Shown here in pieces: positions 1 to 47,200 of a DNA stretch of 47,200 bases (within the stretch, counting starts at the first letter, position 1; each line of letters starts with the position of its first letter). The notes beneath the pieces were generated by a model, which was not told the DNA's origin, made no database searches, and saw only the letters and a list, made by a program, of their open reading frames with translations. This DNA is from Sphingobacteriales bacterium (lineage in GTDB: Bacteria > Bacteroidota > Bacteroidia > Chitinophagales > Chitinophagaceae), in assembly GCA_027491165.1 (NCBI GenBank), contig JAIXWS010000106.1, positions 1 through 47,200 on the forward strand, read 5' to 3'. The position numbers and the translations under genes were made by a program.

Positions 1-274
1 AGAGTTTGCCAACAACAAAATCGAGTCAATCAATACTTACCCCAATCCTGCAACAACGCAATTGTCTTTCGAGTATAACTTTACAACAAATGAACATGCT
101 ACTGCAACAATTTTGGATTTAATGGGTCGTACTGTTTTTGTAAAAGAATATGACAACAATACCGGCAATCAAAAATTTGATCTAGACATTAACGCCTTAA
201 GCAATGGCGCTTATATCCTACAATTTATGGTGGGCGACAAAACCATGATGAATAAGTTCACTGTTCAGAAATAA
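1..274 (+). CDS. C-terminal fragment of a T9SS-secreted protein (sorting domain only)
   Basis: The reading frame is open from base 2 to the TAA at 272-274, so only the last ~90 residues of a larger protein are present. They form a type A T9SS C-terminal sorting domain: a YPNPATTQ motif just after the window edge, then alternating beta strands (ILDLMGRTVF, ALSNGAYILQF) and the terminal FTVQK. In this family the domain directs outer-membrane translocation by the type IX machinery and is then removed, leaving the cargo on the surface or released. The cargo part lies outside the window, so its function cannot be stated. A strong terminator follows 20 bases after the stop. Confidence 0.9.
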   Translation, partial: EFANNKIESINTYPNPATTQLSFEYNFTTNEHATATILDLMGRTVFVKEYDNNTGNQKFDLDINALSNGAYILQFMVGDKTMMNKFTVQK

Positions 275-294
275 AAGCCTGTCCCTTCTTTTTT

Positions 295-328
295 AAGCGC
301 CGCTTCAATTATTTGAAGCGGCGCTTTT
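295..328 (+). terminator. Rho-independent terminator after the T9SS gene
   Basis: A perfect 14-bp GC-containing stem (295-308 with 313-326, loop TTAT) is followed by a short T run. It ends the partial T9SS gene and isolates it from the gene at 423. Confidence 0.88.
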
Positions 329-352
329 GTGTGGAGGGGCCTAGCGAAAATA

Positions 353-386
353 TTTGTCTCTTTACTTGCCCGAGGCCTTACCTTTG
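353..386 (+). promoter_or_regulatory. Bacteroidota-type promoter for the CstB-like gene
   Basis: TACCTTTG (379-386) matches the Bacteroidota -7 consensus TAnnTTTG. A TTTG at 353-356 is a possible -33 element, spaced 22 bases away, which is a little long. Transcription would start near 390, about 30 bases before the ATG at 423. This argues against using the upstream in-frame TTG at 354. Confidence 0.65.
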
Positions 387-422
387 CACTCCTTTATTAT
401 TTTTCAATTTTCTGTTACTGCT

Positions 423-1826
423 ATGTACGTAGAACAATTTTATACCAAATGCCTTAGCGAGGCCGCTTACTTTATCTGTGATGCTCAGGAGGCCGCAATT
501 ATAGACCCGCTGCGCGATGTGGATGTGTATATCCAAATGGCAAAAGAAAAGAATGTACAGATTAAATATGTTTTTGAAACCCATTTTCATGCCGACTTTG
601 TCAGTGGGCATTTGGAATTAGCCAAACGTACGGGCGCTACTATTGTTTACGGCCCCAATACCGAAGCAGCATTCCCGTTTCATAAAGCTGCCGATGGCGA
701 GACCTTTAACATTGGTGCTATCCAATTAAAAGCCCTCCATACACCAGGGCATACCTTAGAGAGTACTTGTTACCTGCTCAGCAACGAACAAAAAGAGCCT
801 TATTGCATCTTCACTGGCGACACCCTTTTTGTTGGCGATGTTGGCCGACCAGATTTGTTCAGTGGCGATTTGAGCAAAGAAGAGCTGGCCGCCATGATGT
901 ACCATTCGCTCCAAACAAAAATTAAACCATTAGAGGATCACATTATTGTATATCCGGCTCACGGACCAGGTTCTTCTTGTGGTAAAAATTTGGGACCTGA
1001 TACCTTCAGTACAATTGGCCAACAAAAACAGAGCAATTATGCACTGCAAGCAATGGACGAAGAAACTTTTGTTGCAACGGTAACAAGTGGCCTTAGCGAA
1101 GCTCCTGCCTACTTTCCTATCAATGCCCGCATAAATCAAAAGGGTTATGCATTATTGGATAATGTAAAAACAAAAGGACTTCAAGGCCTTTCTGTTATTG
1201 AATTCAAAGAAAAGGTGGCTCAAGGCGCATTGATAGTAGACACTCGACAGGCTACGACATTTACCGAATCCTTTATTCCCGAATCAATTAGCATTGGATT
1301 AGATGGGCGCTTTGCAGAGTGGGCAGGAATCCTTCTGCCTTTTGGACAATCAATTGTACTAGTAAGTGAGGTCGGCAAAGAAGAAGAAAGCATTATACGA
1401 TTAGCCAGAATTGGTATAGATACAGTAGAAGGTTTTTTAGAAGGGGGAATAGACAAATGGAAAAAGGCAGGGGAGCCATTAGACCTTATAATAGATATAG
1501 AAGTCGATGAACTCGCCATGGATTTGCCCCATGACCCTAGACTAGAGATAATCGATGTACGAAAAGAAACCGAATTTTCTGAAGGGCATGTGAAAGGAGC
1601 GATCAACATGCCATTGAGTTCTTTTGCCGATATTTTAAATCTAGCATCAGTAGATCATGAAAAAAACCTATATGTACATTGTGCGGGTGGCTACCGATCA
1701 GTAATTGCTGCATCCTTATTAAAACGACAAGGATTTCATAATCTACGGAATGTATTAGGTGGTTTTGCCTTGATTAAAGACAATAGTAAGCTGCCAATCA
1801 TTACTCAAAACTCCATAAATTTATAA
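423..1826 (+). CDS. CstB-like persulfide dioxygenase fused to pseudo-rhodanese and rhodanese domains
   Basis: A 467-residue cytoplasmic protein with three domains. Residues 1-240 are a metallo-beta-lactamase fold of the ETHE1/persulfide dioxygenase type. Its mononuclear iron ligands are predicted to be His54 (motif HFHADF), His110 (HTPGH) and Asp133 (TGD). The HxHxDH second-metal His is Phe59. Residues ~255-350 are a rhodanese fold with no catalytic cysteine (loop VSEVGKE). Residues ~365-455 are an active-type rhodanese with Cys420 (HCAGGYRS). This order matches CstB of Staphylococcus, which oxidises persulfides to thiosulfate/sulfite in sulfide detoxification. That role is inferred here. The ATG at 423 is preferred over an upstream TTG because a promoter lies between them. 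The ArsR-type gene follows 270 bases downstream. Confidence 0.85.
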   Translation: MYVEQFYTKCLSEAAYFICDAQEAAIIDPLRDVDVYIQMAKEKNVQIKYVFETHFHADFVSGHLELAKRTGATIVYGPNTEAAFPFHKAADGETFNIGAIQLKALHTPGHTLESTCYLLSNEQKEPYCIFTGDTLFVGDVGRPDLFSGDLSKEELAAMMYHSLQTKIKPLEDHIIVYPAHGPGSSCGKNLGPDTFSTIGQQKQSNYALQAMDEETFVATVTSGLSEAPAYFPINARINQKGYALLDNVKTKGLQGLSVIEFKEKVAQGALIVDTRQATTFTESFIPESISIGLDGRFAEWAGILLPFGQSIVLVSEVGKEEESIIRLARIGIDTVEGFLEGGIDKWKKAGEPLDLIIDIEVDELAMDLPHDPRLEIIDVRKETEFSEGHVKGAINMPLSSFADILNLASVDHEKNLYVHCAGGYRSVIAASLLKRQGFHNLRNVLGGFALIKDNSKLPIITQNSINL

Positions 1827-2002
1827 AATATCACTGAATATACATATAATATTTTCTTTCTTTTTGAGCACCAGAAAAACCGAAACAATTAATAAACAAT
1901 AAATTATACCTGACAAAAAAATAAAATCAAAAAAATTCACTTTTTTAACTATTAAGTAACTTTTATTTTTACAATATGAATGATTTATTTTAGTTAATAA
2001 CC

Positions 2003-2010
2003 TAAATTTG
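2003..2010 (+). promoter_or_regulatory. Candidate -7 box upstream of the ArsR-type gene
   Basis: TAAATTTG fits TAnnTTTG and sits 86 bases before the ATG at 2097, inside a very AT-rich 270-base gap (1827-2096). No clear -33 element was found, so this is only a candidate. Confidence 0.4.
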
Positions 2011-2096
2011 CATAAGTTTTAATAATAAGATAATCATTTACGACTAAAAATTTTTCAATAACAAACCAAACAATTTTTAAAAACAAAATAAAATAG

Positions 2097-2471
2097 ATGG
2101 AAACATTAATGACATCGAATACATTGGTTATTCGTAAAGATGAAAGTTCTGCAGACCAAATCAGATTGGATTATGTGGCCGTAAAAAGTGCAGCAATGAC
2201 ATTAAGAGCAATTAATCACAAATTGCGCCAACAAATTATCCGTTTGTTAAATGAGCACCAGACGATGAAAGTAACCGAAATTTATGTAAAGCTTCGTTTA
2301 GAACAATCGGTTGCTTCACAGCATTTAGCGATCCTTCGTCGTGCAAATATTGTGAACACAATCCGTGATGGTAAATTTATTCACTACTCTTTAAATCCAG
2401 AAAAAATTGCTTCTGTGGCAAAATTTGTTGGTGATATGGTAGGGGCACAAAAAGAAATGCCTACTAGCTAA
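2097..2471 (+). CDS. ArsR/SmtB-family winged-helix regulator without cysteines
   Basis: A 124-residue single-domain transcription factor. Residues ~28-110 have the ArsR winged-helix layout: helices around LRAINHKLRQQIIRLL, a recognition helix in EQSVASQHLAILRRANIV, and a beta wing (NTIRDGKFIHYSL). Family members bind operator DNA as dimers and release it on metal binding or thiol modification. This protein has no cysteine at all and only four histidines (41, 54, 76, 96), so dithiol, persulfide and classical metal-thiolate sensing are excluded. It may be a constitutive or partner-controlled repressor. It follows the CstB-like gene but has its own AT-rich upstream region. Its target is not visible. 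Two ATGs (residues 1 and 5) could serve as start. Confidence 0.88.
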   Translation: METLMTSNTLVIRKDESSADQIRLDYVAVKSAAMTLRAINHKLRQQIIRLLNEHQTMKVTEIYVKLRLEQSVASQHLAILRRANIVNTIRDGKFIHYSLNPEKIASVAKFVGDMVGAQKEMPTS

Positions 2472-2485
2472 TTCTTATCAATTAC

Positions 2486-2522
2486 AAAAAAGCAGAGTCA
2501 AAAAATTGACTCTGCTTTTTTT
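2486..2522 (+). terminator. Terminator of the ArsR-type gene
   Basis: An 11-bp stem (2491-2501 with 2506-2516, loop AAAA) is flanked by A and T runs that extend the pairing. It can act in both directions and faces the end of the respiratory operon. Confidence 0.88.
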
Positions 2523-2533
2523 ATGCCTAAAAC

Positions 2534-2577
2534 AAAAGAAAAAGGGCAAGAAATAAATTTCTTGCCCTTTTCTTTTC
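2534..2577 (-). terminator. Terminator of the act-cox operon
   Basis: A stem of about 14 bp (2540-2553 with 2558-2571, loop TAAA) is followed on the minus strand by a T-rich tract. It begins 12 bases after the coxA stop codon. With the preceding hairpin it forms a double terminator between convergent units. Confidence 0.85.
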
Positions 2578-2588
2578 AAAAATATTGA

Positions 2589-4400
2589 TTAGTGCGACTC
2601 TTCGCCTGGTTTTAAAGGAGTCGTTTGCGGAACAAAGTCGTTTCCATTTCCGTCATCCTTATAATCATAAGCCCAGCGATACACTTCTGGAATATCACCT
2701 TCCCAGTTACCATGTCCAGGATTAATTGGTGTCGTCCATTCTAATGTAGTAGAACCCCAAGGGTTTTGTGTAGTCATTTTGCGACCTTTCCAAATGCTTG
2801 CGAAGAAGTTATACACAAACAATAGCTGAGCGAAGAAAACAATAATCACCACAATACTAATAAATGCATTTAAAGAACCATAGTTTTTGAAGGATTCCCA
2901 GGCGCTAAAATCATAATAACGACGAGGCATACCTGCAATACCTTCATAATGCATTGGCCAGAAAATAAGATATGCTCCAATAAACGTTGCAAAGAAATGA
3001 ATATAGGCCAATGGCTTATTCATAAAACGTCCAAACATTTTAGGATACCAATGATAAATACCGGCAAACATGCCAAAGAATGCGGATACACCCATTACAA
3101 TATGGAAATGCGCCACAACGAAATAAGTATCATGTAGGTGAATATCTAAAGCCGAATTACCCAAGAAAATACCCGTTAAACCACCAGAGATAAACAGGGA
3201 TACAAAACCTAAGGCAAACATCATGGCCGGCGTAAAACGAAGATTTCCTTTCCAAATCGTTGTTAACCAGTTAAATACTTTTACCGCCGAAGGTACTGCA
3301 ATCAATAAGGTTAATAACACGAATATAGAACCTAGGAAGGGGCTCATACCCGTTACGAACATATGATGCGCCCATACCAAGAAGGCTAACACAGTAATTC
3401 CCACTAAAGAAATAATCATCGCGAAATAACCAAAAATCGGCTTGCGACTATTCGTAGACAAAATCTCCGAAGCCATACCCATACCTGGTAGCATAATGAT
3501 ATACACCTCAGGGTGACCCAAGAACCAGAATAAGTGTTGGTACAAAATAGCAGAACCACCAACATTTGGCAAAGCTTTACCACCAATAAATATTTCTGAC
3601 AAATAAAACGAAGTGCCAAAACTGCGGTCAAAAATCAACAATACAAATCCCGAAAACAAAACAGGGAAAGAAAGGATACCCAATACAGCAGTAAAAAACA
3701 ATGCCCAAATTGTTAGTGGCATACGCGTCATGGTCATACCTTTTGTACGCATATTCAATATCGTCGATACATAATTCAGACCACCCAACAAAGAAGAAAC
3801 CACAAATAAGGACATACTAATGAGCCACAAATCCATACCCAGACCAGAACCCAAAGATGCTTCTTTAAGTGCACTGAGTGGAGGATAGGTTGTCCATCCA
3901 CCCGAGGCAGGGCCCGTTTGGATAAACAGAGATATAAACATGATTACACCGGCAACAAAGAAAAACCAATAAGAAAGCATGTTCATGAACGGCGATGCCA
4001 TATCACGTGCACCAATTTGAAGTGGTATAAGTAGGTTGGCAAATGTACCAGAAAGACCTGCTGTCAAAACGAAGAACACAAGGATAGTACCATGCATTGT
4101 TACCAAGGCATAATAAAATTCAGGGTCAAGTTTGCCGCCTTTAGCCCATTCACCCAAGAATTTTTCCATTATCGGAAAGCTCTTGTCGGGGAAGCCCAAT
4201 TGAAGACGGAAGAAAACAGACATTAATGCGCCAATTATAGCCCAAATAATACCGGTTATCAAAAATTGTTTCGCGATCATCTTGTGATCTTGACTGAAAA
4301 CATATTTGGTAAAGAAATGTTGTTCATGATGCTCATGCCCATGATGGTCATCATGTGCGTGAGTGTCGTGTGCTCCGTGTAAAATTGCTTCGTTGCTCAT
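2589..4400 (-). CDS. coxA: Cytochrome c oxidase subunit I (heme-copper oxidase, A type)
   Basis: A 603-residue inner-membrane protein that reduces O2 to water and pumps protons. Haem-copper motifs are complete: the first haem a His (HGTILVFF), the CuB His and cross-linked Tyr (GHPEVYIIMLPG), the CuB His pair (WAHHMF), and the haem a3/haem a histidines (HDTYFVVAHFHIV). About 12 membrane segments are visible. The N-terminal extension is very His-rich: 10 His among residues 8-28, before the first membrane segment. It is the last gene of the operon, 66 bases after coxB. No subunit III follows, so coxC must be elsewhere or absent. Family assignment is secure. Confidence 0.97.
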   Translation of the reverse strand: MSNEAILHGAHDTHAHDDHHGHEHHEQHFFTKYVFSQDHKMIAKQFLITGIIWAIIGALMSVFFRLQLGFPDKSFPIMEKFLGEWAKGGKLDPEFYYALVTMHGTILVFFVLTAGLSGTFANLLIPLQIGARDMASPFMNMLSYWFFFVAGVIMFISLFIQTGPASGGWTTYPPLSALKEASLGSGLGMDLWLISMSLFVVSSLLGGLNYVSTILNMRTKGMTMTRMPLTIWALFFTAVLGILSFPVLFSGFVLLIFDRSFGTSFYLSEIFIGGKALPNVGGSAILYQHLFWFLGHPEVYIIMLPGMGMASEILSTNSRKPIFGYFAMIISLVGITVLAFLVWAHHMFVTGMSPFLGSIFVLLTLLIAVPSAVKVFNWLTTIWKGNLRFTPAMMFALGFVSLFISGGLTGIFLGNSALDIHLHDTYFVVAHFHIVMGVSAFFGMFAGIYHWYPKMFGRFMNKPLAYIHFFATFIGAYLIFWPMHYEGIAGMPRRYYDFSAWESFKNYGSLNAFISIVVIIVFFAQLLFVYNFFASIWKGRKMTTQNPWGSTTLEWTTPINPGHGNWEGDIPEVYRWAYDYKDDGNGNDFVPQTTPLKPGEESH

Positions 4401-4466
4401 TGTTTTAATGCTTATTTTTCAAGTGCATCCTAGCGAAAGAATACAAAAATTTTAAAAAAATACTGT

Positions 4467-5501
4467 TTATTTAGCGGCTACTGCTGCCGAATCTACTGCT
4501 GGTTTAGTGCTGTCTACTGCTGGAGCAGCTGCTGCGAAGTAGGGGCTTTGTTTAGCCATCCACGCGTCATACTCCTCTTGCGTTTCTACTATAATTGTAC
4601 CCCGCATTGAGTAGTGACCTTTTCCGCACATCTGATCACAAGAAATTTCATACACAAAATTGGGGTTTTTGGTCATCTCCTTCATTTTTGCAGAAGTGAT
4701 GGTAGGCGTAAACCAAAGTGTGGTTGTAATACCAGGTACCGCATCCATTTTCAATCTGAAATGGGTTAAACCTACGTCATGGATAACATCTCTAGAGCCA
4801 ATAATAAATTTAAACGGCTTTCCAACAACCATGTGAACCTCACCATTTTGAGCAACAATATCATCAGCACTTGCAGGATCTTTATCATTGATACCTAAAA
4901 TGTTGGTGGCATCATTAATGTCTTTATAATTTCTTTTACCAAAAACATTGTCCTTACCAGGATAACGAATAATCCAGTTGAATTGTTTGCCTGTAATCTC
5001 CACAACCGCGGCATCTTTAGGAGCAGCAGAAGTAATGTTCATCCAGTTTCTAAGTCCAATAGCCACGAGAACCGCCATTACAATTGCAGGAATGGTTGTC
5101 CAAATTAATTCAAGTTTGTTGTTGTGGGCTAGGAAGTATGATTTCTGATTGTCGTTTGTAGCTTTATATTTAAACGCGAACCAAAACAACAAGGCATGAG
5201 TGATCAAGAAAACGATACCCGTTACGATAACGGTCACCAAAAACATAGAGTCATAGGCTTCGCCTTGCTTTGAGGCAGAAGTAAGTAAAAGCTGACCTTT
5301 TAATTTGTCGTGACACAACCAAATCGCATATAAGCCGGCAAAGAAAAACAATACCAATAAAATGGCCATTGTTTTATTCGTACTTTTCTCACGTTCTTTT
5401 TCGGTACCACGCAATGAAGCTGCGTATTCACTTGCTTGTGCTATCTGGTAAACTATCATGAGCACCAGGAAGGTAATTGCTACTGTTATAAATATAGACA
5501 T
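4467..5501 (-). CDS. coxB: Cytochrome c oxidase subunit II with CuA site
   Basis: A 344-residue membrane protein with a periplasmic cupredoxin domain that accepts electrons from cytochrome c or directly from alternative complex III. The CuA ligands are visible: a His in the THFRLKMDAVPG region and the CDQMCGKGHYSM cluster (two Cys, His, Met). Four hydrophobic segments lie in the first ~150 residues (near 1-20, 45-65, 87-112, 131-150), more than the usual two. There is no fused cytochrome c domain, so electrons must come from the Act haems or a separate carrier. The C-terminal tail is Ala/Pro-rich with a repeated PAVDS-like unit. It sits between actF and coxA in the same operon. Confidence 0.95.
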   Translation of the reverse strand: MSIFITVAITFLVLMIVYQIAQASEYAASLRGTEKEREKSTNKTMAILLVLFFFAGLYAIWLCHDKLKGQLLLTSASKQGEAYDSMFLVTVIVTGIVFLITHALLFWFAFKYKATNDNQKSYFLAHNNKLELIWTTIPAIVMAVLVAIGLRNWMNITSAAPKDAAVVEITGKQFNWIIRYPGKDNVFGKRNYKDINDATNILGINDKDPASADDIVAQNGEVHMVVGKPFKFIIGSRDVIHDVGLTHFRLKMDAVPGITTTLWFTPTITSAKMKEMTKNPNFVYEISCDQMCGKGHYSMRGTIIVETQEEYDAWMAKQSPYFAAAAPAVDSTKPAVDSAAVAAK

Positions 5502-5571
5502 CTTTTTAAAATCACTTATGTTTACAAGTATTGTTTCTGTTCAGGTCTTTCTTATTGTTCAACCGCTACAA

Positions 5572-6792
5572 TTAGCTGATATGAATAACTGTTTCTTTAA
5601 GCAAAGGATTGTTATGTGGAATAAGAGAAGCTTTAGATAGGGTGTTGGAAACGGTAAAAATCATTAATCCAACAAATCCACACAAAAGGCCTATTTCATA
5701 CCATCCGATTGTCCAATGTTCGCCAATAGGGCCGGGCATCATCATTTGGTAGAAATCTAACCAGTGGCCGAAAATAATAATTAAGGCCATAGTGGTCACT
5801 GTGAAATAATTTCTTTTGCTAGGGCGAGACATCAAAATGATGATGGGCATACAAAAGTTGATAATAAAGCCACCATAAAACAAAATGCTGTAAGGGCCAT
5901 GTTGACGTGTAATAAAATAGGTTGTTTCCTCAGGAATGTTCGCATACCATATCAACATATATTGAGCGAACCACAAGTAGGTCCAAAACACAGAGATGGC
6001 AAACATAAATTTACCTAAATCATGGATGTGCTCCTTGTTTACAATAGACAGATTGCCATTGTTTTTAAGATACACAACCCACAACAATATCATGGACATA
6101 CCTGCCACTAGTGAGCTAGCGAATACATACCAGCTAAACAAAGTTGAATACCAGTGAGCATCAATACTCATGATCCAAATCCAAGGAGTAGTGCTCATCA
6201 TTGTTAATGCAAATACGACAAGGAACAATGCAGCCCAAATCATAAATTTGAAATAACCTTTAGTACTGTTTTTAGCAGCAGACTCTTGCGCAATAGAAAG
6301 TGATCTAAACTTACGGCCAAAGAAACCCCAAAGAGCAACCGTTACAACAGTAAATCCGATTACCATTCCTTTATTCAGAAAAGCACTTTTACCTTCAAGA
6401 ATCTTATCTCCATCAGGATGTACCCAATGGTAAATTGGGTTGTGGCCATGGTGGTCCTTAAATACTAGAATGGTAAGAATAACAACTAGCGCTGCAATAC
6501 TACCAAAAATCCAAGCATTGGCACCAATGGCCTCAGGCACACGGCGATAGGCAACAATCCAACCCCCATGGGCAAGAGAGGATGCCGCTTGAATAAAGAC
6601 ACTGATGATTGCAATAAATGCAAAATAAACAGAGTTATGCAGCAAACCTGCCCAAAAACGAGTATGGTCTGCATCGGTAGAGTGACTACCCATCAAGGTA
6701 AAGAAGGCAATAATTAGTGCCAAAACACCAACGCCTATTAACAGCAAACTAGTGCTGCGCAAACGGGCTGGTACTTCAAAACGATCGTTCAT
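5572..6792 (-). CDS. actF: Alternative complex III integral membrane subunit ActF
   Basis: A 406-residue polytopic membrane protein with about 10 hydrophobic segments, related to ActC/NrfD but with weaker conservation. In ACIII, ActF sits beside ActC in the membrane and helps carry protons or anchor the complex; no cofactor motif is expected or seen. Motifs such as WIWIMSIDAHWYS and FGHWLDFYQMMMPGP are characteristic of the family. It lies between actE (48-base gap) and coxB (70-base gap), matching the usual order in Bacteroidota. Confidence 0.93.
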   Translation of the reverse strand: MNDRFEVPARLRSTSLLLIGVGVLALIIAFFTLMGSHSTDADHTRFWAGLLHNSVYFAFIAIISVFIQAASSLAHGGWIVAYRRVPEAIGANAWIFGSIAALVVILTILVFKDHHGHNPIYHWVHPDGDKILEGKSAFLNKGMVIGFTVVTVALWGFFGRKFRSLSIAQESAAKNSTKGYFKFMIWAALFLVVFALTMMSTTPWIWIMSIDAHWYSTLFSWYVFASSLVAGMSMILLWVVYLKNNGNLSIVNKEHIHDLGKFMFAISVFWTYLWFAQYMLIWYANIPEETTYFITRQHGPYSILFYGGFIINFCMPIIILMSRPSKRNYFTVTTMALIIIFGHWLDFYQMMMPGPIGEHWTIGWYEIGLLCGFVGLMIFTVSNTLSKASLIPHNNPLLKETVIHIS

Positions 6793-6840
6793 TTGTTCTT
6801 ATTTATAAAATTCTTTAATGCTATTGTCGTAAACTTAATT

Positions 6841-7488
6841 TTAGTGTTGTACAGCTTGTGTTGTATCTGCTAGAGTTGTTGCTTCTGTAGCAGTAGAAAC
6901 GCCTAATGCAAAGGGAGCGCCGCCATTTTCAGATTGCACCTTTTTAATATAAGCAATAACTTGCCAACGCTGCTTTACATTTAATTGGCTAGAATATGCA
7001 CCCATAAGGTTTTTTCCGTACTTAAGTGCAGCATACATAGTGCCAATACCCATTGCTAGGTATTTTTCACCTTTAAAATTTGCAGGCATAGCAGCAAACT
7101 TACCACTTGTATACAAAGGGCCATTTCCATCCAACTCAGCACCATGGCAAATACCACAATAAATCATGTATAAGCGACCGCCTTCCTTGATTTCTGCTTC
7201 ATTAAATCTATAACTGGTGGTCAATGCTTTGTAGGCATTTGTGTCGCCTTCTACAAGATGATCTGGCAAGTCATGTCCAAGAGCAATGGATCCTTTAATA
7301 GGCACACGGCTTGTTTGTCCATCAGCAAAATTTGGATTACTGGTGTAGGCGTCATATGCTCGAGAATAGGTCATGTCTGGCGCATAAATTTTACCAGGAT
7401 TACGACGCATATTTCCGCTGTTGCAAGAAGACATCAAACCCACACTGGCCAAAAGGCTTGCTAATACTATGCTTCGGGTCTTATTCAT
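6841..7488 (-). CDS. actE: Alternative complex III monohaem cytochrome c lipoprotein ActE
   Basis: A 215-residue lipoprotein. The signal peptide ends in LMSSC, giving Cys22 as the lipidated residue. One CxxCH haem c site is present (Cys111-Cys114-His115, YCGICHGAELDGNGP). The axial Met should come from the region around KYLAMGIGTM or KNLMGAY. ActE docks on the periplasmic face of ACIII and helps pass electrons from quinol oxidation toward the oxidase. It is encoded 56 bases after actD and 48 before actF. Confidence 0.93.
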   Translation of the reverse strand: MNKTRSIVLASLLASVGLMSSCNSGNMRRNPGKIYAPDMTYSRAYDAYTSNPNFADGQTSRVPIKGSIALGHDLPDHLVEGDTNAYKALTTSYRFNEAEIKEGGRLYMIYCGICHGAELDGNGPLYTSGKFAAMPANFKGEKYLAMGIGTMYAALKYGKNLMGAYSSQLNVKQRWQVIAYIKKVQSENGGAPFALGVSTATEATTLADTTQAVQH

Positions 7489-7521
7489 AATAATGTTTAA
7501 AAAATCTTTGTCTACGTTTAA

Positions 7522-7541
7522 TTTGAAATTTGAATTTCAAA
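7522..7541. repeat. Inverted repeat in the actD-actE gap
   Basis: A 9-bp perfect AT-rich inverted repeat (7522-7530 with 7533-7541) with only 2 bases between the arms, so the inner pairs would open. It may shape the operon mRNA between actD and actE. It lacks the GC content and T run expected of a terminator. Confidence 0.4.
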
Positions 7542-7544
7542 AAT

Positions 7545-8120
7545 TTATTTTGCCAATTCGTATGTCTCTTCCTCATCCCAACGGCCATACCACCAGCCTT
7601 CTTCTGCTATTTGGATATTGGTTTCCAAAGCTCCTGTTGTTCCTAAAAACGCTAAAGCTTCTTGCTCAGAGCTATGTTCGTTCAATTCTAAAACCACTAC
7701 AAAATAATCATCTGTTTGGCGTGGGTGAAAAATATGTTTTTTGACACCCGGCATGATTTGATTTAGGTAGCAATAAGTCAACACCATACCCACCGCAGCA
7801 AACAATACCGTAAGTTCAAATACGATAGGCATAAATGCGGGCAAAGACCAATTAGGCTTTCCACCAAAATTAATGGGCCAGTCTGAAGTGAAAATCCAAG
7901 ACATGAAACCAACCGCCGTGCTCGTGCCCGTCAATCCAAAGATAAAACCAGCAACGTGTAAATCTGTTTCTTTCAAACCCATTGCTACATCCAATCCATG
8001 AACAGGGAAAGGCGTGTATACATCGTGTAATTTATAACCGCTGTGGCGCACTTTATCTACTGCTGGAAATAAGGTATCCTCAGTATCGTAGCAAGCAACC
8101 GCAAATTTTTTTATAGCCAT
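7545..8120 (-). CDS. actD: Alternative complex III subunit ActD (DUF3341)
   Basis: A 191-residue protein of the DUF3341/ActD family. It has a soluble N-terminal part (DVYTPFPVHGLD, a family signature), two membrane helices near residues 55-80 and 95-120, and an acidic C-terminal region ending in GRWDEEETYELAK. It is a structural membrane subunit of ACIII with no cofactor. Gene order and motif support the call. A short TTTTCAT tandem repeat (minus strand) lies just upstream of the start. Confidence 0.92.
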   Translation of the reverse strand: MAIKKFAVACYDTEDTLFPAVDKVRHSGYKLHDVYTPFPVHGLDVAMGLKETDLHVAGFIFGLTGTSTAVGFMSWIFTSDWPINFGGKPNWSLPAFMPIVFELTVLFAAVGMVLTYCYLNQIMPGVKKHIFHPRQTDDYFVVVLELNEHSSEQEALAFLGTTGALETNIQIAEEGWWYGRWDEEETYELAK

Positions 8121-8131
8121 TGTATTGTCAA

Positions 8132-8152
8132 ATGAAAAATGAAAAATGAAAA
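8132..8152. repeat. Three tandem copies of a 7-bp unit between actC and actD
   Basis: ATGAAAA is repeated three times head to tail (plus-strand reading), starting 12 bases upstream of the actD start codon. On the minus strand it reads TTTTCAT. A slippage-prone tract in a translation-initiation region could tune actD expression, but it may be incidental. Confidence 0.6.
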
Positions 8153-8201
8153 AGAGGATTCTTTCGAAATCGTTTTTCTGTTTTACGTTTAGTGTTTATT
8201 G

Positions 8202-9632
8202 TTAGTGATGACTGTTCTCGTGAACAAATTCTTCTAATGATTTCTCATCTTCTTTAGCCATATCTCTCTTATAATTATCTCCTGATGTCTTCAATACAAA
8301 CTTAATCTCGGCTACAGCAACTACAGGGAAATACTTTGCAAACAAGAAGAAGCATGTAAAGAACAAACCGAATGTACCTATGTAGAATCCTACCTCTGGC
8401 CAAGTGGGGCTATAGTAAGTCCAGCTTCCAGGCAAGTAATCTCTATACAGAGAAGTAACGATAATTACAAAACGCTCAAACCACATACCGATATTTACCA
8501 CAATAGACATGATGAAAGTAAAAGGAATGTTACGGCGTAATTTCTTGAACCAAAACAACTGTGGAGAAACCACGTTACAAGTCATCATCGCCCAATAGCT
8601 CCACCAATAAGGGCCAATAATACGCCAGTTAAAAGCATCCTGCTCATAAACAACTTGGCTGTACCAAGCCATAAACAATTCAGTTAAATAGGCAACCCCA
8701 ACGATTGAACCGGTCAAAACAATTACTTTATTCATTGCTTCAATATGGCCCAAAGTGATATACTCTTCAAGACTCAAGATTTTACGCACCAAGATCAACA
8801 AGGTTTGTACCATCGCAAAACCAGAGAAAATCGCACCAGCAACGAAGTAAGGAGGGAAGATTGTTGTGTGCCAACCAGGAATAACAGATGTTGCGAAGTC
8901 AAAAGATACAATCGTATGTACCGAAAGCACAAGTGGTGTAGAAAGACCCGCCAATACTAAGGACAATGACTCGAAACGTTGCCAGTTTTTAGCAGTACCG
9001 GTCCAGCCAAATGAAGCCAAACCATAGGCACGTTTACGGAACTTGGTTTTGGCACGATCACGAATCGTAGCAAAATCAGGTACAAGACCAGAATACCAGA
9101 ACAAAAGCGAAACGGTAAAATAAGTAGATATCGCAAATACGTCCCAAAGAAGTGCTGAGTTAAAATTGGGCCATAATGGACCACGTGTGTTCGGATAAGG
9201 CAATACGAACATCGCATCCCAAACACGACCCATATGGAAGATCGGGAATTGACCTGCACACATTACCGCAAAGATCGTCATCGCCTCAGCAGCACGGTTT
9301 ACACCGGTACGCCAACCTTGGCGGAAGATTAAAAGAATCGCAGAAATCAATGTACCGGCATGACCAATACCTACCCACCATACGAAATTGGTGATATCCC
9401 AACCCCATCCTACAGTGCGGTTAATACCCCAAACACCGATACCGAAATATACCTCCCAAAATACCGAAAAGGCACCAAAGCCCAACAATATCAGTGAGAT
9501 AAAAAATCCGATGTACCACATTTTGCCCGGCTTCTTTTCAATAGGGCTAATAATATCCTCGGTTACTTGGCGATAGGTTTTATTCCCATCAACCAACGGC
9601 TCGCGAACTATGGATTCGTACTTTAAGTGCAT
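8202..9632 (-). CDS. actC: Alternative complex III NrfD-like membrane subunit ActC
   Basis: A 476-residue membrane protein of the NrfD/PsrC family with about 10 hydrophobic segments. In ACIII this subunit carries the quinol-binding site near the periplasmic side and contributes a proposed proton path. Typical stretches are seen: NFVWWVGIGHAGTLISA, FPIFHMGRVWDAMF and LSVHTIVSFDFATSVIPGWH. It begins 85 bases after actB in the same operon. Confidence 0.95.
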   Translation of the reverse strand: MHLKYESIVREPLVDGNKTYRQVTEDIISPIEKKPGKMWYIGFFISLILLGFGAFSVFWEVYFGIGVWGINRTVGWGWDITNFVWWVGIGHAGTLISAILLIFRQGWRTGVNRAAEAMTIFAVMCAGQFPIFHMGRVWDAMFVLPYPNTRGPLWPNFNSALLWDVFAISTYFTVSLLFWYSGLVPDFATIRDRAKTKFRKRAYGLASFGWTGTAKNWQRFESLSLVLAGLSTPLVLSVHTIVSFDFATSVIPGWHTTIFPPYFVAGAIFSGFAMVQTLLILVRKILSLEEYITLGHIEAMNKVIVLTGSIVGVAYLTELFMAWYSQVVYEQDAFNWRIIGPYWWSYWAMMTCNVVSPQLFWFKKLRRNIPFTFIMSIVVNIGMWFERFVIIVTSLYRDYLPGSWTYYSPTWPEVGFYIGTFGLFFTCFFLFAKYFPVVAVAEIKFVLKTSGDNYKRDMAKEDEKSLEEFVHENSHH

Positions 9633-9717
9633 AATTGCTTTTTATTTTTTATTGGCGACTCTTAAAACTATTTTAATCATCGCTTGTCAATGTGTGCTAA
9701 ATCTTTTAAAAAATCTT

Positions 9718-12700
9718 TTATTTCGAATACTTTTCGATCAACTTGCTTTTATTGACCATCATATCGTCTTTGCTTTTGGCAACTACTTTATCTGCGTTTC
9801 TAATTTTAGAAAGGTAGTTTACGTTAGGCAATACGTGTAATTGCTCCAATACATAGAACATACGTTCCTTATCTTCGCTATGACGGATTTTGTAAATTTC
9901 GCTTTCTGGGTCATTTGCGTTACCAAATTTGATACTGTTAGAAGCACAAGCTTGTTGACAAGCCGTTTTCACTGCGTCTCCTTTAAATGGCTCACCCGCT
10001 TTTTTAGCTTCTAACTTGCCTGCTTGTAAACGCTGTACACAGAAAGAACATTTCTCCATCACACCACGGCTACGAACGGTAACGTCTGGGTTTAACACCA
10101 TGCGCGTCAAATCATCATTCATATCGTCACGACGACCGTCTTCGTACAAGTTATCATCGAAGCAATCTGCACCATTCCAATCCATCCAGTTAAAGTGACG
10201 TACTTTATATGGGCAGTTGTTAGCGCAATATTTAGTACCAATACAACGGTTGTAAGTCATTTGGTTTAAACCTTCTGAACTATGGCTGGTTGCATTAACA
10301 GGGCAAACGTTTTCGCAAGGTGCGTTATCACAATGCTGACACATCATGGGCTGGAAAACAGTTTGAACGCTATCTGGATCGTTTGGATTACCGCTGAAAT
10401 AACGATCAATACGAATCCAATGCATTTCCTGTGCTTTTAAAACGTGTGTTTTACCAACAACAGAAATGTTATTCTCTGCTTGACAAGCAATCACACAAGC
10501 CGCACAACCCGTGCAGGTATTCAAGTCAATAGACATTCCCCAATGGATGGCTTCGTGACTTGGTTTTTCGGTATGATCAGGGTATAGTGTTCCTTCGTCA
10601 CGGAATTTCGCATCCATTTCAGGATCATAGCCTTTAGAGGGTGCGTCATGGTGTTCCCAAGGCTTAGTAGTATAATGACCAATTTCTGCATAACGCTCTT
10701 TAAGCAATGCTTCTGGATCTTTACTAAACTCTTCAAGCGTATATTCGTGAATGATGGCACGGCCTTCGTAGCTATGATGCGTTTGTGTAATCGCAACTTC
10801 ATGACGAGAGCTGTCTGGAGTAATTTTTATAGCGGTATTTGCATAATCAAATGTTTGACTGCTGGTATTGAAACGCACAAAGGGGAAGGCGTTTTTACCA
10901 CCTATCAATTTGCCGTTTTTGTCTACGCCACTAGCTGCAGCACGACCAACACCTTTATCGCGGCCATAACCAAATGCAATGGCAACAACATCATTGTGCA
11001 TACCAGGAACAACCACTATGGGCAACAAAATCTCTTTGTTGTTCCAAGTAATTTTAGCTTGTATTTTATTGGCCTCAACTTCAGTTATTGAAGTGAGTTC
11101 TGCGTCAAATTTTTCCTTTGCAGTCTTTGGCGACATACAAATATAGTTGTCCCAAGTAGCCTTTGTAATCGGATCGGGCATTTCTTGCAACCAAGGGTTG
11201 TTACTCCAAGAGCCCCCGCGTCCAATGGCCACAGTAGGATAAAGCACCAATTCCATTTCAGAAGCTTTTGGTGCTGCTGCAATAGCAGCAATTGCTGCAG
11301 ATACATTACCCGCAAAAGATGCACCACCAACACTCATTGTTGCTGGCTCATAAACACCATTTTGTAAAGCAGCATCAAAAGCTGATTGTCCACCCAATTT
11401 TGCTGTCCAATAATTAGACCACATCGTTTGGTAGCTCGTTGAATCACCAGACCAAATCAATAAACTATCTTGAAAAGATCTCGTTTTGAACAAAGGGGCG
11501 ATTGAAGGCTGCATAAAGCTGTAGTAGCCCGTTTTGGGCTCGGCATCACCCCAACTCTCCAACCAATTGTTGTCTGGTGTAACGAGCTTTGATTTTTGTG
11601 CGGTTTCATCCATTCTGTCTGCAAAAGAAACAGAAAGGGCCACTTTTGATAATCCTGCAATAAACTTATCGGCTTCGCAATAATCGTAAGCAGGATTGAC
11701 ATCGTGCATCAATAATGCGCCAACTTTATCGGCATTCATATCGGCAACAAGGTTAACCATATCGGCATCGATACCTTGTTTGTAATGACTTTCTACAGCC
11801 CAGTTAATCGTAGTGCCATTAGCGCCAATTGCACTGTTGATAGCGTTAACCACTAGCTGAACATTTTTATCATTGCTTCCGCAAACGACAAGGCCGTTTC
11901 CTTTTTTAAGATCGGCTGCCGCTTTGTTCAGCAATTCATTTAAATTTTTTCCTAGGTTGGGCGCTGTTCCGTTTGCTATTAATGCATACAAAGCAGCGGC
12001 TACTTTACCCAATTCCGAAGGGCGACAAGTAGCACGATAATCAGCTGCTGCACCAGAAAGAGTATGTGTTGGCTCAATTTGGTAGTGACGCGACATGCTC
12101 AAATGTTTTGCGTTCACTTTACGGCCAGCACTATATTGTTTTGAAAATTCAATTGGAGACAACCAAGTGCCTAAGAAATCGGCGTCAAGGCTAACAATTG
12201 TTTTGGCTTGATCAAAATGATAGGAAGGCAATGATTTTTTGCCATAGCTTTCACTGTTGGCCAACAACATTCCTGAATAAGAAATAGCATCGTACGTAAC
12301 GTGTTTTGCGTTGGGATATTTTGCCAGGAATTTACCAACAACCTCTTTAGTAGTTGGACTAATGATTGTAGAAGTCAATAGGTAAATAGTCTTACCGCTC
12401 GCGGCAGACAAACCCTCGCTTACCATTTTGTCAATATTGGTAAAGGTTTCTTCTTTACCATTGGCCATTGGCTGGCGAAGACGAGTTTTATCATACAAAT
12501 TCAAAACGGCCGCCTGTACACGCGCAGAAGTTGAACCTCCTGTGATGGAAGATTTTGTATTACCGTCTAATTTGATCGGACGACCTTCGCGTGTTTTTAC
12601 CACTACAGCACAATAATCACCGCCATCTACAAAAGTTGATGCATAATAATTGGCTATACCAGGCTGTATATCTTCGGGTTTGATGGCATAAGGGATTACC

Positions 12701-12915
12701 TTACGCACAGGCATTTCGCAACTTGCCGCTACCATGGCAGCAGCAGTGCTAAAACCTAAAAACTTCAAGAAGTCGCGACGAGGCGTCTCTGCTTGTAGCA
12801 AACCGCCACTTATATCAAACGGCAAATCTTCTTTAAACTCATTGGCAACAACCTGTTGGTGTTCAGGTGTTTCGTTAAGCTCTTCAAGACCTTTCCAATA
12901 TTTTTTCTGACTCAT
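9718..12915 (-). CDS. actB: Alternative complex III iron-sulfur subunit ActB (molybdopterin-family fold plus ferredoxin domain)
   Basis: A 1065-residue periplasmic electron-transfer subunit. A twin-arginine-like motif (Arg46-Arg47, RRDFLKFLG) precedes a lipobox-like AASC with Cys66, suggesting Tat export and lipid anchoring. Residues ~75-780 form the molybdopterin oxidoreductase fold that in ActB has lost its cofactor. Residues 790-1000 are a four-cluster ferredoxin domain. Cysteines fall at 801/804/807/811, 859/862/867/871, 891/897/901, 918 and 956/959/986/990, consistent with three [4Fe-4S] and one [3Fe-4S] cluster. ActB passes quinol electrons to the haems of ActA. The start ATG lies 99 bases after the actA stop. 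Confidence 0.96.
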   Translation of the reverse strand: MSQKKYWKGLEELNETPEHQQVVANEFKEDLPFDISGGLLQAETPRRDFLKFLGFSTAAAMVAASCEMPVRKVIPYAIKPEDIQPGIANYYASTFVDGGDYCAVVVKTREGRPIKLDGNTKSSITGGSTSARVQAAVLNLYDKTRLRQPMANGKEETFTNIDKMVSEGLSAASGKTIYLLTSTIISPTTKEVVGKFLAKYPNAKHVTYDAISYSGMLLANSESYGKKSLPSYHFDQAKTIVSLDADFLGTWLSPIEFSKQYSAGRKVNAKHLSMSRHYQIEPTHTLSGAAADYRATCRPSELGKVAAALYALIANGTAPNLGKNLNELLNKAAADLKKGNGLVVCGSNDKNVQLVVNAINSAIGANGTTINWAVESHYKQGIDADMVNLVADMNADKVGALLMHDVNPAYDYCEADKFIAGLSKVALSVSFADRMDETAQKSKLVTPDNNWLESWGDAEPKTGYYSFMQPSIAPLFKTRSFQDSLLIWSGDSTSYQTMWSNYWTAKLGGQSAFDAALQNGVYEPATMSVGGASFAGNVSAAIAAIAAAPKASEMELVLYPTVAIGRGGSWSNNPWLQEMPDPITKATWDNYICMSPKTAKEKFDAELTSITEVEANKIQAKITWNNKEILLPIVVVPGMHNDVVAIAFGYGRDKGVGRAAASGVDKNGKLIGGKNAFPFVRFNTSSQTFDYANTAIKITPDSSRHEVAITQTHHSYEGRAIIHEYTLEEFSKDPEALLKERYAEIGHYTTKPWEHHDAPSKGYDPEMDAKFRDEGTLYPDHTEKPSHEAIHWGMSIDLNTCTGCAACVIACQAENNISVVGKTHVLKAQEMHWIRIDRYFSGNPNDPDSVQTVFQPMMCQHCDNAPCENVCPVNATSHSSEGLNQMTYNRCIGTKYCANNCPYKVRHFNWMDWNGADCFDDNLYEDGRRDDMNDDLTRMVLNPDVTVRSRGVMEKCSFCVQRLQAGKLEAKKAGEPFKGDAVKTACQQACASNSIKFGNANDPESEIYKIRHSEDKERMFYVLEQLHVLPNVNYLSKIRNADKVVAKSKDDMMVNKSKLIEKYSK

Positions 12916-13014
12916 ACTATTTTTTACAAATTAGCGGTTATTGATTTTACTCTTCGCTTTTTGAACAAATATTTTATTAGAACTAATCGATTTTAAATTA
13001 TGGCGTACACCGTA

Positions 13015-14277
13015 TTAGTAGTGACATTTTTGACATTCCAATCCGCCAATATCTTCAACAGTTACACCAGTACGCTTGCCCGCTTTCAACTCGGCATGAT
13101 ATTTAGTGTATAAGCTGTAGTAGTTATTGTTTTCAAATTGAACATTCGTTTGGCGGTGACAATTCACACACCATCCCATAGACAAGGTGCTGTGTTGGTA
13201 TACCTCGTCCATTTCTTCGATGGCACCATGGCAACGCTGACATTGAATTTGACCTACAGCGGTGTGTTGTGCGTGATTGAAATAAACGTGATCGGCAAGG
13301 TTGTGAATTTTTACCCATTCGATAGGCTTAGCAAGGATATTGCCATTAGCGTCGCGTTTGTATTCTTTTTTAACCGGATCCCAACCTGCGTAGTCATATA
13401 ATTTTTGAATTTCAGCTGTGCCATCTATTTTCTTGCCTTCTGCCGTTACCAAAGGATGCTCCGCAGCACCTGTATATTCTGCAATACCCTTGTGGCAATT
13501 CATACAAACGTTAGAAGACGGTATCATTGCTTGTTTGCTTTGTTGCGCACCAGAGTGGCAATACAAACAGTTGATTTGGTTAATGCCTGCGTGAACTTTG
13601 TGTGAGTAGAAAATAGGTTGTTCAGGCATATAGTTTTGTTGACGACCCATTTGAATACCTCCATTAACGACAAAGAAACCCGCACCAATAAACAACACGA
13701 TGGCACCTAGTGCGATTAAGACTTTATGGCGATAAAAAGGAATTTCTTTTTTAAACGGCAAGCCTTCATTTGTAGCGGCTACGCGACGTAAGCTTTTGTT
13801 TACTCTCCAAAGAATAAGCGCCAATCCTAACAAAGACAAAGTAATGAGTGGGTATAACCAACCACCCTCTTCTGTATTATCAGATTCAGAAGCATCATCT
13901 TTCTTTGCGGCTGCTGGCGCCTTAACGCTATTCACATAAGTAACAACAGCATCGATTTCTTCATTGCTTAATGCACCAAAGGCAGTCATTTGGGTTTTAC
14001 CCCATTTGTTGTAAATGTCGTTAGCATATTTATCGCCCGATGCAATAACGGCCGCTGGGTTTTTTACCCATTTGTACAACCATTCTTTACTGGGAACACG
14101 CTTGTCTACTCCCTGCAATGCAGGTCCAGTAGCGTCTTTGAGGGGGTTATGGCAGCTCGCACAATTGGCTTTAAAAATGGCCTGCCCGTCAGGGGCTGCG
14201 AAGGCTGAAAAATTACTGAGCAATAGGATTACAAACAGCGATAAGGCACTTTTTGTAATTTTTCGAATCAATAGCAT
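13015..14277 (-). CDS. actA: Alternative complex III multihaem cytochrome ActA with fused N-terminal cytochrome c domain
   Basis: A 420-residue protein with six CxxCH haem sites. One is in an N-terminal cytochrome c domain (Cys39-Cys42-His43). Five are in the C-terminal pentahaem domain (His241, 262, 350, 374, 419). A signal peptide occupies residues 1-27. Membrane helices near 140-157 and 188-206 separate the two haem domains. In ACIII, ActA wires ActB to the oxidase. The extra N-terminal haem domain could reach the CoxB CuA site (inference). I chose the ATG at 14277; an in-frame GTG at 14292 would add five residues before the signal peptide. First gene of the operon, with a promoter ~60 bases upstream. 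Confidence 0.94.
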   Translation of the reverse strand: MLLIRKITKSALSLFVILLLSNFSAFAAPDGQAIFKANCASCHNPLKDATGPALQGVDKRVPSKEWLYKWVKNPAAVIASGDKYANDIYNKWGKTQMTAFGALSNEEIDAVVTYVNSVKAPAAAKKDDASESDNTEEGGWLYPLITLSLLGLALILWRVNKSLRRVAATNEGLPFKKEIPFYRHKVLIALGAIVLFIGAGFFVVNGGIQMGRQQNYMPEQPIFYSHKVHAGINQINCLYCHSGAQQSKQAMIPSSNVCMNCHKGIAEYTGAAEHPLVTAEGKKIDGTAEIQKLYDYAGWDPVKKEYKRDANGNILAKPIEWVKIHNLADHVYFNHAQHTAVGQIQCQRCHGAIEEMDEVYQHSTLSMGWCVNCHRQTNVQFENNNYYSLYTKYHAELKAGKRTGVTVEDIGGLECQKCHY

Positions 14278-14337
14278 AATATTATCTGACACCGGTGAAT
14301 ATGATTAGAATTAACATTCATTTACACGAAAACGAAG

Positions 14338-14345
14338 CAAAAGTA
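14338..14345 (-). promoter_or_regulatory. Promoter -7 box of the act-cox operon
   Basis: On the minus strand the sequence reads TACTTTTG followed by C, an exact match to TAnnTTTG. Transcription would start near 14334, giving a leader of about 57 bases to the actA ATG. No convincing -33 TTTG at the usual spacing was found. Confidence 0.6.
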
Positions 14346-14542
14346 CAATACAAAAATGAGATTTTATACACATTTTCAAAAAAATATTTCTCAATACAGG
14401 CAAGGCTTTCGGGCCTTTTTTGATATTTATTTTTTCTTATTTGTCATTCGAATGTCAGCAACTTGCTGTGCAGAAATGGCAAATCGATGACAAATCAGAA
14501 TAAACGCATACAAATCAAAACGATAGCACTTTTTACTTTCTG
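14346..14542. other. Non-coding stretch between the actA promoter and a doubtful small ORF
   Basis: AT-rich sequence with no open frame of note. It holds a perfect 10-bp palindrome (CATTCGAATG at 14445-14454) and several partial repeats of the form GATGACAAA. A weak 5-bp hairpin with T run (14402-14421) is present but has no gene to terminate. Nothing here can be assigned a function. Confidence 0.5.
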
Positions 14543-14737
14543 ATGACAAAATTGATGATTTCTGTCAACTTACACTATCGATTATTAAAGAACGCAAATT
14601 GGTTTACTCGATATTTGTTCCCAATTGTTCCTGCCCATCCTGAGAAACCGATATTCTTGATTGAATTGGCGAGGGTGTTGGCCAGCAAGGAAACGCTTGT
14701 CAACGAGAGCGCTAATCGTATGCTGGATATTGCATAA
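14543..14737 (+). CDS. Doubtful small ORF, possibly a gene remnant
   Basis: An ATG-started frame of 64 residues that stops 8 bases before the end of birA, which lies on the other strand. The C-terminal two thirds look protein-like (NWFTRYLFPIVPAHPEKPIF, then a helix-like LIELARVLASKETLV). There is no recognised domain, and no TAnnTTTG box or ribosome site ahead of the start. It could be a true small protein, the tail of a decayed gene, or chance. I do not recognise the family. Confidence 0.25.
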   Translation: MTKLMISVNLHYRLLKNANWFTRYLFPIVPAHPEKPIFLIELARVLASKETLVNESANRMLDIA

Positions 14738-14745
14738 TACAAAAA

Positions 14746-15495
14746 CTACCAAATCCATGAAAAGCTGCCATGAGCGAGCTTTTGAACGGTTCCATTGGGC
14801 AGCTGTACTTGCAAAAAACCCTGTCTACTCACCCCTAAAATTATAACGTCAATTAAAGAGCCTTCTATTCTGATTGACTGACGTTCATTATTCTTAAATA
14901 ACAATCGATTATACTCCTCTACATAGTCTTCAGTAGGCTCCCCCACTAGCCTTTCCACAATTGCTGTACGCGCTAAGAGCATTAGCTCTTCAATAGAAAA
15001 GGCCTTACCGCTTTCCATGAGCAATGAAGTGGCCTGGGGCAAATCTTCAAAATTGCTTTGCAGCACATTGATGCCTAGCCCTATAATAGCATGTGTCCAA
15101 TGATTGCCCCGCAGTGCGTTTTCAATTAAAATGCCCGCTGCCTTTTTGTCATTAACTATAATATCGTTCGGAAATTTGATGCGCACCCTTAAGCCTTGGT
15201 CCAAACTTTGAATAGCCTGTGCCACCGCTACAGACACCGTTGACAAAAAGACAAACTGTTCATCAATAGGGCTCCTAGGCTTCAAAACAATACTCATCAA
15301 TACGGATTGATTATGCGCGGCTTTCCAAGAATTTCCTCTTTGACCACGCCCGGCACTTTGCTCCTTTGCAACGATTGTCAGACCAGCTTGTGCCTTATCG
15401 GCATCTATTATTTTTGCGGCATAATTGTTGGTACTCTCTAAAGTGTCGAAGCGCAATATGGGTGCTTGTAGCACATCTTTAACGTTTGATGACAA
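14746..15495 (-). CDS. birA: Biotin--[acetyl-CoA-carboxylase] ligase (no DNA-binding domain)
   Basis: A 249-residue cytoplasmic enzyme that activates biotin with ATP and attaches it to a lysine of the biotin carboxyl carrier protein. The biotinyl-5'-AMP loop GRGQRGNSW (residues 49-57) and the catalytic KFPNDI...KKAAGILIE segment (about 107-126) are present. A short C-terminal SH3-like domain follows. The N-terminal winged helix of E. coli BirA is missing, so this is a group I ligase without repressor function. It is transcribed divergently from rsfS across a 78-base gap. Confidence 0.95.
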   Translation of the reverse strand: MSSNVKDVLQAPILRFDTLESTNNYAAKIIDADKAQAGLTIVAKEQSAGRGQRGNSWKAAHNQSVLMSIVLKPRSPIDEQFVFLSTVSVAVAQAIQSLDQGLRVRIKFPNDIIVNDKKAAGILIENALRGNHWTHAIIGLGINVLQSNFEDLPQATSLLMESGKAFSIEELMLLARTAIVERLVGEPTEDYVEEYNRLLFKNNERQSIRIEGSLIDVIILGVSRQGFLQVQLPNGTVQKLAHGSFSWIW

Positions 15496-15512
15496 AGTTT
15501 TCTTTAATTTTG
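15485..15512 (+). promoter_or_regulatory. Candidate promoter for rsfS-ftsH
   Basis: TAATTTTG (15505-15512) fits TAnnTTTG, with a TTTG at 15485-15488 spaced 16 bases upstream (shorter than usual). It overlaps the birA start region and lies 61 bases before the rsfS start codon. Confidence 0.45.
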
Positions 15513-15573
15513 AAAGATAAAATTACAACAATTCGTCTTTTTAAGATCTAATCTCATTTAAATAAACCTACGC

Positions 15574-15996
15574 TTGAACAAAACCAAAATCGACACGCTG
15601 GACAAAGCAACCACCGACTCGAAAGCTACCGAAAAACGTAGCCCTCGCCTCAATACCAATAGCAAATTATACAAAACCATTATTGCAGCAATAGAAGACA
15701 AAAAAGGTGAAAATATCATCAGCCTCGACCTGCGCAAAATCGACGAAGCCGTTGCCGATTATTTTATTATTTGCGAAGCGCAATCCCATACTCAAATTCA
15801 CGCCATTGCATCCAATATAGAAAAAGAGGTAAAAGACAATTGCGCCGAAAATGCTTACCACACCCATTATGGTCAACACTGGACCTTACTGGACTATGTA
15901 AATATTGTGGTCCATGTTTTCGACCGAGAGCAGCGTAAATTTTACGACATCGAAGGCCTTTGGGCCGATGCCGTGCACAAAGAACTAGGCAAATAA
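15574..15996 (+). CDS. rsfS: Ribosomal silencing factor RsfS
   Basis: A 140-residue protein of the RsfS/Iojap family, which binds ribosomal protein uL14 on the 50S subunit and blocks joining with 30S under nutrient limitation. Family motifs are present: DYFIICEAQSHTQIHAIA and the terminal HYGQHWTLLDYVNIVVHVFD...RKFYDIEGLWADA. The start is a TTG at 15574: no ATG or GTG occurs earlier in frame (stop codon at 15559), and no Met occurs within the first half of the protein. The N-terminal ~30 residues are a polar extension. ftsH follows 59 bases after the stop, as often seen in Bacteroidota. Confidence 0.95.
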   Translation: MNKTKIDTLDKATTDSKATEKRSPRLNTNSKLYKTIIAAIEDKKGENIISLDLRKIDEAVADYFIICEAQSHTQIHAIASNIEKEVKDNCAENAYHTHYGQHWTLLDYVNIVVHVFDREQRKFYDIEGLWADAVHKELGK

Positions 15997-16055
15997 AGCA
16001 GCAAATTTTTACAGTACCTTATTCATTTTATCAAAGGCAAAAAGCCTCCCGTACA

Positions 16056-18083
16056 ATGCAAGAAAATCAAAACAACAAAACAACGCCCGACGGCAAAAAC
16101 ATTCCACCTAAAGGACCCAGATTTAATATCTACTGGATTTATGGGATTATTGTAAGCATCGTACTCTTGATGCTGCTATTTGGTGACAACAACTTCAATG
16201 CGTCATCTGACACACACAGTTTTTATGACTTCCAAAACAAACACCTCAACGAGGGGCGTGTGGAGAAAATTACTGTTGTAAACCGCGAAATTGCTGAAGT
16301 AAAATTAAAGGCCCCTGCTAGCACAGGTACACCATCTCCATCTTCAGCTTTGAGTGCAGGAAAAGAAGAATTGTACTCCTTCCCGATTGGTTCAGTTGAA
16401 CAATTCAACAAAGACCTTGAAAAAGCTTACGAAGCAAACCCTAGCATACAAAGAGTTCCCGTCATGTACGAAACCAGAGGAAGCTTTATGCGCGAAATTG
16501 GAGGTCTTATATTGCCTTTAATCCTTATTGTAGCCATGTCTTTTATGATCATGCGCAAAATGGGCGGCGGAATGGGCGGTGGCGGCGGCGCTGGTGGCGG
16601 CATATTCAACATTGGCAAATCAAAAGCGCAGCTATTTGAAAAAGGGACAAAAGTCAATATCACCTTCAACGATGTTGCGGGCCTTGATGAGGCAAAAGTA
16701 GAAATTATGGAGATTGTCGATTTCCTTAAAAATCCTAAAAAGTATACAGCACTTGGCGGCAAAATACCCAAAGGAGCATTGCTTGTTGGCCCTCCCGGCA
16801 CCGGCAAAACCCTTTTGGCCAAAGCCGTTGCGGGCGAAGCGCAAGTCCCCTTCTTCTCCATGTCGGGTTCTGACTTTGTGGAGATGTTTGTGGGTGTTGG
16901 TGCCAGTCGTGTGCGCGATTTATTTAAAACCGCTCGCGAAAAAGCGCCTTGCATTGTGTTTATCGATGAGATAGATGCGATAGGTCGTGCAAGAGGCAAA
17001 AACATGATGATGAGCAATGACGAGCGCGAAAACACCCTCAACCAAATGCTGGTAGAAATGGATGGTTTTAGTGGCGAAACAGGCATTATTGTTTTGGCGG
17101 CAACCAATCGCCCAGATGTGCTGGATGCGGCTTTGCTTCGTCCAGGTCGTTTTGATCGTCAAATTTCGATTGATCTGCCAGACGCCAAAGGTCGTGAGCA
17201 AATTTTTGAAGTGCATCTTGCACCTATCAAAAAATCTACAGCGCTTGATGTAAAAAAACTAGCCCAACAAACACCAGGCTTTGCTGGTGCAGACATTGCA
17301 AATGTATGTAATGAAGCGGCTCTCATCGCTGCAAGAAACGGCAAAGAGGCTGTGGATATGCAAGACTTCAACGATGCTATTGACCGTATTATTGGCGGCC
17401 TCGAAAAGAAAAACAAAATCATACAGCCCGACGAAAAGCGCGTTATTGCTTACCATGAGGCCGGCCATGCAGTAACTGGTTGGTTTTTGGAAAATGCTCA
17501 TCCATTGGTAAAGGTTACTATTGTACCAAGAGGTACAGCAGCTTTGGGTTTTGCCCAATATTTACCCAAGGAAAAATACCTAACACTTACCCAAGAACTT
17601 GAAGACGACATGTGCATGACCCTTGGTGGGCGAGCCAGTGAAGAAGTTTTCTTTGGTAAAATTTCTACTGGAGCCCTTAGCGATTTGCAACAAGTAACGC
17701 GTACTGCCTATGCTATGGTCAGCATCTATGGCATGAACGATAAGATTGGCAACATCTCTTATTACGACCCACAAAGCGAAGGTGGCTTCCAAAAACCATA
17801 CAGCGAAGAAACCGGAAAAGTAATAGACCAAGAGGTAAAAAAACTATCCGATATAGCTTATCAACGCGCCAAGGCATTAATTGAAGAACATAGAGAAGCG
17901 GTAAAAATTATTGCTGAAGAATTGTTGAAAAAAGAAGTTCTGTTCAAAGATGATTTGGAAAGATTAATTGGCAAACGCCCCTTTAAAGAAGACAACAATG
18001 AAGGTGATATTATCCTTGCCGAAAGCATCAACGAAAACACTACAAATGAAGATGCCGAAAGCGTTTCAAACGAAATAGTTTAG
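16056..18083 (+). CDS. ftsH: ATP-dependent zinc metalloprotease FtsH
   Basis: A 675-residue membrane-anchored AAA+ protease that degrades misfolded membrane proteins and selected regulators. Order of parts: membrane helix ~24-43, periplasmic domain ~44-145 with a low-complexity insert near 87-101, helix ~147-166, Gly-rich linker 169-182, AAA domain with Walker A GPPGTGKT (245-252), Walker B VFIDE (301-305) and the second-region-of-homology NRPDVLD...RPGRFDR, then the M41 peptidase domain with zinc motif HEAGH (467-471). The ATG at 16056 is chosen. An in-frame start 96 bases earlier would overlap rsfS and add a non-conserved leader. A strong terminator follows. Confidence 0.97.
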
Positions 18084-18110
18084 TACAAACAAAAGATACA
18101 TTTTAACTAG

Positions 18111-18141
18111 AATGGCGACCAAATTTGGTCGCCATTTTTAT
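18111..18141 (+). terminator. Terminator of rsfS-ftsH
   Basis: A perfect 26-base palindrome (18111-18136; AATGGCGACCAAA and its complement) is followed by a T run. It lies 27 bases after the ftsH stop and separates ftsH from the pentapeptide-repeat gene. Confidence 0.9.
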
Positions 18142-18161
18142 TCTTTTTACTATTACTGAAA

Positions 18162-18746
18162 ATGAGCCAAACCATGGAAAACAATTATTTTGAGGACCAA
18201 AATTTTAGTGGGGTAGACTTTAGCAAAAAGCCCTTGCCCAAAGGCGAATACGAAAACTGCTGCTTCGTCAATTGCCATTTCTCGGCTTGTAACTTATCCC
18301 AATATACTTTCGACCAATGCTCTTTTGACAATTGCAATTTTAGCTCGGCAAAACTTGGCCAAACGGCCATGCGCGAATTATCTTTCCATAATTGCAAAAT
18401 GCTGGGCATTCATTTTGATGACTGCAATCCATTTTTATTTTCCATCTTTTGCGAAGGGTGCACCCTCAATCTTTCTTCGTTTTATAAAATGAAGCTAAAG
18501 GGCCTCTATTTTAAAAATTGCAGCCTGCAAGAAGTTGATTTTTCAGAGGCCGATTTAAGCAACGTCCTATTTGCTAATTGTGATTTAATGGGGGCTATTT
18601 TTGACAACACCCTGTTATTAAATTCAGACTTTAGAACGGCAAGAAATTTTGCCATCCAGCCCGAAAAAAACAAGCTGCGCAAATCCAAATTCTCTAAGGA
18701 TGGGCTTTCTGGACTTTTAAACCACTTGGACATTCAAATTGATTAA
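18162..18746 (+). CDS. Pentapeptide-repeat protein (Qnr/McbG-like size and layout)
   Basis: A 194-residue protein built almost wholly from A(D/N)LxF-type pentapeptide repeats, for example YENCCFVNCHFSACNLSQYTF and FKNCSLQEVDFSEADLSNVLF. This predicts a right-handed quadrilateral beta helix. A break near residues 68-72 resembles the loops of Qnr-type proteins. The last ~35 residues (ARNFAIQPEKNKLRKSKFS...GLLNHL) are a non-repeat capping tail. Some proteins of this size mimic DNA and protect gyrase from toxins or quinolones; most chromosomal members have no known role. It starts 20 bases after the ftsH terminator. Met1 and Met5 are both possible starts. Function is not assigned. Confidence 0.85.
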   Translation: MSQTMENNYFEDQNFSGVDFSKKPLPKGEYENCCFVNCHFSACNLSQYTFDQCSFDNCNFSSAKLGQTAMRELSFHNCKMLGIHFDDCNPFLFSIFCEGCTLNLSSFYKMKLKGLYFKNCSLQEVDFSEADLSNVLFANCDLMGAIFDNTLLLNSDFRTARNFAIQPEKNKLRKSKFSKDGLSGLLNHLDIQID

Positions 18747-19166
18747 AAACAGCCCATAAAAAATATAAAGCTAAAAATAGATTTTTTTAAATTAAATATT
18801 AAGTTTGGTACTGCATTTCATGAGTTGTTCACATCCCTGTTATTAACTTTTAAAGACAATAAAAAATGCTGTTTGTATCATTGCATAAGTTCTTCGCAGA
18901 ATTATGTTTTTATACCAAAAGTCATTTTTGAAAGCAGGAGTAAATACAATTTTCAAAAGAGCCACGGCACAATAGGTCGAGTAGAGATTTTTAGAAAAAA
19001 CAAGTCGAGAGTACCCAAAATCAAAACAATTTTTAGCGAAGCCTACATTGGAAAATAGGCAAACGTATTACCACACAAAACCTAAGTTGCAAAACTTTAT
19101 TGGATAGCGTGTCGGCGTTTGTTCCCAAAAAATTTGAGTTTTAAATTATCGATTAAATAGCAAGTA
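18747..19166. other. 420-base AT-rich region upstream of nrdB
   Basis: No convincing gene. A 77-codon TTG-started frame at 18825-19058 has Lys/Phe/Ser-rich content and no motif, and I do not call it. TAAGTTTG at 18800-18807 matches the -7 consensus but would give a 350-base leader for nrdB. Nearer the gene only an imperfect box (around 19084) is seen. No NrdR-box pair was recognised by eye. Confidence 0.5.
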
Positions 19167-20147
19167 ATGAGCACTGAGAGCAACGAATTATTATTGAGAG
19201 AAAACAAAGACAGGTTTGTCATTCTGCCTATTAATTACCCCAAAATTTGGGAAGCCTACAAACGCCATGAAGCGAGCTTTTGGACAGCAGAAGAAATAGA
19301 CCTGAGTGATGACATGAAGGATTGGGAAAAACTGAACGATGGCGAACGTCATTTTATCAGCCACATCCTTGCTTTTTTCGCTGCTAGCGACGGTATCGTA
19401 AATGAAAACCTTGCGGTTAACTTTATGAGTGAGGTGCAATTGCCCGAAGCGCGCTGTTTTTATGGTTTCCAGATAATGATGGAAAACATACATAGCGAAA
19501 CGTATGCCTTGCTTATTGATACCTACATCAAAAATGCAGAGGAAAAATATAAATTATTCCATGCCATTGACACCGTACCTGCGGTAAAGAAAAAGGCTGA
19601 ATGGGCTCTTCGTTGGATTGACAACGGAAGCTTTGCAGAAAGACTCGTCGCCTTTGCAGCAGTAGAAGGCATTTTCTTTAGCGGTAGCTTTTGTTCCATT
19701 TTTTGGTTGAAAAAAAGAGGCCTATTGCCAGGACTTACCTTTAGCAACGAACTCATTAGCCGCGACGAGGGAATGCATTGCGAATTTGCATGTCTCTTGT
19801 ACAGCATGCTTGAAAACAAGATGTCCAAAGAGTCGGTTGAAAAAATCATTACTGATGCTGTAGAAATTGAAAAAGAATTTATCACCGAAGCCTTACCAGT
19901 AGACCTGATAGGAATGAACGCCAAATTGATGCAGCAGTATATAGAATTTGTGGCAGACAGATGGTTGAGTGAGTTAGGCAATCCGAAATTTTACAATACG
20001 GCTAACCCATTCGACTTTATGGAAATGATCTCATTACAAGGCAAAACGAACTTCTTTGAAAAAAGGGTTGGGGACTACCAAAAAGCAGGCGTAATGGGCA
20101 ACAACAACGAAGAGAAAAACACATTTTCACTCGAAGAGGACTTTTAG
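19167..20147 (+). CDS. nrdB: Ribonucleoside-diphosphate reductase beta subunit (class Ia, eukaryote-like)
   Basis: A 326-residue ferritin-like protein that holds the di-iron/tyrosyl radical needed for dNTP synthesis. Predicted iron ligands are Asp75, Glu106, His109, Glu167, Glu201 and His204. The radical Tyr is Tyr113 in ENIHSETY, matching the Tyr177 context of the human R2 protein. The C-terminal tail NTFSLEEDF is the peptide that docks into the alpha subunit. The sequence follows the eukaryotic R2 pattern ([13 protein letters not shown]) rather than E. coli NrdB. nrdA follows after 116 bases, so the two are probably co-transcribed. Confidence 0.96.
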
Positions 20148-20263
20148 AAATTGTTGATGAGGGATGGGGCTTTTTTTGTACAGACCCAGCACTGGAGCTA
20201 TTAAAAAAGGGGCATTGGCCCTTTACAAAGCCAATTGTTTATAAAAATCAAAAATCATTTATT

Positions 20264-22657
20264 ATGTACGTTATCAAAAGAAGCGGTAAACAAGAGTCGA
20301 TTAAGTTTGACAAGGTAACGGCCCGCTTAGAAAAATTATCCTACAGCCTTAGCCCAATAGTAAACGTAATAGACGTTGCCAAAAAAACCATTGAGGGCAT
20401 TTATGCCGGTGTGCCTACCACAGAGTTGGATAACCTTGCTGCCGAAACTGCGGCATCGCTCACCATCACGCATCCGGATTATGCTATTTTAGCCTCGCGC
20501 ATTGCAGTGAGCAACTTGCACAAAAACACCCTGAAGTCTTTTTCAGACACCATGCGCAATTTGTATCACTACATTGATGATTCGACAGGAAAACACCTAC
20601 CCCTAATTGCTGATGATGTAATGGCCATCATCGAGGAGCACGCAGAGCTTTTAGACAGCACAATTATATACGACAGGGATTTTGCCTTCGATTATTTCGG
20701 ATTCAAAACTTTAGAGAAATCATACCTATTGCGCATCAATGGCAAAATTGTAGAACGTCCCCAACATTTGTATATGCGCGTTGCTGTTGGTATTCATAAA
20801 AACGATATCGACAGTATTATCAAGACCTATCATTTGATGAGTGAGCGCTGGTTTACACATGCTACGCCCACCTTATTCAATGCGGGCACACCCAAACCCC
20901 AAATGAGCTCTTGCTTTTTGCTAACCATGAAAAGTGATAGCATAGACGGTATTTATGATACTTTAAAACAAACGGCAAAAATCTCACAAAGCGCCGGCGG
21001 TATTGGACTAGCTATTCACAATATCCGTGCTACAGGCAGTTATATCGGAGGCACCAACGGTACGAGCAATGGCATTATCCCTATGTTGCGTGTATTCAAT
21101 GACACTGCCCGTTATGTAGACCAAGGTGGCGGCAAACGCAAAGGCGCATTCGCTATATACTTAGAGCCTTGGCATGCTGATGTATTTGAATTCCTAGACC
21201 TGCGCAAAAACCACGGAAAAGAAGAAATGCGTGCAAGGGATTTATTCTACGCACTGTGGATTTCTGACCTGTTTATGAAGCGCGTTGAAGAAGATGGAAT
21301 GTGGAGTCTATTCTGCCCTAACGAAGCGCCAGGTTTGAGCGATTGTCATAGCGAAGAGTTTGAAAAATTGTATACACAATACGAAGCCGAAGGTCGCGCT
21401 AGAAAAACAATAAAAGCGCAAGAGCTCTGGTTTAAAATAATGGAGTCGCAGATTGAAACCGGCACTCCGTATATGTTATACAAAGATGCTGCAAATAGCA
21501 AAAGCAATCAGCAGAACCTAGGTACGATCAAGAGCAGTAACTTGTGTACAGAGATCATGGAGTTTACTTCTCCTGATGAAGTAGCGGTATGTAATTTGGC
21601 GTCTTTGGCATTACCACGCTTTGTTATCAACGGCAGTTTCGACCATCAACGTCTTTATGAAATCACATATCAAGTTACCAAAAACTTAAACGCGGTTATC
21701 GACAACAACTATTATCCTGTTGAAGAAGCACGCAACTCAAATATGCGCCATCGCCCTGTTGGTCTTGGTGTTCAAGGTTTAGCTGATGTATTTATTATGC
21801 TACGATTGCCTTTTGAAAGTGAATTGGCGAAAGTGTTGAACAAAAACATTTTTGAGACAATTTACTTCGCAGCCATGACAGCAAGTAAAGACTTAGCAAA
21901 AGAGCAAGGCACCTACGAAACATATGAAGGATCTCCTGTTTCGAAAGGAATTTTCCAATACGATATGTGGGGTGTTACTCCTAGCGATCGTTGGGATTGG
22001 GCATCTTTAAAAGCAGAAGTAAAAAAGTATGGTGTACGCAACTCATTGCTTGTTGCCCCAATGCCTACAGCTTCCACTTCTCAAATCTTTGGCAACAACG
22101 AATGTTTTGAACCCTACACTTCTAATATATACACGCGCCGTGTATTAAGCGGGGAGTTCATCATCGTCAACAAGCATTTACTGAAAGACCTAGTCAATCT
22201 TGGTCTTTGGACCAACTCGATGAAGAACAAAATCATTGCAGCAAATGGTTCCGTTCAAAACATTGACGAAATACCTGCAGAAATTAAAGAGCTCTACAAA
22301 ACCGTTTGGGAAATTAAACAACGCAACTTGATTGATATGGCGGCCGACCGCGGTGCTTATATCTGCCAATCGCAATCATTAAACCTTTTTGTAGACAGCC
22401 CTTCTGCCAGCAAATTAACCTCCATGCACTTCTACGCTTGGAAAAAAGGATTAAAAACAGGCATGTATTATTTGCGTTCTCAAGCTGCAACACAAGCAGT
22501 ACAGTTTACCGTGGAAAAGCAGGCTAACAACGATGTTCAGCCAATCATACCGAACAACGAAACAGTACAAGCACAAACAAGCAGTGACATCGAAGCCACT
22601 CAAGTAGATGGCCCTGTTTGTACTATGCAAGATGGCTGCATCACTTGTGGATCCTAA
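20264..22657 (+). CDS. nrdA: Ribonucleoside-diphosphate reductase alpha subunit (class Ia, eukaryote-like)
   Basis: A 797-residue catalytic subunit reducing NDPs to dNDPs. An N-terminal ATP-cone (~1-90, starting [10 protein letters not shown]) should give allosteric activity control by dATP. Active-site cysteines are Cys217 (SSCFLL), Cys428 (NLCTEI) and Cys443 (CNLASL), nearly the numbering of human R1. The C-terminal redox pair is Cys792/Cys795, which shuttles electrons from thioredoxin or glutaredoxin. A ~40-residue Gln/Thr-rich flexible linker precedes that tail. Together with nrdB it supplies deoxynucleotides aerobically, consistent with the aerobic oxidase locus in the window. Confidence 0.97.
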
Positions 22658-22677
22658 AAACAATAGACTTCCACACT

Positions 22678-22713
22678 AAAAACCCCGCAACAAAATATGT
22701 TGTGGGGTTTTTT
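22678..22713. terminator. Bidirectional terminator between nrdA and the methyltransferase gene
   Basis: A 15-bp stem with one G-T pair (22678-22692 with 22698-22712, loop AAATA), A-rich on the left and T-rich on the right. It serves nrdA on the plus strand and the operon ending at 22735 on the minus strand. Confidence 0.88.
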
Positions 22714-22734
22714 AATTATTGAATGCAAGACCAA

Positions 22735-23529
22735 CTATTTTCCTACAGTATAATAAACACAGGTAGTAATAAAATTGCGCAAATAGGGAATAGAGCCGAT
22801 AAAATCCAATTGTTTGCGTGGCTGTAAACCAAATTTGTATTTATAAATTGGATTAATGAGGTAATGCTGCTTGCGCAATACTTTTAAATCGGCTTGTTGA
22901 ACAAACTGTTCAAATTGACCAATGGTAATACGGGTATCCCATATTTCTTGCAAAGCAACAATATTCCCTTCGCTTTCGCCTAAGGCTTTGAGCAGTGCCG
23001 TGTACAAGCCTCTGGGCAAAATATGGTAATAGGGCAGTTTGCTCGCCAATTTGCCTTCGCATATTTGTTGGTGACCGCCAAATGGCATGTGCCAAGGAGG
23101 GAAACCAAAAAATATTTGCCCACCGGGGCGCAAAAAACGTGTTAGGTGTGGAATAAACTTACCTTGCTCGGGCACGTGTTCGATGACATCTTTTAGAATA
23201 ATAATGTCGAAAGATCCTTGGTATTTTTCCACAAAATCTTCGTCATAAATGTTTTGTGCTAGGAGTGTAGCCTTGGCTTGCTGCACATAGTCAATTAGAA
23301 ATTCTTTAGCTTGTTCTACCCTTCCTTCTGCCAAATCTACGCCAACACAAGAACAGCCTTTTTGCAGAAAGGGCAAAAGTACACCTCCTTCTGCGCAACC
23401 CACTTCCATAACGCTTGTTGCCGCATTAATAACATGCGTTTCGGCGATAAAGGGCAGCACATAGTTTGCTGAATTTTCTGCTTGTTGGTCGAAGCGGACT
23501 TGTACGTTTTTATGTTGTATCAGGGCCAA
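22735..23529 (-). CDS. Class I SAM-dependent methyltransferase, substrate unknown
   Basis: A 264-residue Rossmann-fold methyltransferase. Motif I (VMEVGCAEGG, residues ~41-50) and the acidic residue of motif II (CVGVDLAEG) bind SAM. Motif IV (IIILKDVIEHV) and the RPGG turn after it are clear. The C-terminal half (PPWHMPFGGHQQ, then KYKFGLQPRKQ near the end) is specific to a family common in Bacteroidota, often near glycan genes. It starts 25 bases after the DAHP synthase stop. The substrate cannot be read from sequence. Confidence 0.85.
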   Translation of the reverse strand: MALIQHKNVQVRFDQQAENSANYVLPFIAETHVINAATSVMEVGCAEGGVLLPFLQKGCSCVGVDLAEGRVEQAKEFLIDYVQQAKATLLAQNIYDEDFVEKYQGSFDIIILKDVIEHVPEQGKFIPHLTRFLRPGGQIFFGFPPWHMPFGGHQQICEGKLASKLPYYHILPRGLYTALLKALGESEGNIVALQEIWDTRITIGQFEQFVQQADLKVLRKQHYLINPIYKYKFGLQPRKQLDFIGSIPYLRNFITTCVYYTVGK

Positions 23530-23554
23530 GGTAAAATATTTTCGATGTGTAAAT

Positions 23555-24625
23555 TTAAGCGCTTTCTTCAGGTTTTTGCTCCGGTAATTCTAATTGCTTT
23601 TTAATGCTTTCGTCGTGCACAATTTGCCAAAGCGCTGCAATATACTGTTTGTCTAAAGAAAGTTTGTAGCCTTGTTCGCAACGCGTATCTAGGATTTCCC
23701 GCCAGCGATCGGGTTGGTAAGCCGTAATATTATTTTGTCTTTTTATATCGCCCATTTGCGCTGATATTTCCATTCTTCGCGACAGCAAGTCAATTATTTC
23801 TGAATCAATGTTATCGGCAGTTTGACGCAAATATTCTAGCTCTAAATTATCTTCGGGTGCAAACTCCTTTCTGATAATTAATTGTGCCAATAACTCTTTT
23901 AATTCGGAGGGGCGAAGTTGTTGTGCAGCATCGGTCCAAGCTTCATTTGGATGGACATGCGTCTCAATCATCAACCCATCAAAACCAATATTCATAGCCT
24001 TTTGCGCTACTTGTGCCACAAGACTTGCCTTGCCCGTGATATGGCTTGGGTCGCAAAAAATGGGCAAATTGGCAAAACGACGACGGAGCTCGATGGGTAT
24101 AATCCAATTGGGTTGATTGCGATAACTTCTTTGGGTTTTGTAGGTCGAAAAGCCTCTATGTACGGCAGCAATATCCGTAACGCCTGCAGCCATTATCCGC
24201 TCAATGCCCCCTTGCCACAAATCAACATCGGGGTTTACAGGATTCTTTACCAACACTGGTATCGAAACACCTTTGAGTGCATCAGCAATATGTTGCACCT
24301 GAAAAGGATTGACGGTAGTGCGTGCACCAATCCACACACTATCCATTCCATATTTTAATGCCAAAGCTACATGCTCGGCCTCGGCAACTTCTATCGTAAT
24401 GGCAAAACCAAAATATTTTTTTACTTCTTGCAGCCATAGCAGCGCCTCCTCTCCTTTGCCTTCGAAAGAGCCGGGCCTTGTGCGTGGTTTCCAAACACCC
24501 GCTCTAAACAGCTGCAGGGGCATGCCGCTCAATCCTTCGGCCGTTTGCCAAACCTGTTCGCGCGTTTCGGCGCTGCAGGGGCCTGCAATTAAAAAAGGTT
24601 TGTTAGCTGAAGTAAAAAATGACAT
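23555..24625 (-). CDS. Bifunctional DAHP synthase / chorismate mutase
   Basis: A 356-residue fusion for aromatic amino-acid synthesis. Residues ~1-260 are a class I DAHP synthase barrel (IAGPCSAE, RAGVWKPRTRPGSFEG, DPSHITG), joining phosphoenolpyruvate and erythrose 4-phosphate. Residues ~265-345 are an AroQ-type chorismate mutase (LRQTADNIDSEIIDLLSRRMEIS, then KRQN and the Arg-rich helices), converting chorismate to prephenate. The order matches the AroA/AroQ fusion known in Bacteroidota, where the mutase domain lets prephenate feed back on the synthase. It begins 50 bases after the GNAT gene. Confidence 0.93.
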   Translation of the reverse strand: MSFFTSANKPFLIAGPCSAETREQVWQTAEGLSGMPLQLFRAGVWKPRTRPGSFEGKGEEALLWLQEVKKYFGFAITIEVAEAEHVALALKYGMDSVWIGARTTVNPFQVQHIADALKGVSIPVLVKNPVNPDVDLWQGGIERIMAAGVTDIAAVHRGFSTYKTQRSYRNQPNWIIPIELRRRFANLPIFCDPSHITGKASLVAQVAQKAMNIGFDGLMIETHVHPNEAWTDAAQQLRPSELKELLAQLIIRKEFAPEDNLELEYLRQTADNIDSEIIDLLSRRMEISAQMGDIKRQNNITAYQPDRWREILDTRCEQGYKLSLDKQYIAALWQIVHDESIKKQLELPEQKPEESA

Positions 24626-24675
24626 GGTGTAAAGGTACTACTGAAGATAGGTTTAGTAATGGGGTGGCTTCGTTT

Positions 24676-25113
24676 TTATAAAAACTTTTCCATTTTAATG
24701 TGCGGAATGCTTACCTCAACAAAAGCGGGCCCGAATGCGGTATAACCTAGGCGCTCGTAGAACGCTTGAACATTTTGCCGAGCATGTAATTCTATTTTTG
24801 AATAAGCCCTTTTTCGAGCATCTGCTTCGGCATATTGTACCAATAGCCTACCCACTCCTTTTGCTTGAAAGCCTGAATCTACAGCCATTTGGCGGAATTT
24901 GAGGAGGTCTTTCGACATCTCTTTTGCCATCAAACAAGCTATAAGCGCTTGTTCGTTTAAGGCAATATAAATGGTCTCATTTTTGTCACCGCTGGTGTCT
25001 TCTTCATGCAAAGTAAGCCCTAATGGTTGTCGCAACACCTTTTCGCGCAAGGCAAAAACCTGACCGTATAAGGGGTCTGAATAGGCTATTGTTCTGATGA
25101 AAATATGTTCCAT
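24676..25113 (-). CDS. GNAT-family N-acetyltransferase
   Basis: A 145-residue acetyl-CoA-dependent acetyltransferase. Motif A is clear: RQMAVDSGFQAKGVGRLLV (beta 4 plus the Q/RxxGxG/A pyrophosphate loop). Motif B follows (IELHARQNVQAFYERLGYTAFG). The overall form resembles small GNAT enzymes with an N-terminal LREKVLRQPLG segment, a group often annotated as YjcF/ElaA-like. Substrate unknown. The start codon is 14 bases after the vWA gene's stop, so the two are translated from one message. Confidence 0.88.
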   Translation of the reverse strand: MEHIFIRTIAYSDPLYGQVFALREKVLRQPLGLTLHEEDTSGDKNETIYIALNEQALIACLMAKEMSKDLLKFRQMAVDSGFQAKGVGRLLVQYAEADARKRAYSKIELHARQNVQAFYERLGYTAFGPAFVEVSIPHIKMEKFL

Positions 25114-25127
25114 TTTAAAGTATCCAA

Positions 25128-27224
25128 TTATAGCAGTTCTACCAAAACTGTTTCGTCTGACTTTATCTGAAATTTTAAAACCTTCTCGGGCAATCCAGGT
25201 GCTGGGCTATAATGTGCCTCATAGGGGCCAGGCTTTAACTCTAAAACTTGTGAAGACGGATTACCAGTAATGTTCATTTGCCAAAACTGTACATAACGAT
25301 CGCCCAAAGGATAATATAGACTTGCTTTTCCGAGACTATTGGTATTCGTAAACCGTACCGTTCCAGGAACATCAATTCCCAGCTCTTTAATCTCTCCAAA
25401 ATTAAGATCAAGCGAACGCACGCTTACGGGCATGGTATTGATTTCAACATGGTAGTTGCCTGGAGGATAAGGCAAGATAGTATCGCAACGCTGTTCTATC
25501 ATTGGCTGAGGCACAAAATTTCTTTTTACCTGGGCAAAATATTTACTCACCGGTCTTTTTTTGTCACCCGTTTTCCAAACAAATTGTAAAGAGCCCATAC
25601 CCACGGTAATCACTATTTTGTTTTTCATGTTGGGCGCAATTTCTACACCTTTTAAAAAAGTTCGGTCACTGCCCACTACACTTAGGTTAAAGTTACCCGT
25701 GGGTGCCTTCACTGCATCAGGGTTGCCTTCTGCATTTACGGTTCTATAAAAAGTATGAACGTCTTTTCCTGTTTGGGGATCGCTTAATAATATTTGTGGA
25801 GTAGTCGCATAAAATTTGCCATTACCATCTGTAAAAAATATTTCGACTTGCGTTTCAACAGCGGGTGTTTTTTCTACAACATAGGGTGTCTCTTCTTTTT
25901 TGAGAATAGGCTTTACTGCAGTTGTAATACTAGGCTTTACCATTGGTTTTACAACAGGCCTAGGTTCTTCTTTTTTAATCGTAATCGGGATGACAATAGT
26001 GTCTGGAATAACTACAAGTTCTGGCTCAAATTTAGACAAGACCATTGGTGGTACTTGCAGTTTTCTAGGACTAGGCATCACCACCAATACGCTTTGAACG
26101 GGCTTTCTTTTGGAGAATTTTAGGGGTGTAAATTCCTTTTCTAGTTTGCGTTCTGGCACAACCACCTTGGGTGCAGGAGGAGGAGGAGGAGCAACTTCTA
26201 TCTTAGGCGCATCGCTTATAGTAGACATTTGAAAGGGCGCTACTGCTTTGTATTGGGGCGACGGCGGATCAACCACAATCGTTTTGTATACCTTTAATTT
26301 TGTCTTGAGCTTGAGTGCCTCCCAGACCCTTCTGTCGCGTACTTGCAAAGGGGGCTCGGCGGGCTTGGTGATTTGCTCTGCCGGTTTTTGGGGTTCTTCC
26401 TTAGGCTTAATTGCCACAACCGTTTCTTTTTTTACTGGAGGGGCTGGCTCTATTGGCTTTTTGGGAGGCTCTTCTTTTTTAATCGTTATCGGTATCGTAA
26501 TGGTATCTGGTTTTTTATATTCTGGCATTACCGAAATAATCTTTCCTGTTTTGGCCCTATCAAAACCTTCGCGATGTGCCTCCGTAATTTTGGCAATTAC
26601 GGGCGGAGCTTCAGATTCTTTGCTTACGGTGAGGAATGTGCCTAAACAATTATACAAATCTTTAAGAGGAGCATAGTCCAGCAAGCTCACAATATAGGGT
26701 CGGAAAAATATTTTACGTTGCAGTAAATCGTTCACCACTTTACAAATATCACCACCGCAACTTTCTCCACCATCAGTAACCAGTATGATACTGTATGCAT
26801 ACTTTGATTCGTTTTCAAAATCATCCATTGCGGCCTCGCTCAAGGAATAGGCAATAGGCGAAACACCATATCCGCGGAGCGCTTCAAGGCGTGCTTGCAT
26901 TTGTACTGTGTTATCGCGAGCAAACATAATTTCTCGCTTAGTGTCATAACAATTCTTGTCTTGAGCAGGATATTGATGCCCAAAAACACGCAAACCAAAC
27001 TGCACTTGTTCGTTGGCTTGACTTAAACTATCGATTAATTGAAGGATAAATTTTCCGGCTTGTTGAAAACGAGTTTTGCCCGGCGCCCAATCTTCGCTCA
27101 TGCTACTAGAGCCATCGAGCAAAATAAGCACACGCGGTATTTTTGATTTATCGCTAGGTTGCGCCACAGCCTGCAGAGAAAGCGTGCAAAAAAGAAGAAA
27201 TAAAAAACGGAATAATGGCTTCAT
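25128..27224 (-). CDS. Exported von Willebrand A-domain protein with long Pro/Lys-rich linker
   Basis: A 698-residue protein with a signal peptide (1-22). The vWA domain (~30-205) carries an intact MIDAS metal site (Asp37, Ser39, Ser41 in LLDGSSSMS; Asp151 in VTDGGES), predicting divalent-metal-dependent adhesion or assembly. Residues ~235-455 are low-complexity Pro/Lys/Glu/Val sequence. A 15-residue element occurs twice, PDTITIPITIKKEEP (239-253) and its near copy at 407-421. Residues ~455-698 look like beta-rich repeats (TDGNGKFYATTPQIL, GPYEAHYSPAPG). No T9SS sorting domain is present, so it is probably periplasmic or outer-membrane linked. First gene of a four-gene minus-strand unit. Function unknown. 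Confidence 0.82.
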   Translation of the reverse strand: MKPLFRFLFLLFCTLSLQAVAQPSDKSKIPRVLILLDGSSSMSEDWAPGKTRFQQAGKFILQLIDSLSQANEQVQFGLRVFGHQYPAQDKNCYDTKREIMFARDNTVQMQARLEALRGYGVSPIAYSLSEAAMDDFENESKYAYSIILVTDGGESCGGDICKVVNDLLQRKIFFRPYIVSLLDYAPLKDLYNCLGTFLTVSKESEAPPVIAKITEAHREGFDRAKTGKIISVMPEYKKPDTITIPITIKKEEPPKKPIEPAPPVKKETVVAIKPKEEPQKPAEQITKPAEPPLQVRDRRVWEALKLKTKLKVYKTIVVDPPSPQYKAVAPFQMSTISDAPKIEVAPPPPPAPKVVVPERKLEKEFTPLKFSKRKPVQSVLVVMPSPRKLQVPPMVLSKFEPELVVIPDTIVIPITIKKEEPRPVVKPMVKPSITTAVKPILKKEETPYVVEKTPAVETQVEIFFTDGNGKFYATTPQILLSDPQTGKDVHTFYRTVNAEGNPDAVKAPTGNFNLSVVGSDRTFLKGVEIAPNMKNKIVITVGMGSLQFVWKTGDKKRPVSKYFAQVKRNFVPQPMIEQRCDTILPYPPGNYHVEINTMPVSVRSLDLNFGEIKELGIDVPGTVRFTNTNSLGKASLYYPLGDRYVQFWQMNITGNPSSQVLELKPGPYEAHYSPAPGLPEKVLKFQIKSDETVLVELL

Positions 27225-27248
27225 TTACAATCAAAAAATACAGAAATA

Positions 27249-27256
27249 CAAACTTA
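27249..27256 (-). promoter_or_regulatory. Candidate -7 box of the vWA operon
   Basis: The minus strand reads TAAGTTTG, an exact TAnnTTTG match, 25 bases before the start codon at 27224. No -33 TTTG at the expected spacing was seen. Confidence 0.5.
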
Positions 27257-27352
27257 GTTTTTATTAGGCAGCTCGCTCTATTTATGTACGAAAGGCAAGC
27301 GGATAGCAATAATCCTTTTTAACGCTAATGATCATGTACACAAAGGCAGCCT

Positions 27353-28603
27353 TTAGTTCTTACTTGGAGCATTTGCTTTATAAAAAAGTGTGTTTTCGTT
27401 TTCGTCACGGAAAATATGCTTTGCCATAGCTACTAAGGAATCGGCACTTACTTGCTGATATTGGTTCAATTCATCATTAATTAATGCAGCATCGCCCAAC
27501 AATTCATAAAAAGCCAAATTATTGGCACGAGATAAAATGCTCATATCCTCGAAAGCAATCATGGCTTCAATTTTGTTTTTTGCCTTCTGCAACTCGTCTT
27601 CTGTAATACCATTACTCAGCAAAATTTGGATTTGTTCTTTTACTGCAGCGTTGGCGGCTTCAAGCGTTTTGCCTTCTTTCACTTTTCCTTCTACAACAAT
27701 CAAACCTGCATCTAAACTACCCGTATGATAACAATTAATGCCACTGAAAATTTGTTGTTCTTTGACCAGGCTTTGGTAAAGACGCGAGGCATAACCATTA
27801 CCCATTATTTCCGTTATCAAATCACTCTCGTGATAACCCTTTTCTAATCTTGCAGGAATATGCCATGCTTTGTATAGGGCGTCATAAGGAACGTCTCTAA
27901 CTAGGGTTTCTGTTCGGGCTGCTTTTTGTTCAGGCTCTTTTGGCAAATTGCGTACATACTTTTCGCCCGGATCAATAGTTCCAAACCATTTGTTAGCAAG
28001 GGCTTTAACCTCTTCTAAGCTTAGATTGCCCGCTATACACAATATGGCGTTTACAGGTCTATAATGCTTGAAAAAGAAGTTTTTTACATCTTCTAATTGT
28101 GCATCTTCTACATGCTTCAACTCTTTGCCAATGGTCATCCATTGATAAGGGTGTTGCTTATACGCCAATGCCCGCAAGTGTTTCCAAGCGTCGCCATAAG
28201 GCTTATTAATGTAATGTTCTTTAAATTCTTCACATACCACTTTGCGTTGTACATCGAGGCTTTTTTTACTAAAGGCAAGGGATAGCAGTCGGTCGCTTTC
28301 TAGCCAAAGTGCTGTTTCGATATTTTGCTTGGGTAATTGGACGTAGTAATTCGTGATGTCATTGGTGGTATACGCATTGTTTTCGCCACCAGCCATTTGT
28401 AAAGGCATGTCATATTCGGGAATGTTTACCGAACCGCCAAACATCAAATGCTCGAAGAGGTGTGCAAAGCCTGTCATTTCGGGGTTTTCGTCCCGCGCGC
28501 CTACATCGTACAATAGGTTAACGGCCACCATTGGCGTAGTGGTATCTTGATGCACGATAACGCGCAAACCATTGTCAAGTGTAAATTTATCAAACTGTAT
28601 CAT
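27353..28603 (-). CDS. M16-family zinc peptidase
   Basis: A 416-residue insulinase/processing-peptidase-type enzyme. The inverted zinc motif HxxEH is His48-Leu-Phe-Glu51-His52 (HLFEHLMFGG), with the third ligand expected among Glu125-Glu129 (CEEFKEHY). The second half is the paired, inactive-type M16 domain. There is no signal peptide, so a cytoplasmic location is predicted, although many Bacteroidota M16 enzymes are exported. It is the last gene of hflX-pdxA-M16. Substrates are unknown. A weak hairpin (27342-27354) overlaps its stop codon. Confidence 0.9.
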   Translation of the reverse strand: MIQFDKFTLDNGLRVIVHQDTTTPMVAVNLLYDVGARDENPEMTGFAHLFEHLMFGGSVNIPEYDMPLQMAGGENNAYTTNDITNYYVQLPKQNIETALWLESDRLLSLAFSKKSLDVQRKVVCEEFKEHYINKPYGDAWKHLRALAYKQHPYQWMTIGKELKHVEDAQLEDVKNFFFKHYRPVNAILCIAGNLSLEEVKALANKWFGTIDPGEKYVRNLPKEPEQKAARTETLVRDVPYDALYKAWHIPARLEKGYHESDLITEIMGNGYASRLYQSLVKEQQIFSGINCYHTGSLDAGLIVVEGKVKEGKTLEAANAAVKEQIQILLSNGITEDELQKAKNKIEAMIAFEDMSILSRANNLAFYELLGDAALINDELNQYQQVSADSLVAMAKHIFRDENENTLFYKANAPSKN

Positions 28604-28649
28604 CGCCCTATCTTAACCTCTGTTTTTTCTTTCTTGTTTATAATTTAGT

Positions 28650-29702
28650 TTAGTCCCGCTCTTTTTCCATACGGCGGCGGCGCAAAGGGTTGGCTGTGTA
28701 TTCGCCGTGGCTTTCGCGTTGGCGCAATAATTCAATCGCTTGAAAAATTGCTTCCAAAAAGGAGCTATGGTCGGCCAGGTTTTTTCCTGCAATATCAAAC
28801 GCCGTTCCGTGTTCGGGAGAGGTGCGAATTACGGATAAGCCTGCAGTAAAATTCACCCCTTCGCCATTGGCCAGTGTTTTAAATGGTATCAGGCCTTGAT
28901 CATGATACATGGCCAAAATACCATCAAAGTTTTTATAATTGCCTTTGGCAAAAAAGGCATCTGCACTATAGGGGCCGTATACAAGATGGCCATTTTGCTG
29001 CCACTGGTCTATCGTTGGTTTAATAATGTTTTGTTCTTGATTACCTATACTGCCTTCGTCACCAGCGTGTGGATTGAGCCCTAGCACTGCGATACGTGGC
29101 TTGTCGATGCCAAAATCTTTTACCAAGCTATCACGCAACAAAGTCAATTTACTTTGCAATACTTCATGCGTAATAGTACTCGCCACTTTTTCAATAGGGA
29201 TGTGCTCTGTTGCCAAAGCCACGCGCAAATCGTTATGATACAAAAGCATCAAAACATCCTTAGCCTCAAATTTCTCTTTCAAAAAAGGAGTGTGACCCGA
29301 GAAAGGAAAATTAGCAGATTGCGCATTGCTCTTATGAATAGGGCCAGTAACCAAGGCATCTAACTGACCGTCTTTGAGACATTGCGCGGCCACTTGCAAA
29401 GAGCGCACTGCATATTTGCCTCCGGCCTCTGTTAGCACACCCGGCTGTATCGAAACTTCCTCTTCCCAACAATTAAAAACATTAACCTGTTTAGGATTCA
29501 GCTTGTCCATTTCCTTAGTACTGTTAAACACCAGCTGATGATCCACTGCAATGCGGCGGTAATAATTGATAACTTTATTGGACGAAAAAACAATGGGCGT
29601 GCACAAATCAAGTATACGATTGTCGGATAAGGCCTTAATGATAATCTCGGGGCCTATGCCATTGATGTCGCCGGTAGTAATACCGATAATTGGTTTTTCC
29701 AT
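28650..29702 (-). CDS. pdxA: 4-hydroxythreonine-4-phosphate dehydrogenase
   Basis: A 350-residue cytoplasmic enzyme of deoxyxylulose-5-phosphate-dependent pyridoxal phosphate synthesis. It oxidises 4-phosphohydroxy-threonine with NAD and decarboxylates the product. Family signatures: GITTGDINGIGPEI at the N-terminus, TGPIHKSN, the metal-binding LNPHAGDEG, and AMYHDQGLIPFK near the C-terminus. The C-terminal ~20 residues are Arg-rich. It is spaced 59 bases after hflX and 46 before the M16 gene, with no promoter box between, so co-transcription is likely. Confidence 0.96.
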   Translation of the reverse strand: MEKPIIGITTGDINGIGPEIIIKALSDNRILDLCTPIVFSSNKVINYYRRIAVDHQLVFNSTKEMDKLNPKQVNVFNCWEEEVSIQPGVLTEAGGKYAVRSLQVAAQCLKDGQLDALVTGPIHKSNAQSANFPFSGHTPFLKEKFEAKDVLMLLYHNDLRVALATEHIPIEKVASTITHEVLQSKLTLLRDSLVKDFGIDKPRIAVLGLNPHAGDEGSIGNQEQNIIKPTIDQWQQNGHLVYGPYSADAFFAKGNYKNFDGILAMYHDQGLIPFKTLANGEGVNFTAGLSVIRTSPEHGTAFDIAGKNLADHSSFLEAIFQAIELLRQRESHGEYTANPLRRRRMEKERD

Positions 29703-29761
29703 AATTGTATTTAATAATCGATTCTTTAAAATTACGGGCTCTATTTAATTAAACGTAATTA

Positions 29762-30946
29762 TTAATAAAAATCTGTCAGATAAGGGTATTGTTTTTCGTA
29801 AAGAGTCCTAACCTTTTTGAGGATGGTTTCGCGCAATTCATCAATATTTCGGCGCTCTGTTGCTGAAACAAATACGGCGTTGTTTTCCGTTGCCAATTGC
29901 CAGCGTTCATTTAAGTCTAATAGCATTTCCTGTTTCACACTATCGTCCAACCATTCATCAAATGTGTTTTTTTCATAAACATCCATTTTGTTGAAAATGG
30001 TGAGCACGGGCTTGTCGAAAGCCTTTATGTCTTGGAGTGTTTTAATTACCACGCCCATTTGGTCTTCGTAAGCTGGGTGCGAAATATCCACCACATGCAG
30101 CAAGCAATCGGCCTCGCGCACTTCGTCTAGTGTGCTTTTAAAACTTTCTACCAGATGATGGGGTAGCTTGCGGATAAAGCCAACCGTGTCACTGAGCAAA
30201 AAAGGTGTTTGTTCGTATACCACTTTTCTGGTGGTGGTGTCTAGGGTTGCAAACAACTTGTTTTCTGCAAAAACATCTGCCTTAGTAATGATGTTCATTA
30301 ATGTGCTTTTACCCACATTGGTATATCCTACCAAGGCCACACGAATATACACACCGCGCTCTTTGCGTTGCGTAAAGGACTGCTTGTCGATATCAGCAAG
30401 GCGTTTTTTGAGTAAGGAAATCTTGTCCTTAACAATCCTACGGTCGGTTTCAATTTCGGTTTCACCAGGACCGCGACTACCGATACCGGCACCTTGTCGC
30501 TCAAGATGCTGCCACATTCCTTTTAATCGAGGCAACAAATATTGGTATTGTGCTAGCTCTACTTGCACTTTAGCTTGGGCTGTTTTGGCGCGACGCGCAA
30601 ATATGTCGAGAATCAAATCACTTCGGTCGATAACCTTAATACCTATGGCTTTTTCAATATTGATAATTTGAGAGCCTGTAAGCTCATCATCGAAAATAGC
30701 TAGGTTAATGCCTTTTGCTGTAACGTATGTTCTAATTTCTTCGAGCTTTCCTTTTCCCAAAAAAGTTTTGCTATCGGGCTTCGGTAATTTTTGAATAAAG
30801 TTTTTGTCTACCACGGCGCCTGCAGTTTCTGCCAAAAAAGCAAGTTCGGTGAGGTATTCATTGACCATTATTTCAGTTTGGCGATGATGTACCAAGCCTA
30901 CCAGTATAGCGCGTTCTTCTTCAGCAATTTTTTTATTTTCGAGCAA
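29762..30946 (-). CDS. hflX: Ribosome-associated GTPase HflX
   Basis: A 394-residue GTPase that binds the 50S subunit and rescues stalled ribosomes. The N-terminal HflX domain includes KPDSKTFLGKGK and RQGAGIGSRGPGETEIETDRR. The G domain shows G1 (GYTNVGKST), G2 (ATLDTTTR), G3 (DTVGFIRKLPHHLVESF) and G4 (NKMD). The promoter box lies 32 bases before the start. It is the first gene of a three-gene unit. Confidence 0.96.
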   Translation of the reverse strand: MLENKKIAEEERAILVGLVHHRQTEIMVNEYLTELAFLAETAGAVVDKNFIQKLPKPDSKTFLGKGKLEEIRTYVTAKGINLAIFDDELTGSQIINIEKAIGIKVIDRSDLILDIFARRAKTAQAKVQVELAQYQYLLPRLKGMWQHLERQGAGIGSRGPGETEIETDRRIVKDKISLLKKRLADIDKQSFTQRKERGVYIRVALVGYTNVGKSTLMNIITKADVFAENKLFATLDTTTRKVVYEQTPFLLSDTVGFIRKLPHHLVESFKSTLDEVREADCLLHVVDISHPAYEDQMGVVIKTLQDIKAFDKPVLTIFNKMDVYEKNTFDEWLDDSVKQEMLLDLNERWQLATENNAVFVSATERRNIDELRETILKKVRTLYEKQYPYLTDFY

Positions 30947-30977
30947 GGGGCGTTTTTTCTTGTGTTTGAAAGAGTAG

Positions 30978-30985
30978 CAAATATA
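30978..30985 (-). promoter_or_regulatory. Promoter -7 box of hflX
   Basis: The minus strand reads TATATTTG followed by C, a full TAnnTTTG match, 32 bases upstream of the hflX ATG. The -33 element is not clear. Confidence 0.58.
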
Positions 30986-31114
30986 CCATTGAATTTTTTA
31001 TTGGATATGGTGTTCATTCCTTTATTTTCCTGTCAGGGCGCCACCCGAAAGACCACTTCCTTTCAATTATAGCAAGAAGTGATGACAGCTATGTATTTGC
31101 CATCAAGATTTTAT

Positions 31115-31122
31115 TACCTTCG
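31115..31122 (+). promoter_or_regulatory. Candidate promoter of the glycosyltransferase pair
   Basis: TACCTTCG, the common C variant of TAnnTTTG, stands 49 bases before the ATG at 31171. A TTTG at 31096-31099 is upstream, spaced 15 bases, shorter than typical. Confidence 0.5.
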
Positions 31123-31170
31123 CCCGACTATTTATAGTAACAGAGCAAACTAAAAACAAGATACACAAGA

Positions 31171-32118
31171 ATGTCCTCTACTGTAGCTTTGGTGATCATT
31201 TACAATCATCGATATGATAAAAATATTGACATTTTGGAGTCGATTTATGCAAATCGATTCAGCAATATTTTCCATATTGTTCCCTTTTACGATGGAGACA
31301 AAAAAAATGTAATTCCGGTTTATGAGAATTCCTTTTACTTTCAAGGATACTTAGTACAAGCCTTTTCTCGATACTTCAGAAAAGAATTTGAACACTATTT
31401 TTTTGTTGCGGACGACATGATGATTAACCCCCTAATCAATGAGAACAGCTACAAAGCGCAGCTAAAAATTAATGCACAAGAATCTTATTTCCCAGAAATA
31501 GTAAGCTTACACAATTTGCCCTACAAATGGCGGAGAACACAAGATGCAGTAGAATATAACCCTAAACTACAAGGCGTTGAGAGTAGCAAAGAAATGCCCT
31601 CTTATCAAGAGGCCGAATTGCTTTTTTCAAAATTAGGATTCGAGGTAAAACCCCTTTTGTATAAAGACGTTTACTCGGCAAAAAAGAAAATCGTTTATGA
31701 GCTCAGCAAGCTTAAGGGTGCAAATAGTGTTGCTGAAATTGTACGACTATTGATAAAGCATTTTAAAGGCGTTTTCAAAAAACAATATTGCACATTAAAC
31801 TATCCCTTAGTGGGCGGCTACTCTGATATTTTTGTTGTTTCGGCTAACTGTATCCATAAATTTATGCACTATTGTGGGGTATTTGCTGCTACAGAATTGT
31901 TTGTAGAATTAGCGATACCCACTGCTTTAGTTTTAGCCACTTCTGATATTAGAACAGAGTCTGAGGTTGCGCTAAAAGGTAAGGCAATGTGGACTGAGGA
32001 AGATTACAAAATAATAGCCCCTTATAATAACAACCTTGCAGCTCTTACAGAAAACTTCCCCAAAGAGCACCTTTATTTACACCCCATAAAACTTTCGAAA
32101 TGGCAAACAGCGCTTTAA
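31171..32118 (+). CDS. Glycosyltransferase-like protein, possibly equivalent to the C-terminal half of STELLO
   Basis: A 315-residue cytoplasmic protein with no signal peptide. It starts with a nucleotide-sugar-type alternating strand/helix pattern (VALVIIYNHR, NIFHIVPFYDG). An acidic pair Asp81-Asp82 sits in YFFVADDMMINP, placed like a DxD metal/sugar-nucleotide motif of GT-A enzymes. Near the end, DIFVVSANCIHKFMHYCGVF (219-238) and ELAIPTALVLA resemble the later acceptor-side part of eukaryotic STELLO proteins as I remember them. Its stop overlaps the start of the DUF288 gene by 19 bases, so the products are made together. Specific function is unknown; glycosyltransferase fold is inference. 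Confidence 0.6.
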   Translation: MSSTVALVIIYNHRYDKNIDILESIYANRFSNIFHIVPFYDGDKKNVIPVYENSFYFQGYLVQAFSRYFRKEFEHYFFVADDMMINPLINENSYKAQLKINAQESYFPEIVSLHNLPYKWRRTQDAVEYNPKLQGVESSKEMPSYQEAELLFSKLGFEVKPLLYKDVYSAKKKIVYELSKLKGANSVAEIVRLLIKHFKGVFKKQYCTLNYPLVGGYSDIFVVSANCIHKFMHYCGVFAATELFVELAIPTALVLATSDIRTESEVALKGKAMWTEEDYKIIAPYNNNLAALTENFPKEHLYLHPIKLSKWQTAL

Positions 32119-33101
32119 AAAAATACATTGTTATTACGTCGATATTCGCACCCACAGAAGCTGTTCTTGCATTTGCAAAAATGAAAGACTATACTTTAGT
32201 GGTGGTGGGTGATAAAAAATCTCCTGCAAACTGGAGTTGTGACAACGTGATTTATCTTTCTGTTGAAAAACAAAACGAGATGGGTTATGCACTGAATGAT
32301 GCGCTTCCTTACAATCATTATAGCCGAAAAATGATTGGCTATTTATATGCCATCAGCCAGGGCGCCGACCTTATTGTAGATACCGATGATGATAATATAC
32401 CTAAAGACAACTGGGTCTTTCCAGAGTTTGAGGGCGAATTTGATTTGCTAGCAGGCAATCTAGGCTTTGTCAATATTTATCAACTCTATACCGACAAAAA
32501 AATATGGGCGCGGGGATTGCCTTTGCGACTCATTAATACCACATTCGAACTTGAAAAAGACATTGCGACAGCAAAATGCACCGTAGGGCTTTGGCAGGGC
32601 CTTGCCGACGAAGATCCAGATGTAGATGCTATCTACAGGCTTACTAGTGATGAGCCTTGCTATTTTAACCAGCGCGCACCCCTTGTGTTAGACAAAGGCA
32701 CCATTAGTCCTTTTAATACCCAAAACACAGCCATTTGTAAAGAGCTTTATCCCTTAATGTACTTACCTACATTTGTTACCTTTCGGTTTACAGACATTTT
32801 ACGCGGCTTGGTTGCTCAACCTTTGATGTGGCATTATGGTTATCAATTAGGCTTTCTAGACGCAACCGTTATTCAAAAAAGAAACCCACACGATTACTTC
32901 AAAGATTTTCTTTCAGAAATACCTATGTACCAGCATACCGAAAAGGTGATTGAACTTTGCCACAGTGCTATTCAACCAGGCTTGAGCCTTTCGGAAAATT
33001 TGTACAAAATATATGAGGCCTTGTGCGCTCAGGGTATTGTGGAAGAGAGAGAGTTAGAAACACTAAGGGTGTGGTTATCTGAATTAAAAATGGTGTCTTA
33101 A
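32100..33101 (+). CDS. STELLO/DUF288-family putative glycosyltransferase
   Basis: A 333-residue protein with the DUF288 signature: GYALNDALPYNHYSRKMIGY (61-80), then LIVDTDDDN (91-99) as the acidic metal/nucleotide site, WARGLPL (136-142), and QGLADEDPDVDAIYRLT (166-182). In plants STELLO proteins are Golgi proteins needed for cellulose synthase assembly; the bacterial members are uncharacterised. There is no membrane segment or signal peptide here. ATG at 32100 overlaps the previous gene by 19 bases. The final codons and stop lie inside the terminator stem. A role in glycan building is inferred from family only. Confidence 0.82.
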   Translation: MANSALKKYIVITSIFAPTEAVLAFAKMKDYTLVVVGDKKSPANWSCDNVIYLSVEKQNEMGYALNDALPYNHYSRKMIGYLYAISQGADLIVDTDDDNIPKDNWVFPEFEGEFDLLAGNLGFVNIYQLYTDKKIWARGLPLRLINTTFELEKDIATAKCTVGLWQGLADEDPDVDAIYRLTSDEPCYFNQRAPLVLDKGTISPFNTQNTAICKELYPLMYLPTFVTFRFTDILRGLVAQPLMWHYGYQLGFLDATVIQKRNPHDYFKDFLSEIPMYQHTEKVIELCHSAIQPGLSLSENLYKIYEALCAQGIVEERELETLRVWLSELKMVS

Positions 33102-33115
33102 AAGACACCATTTTT
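33086..33115. terminator. Bidirectional terminator containing the STELLO-like gene's stop codon
   Basis: A 14-bp stem (33086-33099 with 33102-33115). Its left arm encodes the last residues (Lys-Met-Val-Ser) of the plus-strand gene, and the TAA is in the loop. The same hairpin ends 3 bases before the stop of the arginase-fold gene on the other strand, so one element serves both units. Confidence 0.85.
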
Positions 33116-33117
33116 GT

Positions 33118-34281
33118 TTATCCACGTTCTTGTATGCGCATCCAGCGCTCCGGAATTTCATTTTCGCTAGCCTGTAAATAATCATTATAACTACAGGGTT
33201 CAAAATCTCCATTGGGCAATTGCATCCACCAACGATTGCTGCGCTTACTTTTCAAAAACAAGATGTCGTTTCCCGTAAATTGTAGATGATATTCTACGAA
33301 CTCATTTTTATCACTTAATGGCGCTTCGTTTTTACGCAAAAAATATCCATCAACAAAATACCAAATCATTTGCGCCGCCAGCATTGCCGTCATGTTGTCC
33401 TTGTCCTTTCGTTCATCAAAGCCATAGAGGCCAAAGGAAGTCAATTCACTACTCATGCCTGCATAGCGCGCCAGAAGACAAGACTCGTCGCCAGCAAGGC
33501 CATTAGGGCTACCCATTTTATTGATTGGTGCATCACTGTATTTAACCGCATTCAAATCGAAACTGAACAAATGGGTGTTGCGCAAAACGGGTTCCATATC
33601 TTCAATCTGTTCCTTCACCCTGCCCAGCCTGAAAAAGTCGAAACGAATTTTATCAAGCGTTTCAAGCATCAATGGATTAACAAAATAGCTTTGAAAGCCT
33701 ATGTGGCTATAGTGCCCAACAAAATTAGGGCTTCCTGTGAGCATCTCCATTAAAAAGCTGCGAGAAGTGGCGCTTTCTGTTTCGTCCAAATCCACCAACA
33801 TATCCACCACCGCTGCATTAATAATTTTTTCCGACGATTTAAAAACATGGTATTGCTCTAAAGTCAAATCGTGGCTGCCTCCTAACACAATGACAATTTT
33901 ACCCGCCAAGTGCAGCTCTTGTAATACCATTCGGAGCGCCGCTCGCGTATCGTCTAGTGTTGCCCCTTGCAGGATATTGCCCGCATCAAATATTTTGATG
34001 TTAGGGTGCCAGTTGTACAGCTTATACAATTGTTCGCGAATGGCATCGGGCGCATCGCTATAATGTTTGCCGCTATCCAGATCACCCCGCGTTTCACCAC
34101 AACCCACAAGTACAATATCGGCTGCCTCAAAATGAAAAGAATCTGCCGTGGCAAATTCTATTTGTGCCCCCCACTGCAATGACGCAAATAAACTTTGGTC
34201 AATGGTTTCGGCATAGTGAATAGGGGCAAAAAAAGATCGTAAATCTTGCATCATGCTACAAAAATAACTTTTTTGTTCCAA
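33118..34281 (-). CDS. Arginase/formimidoylglutamase-fold protein with altered metal site
   Basis: A 387-residue protein of the ureohydrolase fold. Of the six manganese ligands of arginase, four are kept: His137 (GGSHD), Asp160, Asp164 and Asp242. The His of the DAHxD motif is Leu162 (DMLVD), and the second Asp of SxDxDxxDP is Asn244 (SFDLNAV). A binuclear Mn site is therefore unlikely, and the usual hydrolase activity doubtful. Residues ~320-387 are an extra C-terminal domain (SNRWWMQLPNGDFEPCSY). The start is uncertain: Met1, Met10 or Met11 are possible, and a TATTTTTG box at 34259-34266 (minus strand) lies within the longer version. Related proteins are common in Bacteroidota, annotated as formimidoylglutamase. 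Confidence 0.8.
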   Translation of the reverse strand: MEQKSYFCSMMQDLRSFFAPIHYAETIDQSLFASLQWGAQIEFATADSFHFEAADIVLVGCGETRGDLDSGKHYSDAPDAIREQLYKLYNWHPNIKIFDAGNILQGATLDDTRAALRMVLQELHLAGKIVIVLGGSHDLTLEQYHVFKSSEKIINAAVVDMLVDLDETESATSRSFLMEMLTGSPNFVGHYSHIGFQSYFVNPLMLETLDKIRFDFFRLGRVKEQIEDMEPVLRNTHLFSFDLNAVKYSDAPINKMGSPNGLAGDESCLLARYAGMSSELTSFGLYGFDERKDKDNMTAMLAAQMIWYFVDGYFLRKNEAPLSDKNEFVEYHLQFTGNDILFLKSKRSNRWWMQLPNGDFEPCSYNDYLQASENEIPERWMRIQERG

Positions 34282-34432
34282 TGAATTTTGCCTTGTATGT
34301 AAAGCAAACCAGTACTGCCCTGAATGGCCCTCGATTGGATTAGAGCCCTACACCTACATATTTATGGCAGCCGCTTTCGACAAAGCGTTTCTGTCCTGAA
34401 TGCAAGTTCGAAAATGGGGTATCCTATTCTTC

Positions 34433-35653
34433 TTATCCTTCAATATAATCCAAATCCTTATGAAATGTGTCTTGGGTTTTAAGCGTCGAAAAAATGGCCA
34501 ATGCCATTACCGCTGTGCCAATTAGGCTTGCTGCACCCACAAAGCCCATGCCAGCTTCATTACTCAAATAGCTAAAAAGTGTGGACAATACAACTACCAT
34601 ACCGCGGACAAAATTGGGTGCAGAAGTAGTTACGGTTGCACGTATATTGGTGCCAAACTGTTCTGATGCCGAAGCCATAAAAACCGACCAATAACCATTA
34701 GGCAAGCCCGCAATAAGTAGCAGCCAGTAAAATGTAGTATTACTTACTCCTTGACTCAACATTAAAATACACAAGATGACAGATAGGCTAGACAATGCTA
34801 TAAGCAGTGCTTTTTTGCGCGATCGCAATTGCTGGCTAATAAAACCAGTAAGGAATGCACCGACTGAGGCGCCTATATAGTGATACATAACCGCCTTGCT
34901 GCCCAGTACGTCGCCAACTACACCAAGCGCATCGGCAAACTCGGTAGCTAGGGTTACCAAGATGCCAATGGTAAACCAAACAGGAATACCCACAAAAATA
35001 CAGCGCACATATTTTATAAAATTGGCACGAACACTCAAAAACTGAGCAAAGCTGCCACGCTTAACCTCGCTCGATTTTGCTTTATGAAACATGCCCGACT
35101 CGGCAACCGAAACCCGCAACAAGAGCAATAGCAAGCCCATTGCCCCGCCAACATAATAGGCAACCCGCCAATCAAATCGATCGGCAACCAAAAAACCCAC
35201 AACGGCTCCCGCAATACCAATGCCCGAGACAATGGTGGTGCCGATGCCCCTGTGTTCTTTTTTCATCACCTCGGCTATGAGTGTAATACCAATACCCAAC
35301 TCACCTGCTAAACCAAAGCCGGCAATAAATCGCAACACATAATATTGCTCTATATTGCTAATCATCCCATTAGCAATATTGGCCACAGAATACAAGAGAA
35401 TGGTTCCAAACAAAACCGATAGCCTGCCTTTTTTATCCCCCAAAATCCCCCAAACTATGCCGCCAATGAGCATTCCCAGCATTTGAAGATTCAACAAATA
35501 GATTCCTTTTTGAGTAAGCTCTGCACCCTGATAACCCAAAGCCTGCAAACTAGGCTGGCGTACAATGATAAATAAGATCAGATCATACACATCCACAAAA
35601 TAACCTAAGGCGGCAATCACAATCAACAATCGCACATTTTTGGCTTGATTCAT
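34433..35653 (-). CDS. Major facilitator superfamily transporter
   Basis: A 406-residue inner-membrane carrier with 12 predicted helices. MFS signatures are present: GGIVWGILGDKKGRLSVL (the A motif between helices 2 and 3) and RFIAGFGLAGELGIGITLIAEVM (helix 4-5). The layout is close to the metabolite:proton symporter/sugar-porter type, with helix 1 residue pattern DVYDL. Substrate is not evident. It is single, with a 151-base gap to the arginase-fold gene downstream, and is divergent from the rRNA methyltransferase gene. An imperfect minus-strand -7 box (TTACTTTG) lies at 35676-35683. Confidence 0.9.
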   Translation of the reverse strand: MNQAKNVRLLIVIAALGYFVDVYDLILFIIVRQPSLQALGYQGAELTQKGIYLLNLQMLGMLIGGIVWGILGDKKGRLSVLFGTILLYSVANIANGMISNIEQYYVLRFIAGFGLAGELGIGITLIAEVMKKEHRGIGTTIVSGIGIAGAVVGFLVADRFDWRVAYYVGGAMGLLLLLLRVSVAESGMFHKAKSSEVKRGSFAQFLSVRANFIKYVRCIFVGIPVWFTIGILVTLATEFADALGVVGDVLGSKAVMYHYIGASVGAFLTGFISQQLRSRKKALLIALSSLSVILCILMLSQGVSNTTFYWLLLIAGLPNGYWSVFMASASEQFGTNIRATVTTSAPNFVRGMVVVLSTLFSYLSNEAGMGFVGAASLIGTAVMALAIFSTLKTQDTFHKDLDYIEG

Positions 35654-35691
35654 AATTCTTAAATTCTAGAGAGAGCAAAGTAAAATTATTA

Positions 35692-35726
35692 TTTGAAAGT
35701 TGATTGCCTTTCCGCTTTTATCTTCG
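35692..35726 (+). promoter_or_regulatory. Promoter of the RsmB-like gene
   Basis: TATCTTCG (35719-35726) is a TAnnTTCG -7 box and TTTG (35692-35695) a -33 candidate, spaced 23 bases. Its position inside the 5' part of the open frame rules out the upstream TTG and supports the ATG at 35735. The leader is then very short. Confidence 0.5.
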
Positions 35727-35734
35727 CCAGGCAA

Positions 35735-36907
35735 ATGCAATATATCCACAAACATATCGACAGCTTATTAAGCACTTATAAAGGCGAAATGCCCCTGGCT
35801 AATTTTTTAAAATTCTATTTTAAAAAGCATCCTATCCTAGGCAGCAGAGACCGAAAAATCTTGTCGGAAATGGCCTATTGCTATTATCGTAGCGCAAAAG
35901 GCTTGTCGCCACTATCATTAAGCCTGAGCGAAAAAATCAATAGTGCCCTTTTATTGTCTGAAAGCAATCTGCCACAGGTTAAGCAGTTTTTACCCGAACA
36001 GATTCAATCCCTTTATGGCAAAAGCTTTGAGGAAAGCAGCAAGGCCTTACAAGAACAAGAAATCAAATTCGATTTTGACCGTTTATGTAGCAAGGAAATC
36101 GTTTTTTCGGAAGGAATAAATAAAGCGGATTGGCTGCGCTCAATGCTTAGCAGGCCCAAGCTTTTTCTTAAAGTTGTGCCCCAATATTATAACGAAGTAC
36201 TGCAGCTATTAAAAGAGGCTTTGTTGGTTTTTGAAACCTTTGATGAATGTGGCATTGCGTTGCCCAACGGCACTTCTGTTGAAAAAATATTGTCCCCCAA
36301 AATGTATCGTATTCAAGATGCGTCATCACAACAAACAGCAAAATTTTTTCAGGTAAAGAATAATGAGTCTTGTTGGGATTGTTGTAGCGGAGCAGGGGGC
36401 AAATCTTTATTGGTCAAAGACATTGCACCGAGATCACTACTTTCTGTGAGTGATGTGCGCAAAAGCATTTTAGAAAATCTTGCTGAGCGTTTTCGACTCT
36501 ATGGATATCCTATTCCCGAGCGCTTATTGCTTTCGGTTGCCGATGCGCAACAGACACTATCAATTTTGACTAATAGACGCTTCGACCATATTATCGCCGA
36601 TGTGCCCTGCTCTGGCTCAGGCACATGGGCTCGAACGCCGGAGCAATTGTATTATTTCGATGCCGCAACTTTATGCTCTTTTTCAAAAAGACAAAAAGAG
36701 ATTGCTCATAACGCCCTACGCTATTTGCGGCCCAATGGCGGCACCTTTACCTATATTACCTGTTCTGTTTTTGCTGAAGAAAATGAAGCGGTTGTTACAG
36801 ATATTTTAGAAAAAAACAGTGCTCTTAAATTAGTGCAACAAAAACTTATTAATGGATTGGCTTCTGCTGCAGATAGTATGTATGTAGCTGTATTCACTGC
36901 TGTATAA
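35735..36907 (+). CDS. RsmB-type rRNA (cytosine-5) methyltransferase
   Basis: A 390-residue RNA m5C methyltransferase of the RsmB/RsmF/NSUN family. SAM binding is at DCCSGAGGKS (~215-224). Motif IV is PCSGSG (291-296), with Cys292 releasing the product. The catalytic nucleophile is Cys343 in ITCSVFAEENE. The N-terminal ~130 residues replace the NusB-like domain of E. coli RsmB with a shorter helical region. It should modify 16S rRNA near C967, by family resemblance. Convergent with cspA, with a shared terminator. Confidence 0.9.
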   Translation: MQYIHKHIDSLLSTYKGEMPLANFLKFYFKKHPILGSRDRKILSEMAYCYYRSAKGLSPLSLSLSEKINSALLLSESNLPQVKQFLPEQIQSLYGKSFEESSKALQEQEIKFDFDRLCSKEIVFSEGINKADWLRSMLSRPKLFLKVVPQYYNEVLQLLKEALLVFETFDECGIALPNGTSVEKILSPKMYRIQDASSQQTAKFFQVKNNESCWDCCSGAGGKSLLVKDIAPRSLLSVSDVRKSILENLAERFRLYGYPIPERLLLSVADAQQTLSILTNRRFDHIIADVPCSGSGTWARTPEQLYYFDAATLCSFSKRQKEIAHNALRYLRPNGGTFTYITCSVFAEENEAVVTDILEKNSALKLVQQKLINGLASAADSMYVAVFTAV

Positions 36908-36933
36908 TACGGTGTCCTTAAAGGACTACAAAC

Positions 36934-36963
36934 AAAAAGCCTTCTACAGTGTAGAAGGCTTTT
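36934..36963. terminator. Bidirectional terminator between the RsmB-like gene and cspA
   Basis: A 13-bp stem (36935-36947 with 36951-36963, loop AGT) with A run on the left and T run on the right. A smaller hairpin (GTCCTT...AAGGAC, 36914-36926) precedes it. Confidence 0.87.
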
Positions 36964-36988
36964 CTTTCTTAAAGTTCTTAAGATGGGA

Positions 36989-37183
36989 TTAGTTGGCGAT
37001 TCTTACATCTACCGCATTTAAACCCTTTTTGCCATCTTGTACTTCATATGTTACTACATCGTTTTCACGAATTTTGTCGATAAGACCCGTAGCGTGTACA
37101 AAAATGTCTTGTGTGCCATCGTTAGGCGTAATGAAGCCAAAGCCTTTGGTTTCATTGAAAAATTTTACTTTACCTTGTTGCAT
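36989..37183 (-). CDS. Cold-shock domain protein (CspA family)
   Basis: A 64-residue single cold-shock domain that binds single-stranded RNA/DNA as a chaperone. RNP1 (KGFGFI) and RNP2 (DIFVHAT) are intact, flanked by the conserved GKVKFFNETKG and DGKKGLNAVDV. The ATG at 37183 is right: a full promoter at 37209-37239 lies inside the longer open frame. The transcript leader is about 20 bases, unlike the long thermosensing leader of E. coli cspA. Confidence 0.96.
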   Translation of the reverse strand: MQQGKVKFFNETKGFGFITPNDGTQDIFVHATGLIDKIRENDVVTYEVQDGKKGLNAVDVRIAN

Positions 37184-37201
37184 TGTGTTTGAGAATAAAT
37201 A

Positions 37202-37239
37202 TACCTTACGAAGGTAATGTATCTTATTTATTATCCAAA
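37202..37239 (-). promoter_or_regulatory. cspA promoter with overlapping inverted repeat
   Basis: On the minus strand, TTTG (37236-37239) is followed after 19 bases by TACCTTCG (37209-37216), the best-spaced promoter in the window. The -7 box is part of a perfect inverted repeat TACCTT-ACG-AAGGTA (37202-37216, plus-strand reading), which could be an operator or fold in the early transcript. Confidence 0.75.
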
Positions 37240-37280
37240 ATAATTTCAATGTTTTTTTAAGTGCCTTTTATCAATAAAAA

Positions 37281-37310
37281 CAGCCCATTTTCTGGATTGA
37301 AAATGGGCTG
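37281..37310 (-). terminator. Terminator of the T9SS GEVED gene
   Basis: A perfect 12-bp stem (37281-37292 with 37299-37310, loop TGGATT) followed on the minus strand by TTTTTATTG. It lies 26 bases after the stop of the gene at 37336. Confidence 0.88.
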
Positions 37311-37335
37311 TACTTTTTACAATTTAATATCAAGC

Positions 37336-39993
37336 TTAACGAACAATCAGTTTGTTTACTTGTTTTTGTCCATCTGCAACAAGCGTTATGAAATAAACGC
37401 CTGCTGGTTGCGCTCCTAAATTAATGTTCTTATTAAACGCACTGCTGATATTGGTGTATTGTTCAGCATACACTTGTTGACCAGTGATATTGGTAACCAC
37501 CACTTTTGCGTCATTAATTGTTTTGGTTGCGCTAAAAGAAATCGTGAATTGACCACTTGTTGGGTTAGGATAAATTTGAAGATTATCAACATTTGTTATT
37601 TCTCCAATACTTGTTCCTCTTCTGCGGAAAATCACCAAGAAGTCTTCGATTTCACCCGATACAAATTCATCACATCCGATATCATTAGGATTTCCTGGGC
37701 CTAAATCGTTATTCAATACCACACGCATACCCGTTTCAACATTAGGGATAACCGCTACCGGAATGGTAATGGTGTCATGCGGATAAAAATCGGTTGCAGT
37801 TGATACTGTTGACCAAACCATTTCTGACGCACCATCATATTTAAGGTTATGGTTGAAATCCATATACACAGATATCTTGGCGTCTGCATGGCTGTTTCCT
37901 TTTAAGGTATGGTATACAGCAATGTTGTATTTGTCTTGGGCATACAATTCGATTGCTGGCAAATCCGTATAGTCGGTACGTTGACGGATTGACTTAGGAT
38001 TTTTAAGGTGGGGACCACCAACATTAGCAATAAAAGATCCCAAAACAACCGTAGAAATGTCAGAAGAGTCTAATACCGTTCCGCCGTTAGCCAAGCTGTA
38101 GCAATAACATTTGTAGGGCTGTTTCAATTTGATAAACACCTTGTTAGAAAAAATAGTGTCTTGGGTGTTTTCACAAACAATGCGCAATCTGTAATAGGTA
38201 GACTGACGAACAACAGGCTGAATGGTGTCTTTAAATTTAGATGCTGGAACATTTGCCCAAATCACATTGTCTAATGAGTATTCCCACTCCCAATGCATTC
38301 TAGACATATTTTTAGCGTGTGCGGTGTCCCAAATGGTTACTGTGTAACCATCACATATAGACGTATCCGAAATGTAAGCCGTGCCTGCAGAAAGCGGTCC
38401 AGGGCATCTTGGATTGCTGATGATTAACAAATAGTCTTCTGTTTCGCCATCAGGATAACCATTACAAGGCAAAACATCTGCTGCTGTTGCAGCCCCTTTC
38501 TTCATAATGACACGCATACCCACAGTATCCAATTTGGCAGTTGTGGGTACCGTAAAGCTCGTTATAAAATCTGCCTTTGTACCACTGACTACTTGAAAAC
38601 CGGCTAGTTCTGTTGATGGATTATAAACGCCATCGGCATTATAATCAATATACAAGGCAACGCCTGAGGTGGCAAAGGAGAAGGTGTCTCGCGTAACGCC
38701 CATTACAGAAAATTTATAGGTGGTGTCTCTATTGACCTCTTTTATAGGCCTCATGCCTGTAAATAAAGTATAGGGGCGATAAACGCCTTTGTTCAAGAAG
38801 GCAGGTGTGCCAGTGCCGGTATTAATTAAGGTGTCATTACCTGCAGCAATTAATTTGAAGCTGCCAATATTTACCGTTAGGGCATCATTTGTAGCGGCAG
38901 AATAACAGTAACAGTTATAGGACTGTGTAATTAGGGTAACGCGTTTAGGCGCTGTAGTGTCATACATGTTTGATTTACTACAATAAACGATCATTCTGAA
39001 AAAACTATCGTTATAAATACCCGTACCAATTAATTGAGTGGGAGAAATAGCACCCGTAATATCGGCCCAAGGACCTGTAGCGCTAGGCGCTGCTTGCCAT
39101 TGATAACTAACGCCAAATGTTGAGAAAGGATTTGGTGTGGCTCCTGAGGCTTTTAACACGAATGGCGAACCAGGGCAAACGCTATCTGGCTGACTAACAA
39201 CGCCTGCAGTAGGCTTTCCGCAACACTCTTGATAAAATTGGTAAACGTCTTCGTCTTTCGGACGAGAAGTAACCGCTGGACCATAAGCGCCCGATTTGTT
39301 AAGGACTGGTGCAGAGGGAACTGTGCTCGCGTTGATGATAGAATAATCATATCCCGGAGTACAGGGCCAAGTAACAATGCCGGTTGGCGCTGTTACACCC
39401 AAGCCAATCATGTATGGCGTCGAACCCGCAGCAACTGTTGATGTGCCATTTTTGTAGCAATACTCAATAATATCGCTTCCTTCGTAAAGTTTTACTTGAA
39501 CAGTCATTTTTTGAGAGCCAAAGGTTAATGAATCCCAACTCCAGTCTTTCCATTCCATGGTGAAAACCTTAAGGCCCGTTGACAACAATTCTGTATAATA
39601 GGTTGCCGTTCCGCCTGTTCCATTCATCGTTCTGCCATAAAAGGGCCATAATCCGGGGAATATGGGATAGCCTGCTGCAGGGTCATTCCTGCATCCCGGC
39701 ACCGCAGCGCCAAACTTTATCCAACCTGCTGATGATACCTGTACTGTAGTGTAAGAAGATTTGAATCCGCAAGCGCCATATTTAAACGTGAAACCTAGCG
39801 GAATACCTGTCTTGTTACCACAAGAAGACTCAATATCGGTAACCCTTGTTCCGTCTGACAAAAACTCAAATGGTCTACTAAAAACGTTCAAATTTAGCCC
39901 ACAAGCAAGCCTGTCTTGGGCGGATGCATTTAGCGTAAAGAGCAAGGAAAGCAATAGGGTCGTTGCTTTGAAAAAGGTAAATATTTTTTTCAT
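37336..39993 (-). CDS. Large T9SS-secreted protein with two GEVED domains
   Basis: An 885-residue exported protein. Signal peptide 1-26 ends in NASAQ. Residues ~30-250 form a beta-rich N-terminal domain with several cysteines (possible disulfides) and a GWIKFG core. Two GEVED-type domains follow, each ending in the signature acidic turn (GETEDYLLI, then GEIEDFLVI) and each containing YxDxNxDGxY-like calcium-type loops (YIDYNADGVY, YMDFNHNLKY). Residues 804-885 are a type A T9SS sorting domain (IYPNPTSG ... NKLIVR). It should be on the surface or released. Binding target unknown. Transcribed alone. Confidence 0.9.
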   Translation of the reverse strand: MKKIFTFFKATTLLLSLLFTLNASAQDRLACGLNLNVFSRPFEFLSDGTRVTDIESSCGNKTGIPLGFTFKYGACGFKSSYTTVQVSSAGWIKFGAAVPGCRNDPAAGYPIFPGLWPFYGRTMNGTGGTATYYTELLSTGLKVFTMEWKDWSWDSLTFGSQKMTVQVKLYEGSDIIEYCYKNGTSTVAAGSTPYMIGLGVTAPTGIVTWPCTPGYDYSIINASTVPSAPVLNKSGAYGPAVTSRPKDEDVYQFYQECCGKPTAGVVSQPDSVCPGSPFVLKASGATPNPFSTFGVSYQWQAAPSATGPWADITGAISPTQLIGTGIYNDSFFRMIVYCSKSNMYDTTAPKRVTLITQSYNCYCYSAATNDALTVNIGSFKLIAAGNDTLINTGTGTPAFLNKGVYRPYTLFTGMRPIKEVNRDTTYKFSVMGVTRDTFSFATSGVALYIDYNADGVYNPSTELAGFQVVSGTKADFITSFTVPTTAKLDTVGMRVIMKKGAATAADVLPCNGYPDGETEDYLLIISNPRCPGPLSAGTAYISDTSICDGYTVTIWDTAHAKNMSRMHWEWEYSLDNVIWANVPASKFKDTIQPVVRQSTYYRLRIVCENTQDTIFSNKVFIKLKQPYKCYCYSLANGGTVLDSSDISTVVLGSFIANVGGPHLKNPKSIRQRTDYTDLPAIELYAQDKYNIAVYHTLKGNSHADAKISVYMDFNHNLKYDGASEMVWSTVSTATDFYPHDTITIPVAVIPNVETGMRVVLNNDLGPGNPNDIGCDEFVSGEIEDFLVIFRRRGTSIGEITNVDNLQIYPNPTSGQFTISFSATKTINDAKVVVTNITGQQVYAEQYTNISSAFNKNINLGAQPAGVYFITLVADGQKQVNKLIVR

Positions 39994-40172
39994 AACAATC
40001 AGGTTTTGATTGAATAAATAGCGCTTACTCTAGGATAGGATTTTCAGCATTCTCCTGTGTTTTTTGCTGTTATCTGTTATCGTTTTCATAAAACAGAGGG
40101 CACAACGAAGCAGCAAGATAAAATTATTATTTGAAAAAACAAATTATTGTTTCCACAGAGTCGGGAAAAACA

Positions 40173-40198
40173 AAGGGCTTGGAAACAGCCAAGCCCTT
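40173..40198 (-). terminator. Terminator of the coiled-coil gene
   Basis: A 10-bp stem (40173-40182 with 40189-40198, loop AAACAG) followed on the minus strand by TTTGTTTTTC. It lies 21 bases after the stop of the gene at 40220. Confidence 0.85.
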
Positions 40199-40219
40199 AG
40201 ATTATTATTCACTTTAAAA

Positions 40220-41164
40220 TCATTGTAATTGTACGCCACCCGAGCCAATTTTGTAGCCCCCGTTGTAAAAACTGATGGTATAGTCGCCTTTGGTGTAGCC
40301 ATTGTCTTGTCTCCAATCAACGCTTACATTGGTCATCTTTTCCCCCTTTTCTAAGTTTACTCTTTTGACAACAGTGTAATTGATCGCGCCGCCATCTGCA
40401 CCCGAAGTGACGCCTGAGCCATAAGCCGCGTTGCTCAAAAGCTTGCCTCCGGGGCCCTCTATAACCACAAACACTTCATTAAGACCGCTTTCAACAATTC
40501 TGTTTTCATCAATATCAAATACAACCCTTAAAATATCCACTTTTTTAGCTCTTGATGTTTCCACTTCTTTTTCGCCATTGCGCTTTTGGTTAATAGGCTC
40601 CATCTTAATGTTAGAAATGTGCAGCACCGAGCCTAGCTTTTTCAATTGGGCCGCTTCTGTGCTTATGACCTCATTTTCTTTACTAAGCTCTGTGTTTTCG
40701 CTAGTAAGGGTGGAATTTGCTGTTTCCAATTCTGCAATGCGCTCTTCGTATGTTTTTACTTTGCCACGCAAAGAGCCAATAAGCGATTGGGCCTTTTTTA
40801 AATCGGCAATCGTTGCATTCTTTTTGCCTAAAAGCGATTTGATTTGCGATTTCAATTTACCCAACTCCCCGTCTTTGTCCTTTACCAATTGGTCCAGCTC
40901 GGCGTTTTTGCCCGTGAGGTCGTCTAGCCTAGCCAATGCCGCATCGTATTGGTTTTGTAGGGTGTCTTTGGCGGCATTGATGTCTGTGTTTTCAGAAATC
41001 AGAAAATTATTTTGCTCTGATACTTTATTTTTACCTACAAACAAATACACGTTGCCCAACATTGATAGTGCTAACAAGCCTATAAGTATGTTGTTATAGC
41101 TTTTGGGCGCTGCTGGTTTTGGGGCAATACTGCCGTTGCTCGGCAAGCTTGTATCTTGGTCCAT
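40220..41164 (-). CDS. Single-pass membrane protein with long coiled coil, unknown function
   Basis: A 314-residue protein. Residues 1-23 are polar (cytoplasmic side predicted) and a membrane helix spans ~24-44. Residues ~48-175 are a continuous coiled coil rich in heptad Leu/Ile. A globular C-terminal domain (~185-314) has strands such as LRVVFDIDENRIV, EVFVVIEGPGG and DYTISFYNGGYKIGSGGVQL. That domain has a beta-sandwich look and should lie in the periplasm. I do not recognise the family beyond resemblance to unnamed Bacteroidota proteins. It is divergent from the exonuclease gene with 47 bases between. Confidence 0.72.
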   Translation of the reverse strand: MDQDTSLPSNGSIAPKPAAPKSYNNILIGLLALSMLGNVYLFVGKNKVSEQNNFLISENTDINAAKDTLQNQYDAALARLDDLTGKNAELDQLVKDKDGELGKLKSQIKSLLGKKNATIADLKKAQSLIGSLRGKVKTYEERIAELETANSTLTSENTELSKENEVISTEAAQLKKLGSVLHISNIKMEPINQKRNGEKEVETSRAKKVDILRVVFDIDENRIVESGLNEVFVVIEGPGGKLLSNAAYGSGVTSGADGGAINYTVVKRVNLEKGEKMTNVSVDWRQDNGYTKGDYTISFYNGGYKIGSGGVQLQ

Positions 41165-41192
41165 AATATTAGTTTTTTAAAACCTGTTTTTG

Positions 41193-41200
41193 CAAATGTA
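41193..41200 (-). promoter_or_regulatory. Promoter -7 box of the coiled-coil gene
   Basis: The minus strand reads TACATTTG followed by CA, an exact TAnnTTTG match, 29 bases upstream of the ATG at 41164. A CAAA at 41216-41219 (TTTG on the minus strand) is spaced 15 bases, a little short. Confidence 0.62.
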
Positions 41201-41211
41201 AAATTCATTCT

Positions 41212-41937
41212 ATGACAAACGAACATTTAAAACGCATCCTCTTTATCGACATTGAAACGGCTTCTGTTACACAGCGCTGGGAGGAGCTGAATGAAAACAT
41301 GCAACACTTGTGGGTGAAAAAGGCTAAAACAATTCGAAACGTCAGCGAAGAAGATGCTTTGCCATCAAGGCTTTTCGAAGAAAAAGCGGGAATTTTTTCA
41401 GAGTTTTCAAGGGTGGTTTGCATCAGCATTGGCAGCCTTGTTTTGCACGAAAACGAGTGGGTTTTTAGGCTAAAATCAATCGTAGATCAAGACGAGAAAA
41501 TATTGTTAAATAACTTTTTGAGCATCCTCTCTCGATTCGAAGCCTCCCATAAAGAAATGAAATTTTGCGGCCACAACATCAAAGAATTTGATTTGCCTTT
41601 CCTTTGCCGCAGGGTGGTTATTAATGGCATTGCGTTACCCGGCCCTTTGCAATTAAACAACAAAAAACCTTGGGAAGTGCCTCACTTGGACACTTTAGAG
41701 CTTTGGAAATTTGGAGATTATAAAAACTACACCTCTTTGGCTCTGTTGGCAGAAGTATTGGGCCTACCTTCGCCCAAAAGCGATATTGATGGTAGCATGG
41801 TGGCTAAGGTGTATTGGGTAGATAAAGATCTAGAACGAATCGCACAATACTGTATGCAAGACGTGCTCACCACAGCCAAAGTATATTTGCATTTGACGGG
41901 TCAAAACAATATTGAAATTGTGCCTGCATACTTGTAA
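41212..41937 (+). CDS. DEDDy 3'-5' exonuclease (PolB-exonuclease-like)
   Basis: A 241-residue RNase H-fold nuclease. The four acidic residues of the DEDDy class are visible: Asp13 and Glu15 (FIDIET), Asp127 (GHNIKEFDLPFL) and Asp217, with the catalytic Tyr213 (YCMQDV). The pattern matches the PolB-type exonuclease family without a polymerase domain. It may act in DNA repair or RNA trimming. It lies 19 bases before holA, probably co-transcribed, linking it to DNA replication or repair. Confidence 0.9.
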   Translation: MTNEHLKRILFIDIETASVTQRWEELNENMQHLWVKKAKTIRNVSEEDALPSRLFEEKAGIFSEFSRVVCISIGSLVLHENEWVFRLKSIVDQDEKILLNNFLSILSRFEASHKEMKFCGHNIKEFDLPFLCRRVVINGIALPGPLQLNNKKPWEVPHLDTLELWKFGDYKNYTSLALLAEVLGLPSPKSDIDGSMVAKVYWVDKDLERIAQYCMQDVLTTAKVYLHLTGQNNIEIVPAYL

Positions 41938-41956
41938 TTAAAGCGTAAAAAGAAAT

Positions 41957-42970
41957 ATGGTAGCGGATTATAAACATATAGTCGACTCAGTCAAAAACAA
42001 AAACTATGCACCCGTTTATGTATTAGATGGCGAGGAGGCTTATTTTTTCGACAAATTAATTCCGCTTTTTGAAGAGGGCATATTGACCGCTAGCGAACGC
42101 GATTTTAACCTCAGCGTACTGTATGGGCGTGATACAAGCTGGAAAGAACTTATCAATACCTGTAGGCGTTTCCCCATGTTTGCCGAATACCAAGTAGTAA
42201 TCCTAAAAGACGCTGGGTCGCTTGCCGATTTTGGTGAGCTCGCATCCTATTTTGAGCAGCCATCGCCAAGCACCATATTGGTGATAGAATATCGAAATAA
42301 GAAGATTGATGGAAAAACAAAAGTGCACAAAGTAATCAAAGAACACTGCACCTATTACACTGCTGAAAAAGTAAAAGAAGATGCCATGCCCTTTTGGATA
42401 CAGCGTTTTGGCAAAGAGATTCAATTTGACATTGGTGACCGCGAAGCAGAAATGCTGACGCTTTATTTGGGCAACCACTTACAAAAAATCACCAATGAAA
42501 TAGAAAAGATACGCATCAATGCCCCAGAGGAGCAATCCTTAACGCCTGCGCTTATTCAAAAACATATTGGCATCAGCCGCGACTATAATATTTTTGACTT
42601 CCCCGAGGCCTTTTCCACGGGCAACAAAGACAAGCTCTATCGCATGCTCTCTTTCTTCTTAACCAATGTGAAAGCTGCCCCTATGGTTTTGGTGACCGCA
42701 TCTTTTTATACTCATTTTAGCCAGATATACAAAGCTAATTTTGCTGCAAAGCTACCCGAAAAAGAATGGGGCGCAGCTATTGGCACAAGCCCTTATTTTG
42801 CCAAAAATGTAATGAGCAAAACGCGCAAGTGGCCTTTGCATAAAGTAGAAGAGTGCTTGCTCATCATTGCTCAATTTAATGCGCGTGCCGTGGGCGTTGA
42901 TTCTGCAGCAAACGATACCGAGTTGTTGAAAGAAATGATAGGGAAATTAGAGATGGTAGAGATGAGCTAG
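41957..42970 (+). CDS. holA: DNA polymerase III delta subunit
   Basis: A 337-residue clamp-loader subunit that opens the beta sliding clamp. The N-terminal part shows the HolA pattern (APVYVLDGEEAYFFDKLI, a degenerate P-loop region). The middle has CRRFPMFAEYQVVILKDA, typical of the delta fold. The helical C-terminal collar domain (KVEECLLIIAQFNARAVGVDS ... LLKEMIGKL) is well formed. The sequence is diverged, as usual for HolA in Bacteroidota. Confidence 0.9.
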   Translation: MVADYKHIVDSVKNKNYAPVYVLDGEEAYFFDKLIPLFEEGILTASERDFNLSVLYGRDTSWKELINTCRRFPMFAEYQVVILKDAGSLADFGELASYFEQPSPSTILVIEYRNKKIDGKTKVHKVIKEHCTYYTAEKVKEDAMPFWIQRFGKEIQFDIGDREAEMLTLYLGNHLQKITNEIEKIRINAPEEQSLTPALIQKHIGISRDYNIFDFPEAFSTGNKDKLYRMLSFFLTNVKAAPMVLVTASFYTHFSQIYKANFAAKLPEKEWGAAIGTSPYFAKNVMSKTRKWPLHKVEECLLIIAQFNARAVGVDSAANDTELLKEMIGKLEMVEMS

Positions 42971-42995
42971 GGGCGCGTCATCCTTTTCATAAAAC

Positions 42996-43036
42996 AAGCA
43001 AAAGGCGCAACCAAATATTGGTTGCGCCTTTTGCTT
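42996..43036. terminator. Bidirectional terminator between holA and the DUF2911 gene
   Basis: A perfect 19-bp stem (42996-43014 with 43018-43036, loop ATA), the longest in the window. It ends 15 bases before the minus-strand stop at 43052. Confidence 0.9.
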
Positions 43037-43051
43037 ATACACTTTGCGCCA

Positions 43052-43906
43052 TTAGTTTGTTGCTTTTGCAATCAACTCTTTGGCCATTTTCACATAGTCG
43101 TCATTTTTAGCTTCGGTGGCCATAGCAACAACTTCGTTAGCCGTAGCAATAGCCGCTTTTTTGTCTCCCATTTTTAATTCTATTTTGGCCTTCAACAAGC
43201 GCACCCAATAAGCCTTAGGGTTTTGCTCTGTTGCTTTTTCAACCCACATTTTTGCTTTGCTTAGGTCTTTATTATTGTCGAAATAATAAGAGGCCGATTG
43301 AAAATAAGGGCGCGTATCATTAGCCATTGCAGCATCAATATTTTTCATCACCTTGCCATCAATTTCTGTTGCTATTTTAATGGGCACTCTCGTGTTCTCC
43401 CAAAGCAATTCTAGGGTAGCAGTTGTTGGTTTGACTTTGGCAATATTAATCGTGAAAGACTCCGTTTTGGACTCGGTATATTTTGCCGGAACGCTAATGC
43501 GCGCCACTTCTTTTTCTTGGTTATAGTCTGCCGTGTTGCCTCCTAGTGTAAGGTCGCTATACAACATTACCGTCCAAGTGCTTTTGCCCGGAATCGTGTA
43601 CAATGCATAAGTGCCGGCCTTTACGGGAACCTCACCAAAACTAATGTCGTCGCTGAAAGTCAATTTTGTAGCTGCATTTGCACCGGTACGCCAAACTTTT
43701 CCGTAAGGGACAAGGTCGCCAAATACAACACGGCCCTTAACTGCGGGGCGAGAGTACTCTACACTAATATCGCCCAAACCAAAGCTTTGCTTGATGGTCT
43801 GAGAGGGGCTTGGGGCGGGCACTTTAAGGCCTTGTGCACTAACAGTGCATGTGCCAAGAGATAAGATTGCCGCTGAGGCAATGGTCATTAATTTGCGCTT
43901 GTTCAT
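43052..43906 (-). CDS. DUF2911 exported protein
   Basis: A 284-residue protein with a signal peptide (cleavage predicted after VSAQ, residue ~25). Residues ~35-180 are a DUF2911 domain (SVEYSRPAVKGRVVFGDLVPYGKVWRTGANAAT, then AGTYALYTIPG and WTVMLYSD). The C-terminal ~90 residues are a helical, TPR-like repeat with Lys/Ala (KAYWVRLLKAKIELKMGDKKAA). DUF2911 proteins are common in Bacteroidota and have no known activity. It follows the type 1 binding-protein gene by 42 bases in the same unit. Confidence 0.88.
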   Translation of the reverse strand: MNKRKLMTIASAAILSLGTCTVSAQGLKVPAPSPSQTIKQSFGLGDISVEYSRPAVKGRVVFGDLVPYGKVWRTGANAATKLTFSDDISFGEVPVKAGTYALYTIPGKSTWTVMLYSDLTLGGNTADYNQEKEVARISVPAKYTESKTESFTINIAKVKPTTATLELLWENTRVPIKIATEIDGKVMKNIDAAMANDTRPYFQSASYYFDNNKDLSKAKMWVEKATEQNPKAYWVRLLKAKIELKMGDKKAAIATANEVVAMATEAKNDDYVKMAKELIAKATN

Positions 43907-43948
43907 TTTTATGTTGATTTGTTTGTGTGTCAGTGAAAAAATATTTTA

Positions 43949-45241
43949 TTATTCGGTTACAGACAACTTACCCAGATGGTAACGATACAAATAAAGGTGT
44001 TTGTTCTCGGTATAGTAAAAGCTGTTGTCTTTGTCCCGCTTGGGCTTTAAGTCATACTTGGTAAATAGGGCCATAGACTTGTCTTCGGTCTTCTCATTAA
44101 AAACGGCACCATATTTGTTGAGCAAATCGGTCATCCAAAAAACAAGCTCAAAACCACGAAAGGTGATGTCATTGGCTTTGCCACCAAATTTAATTCTGTG
44201 TTTTTCTGCGATGCTTTGGGCCAAGGGGCTACTCCCCTCAAAATTATAGGGCAGGGTAATCGTTATGGCCACATTTTCTCCAAGCTCCGTCATTTTTTTG
44301 TTGCTGCACATTCCTTTCCAACTGGGCATACCATAAATTTCAAAATGATATTTAGGGAAGGATCGGTGTAGCTTTTGAATAATTTGCTCGCAGTAATTGG
44401 CGTCCAATATGGGCATAAGCAACAGGTTGGTGTTCATGCTATCTAACAACAGGGACAGCTTTGTGGAGTCGGGCATTTTATTGCAATCCACTTCTATCGC
44501 ATGACTAAGCTCCTTATCCTCAATCATAAAATGGTAGGCCAAGCTGTCTACAGAAAGGGATTCTCTTTTGAAAATAAATACCGACTCCTGGCCTTTCTTT
44601 TTGACTACAGATTGCACAATGGCTTCGCAGTTGCTTTGCAAAGTAGGATTCATCAAAACGAAGTAAGGGTTGTCTTTGATATTGGCGTCTGATGGAGAAA
44701 ACGCCGAAATAAAATTGATCTTTTTGCTTGCCGCAAAATTTGCCAATAATGGCACTTGGGGTGCCGATACATATCCAATAATCAGGTCGGTGTGCTCCAA
44801 GCTATCCTTTTGTAACAGCTCCTCAATTGTTGCGCCTTTGGCCGTTAGGTCGTGTACAAAAATGTCGGTCTTGTAACCCATATGGGTTAGGCTATCAACC
44901 GCAATGCTAAGGCCCTCATAAAAACTAATACCTGCTTGTGCTTTTTCGGGAACCTTGCTTTTAAATGTTGGTTTGTTCTCTATGACCAATTCGTCCAAAT
45001 AAAGCGGCAATAAAACATCTATTCGGTAGCGTTCTTTGGCTATACTTTGGGGATATTCTATTGCTCTTTTTTTCTTGGAATTGGTTACAGGCTCCGATGC
45101 TACAGAATCTATATTTAGTGCTGCCGCTTTCTTTCTTTTGCCGCCACCTCTTTTCCAAAACTGCGCGGAAGCGCCATTGCCTAGGGCAAGGCACAACAAC
45201 AGCAACAGAACCTTTATGTGTATCGTCTTATTTAAAAACAT
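43949..45241 (-). CDS. Type 1 periplasmic binding-fold protein
   Basis: A 430-residue exported protein. The signal peptide (1-27) ends in GASAQ. A Lys-rich segment follows (~30-60). The main domain (~70-420) has the type 1 periplasmic binding fold of LivK/receptor ligand-binding families (DVLLPLYLDELV, DLIIGYVSAPQVPLLANFA, FISAFSPSDAN). Its ligand is not evident; no ABC transporter genes are beside it. I use the ATG at 45241; a longer version upstream would overlap guaA and place the signal peptide internally. It begins 22 bases after guaA. Confidence 0.8.
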   Translation of the reverse strand: MFLNKTIHIKVLLLLLCLALGNGASAQFWKRGGGKRKKAAALNIDSVASEPVTNSKKKRAIEYPQSIAKERYRIDVLLPLYLDELVIENKPTFKSKVPEKAQAGISFYEGLSIAVDSLTHMGYKTDIFVHDLTAKGATIEELLQKDSLEHTDLIIGYVSAPQVPLLANFAASKKINFISAFSPSDANIKDNPYFVLMNPTLQSNCEAIVQSVVKKKGQESVFIFKRESLSVDSLAYHFMIEDKELSHAIEVDCNKMPDSTKLSLLLDSMNTNLLLMPILDANYCEQIIQKLHRSFPKYHFEIYGMPSWKGMCSNKKMTELGENVAITITLPYNFEGSSPLAQSIAEKHRIKFGGKANDITFRGFELVFWMTDLLNKYGAVFNEKTEDKSMALFTKYDLKPKRDKDNSFYYTENKHLYLYRYHLGKLSVTE

Positions 45242-45263
45242 GGAAGCATATTCTAGTACTTTT

Positions 45264-46802
45264 TTATTCCCACTCAATCGTTGCTGGTGGCTTGGAACTG
45301 ATGTCATACACCACGCGGTTAATTCCTTTGACACGATTAATGATATCGTTAGACACTTGAGCTAAGAAATCATAAGGCAGATGCGCCCAGTCGGCCGTCA
45401 TACCATCTACTGAAGTTACCGCGCGTAGCGCAACCGTAAATTCATAGGTTCTCTCATCGCCCATTACACCTACACTCTGCACAGGCAAGAGCATTGCGCC
45501 CGCTTGCCACACTTTATCATACAAGCCTTTTTCGCGCAGCAAGTTGATGTAAATCGCATCTGCTTCTTGCAACATTTTTACTTTTTCTTCGCTCACCGCA
45601 CCCAAAACCCTAATGCCCAAACCGGGCCCTGGAAAAGGATGACGACCAATGAAAATATGTTCGATGCCCATCTCGGTGCCGATACGGCGAACCTCATCTT
45701 TAAACAAAGCGCGCAAGGGCTCTACTAATTTGAGCTGCATTTTTTCGGGCAAACCACCCACGTTGTGGTGGCTCTTAATGGTTTGAGAAGGACCGTGTAC
45801 CGACATCGATTCAATCACATCGGGATAGATCGTTCCCTGACCCAAGAAGCTTACATCTTTTAATATCTGACCTTCTTCTACAAACACCTCAATAAACAAA
45901 CGGCCAATGATTTTTCGTTTGGCTTCGGGGTCGCTCACGCCGGCCATTTCTGTATAGAAACGCTGGCTTGCATCTACACCCTTTACATTCAAGCCAAGGG
46001 TTTTATAACCATCCAATACTTGTTGAAACTCGTCTTTGCGCAGCAAACCATTATCAACAAAAATGCAATACAGATTTTTGCCAATTGCTCGATTAATCAG
46101 CATTGCTGCTACGGTAGAATCCACGCCGCCACTCAAGGCCATCACTACTTTGTTGTCGCCAATTTGCGCCTTTAGTGCTGCCACTGATTCTTCTACAAAA
46201 GCCGCAGGCGTCCAATCTTGCTGACAACCGCAAACGCCTACAATAAAGTTTTTCAACATCGTACGGCCGTCTAAGCTATGCGTCACTTCGGGATGAAATT
46301 GGATACCATAAACTGGGTGGGCAGCATAGCTTGCCGGACTGCGGAAAGCCGCAACCGGAATGCTATCAGTAGTGGCAATGATTTCAAAACCTTCTGCTAA
46401 TTTTTTTACCGAATCGCTATGGCTCATCCATACTTGGGAACCTTCTGAAACGCCTTCCATTAAAGGGTTAGGGACAATACCTTTCAAATGTGCACGACCA
46501 TATTCGCGATGAGCGGATTTGCCCACTTCGCCGCCAGATTGCTGTGCCAAAAGCTGTGCTCCATAGCAAACCGCCAAGACGGGAAGCTGTTGGGCCATGG
46601 CCTGAATATCCGGCTTGGGCGCTTCTGGGTCGTTGACAGAATATGGAGAACCCGCAAGAATTATGCCTTTCAGGCCTTCGTCATAAACAACGGGCTTCGT
46701 ACAAGGTTGTATTTCGCAATAAACATTTAGCTCGCGGATATTGCGCGCAATGAGCTGTGTGTATTGTGAACCAAAATCGAGAATCAGTATTTTATTGTGC
46801 AT
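45264..46802 (-). CDS. guaA: GMP synthase (glutamine-hydrolysing)
   Basis: A 512-residue cytoplasmic enzyme converting XMP, ATP and glutamine to GMP. The N-terminal class I glutamine amidotransferase has its nucleophile Cys79 (VLAVCYGAQ) and the His-Pro-Glu triad partner (FHPEVTHS). The ATP-pyrophosphatase domain carries the P-loop [12 protein letters not shown]. The C-terminal dimerisation domain ends in the family-conserved KPPATIEWE. It follows the DUF3467 gene by 24 bases. Confidence 0.97.
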
Positions 46803-46826
46803 TGAACTATTGAAAAAGGATAAAAA

Positions 46827-47135
46827 TTATGCTTGACCGGTTTGTCCGCCCAATGTAAAAGGAACCGGACCTTGCGCTTGTTCTTTGATCACACCATTAG
46901 CGGCTTCAAACTGTTTTACATTATCAATCAGTGCGAGCATCAAACGCTTAGCATGGTGGGGCGTCATGACCACACGGCTTTTCACTTTTGATTTAGGCGT
47001 GTTGGGCATTACATTGACAAAGTCGATGATAAACTCGGCAAAAGAATGGGTGATAATCGCAAGGTTGGCGTACTGACCATCGGCCATTTCTTCGGTCAAT
47101 TCTATATTGAGCTGTTGTTGGTCTTGATTTTCCAT
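46827..47135 (-). CDS. DUF3467 protein
   Basis: A 102-residue cytoplasmic protein wholly covered by DUF3467 (ADGQYANLAIITHSFAEFIIDFVNVMP, then VVMTPHHAKRLMLALIDNVKQFE). The family is widespread and its function is unknown. The ATG at 47135 is favoured because a -7 box lies just upstream, inside the longer open frame. First gene of a four-gene minus-strand unit with guaA. Confidence 0.92.
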   Translation of the reverse strand: MENQDQQQLNIELTEEMADGQYANLAIITHSFAEFIIDFVNVMPNTPKSKVKSRVVMTPHHAKRLMLALIDNVKQFEAANGVIKEQAQGPVPFTLGGQTGQA

Positions 47136-47173
47136 TATAATTTTTTGAAGAGATTGGTTTGCTGTTATGGCAG

Positions 47174-47181
47174 CAAAAATA
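47174..47181 (-). promoter_or_regulatory. Promoter -7 box of the DUF3467-guaA operon
   Basis: The minus strand reads TATTTTTG followed by C, a full TAnnTTTG match, 39 bases before the ATG at 47135. The -33 element would fall at or past the window edge. Confidence 0.58.
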
Positions 47182-47200
47182 CAAAAAGACAAGCGCAAAT

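Follow-up and report, generated by a model that had tools for sequence, protein, structure and literature searches.

The locus studied here, a pair of overlapping plus-strand genes (ORF1 and ORF2) in a 47,200-nt stretch of Sphingobacteriales DNA (hereafter the window), is probably a two-gene furanose unit in which an NDP-furanose produced by ORF2 supplies the sugar that ORF1 transfers, with mutases of two unrelated types replacing one another beside the transferase gene. ORF2 would be a metal-dependent NDP-pyranose mutase of the GT75 type, from a STELLO-like branch. If it follows the mechanism put forward for MtdL, Arg138 would accept the sugar of the NDP-pyranose, the ring would open and then close again in the furanose form with Asp232 as acid/base, and release of the NDP-furanose would follow. 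ORF1, a GT31-like GT-A glycosyltransferase, would transfer this furanose to a glycan, lipid or protein acceptor, and the translational overlap may coordinate production of the two enzymes. Where relatives lack ORF2, a flavin mutase of unrelated type, resembling UDP-galactopyranose mutase (UGM), would fill the same place beside ORF1. The analysis shows the predicted folds of both proteins, the active-site residues of ORF2, the conserved adjacency and the mutual exclusion of the two mutase-type genes; the activities, the sugar, the acceptor and the coupling are inferred from these. The features of the locus are as follows.

31171..32118, plus strand: ORF1, 315 aa from an ATG; GT-A fold nearest GT31 structures (model); proposed furanosyltransferase
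31411..31416, plus strand: ORF1 Asp81-Asp82, invariant in 18/18 rows; proposed metal/nucleotide site, with xDD for DxD
31906..31908, plus strand: ORF1 Glu246 in LFVExAIPTAL, invariant in 18/18 rows; candidate catalytic base
32080..32082, plus strand: ORF1 His304 in the HPxKLSxW motif, conserved except in L029 (broken frame); candidate metal ligand
32100..32118, plus strand: last 19 nt of ORF1 shared with the start of ORF2; overlap of exactly this length in 7/10 junctions checked
32100..33101, plus strand: ORF2, 333 aa from an ATG; GT75-type NDP-pyranose-mutase fold (model), STELLO/DUF288-like; proposed mutase
32379..32396, plus strand: ORF2 DTDDDN, residues 94-99; D96-D98 and N99 correspond to MtdL D109-D111 and N112
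32511..32513, plus strand: ORF2 Arg138, corresponding to MtdL Arg159 (the arginine proposed as nucleophile); 21/21
32619..32621, plus strand: ORF2 Asp174, corresponding to MtdL Asp195; 21/21
32793..32795, plus strand: ORF2 Asp232, corresponding to MtdL Asp260 (proposed base); 21/21
32874..32876, plus strand: ORF2 Gln259, at the place of the MtdL Mn ligand His287; Gln in 21/21
33088..33119, plus strand: inverted repeat AAATGGTGTCT / AGACACCATTT with a T-rich tail, spanning the ORF2 stop; putative terminator, by eye (absent from the pattern-scan list)

Because ORF2 matches PF03385 and MtdL and ORF1 has relatives in 16 loci, these frames are not chance open reading frames. The sequence-only reading that preceded this work had described two plus-strand genes with a 19-base overlap, which was borne out at 32100-32118, and it had placed the motifs correctly (D94-T-D-D-D-N99, WARGLPL and QGLADEDPDVDAIYRLT in ORF2; D81-D82 and DIFVVSANCIHKF...ELAIPTALVLA in ORF1). 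The junction table comprises 10 ORF1-to-ORF2 junctions, the window included and L029 and L016 left out.

The predicted model of ORF2 (pLDDT 93.7) is best regarded as an NDP-pyranose-mutase fold of the GT75 type along its full length. Across the entire chain, it matched the GT75 NDP-pyranose mutase MtdL (GDP-L-Fucp/GDP-L-Fucf) with a Foldseek E-value of 5.8 × 10−23 and a TM of 0.84 (VIA Z 35.4, 2.6 Å, 332 of 333 residues) and rice UAM2 with Z 25.5, the next family following at Z 13.7. Identity to MtdL is 27% in the structural alignment, and the sequence match has an E-value of 5 × 10−22. Hyg20 is described in the literature as a GT75 NDP-pyranose mutase as well. Unlike MtdL, the ORF2 family matches the Pfam STELLO family and is paired with ORF1: PF03385 scored 41.8 bits against ORF2 (cut-off 27.8) and was matched at E ≤ 1 by 20 of the 21 family members, compared with 2/21 for RGP. 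The match is limited to profile positions 1-105 of 387, corresponding to ORF2 residues 229-332, so the STELLO-like character that the earlier reading had assigned to ORF2 is supported, but the protein as a whole resembles GT75 and is like the GT75-related half of STELLO only.

The roles of the MtdL site residues were taken from PMC9937993, and of 20 MtdL site positions, 14 are identical in ORF2 and one is conservative. The ORF2 alignment of 21 rows excludes the viral L032, whose match is identical to that of L031, and L029 with its broken frame, but retains the near-copies L024/L025, L026/L027 and L031/L034; ORF2 of L018 lacks N-terminal residues, so the T13/I15 counts are 20/20. The DxD and the conserved (auto)glycosylated arginine of GT75 are present as D96-D98 and R138 in 21/21, the equivalents of MtdL Asp195, Asp260, Gln229 and Arg257 are each found in 21/21, and those of Arg289 and His292 are likewise invariant. 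In contrast, the Mn-coordinating His287 is replaced by Gln and Asp87 by Tyr in 21/21 homologues, and the base-contact residues Asn42 and Ser86 are Lys and His in ORF2. Because of these four changes, mutase activity and GDP use of ORF2 are not assured, and because His287 is Gln throughout the family, we call ORF2 GT75-type and do not file it as a GT75 mutase. MtdL D87N and D87S are without mutase activity, yet Ser occupies this position in AtRGP1-3, according to PMC9937993.

A scan with ORF1 only showed that ORF2 adjoins ORF1 in 11/16 further ORF1 loci (L014 and L024, being one locus, were counted once), in Bacteroidota and in one Lentisphaerota bin and in both gene orders, and the pair is thus not adjacent only in this genome. 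The loci are few and include the near-copies L024/L025 and L026/L027. ORF2 was not found in 5 of the 16 ORF1 genomes, and ORF1 was not found in any of five tested ORF2-only genomes. Because each gene occurs without the other, it has become less likely that they encode halves of a single enzyme, and the same holds for an obligate form of the two-subunit enzyme suggested by the sequence-only reading. That reading had also held the gene order to be reversed relative to plant STELLO, which is true of the window but not of L016 from Flagellimonas onchidii, the one locus with the STELLO order, where a likely ATG at 8004 leaves a 4-nt gap.

In all five ORF1 genomes without ORF2, a UGM-like gene was found at ORF1, adjacent in four and a gene away in one (L017, from Mucilaginibacter arboris). 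By longest-ORF calls it overlaps ORF1 by 10 nt in L020 and by 22 nt in L021, and it lies 4 or 13 nt from ORF1 in L022 and L028. The gene is absent from the window locus and was found in 0/11 ORF2 loci in the flanks examined (Fisher p = 2 × 10−4 if the loci are independent). Close genome matches to the UGM-like protein (E < 1 × 10−100) occurred in 5/22 genomes, the ORF2-less five only, and no close homologue was found in the 17 ORF2 genomes; ORF2 and a close UGM-like gene are mutually exclusive in 22/22 genomes. Because all five proteins fall far below the cut-off of NCBIfam TIGR00031 (66-82 bits vs 303.75), we refer to them as UGM-like; for the L021 protein, the one of the five searched against the PDB, 27/28 matches were UGM (best E-value 2.3 × 10−19). 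UGM is a flavin-cofactor family that shares neither sequence similarity nor a family match with ORF2; the UGM-like gene holds the place of ORF2 at ORF1. Weaker matches to the UGM-like query were obtained in several ORF2 genomes (best in G406, E-value 9 × 10−22), and ordinary UGMs elsewhere in those genomes are therefore possible. In the ORF1 tree, the rows with a UGM-like partner do not group into a single clade (bootstrap 2-4, with 4 changes); a single origin is still compatible with this topology. Because ORF2 is swapped with a UGM-like gene, ORF2 looks like a mutase, and the best reading is that two unrelated mutase types exchange beside ORF1.

The relatives of ORF1 in the 16 loci show 34-51% identity in the best tblastn segment. 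Searches with ORF1 alone against Pfam, NCBIfam and PDB sequences yielded nothing relevant, the NCBIfam search with the window ORF1 giving a single weak unrelated match (E-value 0.026); the 18-member family likewise yielded nothing relevant in Pfam and the PDB, and no Pfam glycosyltransferase family was matched in 18/18. The family was not widened by IMG/VR (0 confirmed among 141 pattern matches) or by the phylum sample, in which the window's own genome was the one hit among 395. The predicted model (pLDDT 90.8) has a GT-A fold, and its best PDB match is CHSY3 (Z 15.0; 3.5 Å, 201 residues), an entry that we take to be GT31-type, followed by B3GalT5 (Z 13.2) and B3GNT2 (Z 12.2; Foldseek TM 0.41-0.46). 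The GT31 structures are thus the nearest, with a lead over other GT-A families of 1-3 Z units. Together with Asp81-Asp82, this predicted fold bears out the GT-A-like acidic pair noted from the sequence, and the unrelated fold that would have counted against the earlier reading was not obtained. Of the GT31 motifs given in PMC11538602 (motif II, DxD; motif V, (E/D)DVxxG), the ORF1 family has xDD in place of the first in 18/18 and the second was not recognised by eye; identity in the structural matches to GT31 β-1,3-glycosyltransferases and AfGfsA is 7-10%. Because the galactofuranosyltransferase AfGfsA (Z 11.0) is level with pyranosyltransferases and nucleotidyltransferases of other families (Z 10.4-11.9) and thus no nearer to ORF1 than other GT-A families, the fold match does not establish furanose use.

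For the comparison with plant STELLO1, we used a provisional sequence that does not come from a database record. The ORF2 profile matched its N half with 162 bits (E-value 8.7 × 10−52), which agrees with a likeness of ORF2 to the GT75-related half of plant STELLO1/2 (PF03385/DUF288), although the equivalents of MtdL Gln229, Arg257, Arg289 and His292 that ORF2 keeps are lacking from the provisional sequence in the alignment. The best place for the ORF1 profile was 649-701, with 5.8 bits and an E-value of 0.002 for one sequence; this score was reached by 4/3000 shuffles, 2292 of which received a score, and exceeded by 3/271 unrelated proteins, 182 of which received one. An unconstrained MAFFT alignment paired N12 with N527, D81-D82 with D591-D592 and S218 with S668, a pairing of N plus DD that recurred in 6/400 shuffles and of DD in 48/400, whereas hhalign gave P 0.06 and 212/400 shuffles did as well in the global alignment. 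Pfam STELLO matched 0/18 ORF1 family members, a test of little power because the C half of the provisional STELLO1 sequence, searched by itself, is not matched by the profile. Among PF03385 matches (6 in 395 genomes, 8 in 240 genomes of the phylum of G788), no fused ORF2-ORF1 protein was seen and no prokaryotic match extends past position 112, ORF2 itself covering 1-105 and not both halves in one chain; of the eight loci in the phylum of G788, only that of G788 itself (L050) showed an ORF1 match within its ~3-kb stretch. Thus, of the earlier proposal that both STELLO halves are encoded separately here, the part concerning ORF2 holds, while ORF1 as the second half is not established.

A split STELLO-type glycosyltransferase, with ORF1 and ORF2 as its halves working as a heteromer, is unlikely. 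The N-half match of ORF2, the position and residue pairing of ORF1 and the STELLO gene order of L016 speak for this reading, but neither gene needs the other, the similarity of ORF1 is within the reach of unrelated proteins, and the STELLO1 sequence compared was a provisional one. We consider it rather improbable that ORF2 has lost mutase activity and works as a transferase in its own right, either by autoglycosylation at Arg138 or on a separate acceptor, with ORF1 an ordinary pyranosyltransferase acting next: the replacements of His287 and Asp87, the autoglycosylation known from the literature for GT75 members and the location of some ORF2 homologues beside other glycosyltransferases, such as the GT4-like gene in L012, are in line with it, but the invariance of the nucleophile arginine and of the equivalents of Asp195, Asp260, Gln229, Arg257, Arg289 and His292 and the swap with a UGM-like gene point to a mutase. 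That the two genes are ordinary glycosyltransferases of a surface-polysaccharide pathway and neighbours by chance is very improbable, since their adjacency across phyla in both orders, the exact overlap and the exclusion of the UGM-like gene all count against it, even though both are GT-A-fold proteins and several ORF2 homologues lie beside glycosyltransferase or ABC-transporter-like genes (names partly by eye).

The furanose unit that we prefer can be combined with a STELLO ancestry in a stronger form: ORF1 would found a new family of furanosyltransferases, with GDP-L-fucofuranose from ORF2 as donor, and would share ancestry with the second half of STELLO. This we regard as conceivable but doubtful. 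If true, plant STELLO would be a partly degenerate fusion of a mutase with a furanosyltransferase, and this would provide a biochemical hypothesis for its role in cellulose synthase assembly. Plant STELLO is not known to be a mutase, which counts against the mutase reading of ORF2. In section 8 of PMC4906169, STELLO mutant and topology data are interpreted as compatible with a glycosyltransferase working in the Golgi lumen, with no reaction named there, and the R271A mutant still complements, a further point against that reading. Among the matches listed from the open-licence PMC literature, no paper dealt with a bacterial STELLO-type protein or with the ORF1-ORF2 pair. In the window, the two proteins are separate and in the opposite order to plant STELLO1/2, and ORF2, in which the MtdL active site is largely retained and which has a candidate transferase as partner, offers a directly assayable bacterial relative and a testable model for this plant cellulose-assembly protein. 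The furanose unit, if confirmed, would also add an unannotated transferase family without Pfam hits (ORF1), present a clear case in which two unrelated mutases swap next to one transferase, and lead to the prediction that glycans of bacteria with the pair contain L-fucofuranose or some other furanose.

A GDP-L-fucose synthase (E ≤ 1 × 10−80) is encoded in 17/17 ORF2 genomes, compared with 67/118 of the phylum sample, and on this basis GDP-L-fucofuranose, formed from GDP-L-fucose, is the leading candidate for the donor in ORF2-type loci. The synthase is a common enzyme, however, which weakens this argument; at the same threshold it is present in 3/5 UGM-type genomes, and we rejected it as a discriminator between the two types because the difference is weak. 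In L030 the pair is immediately preceded by GMD and GDP-L-fucose synthase genes, with cluster mates of the two genes also close to the pair in L016 and, in L010, to ORF2. Downstream of the pair in several loci, we found an AmgK-RapZ kinase and a MurU-like nucleotidyltransferase, neighbours that could indicate a sugar other than fucose. AmgK-RapZ was rejected as an obligate partner because none was found at E ≤ 1 × 10−20 in 6/17 genomes. The contigs of L025 and L027 stop too early to show it; it is on another contig in G000 and adjoins the pair in L023, L024, L026 and L029.

Both plus-strand reading frames, their 19-nt overlap and every motif quoted in the sequence-only reading were borne out on the sequence:

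31171-32118, plus strand, ORF1, 315 aa, GT-A-fold protein
32100-33101, plus strand, ORF2, 333 aa, STELLO-like, GT75-type protein

Because the upstream gene, which we take from its sequence to be HflX-like, is divergent and ORF2 is followed by an inverted repeat and then a convergent gene, the unit looks like ORF1 and ORF2 only. The repeat, found by eye, lies across the ORF2 stop and was absent from the output of a terminator scan.

From the results below we infer activities, sugar and acceptor: most likely, ORF2 forms an NDP-furanose and ORF1 transfers its furanosyl. New here are a transferase family without annotation, the fact that it is coupled to a GT75-type protein resembling STELLO, and the replacement of the latter by an enzyme resembling UDP-galactopyranose mutase (UGM).

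The STELLO/DUF288 relation proposed for the second gene held, since Pfam STELLO (PF03385; present in 6/395 phylum-sample genomes, one of them the window's) matched ORF2 at 8e-11, though only over residues 229-332 (profile positions 1-105 of 387). The GT75 NDP-pyranose mutase MtdL was the PDB sequence match (E 5e-22 with a single query, 5e-44 with a family profile), and structure comparison of the ORF2 AlphaFold model (pLDDT 93.7) with MtdL gave Z 35.4 over 332/333 residues, followed by rice UAM2 (25.5) and the next family (13.7). We compared 20 MtdL positions, named in PMC9937993, across 21 ORF2 homologues that include near-copies. Fourteen are identical in the window's ORF2 (T13, I15, D40, D109-D111, N112, R159, D195, Q229, R257, D260, R289 and H292), S228 is conservatively replaced by Thr (Ser in 15/21 homologues), and N42, S86, D87, R90 and H287 are altered, the last being Gln in 21/21. 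ORF2 homologues of GT75 type also occur on viral-labelled IMG/VR contigs (loci L031-L036), in L033 within a run of small abutting genes.

Searches of sequence and family databases returned no relevant family match for ORF1. A single pattern scan of the genome_contigs collection yielded relatives at 16 loci, for the most part in Bacteroidota with one Lentisphaerota bin; the family is rare (2/396 genomes in the order and 1/395 in the phylum sample, both counts including the window's genome). A model from 18 sequences (the window's and those of the 16 loci, L017 contributing two) has a GT-A fold (pLDDT 90.8) and is closest to CHSY3 (Z 15.0), B3GalT5 (13.2) and B3GNT2 (12.2; Foldseek TM 0.41-0.46). 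D81, D82, D219 and E246 are invariant (18/18), and H304 is kept in all but the broken frame of L029. By definitions in PMC11538602, GT31 motif II is present in its xDD form only and motif V was not recognised in ORF1. The GT31 galactofuranosyltransferase AfGfsA scored Z 11.0, on a par with other-family pyranosyltransferases and nucleotidyltransferases, and its match is therefore no evidence of furanose use.

Because ORF1 patterns alone were used, the scan was blind to the partner gene. The adjacency that the sequence-only reading wanted surveyed extends beyond this genome: ORF2 adjoins ORF1 on the same strand in 11/16 loci, in the order ORF1-ORF2 in ten and reversed in L016 (Flagellimonas onchidii), whose genome, G786, has three ORF2 homologues. 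The overlap is exactly 19 nt in 7/10 junctions checked (window, L015, L023-L027). The MAG locus L029 (7998-8843) has an ORF1 frame interrupted close to the C-terminus and a split ORF2 match, reflecting either a decayed locus or an assembly error. ORF1's place at L009 (6588-7595) is taken by a protein of 335 aa that has no Pfam match and overlaps the ORF2 homologue by 8 nt, a candidate alternative transferase.

In the genomes of the other five loci (L017, L020, L021, L022 and L028; completeness unstated), no ORF2 homologue was found at E<=0.001, and one gene cluster, UGM-like, is represented near ORF1 in all five. By longest-ORF calls this gene lies directly 3' of ORF1 in 4/5, overlapping or <=13 nt away, and one gene upstream in L017 (Mucilaginibacter arboris), where ORF1 copies stand in tandem (8001-8981 and 9183-10190). 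Structures matched by the L021 protein were UDP-galactopyranose mutases in 27/28, and all five proteins fall far under the NCBIfam UGM cut-off. Among 22 genomes searched, close matches (E<1e-100) occurred in these five only; the 17 ORF2 genomes gave at best E 9e-22 (genome G406), otherwise E>1e-8 or none, and ordinary UGMs may therefore lie elsewhere in them. In the flanks covered, the UGM-like gene is present in 5/5 loci lacking ORF2 vs 0/11 ORF2 loci (p 2e-4, assuming independent loci), or 4/4 vs 0/8 with similar loci roughly merged (p 0.002), and ORF1 is adjacent to or near one of two mutase types in 17/17 genomes, the window's included. It is chiefly on this exchange that we base the proposal of a mutase role for ORF2 and of a furanose donor for ORF1.

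The sequence-only reading proposed that the pair might be two STELLO halves, split and in reversed order. Against an unverified plant STELLO1 sequence, the ORF2 profile scored 162 bits with the N half and the ORF1 profile 5.8 bits with the C half, a score reached by 4/3000 shuffles and exceeded by 3/271 unrelated proteins; hhalign gave P 0.06 for the latter pairing. Global alignment paired three ORF1 and STELLO1 motifs in order, D81-D82 with D591-D592 among them, at a score no better than shuffles (212/400 as good), which paired DD in 48/400 and N plus DD in 6/400. Pfam STELLO matched 0/18 ORF1 members, a weak test since the C half of that STELLO1 sequence alone likewise went unmatched. In the alignment used for the 20 MtdL positions, several of the residues are lost in that STELLO1 sequence. 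PMC4906169 describes STELLO as a transmembrane segment, a GT75-related region and then DUF288, with DD591-592 dispensable for growth rescue; were the ORF1 link real, that pair would be a vestige of the active site seen in ORF1.

On the identity of the sugar, PMC9937993 describes both MtdL and Hyg20 as converting GDP-L-fucopyranose to GDP-L-fucofuranose and back. GDP-L-fucose synthase (E<=1e-80) occurs in 17/17 ORF2 genomes, the window's included and two (those of L018 and L030) of other or unstated phylum, vs 67/118 of the window's phylum sample (Fisher p 1e-4, four shared genomes removed). GMD and the synthase lie directly upstream of the pair in L030, and members of these two clusters also occur close to the pair in L016 and close to ORF2 in L010. 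The window's genome carries the synthase on a 3.1-kb contig, on which GMD was not found. Counting against a GDP-L-fucose donor, ORF2 differs from MtdL at two residues that contact the base, GDP-fucose genes are common, and AmgK/MurU-like genes lie 3' of the pair in some genomes. At four loci the pair is followed by an AmgK-like kinase/RapZ C-terminal domain fusion and a MurU-like nucleotidyltransferase (named by annotation in L024, by cluster membership at the other three), genes that may supply the pair through a sugar salvage route:

L023, 9911-12900, AmgK-RapZ and MurU-like stretch
L024, 9928-12110, AmgK-RapZ and MurU-like stretch
L026, 9999-12190, AmgK-RapZ and MurU-like stretch
L029, 9984-12166, AmgK-RapZ and MurU-like stretch
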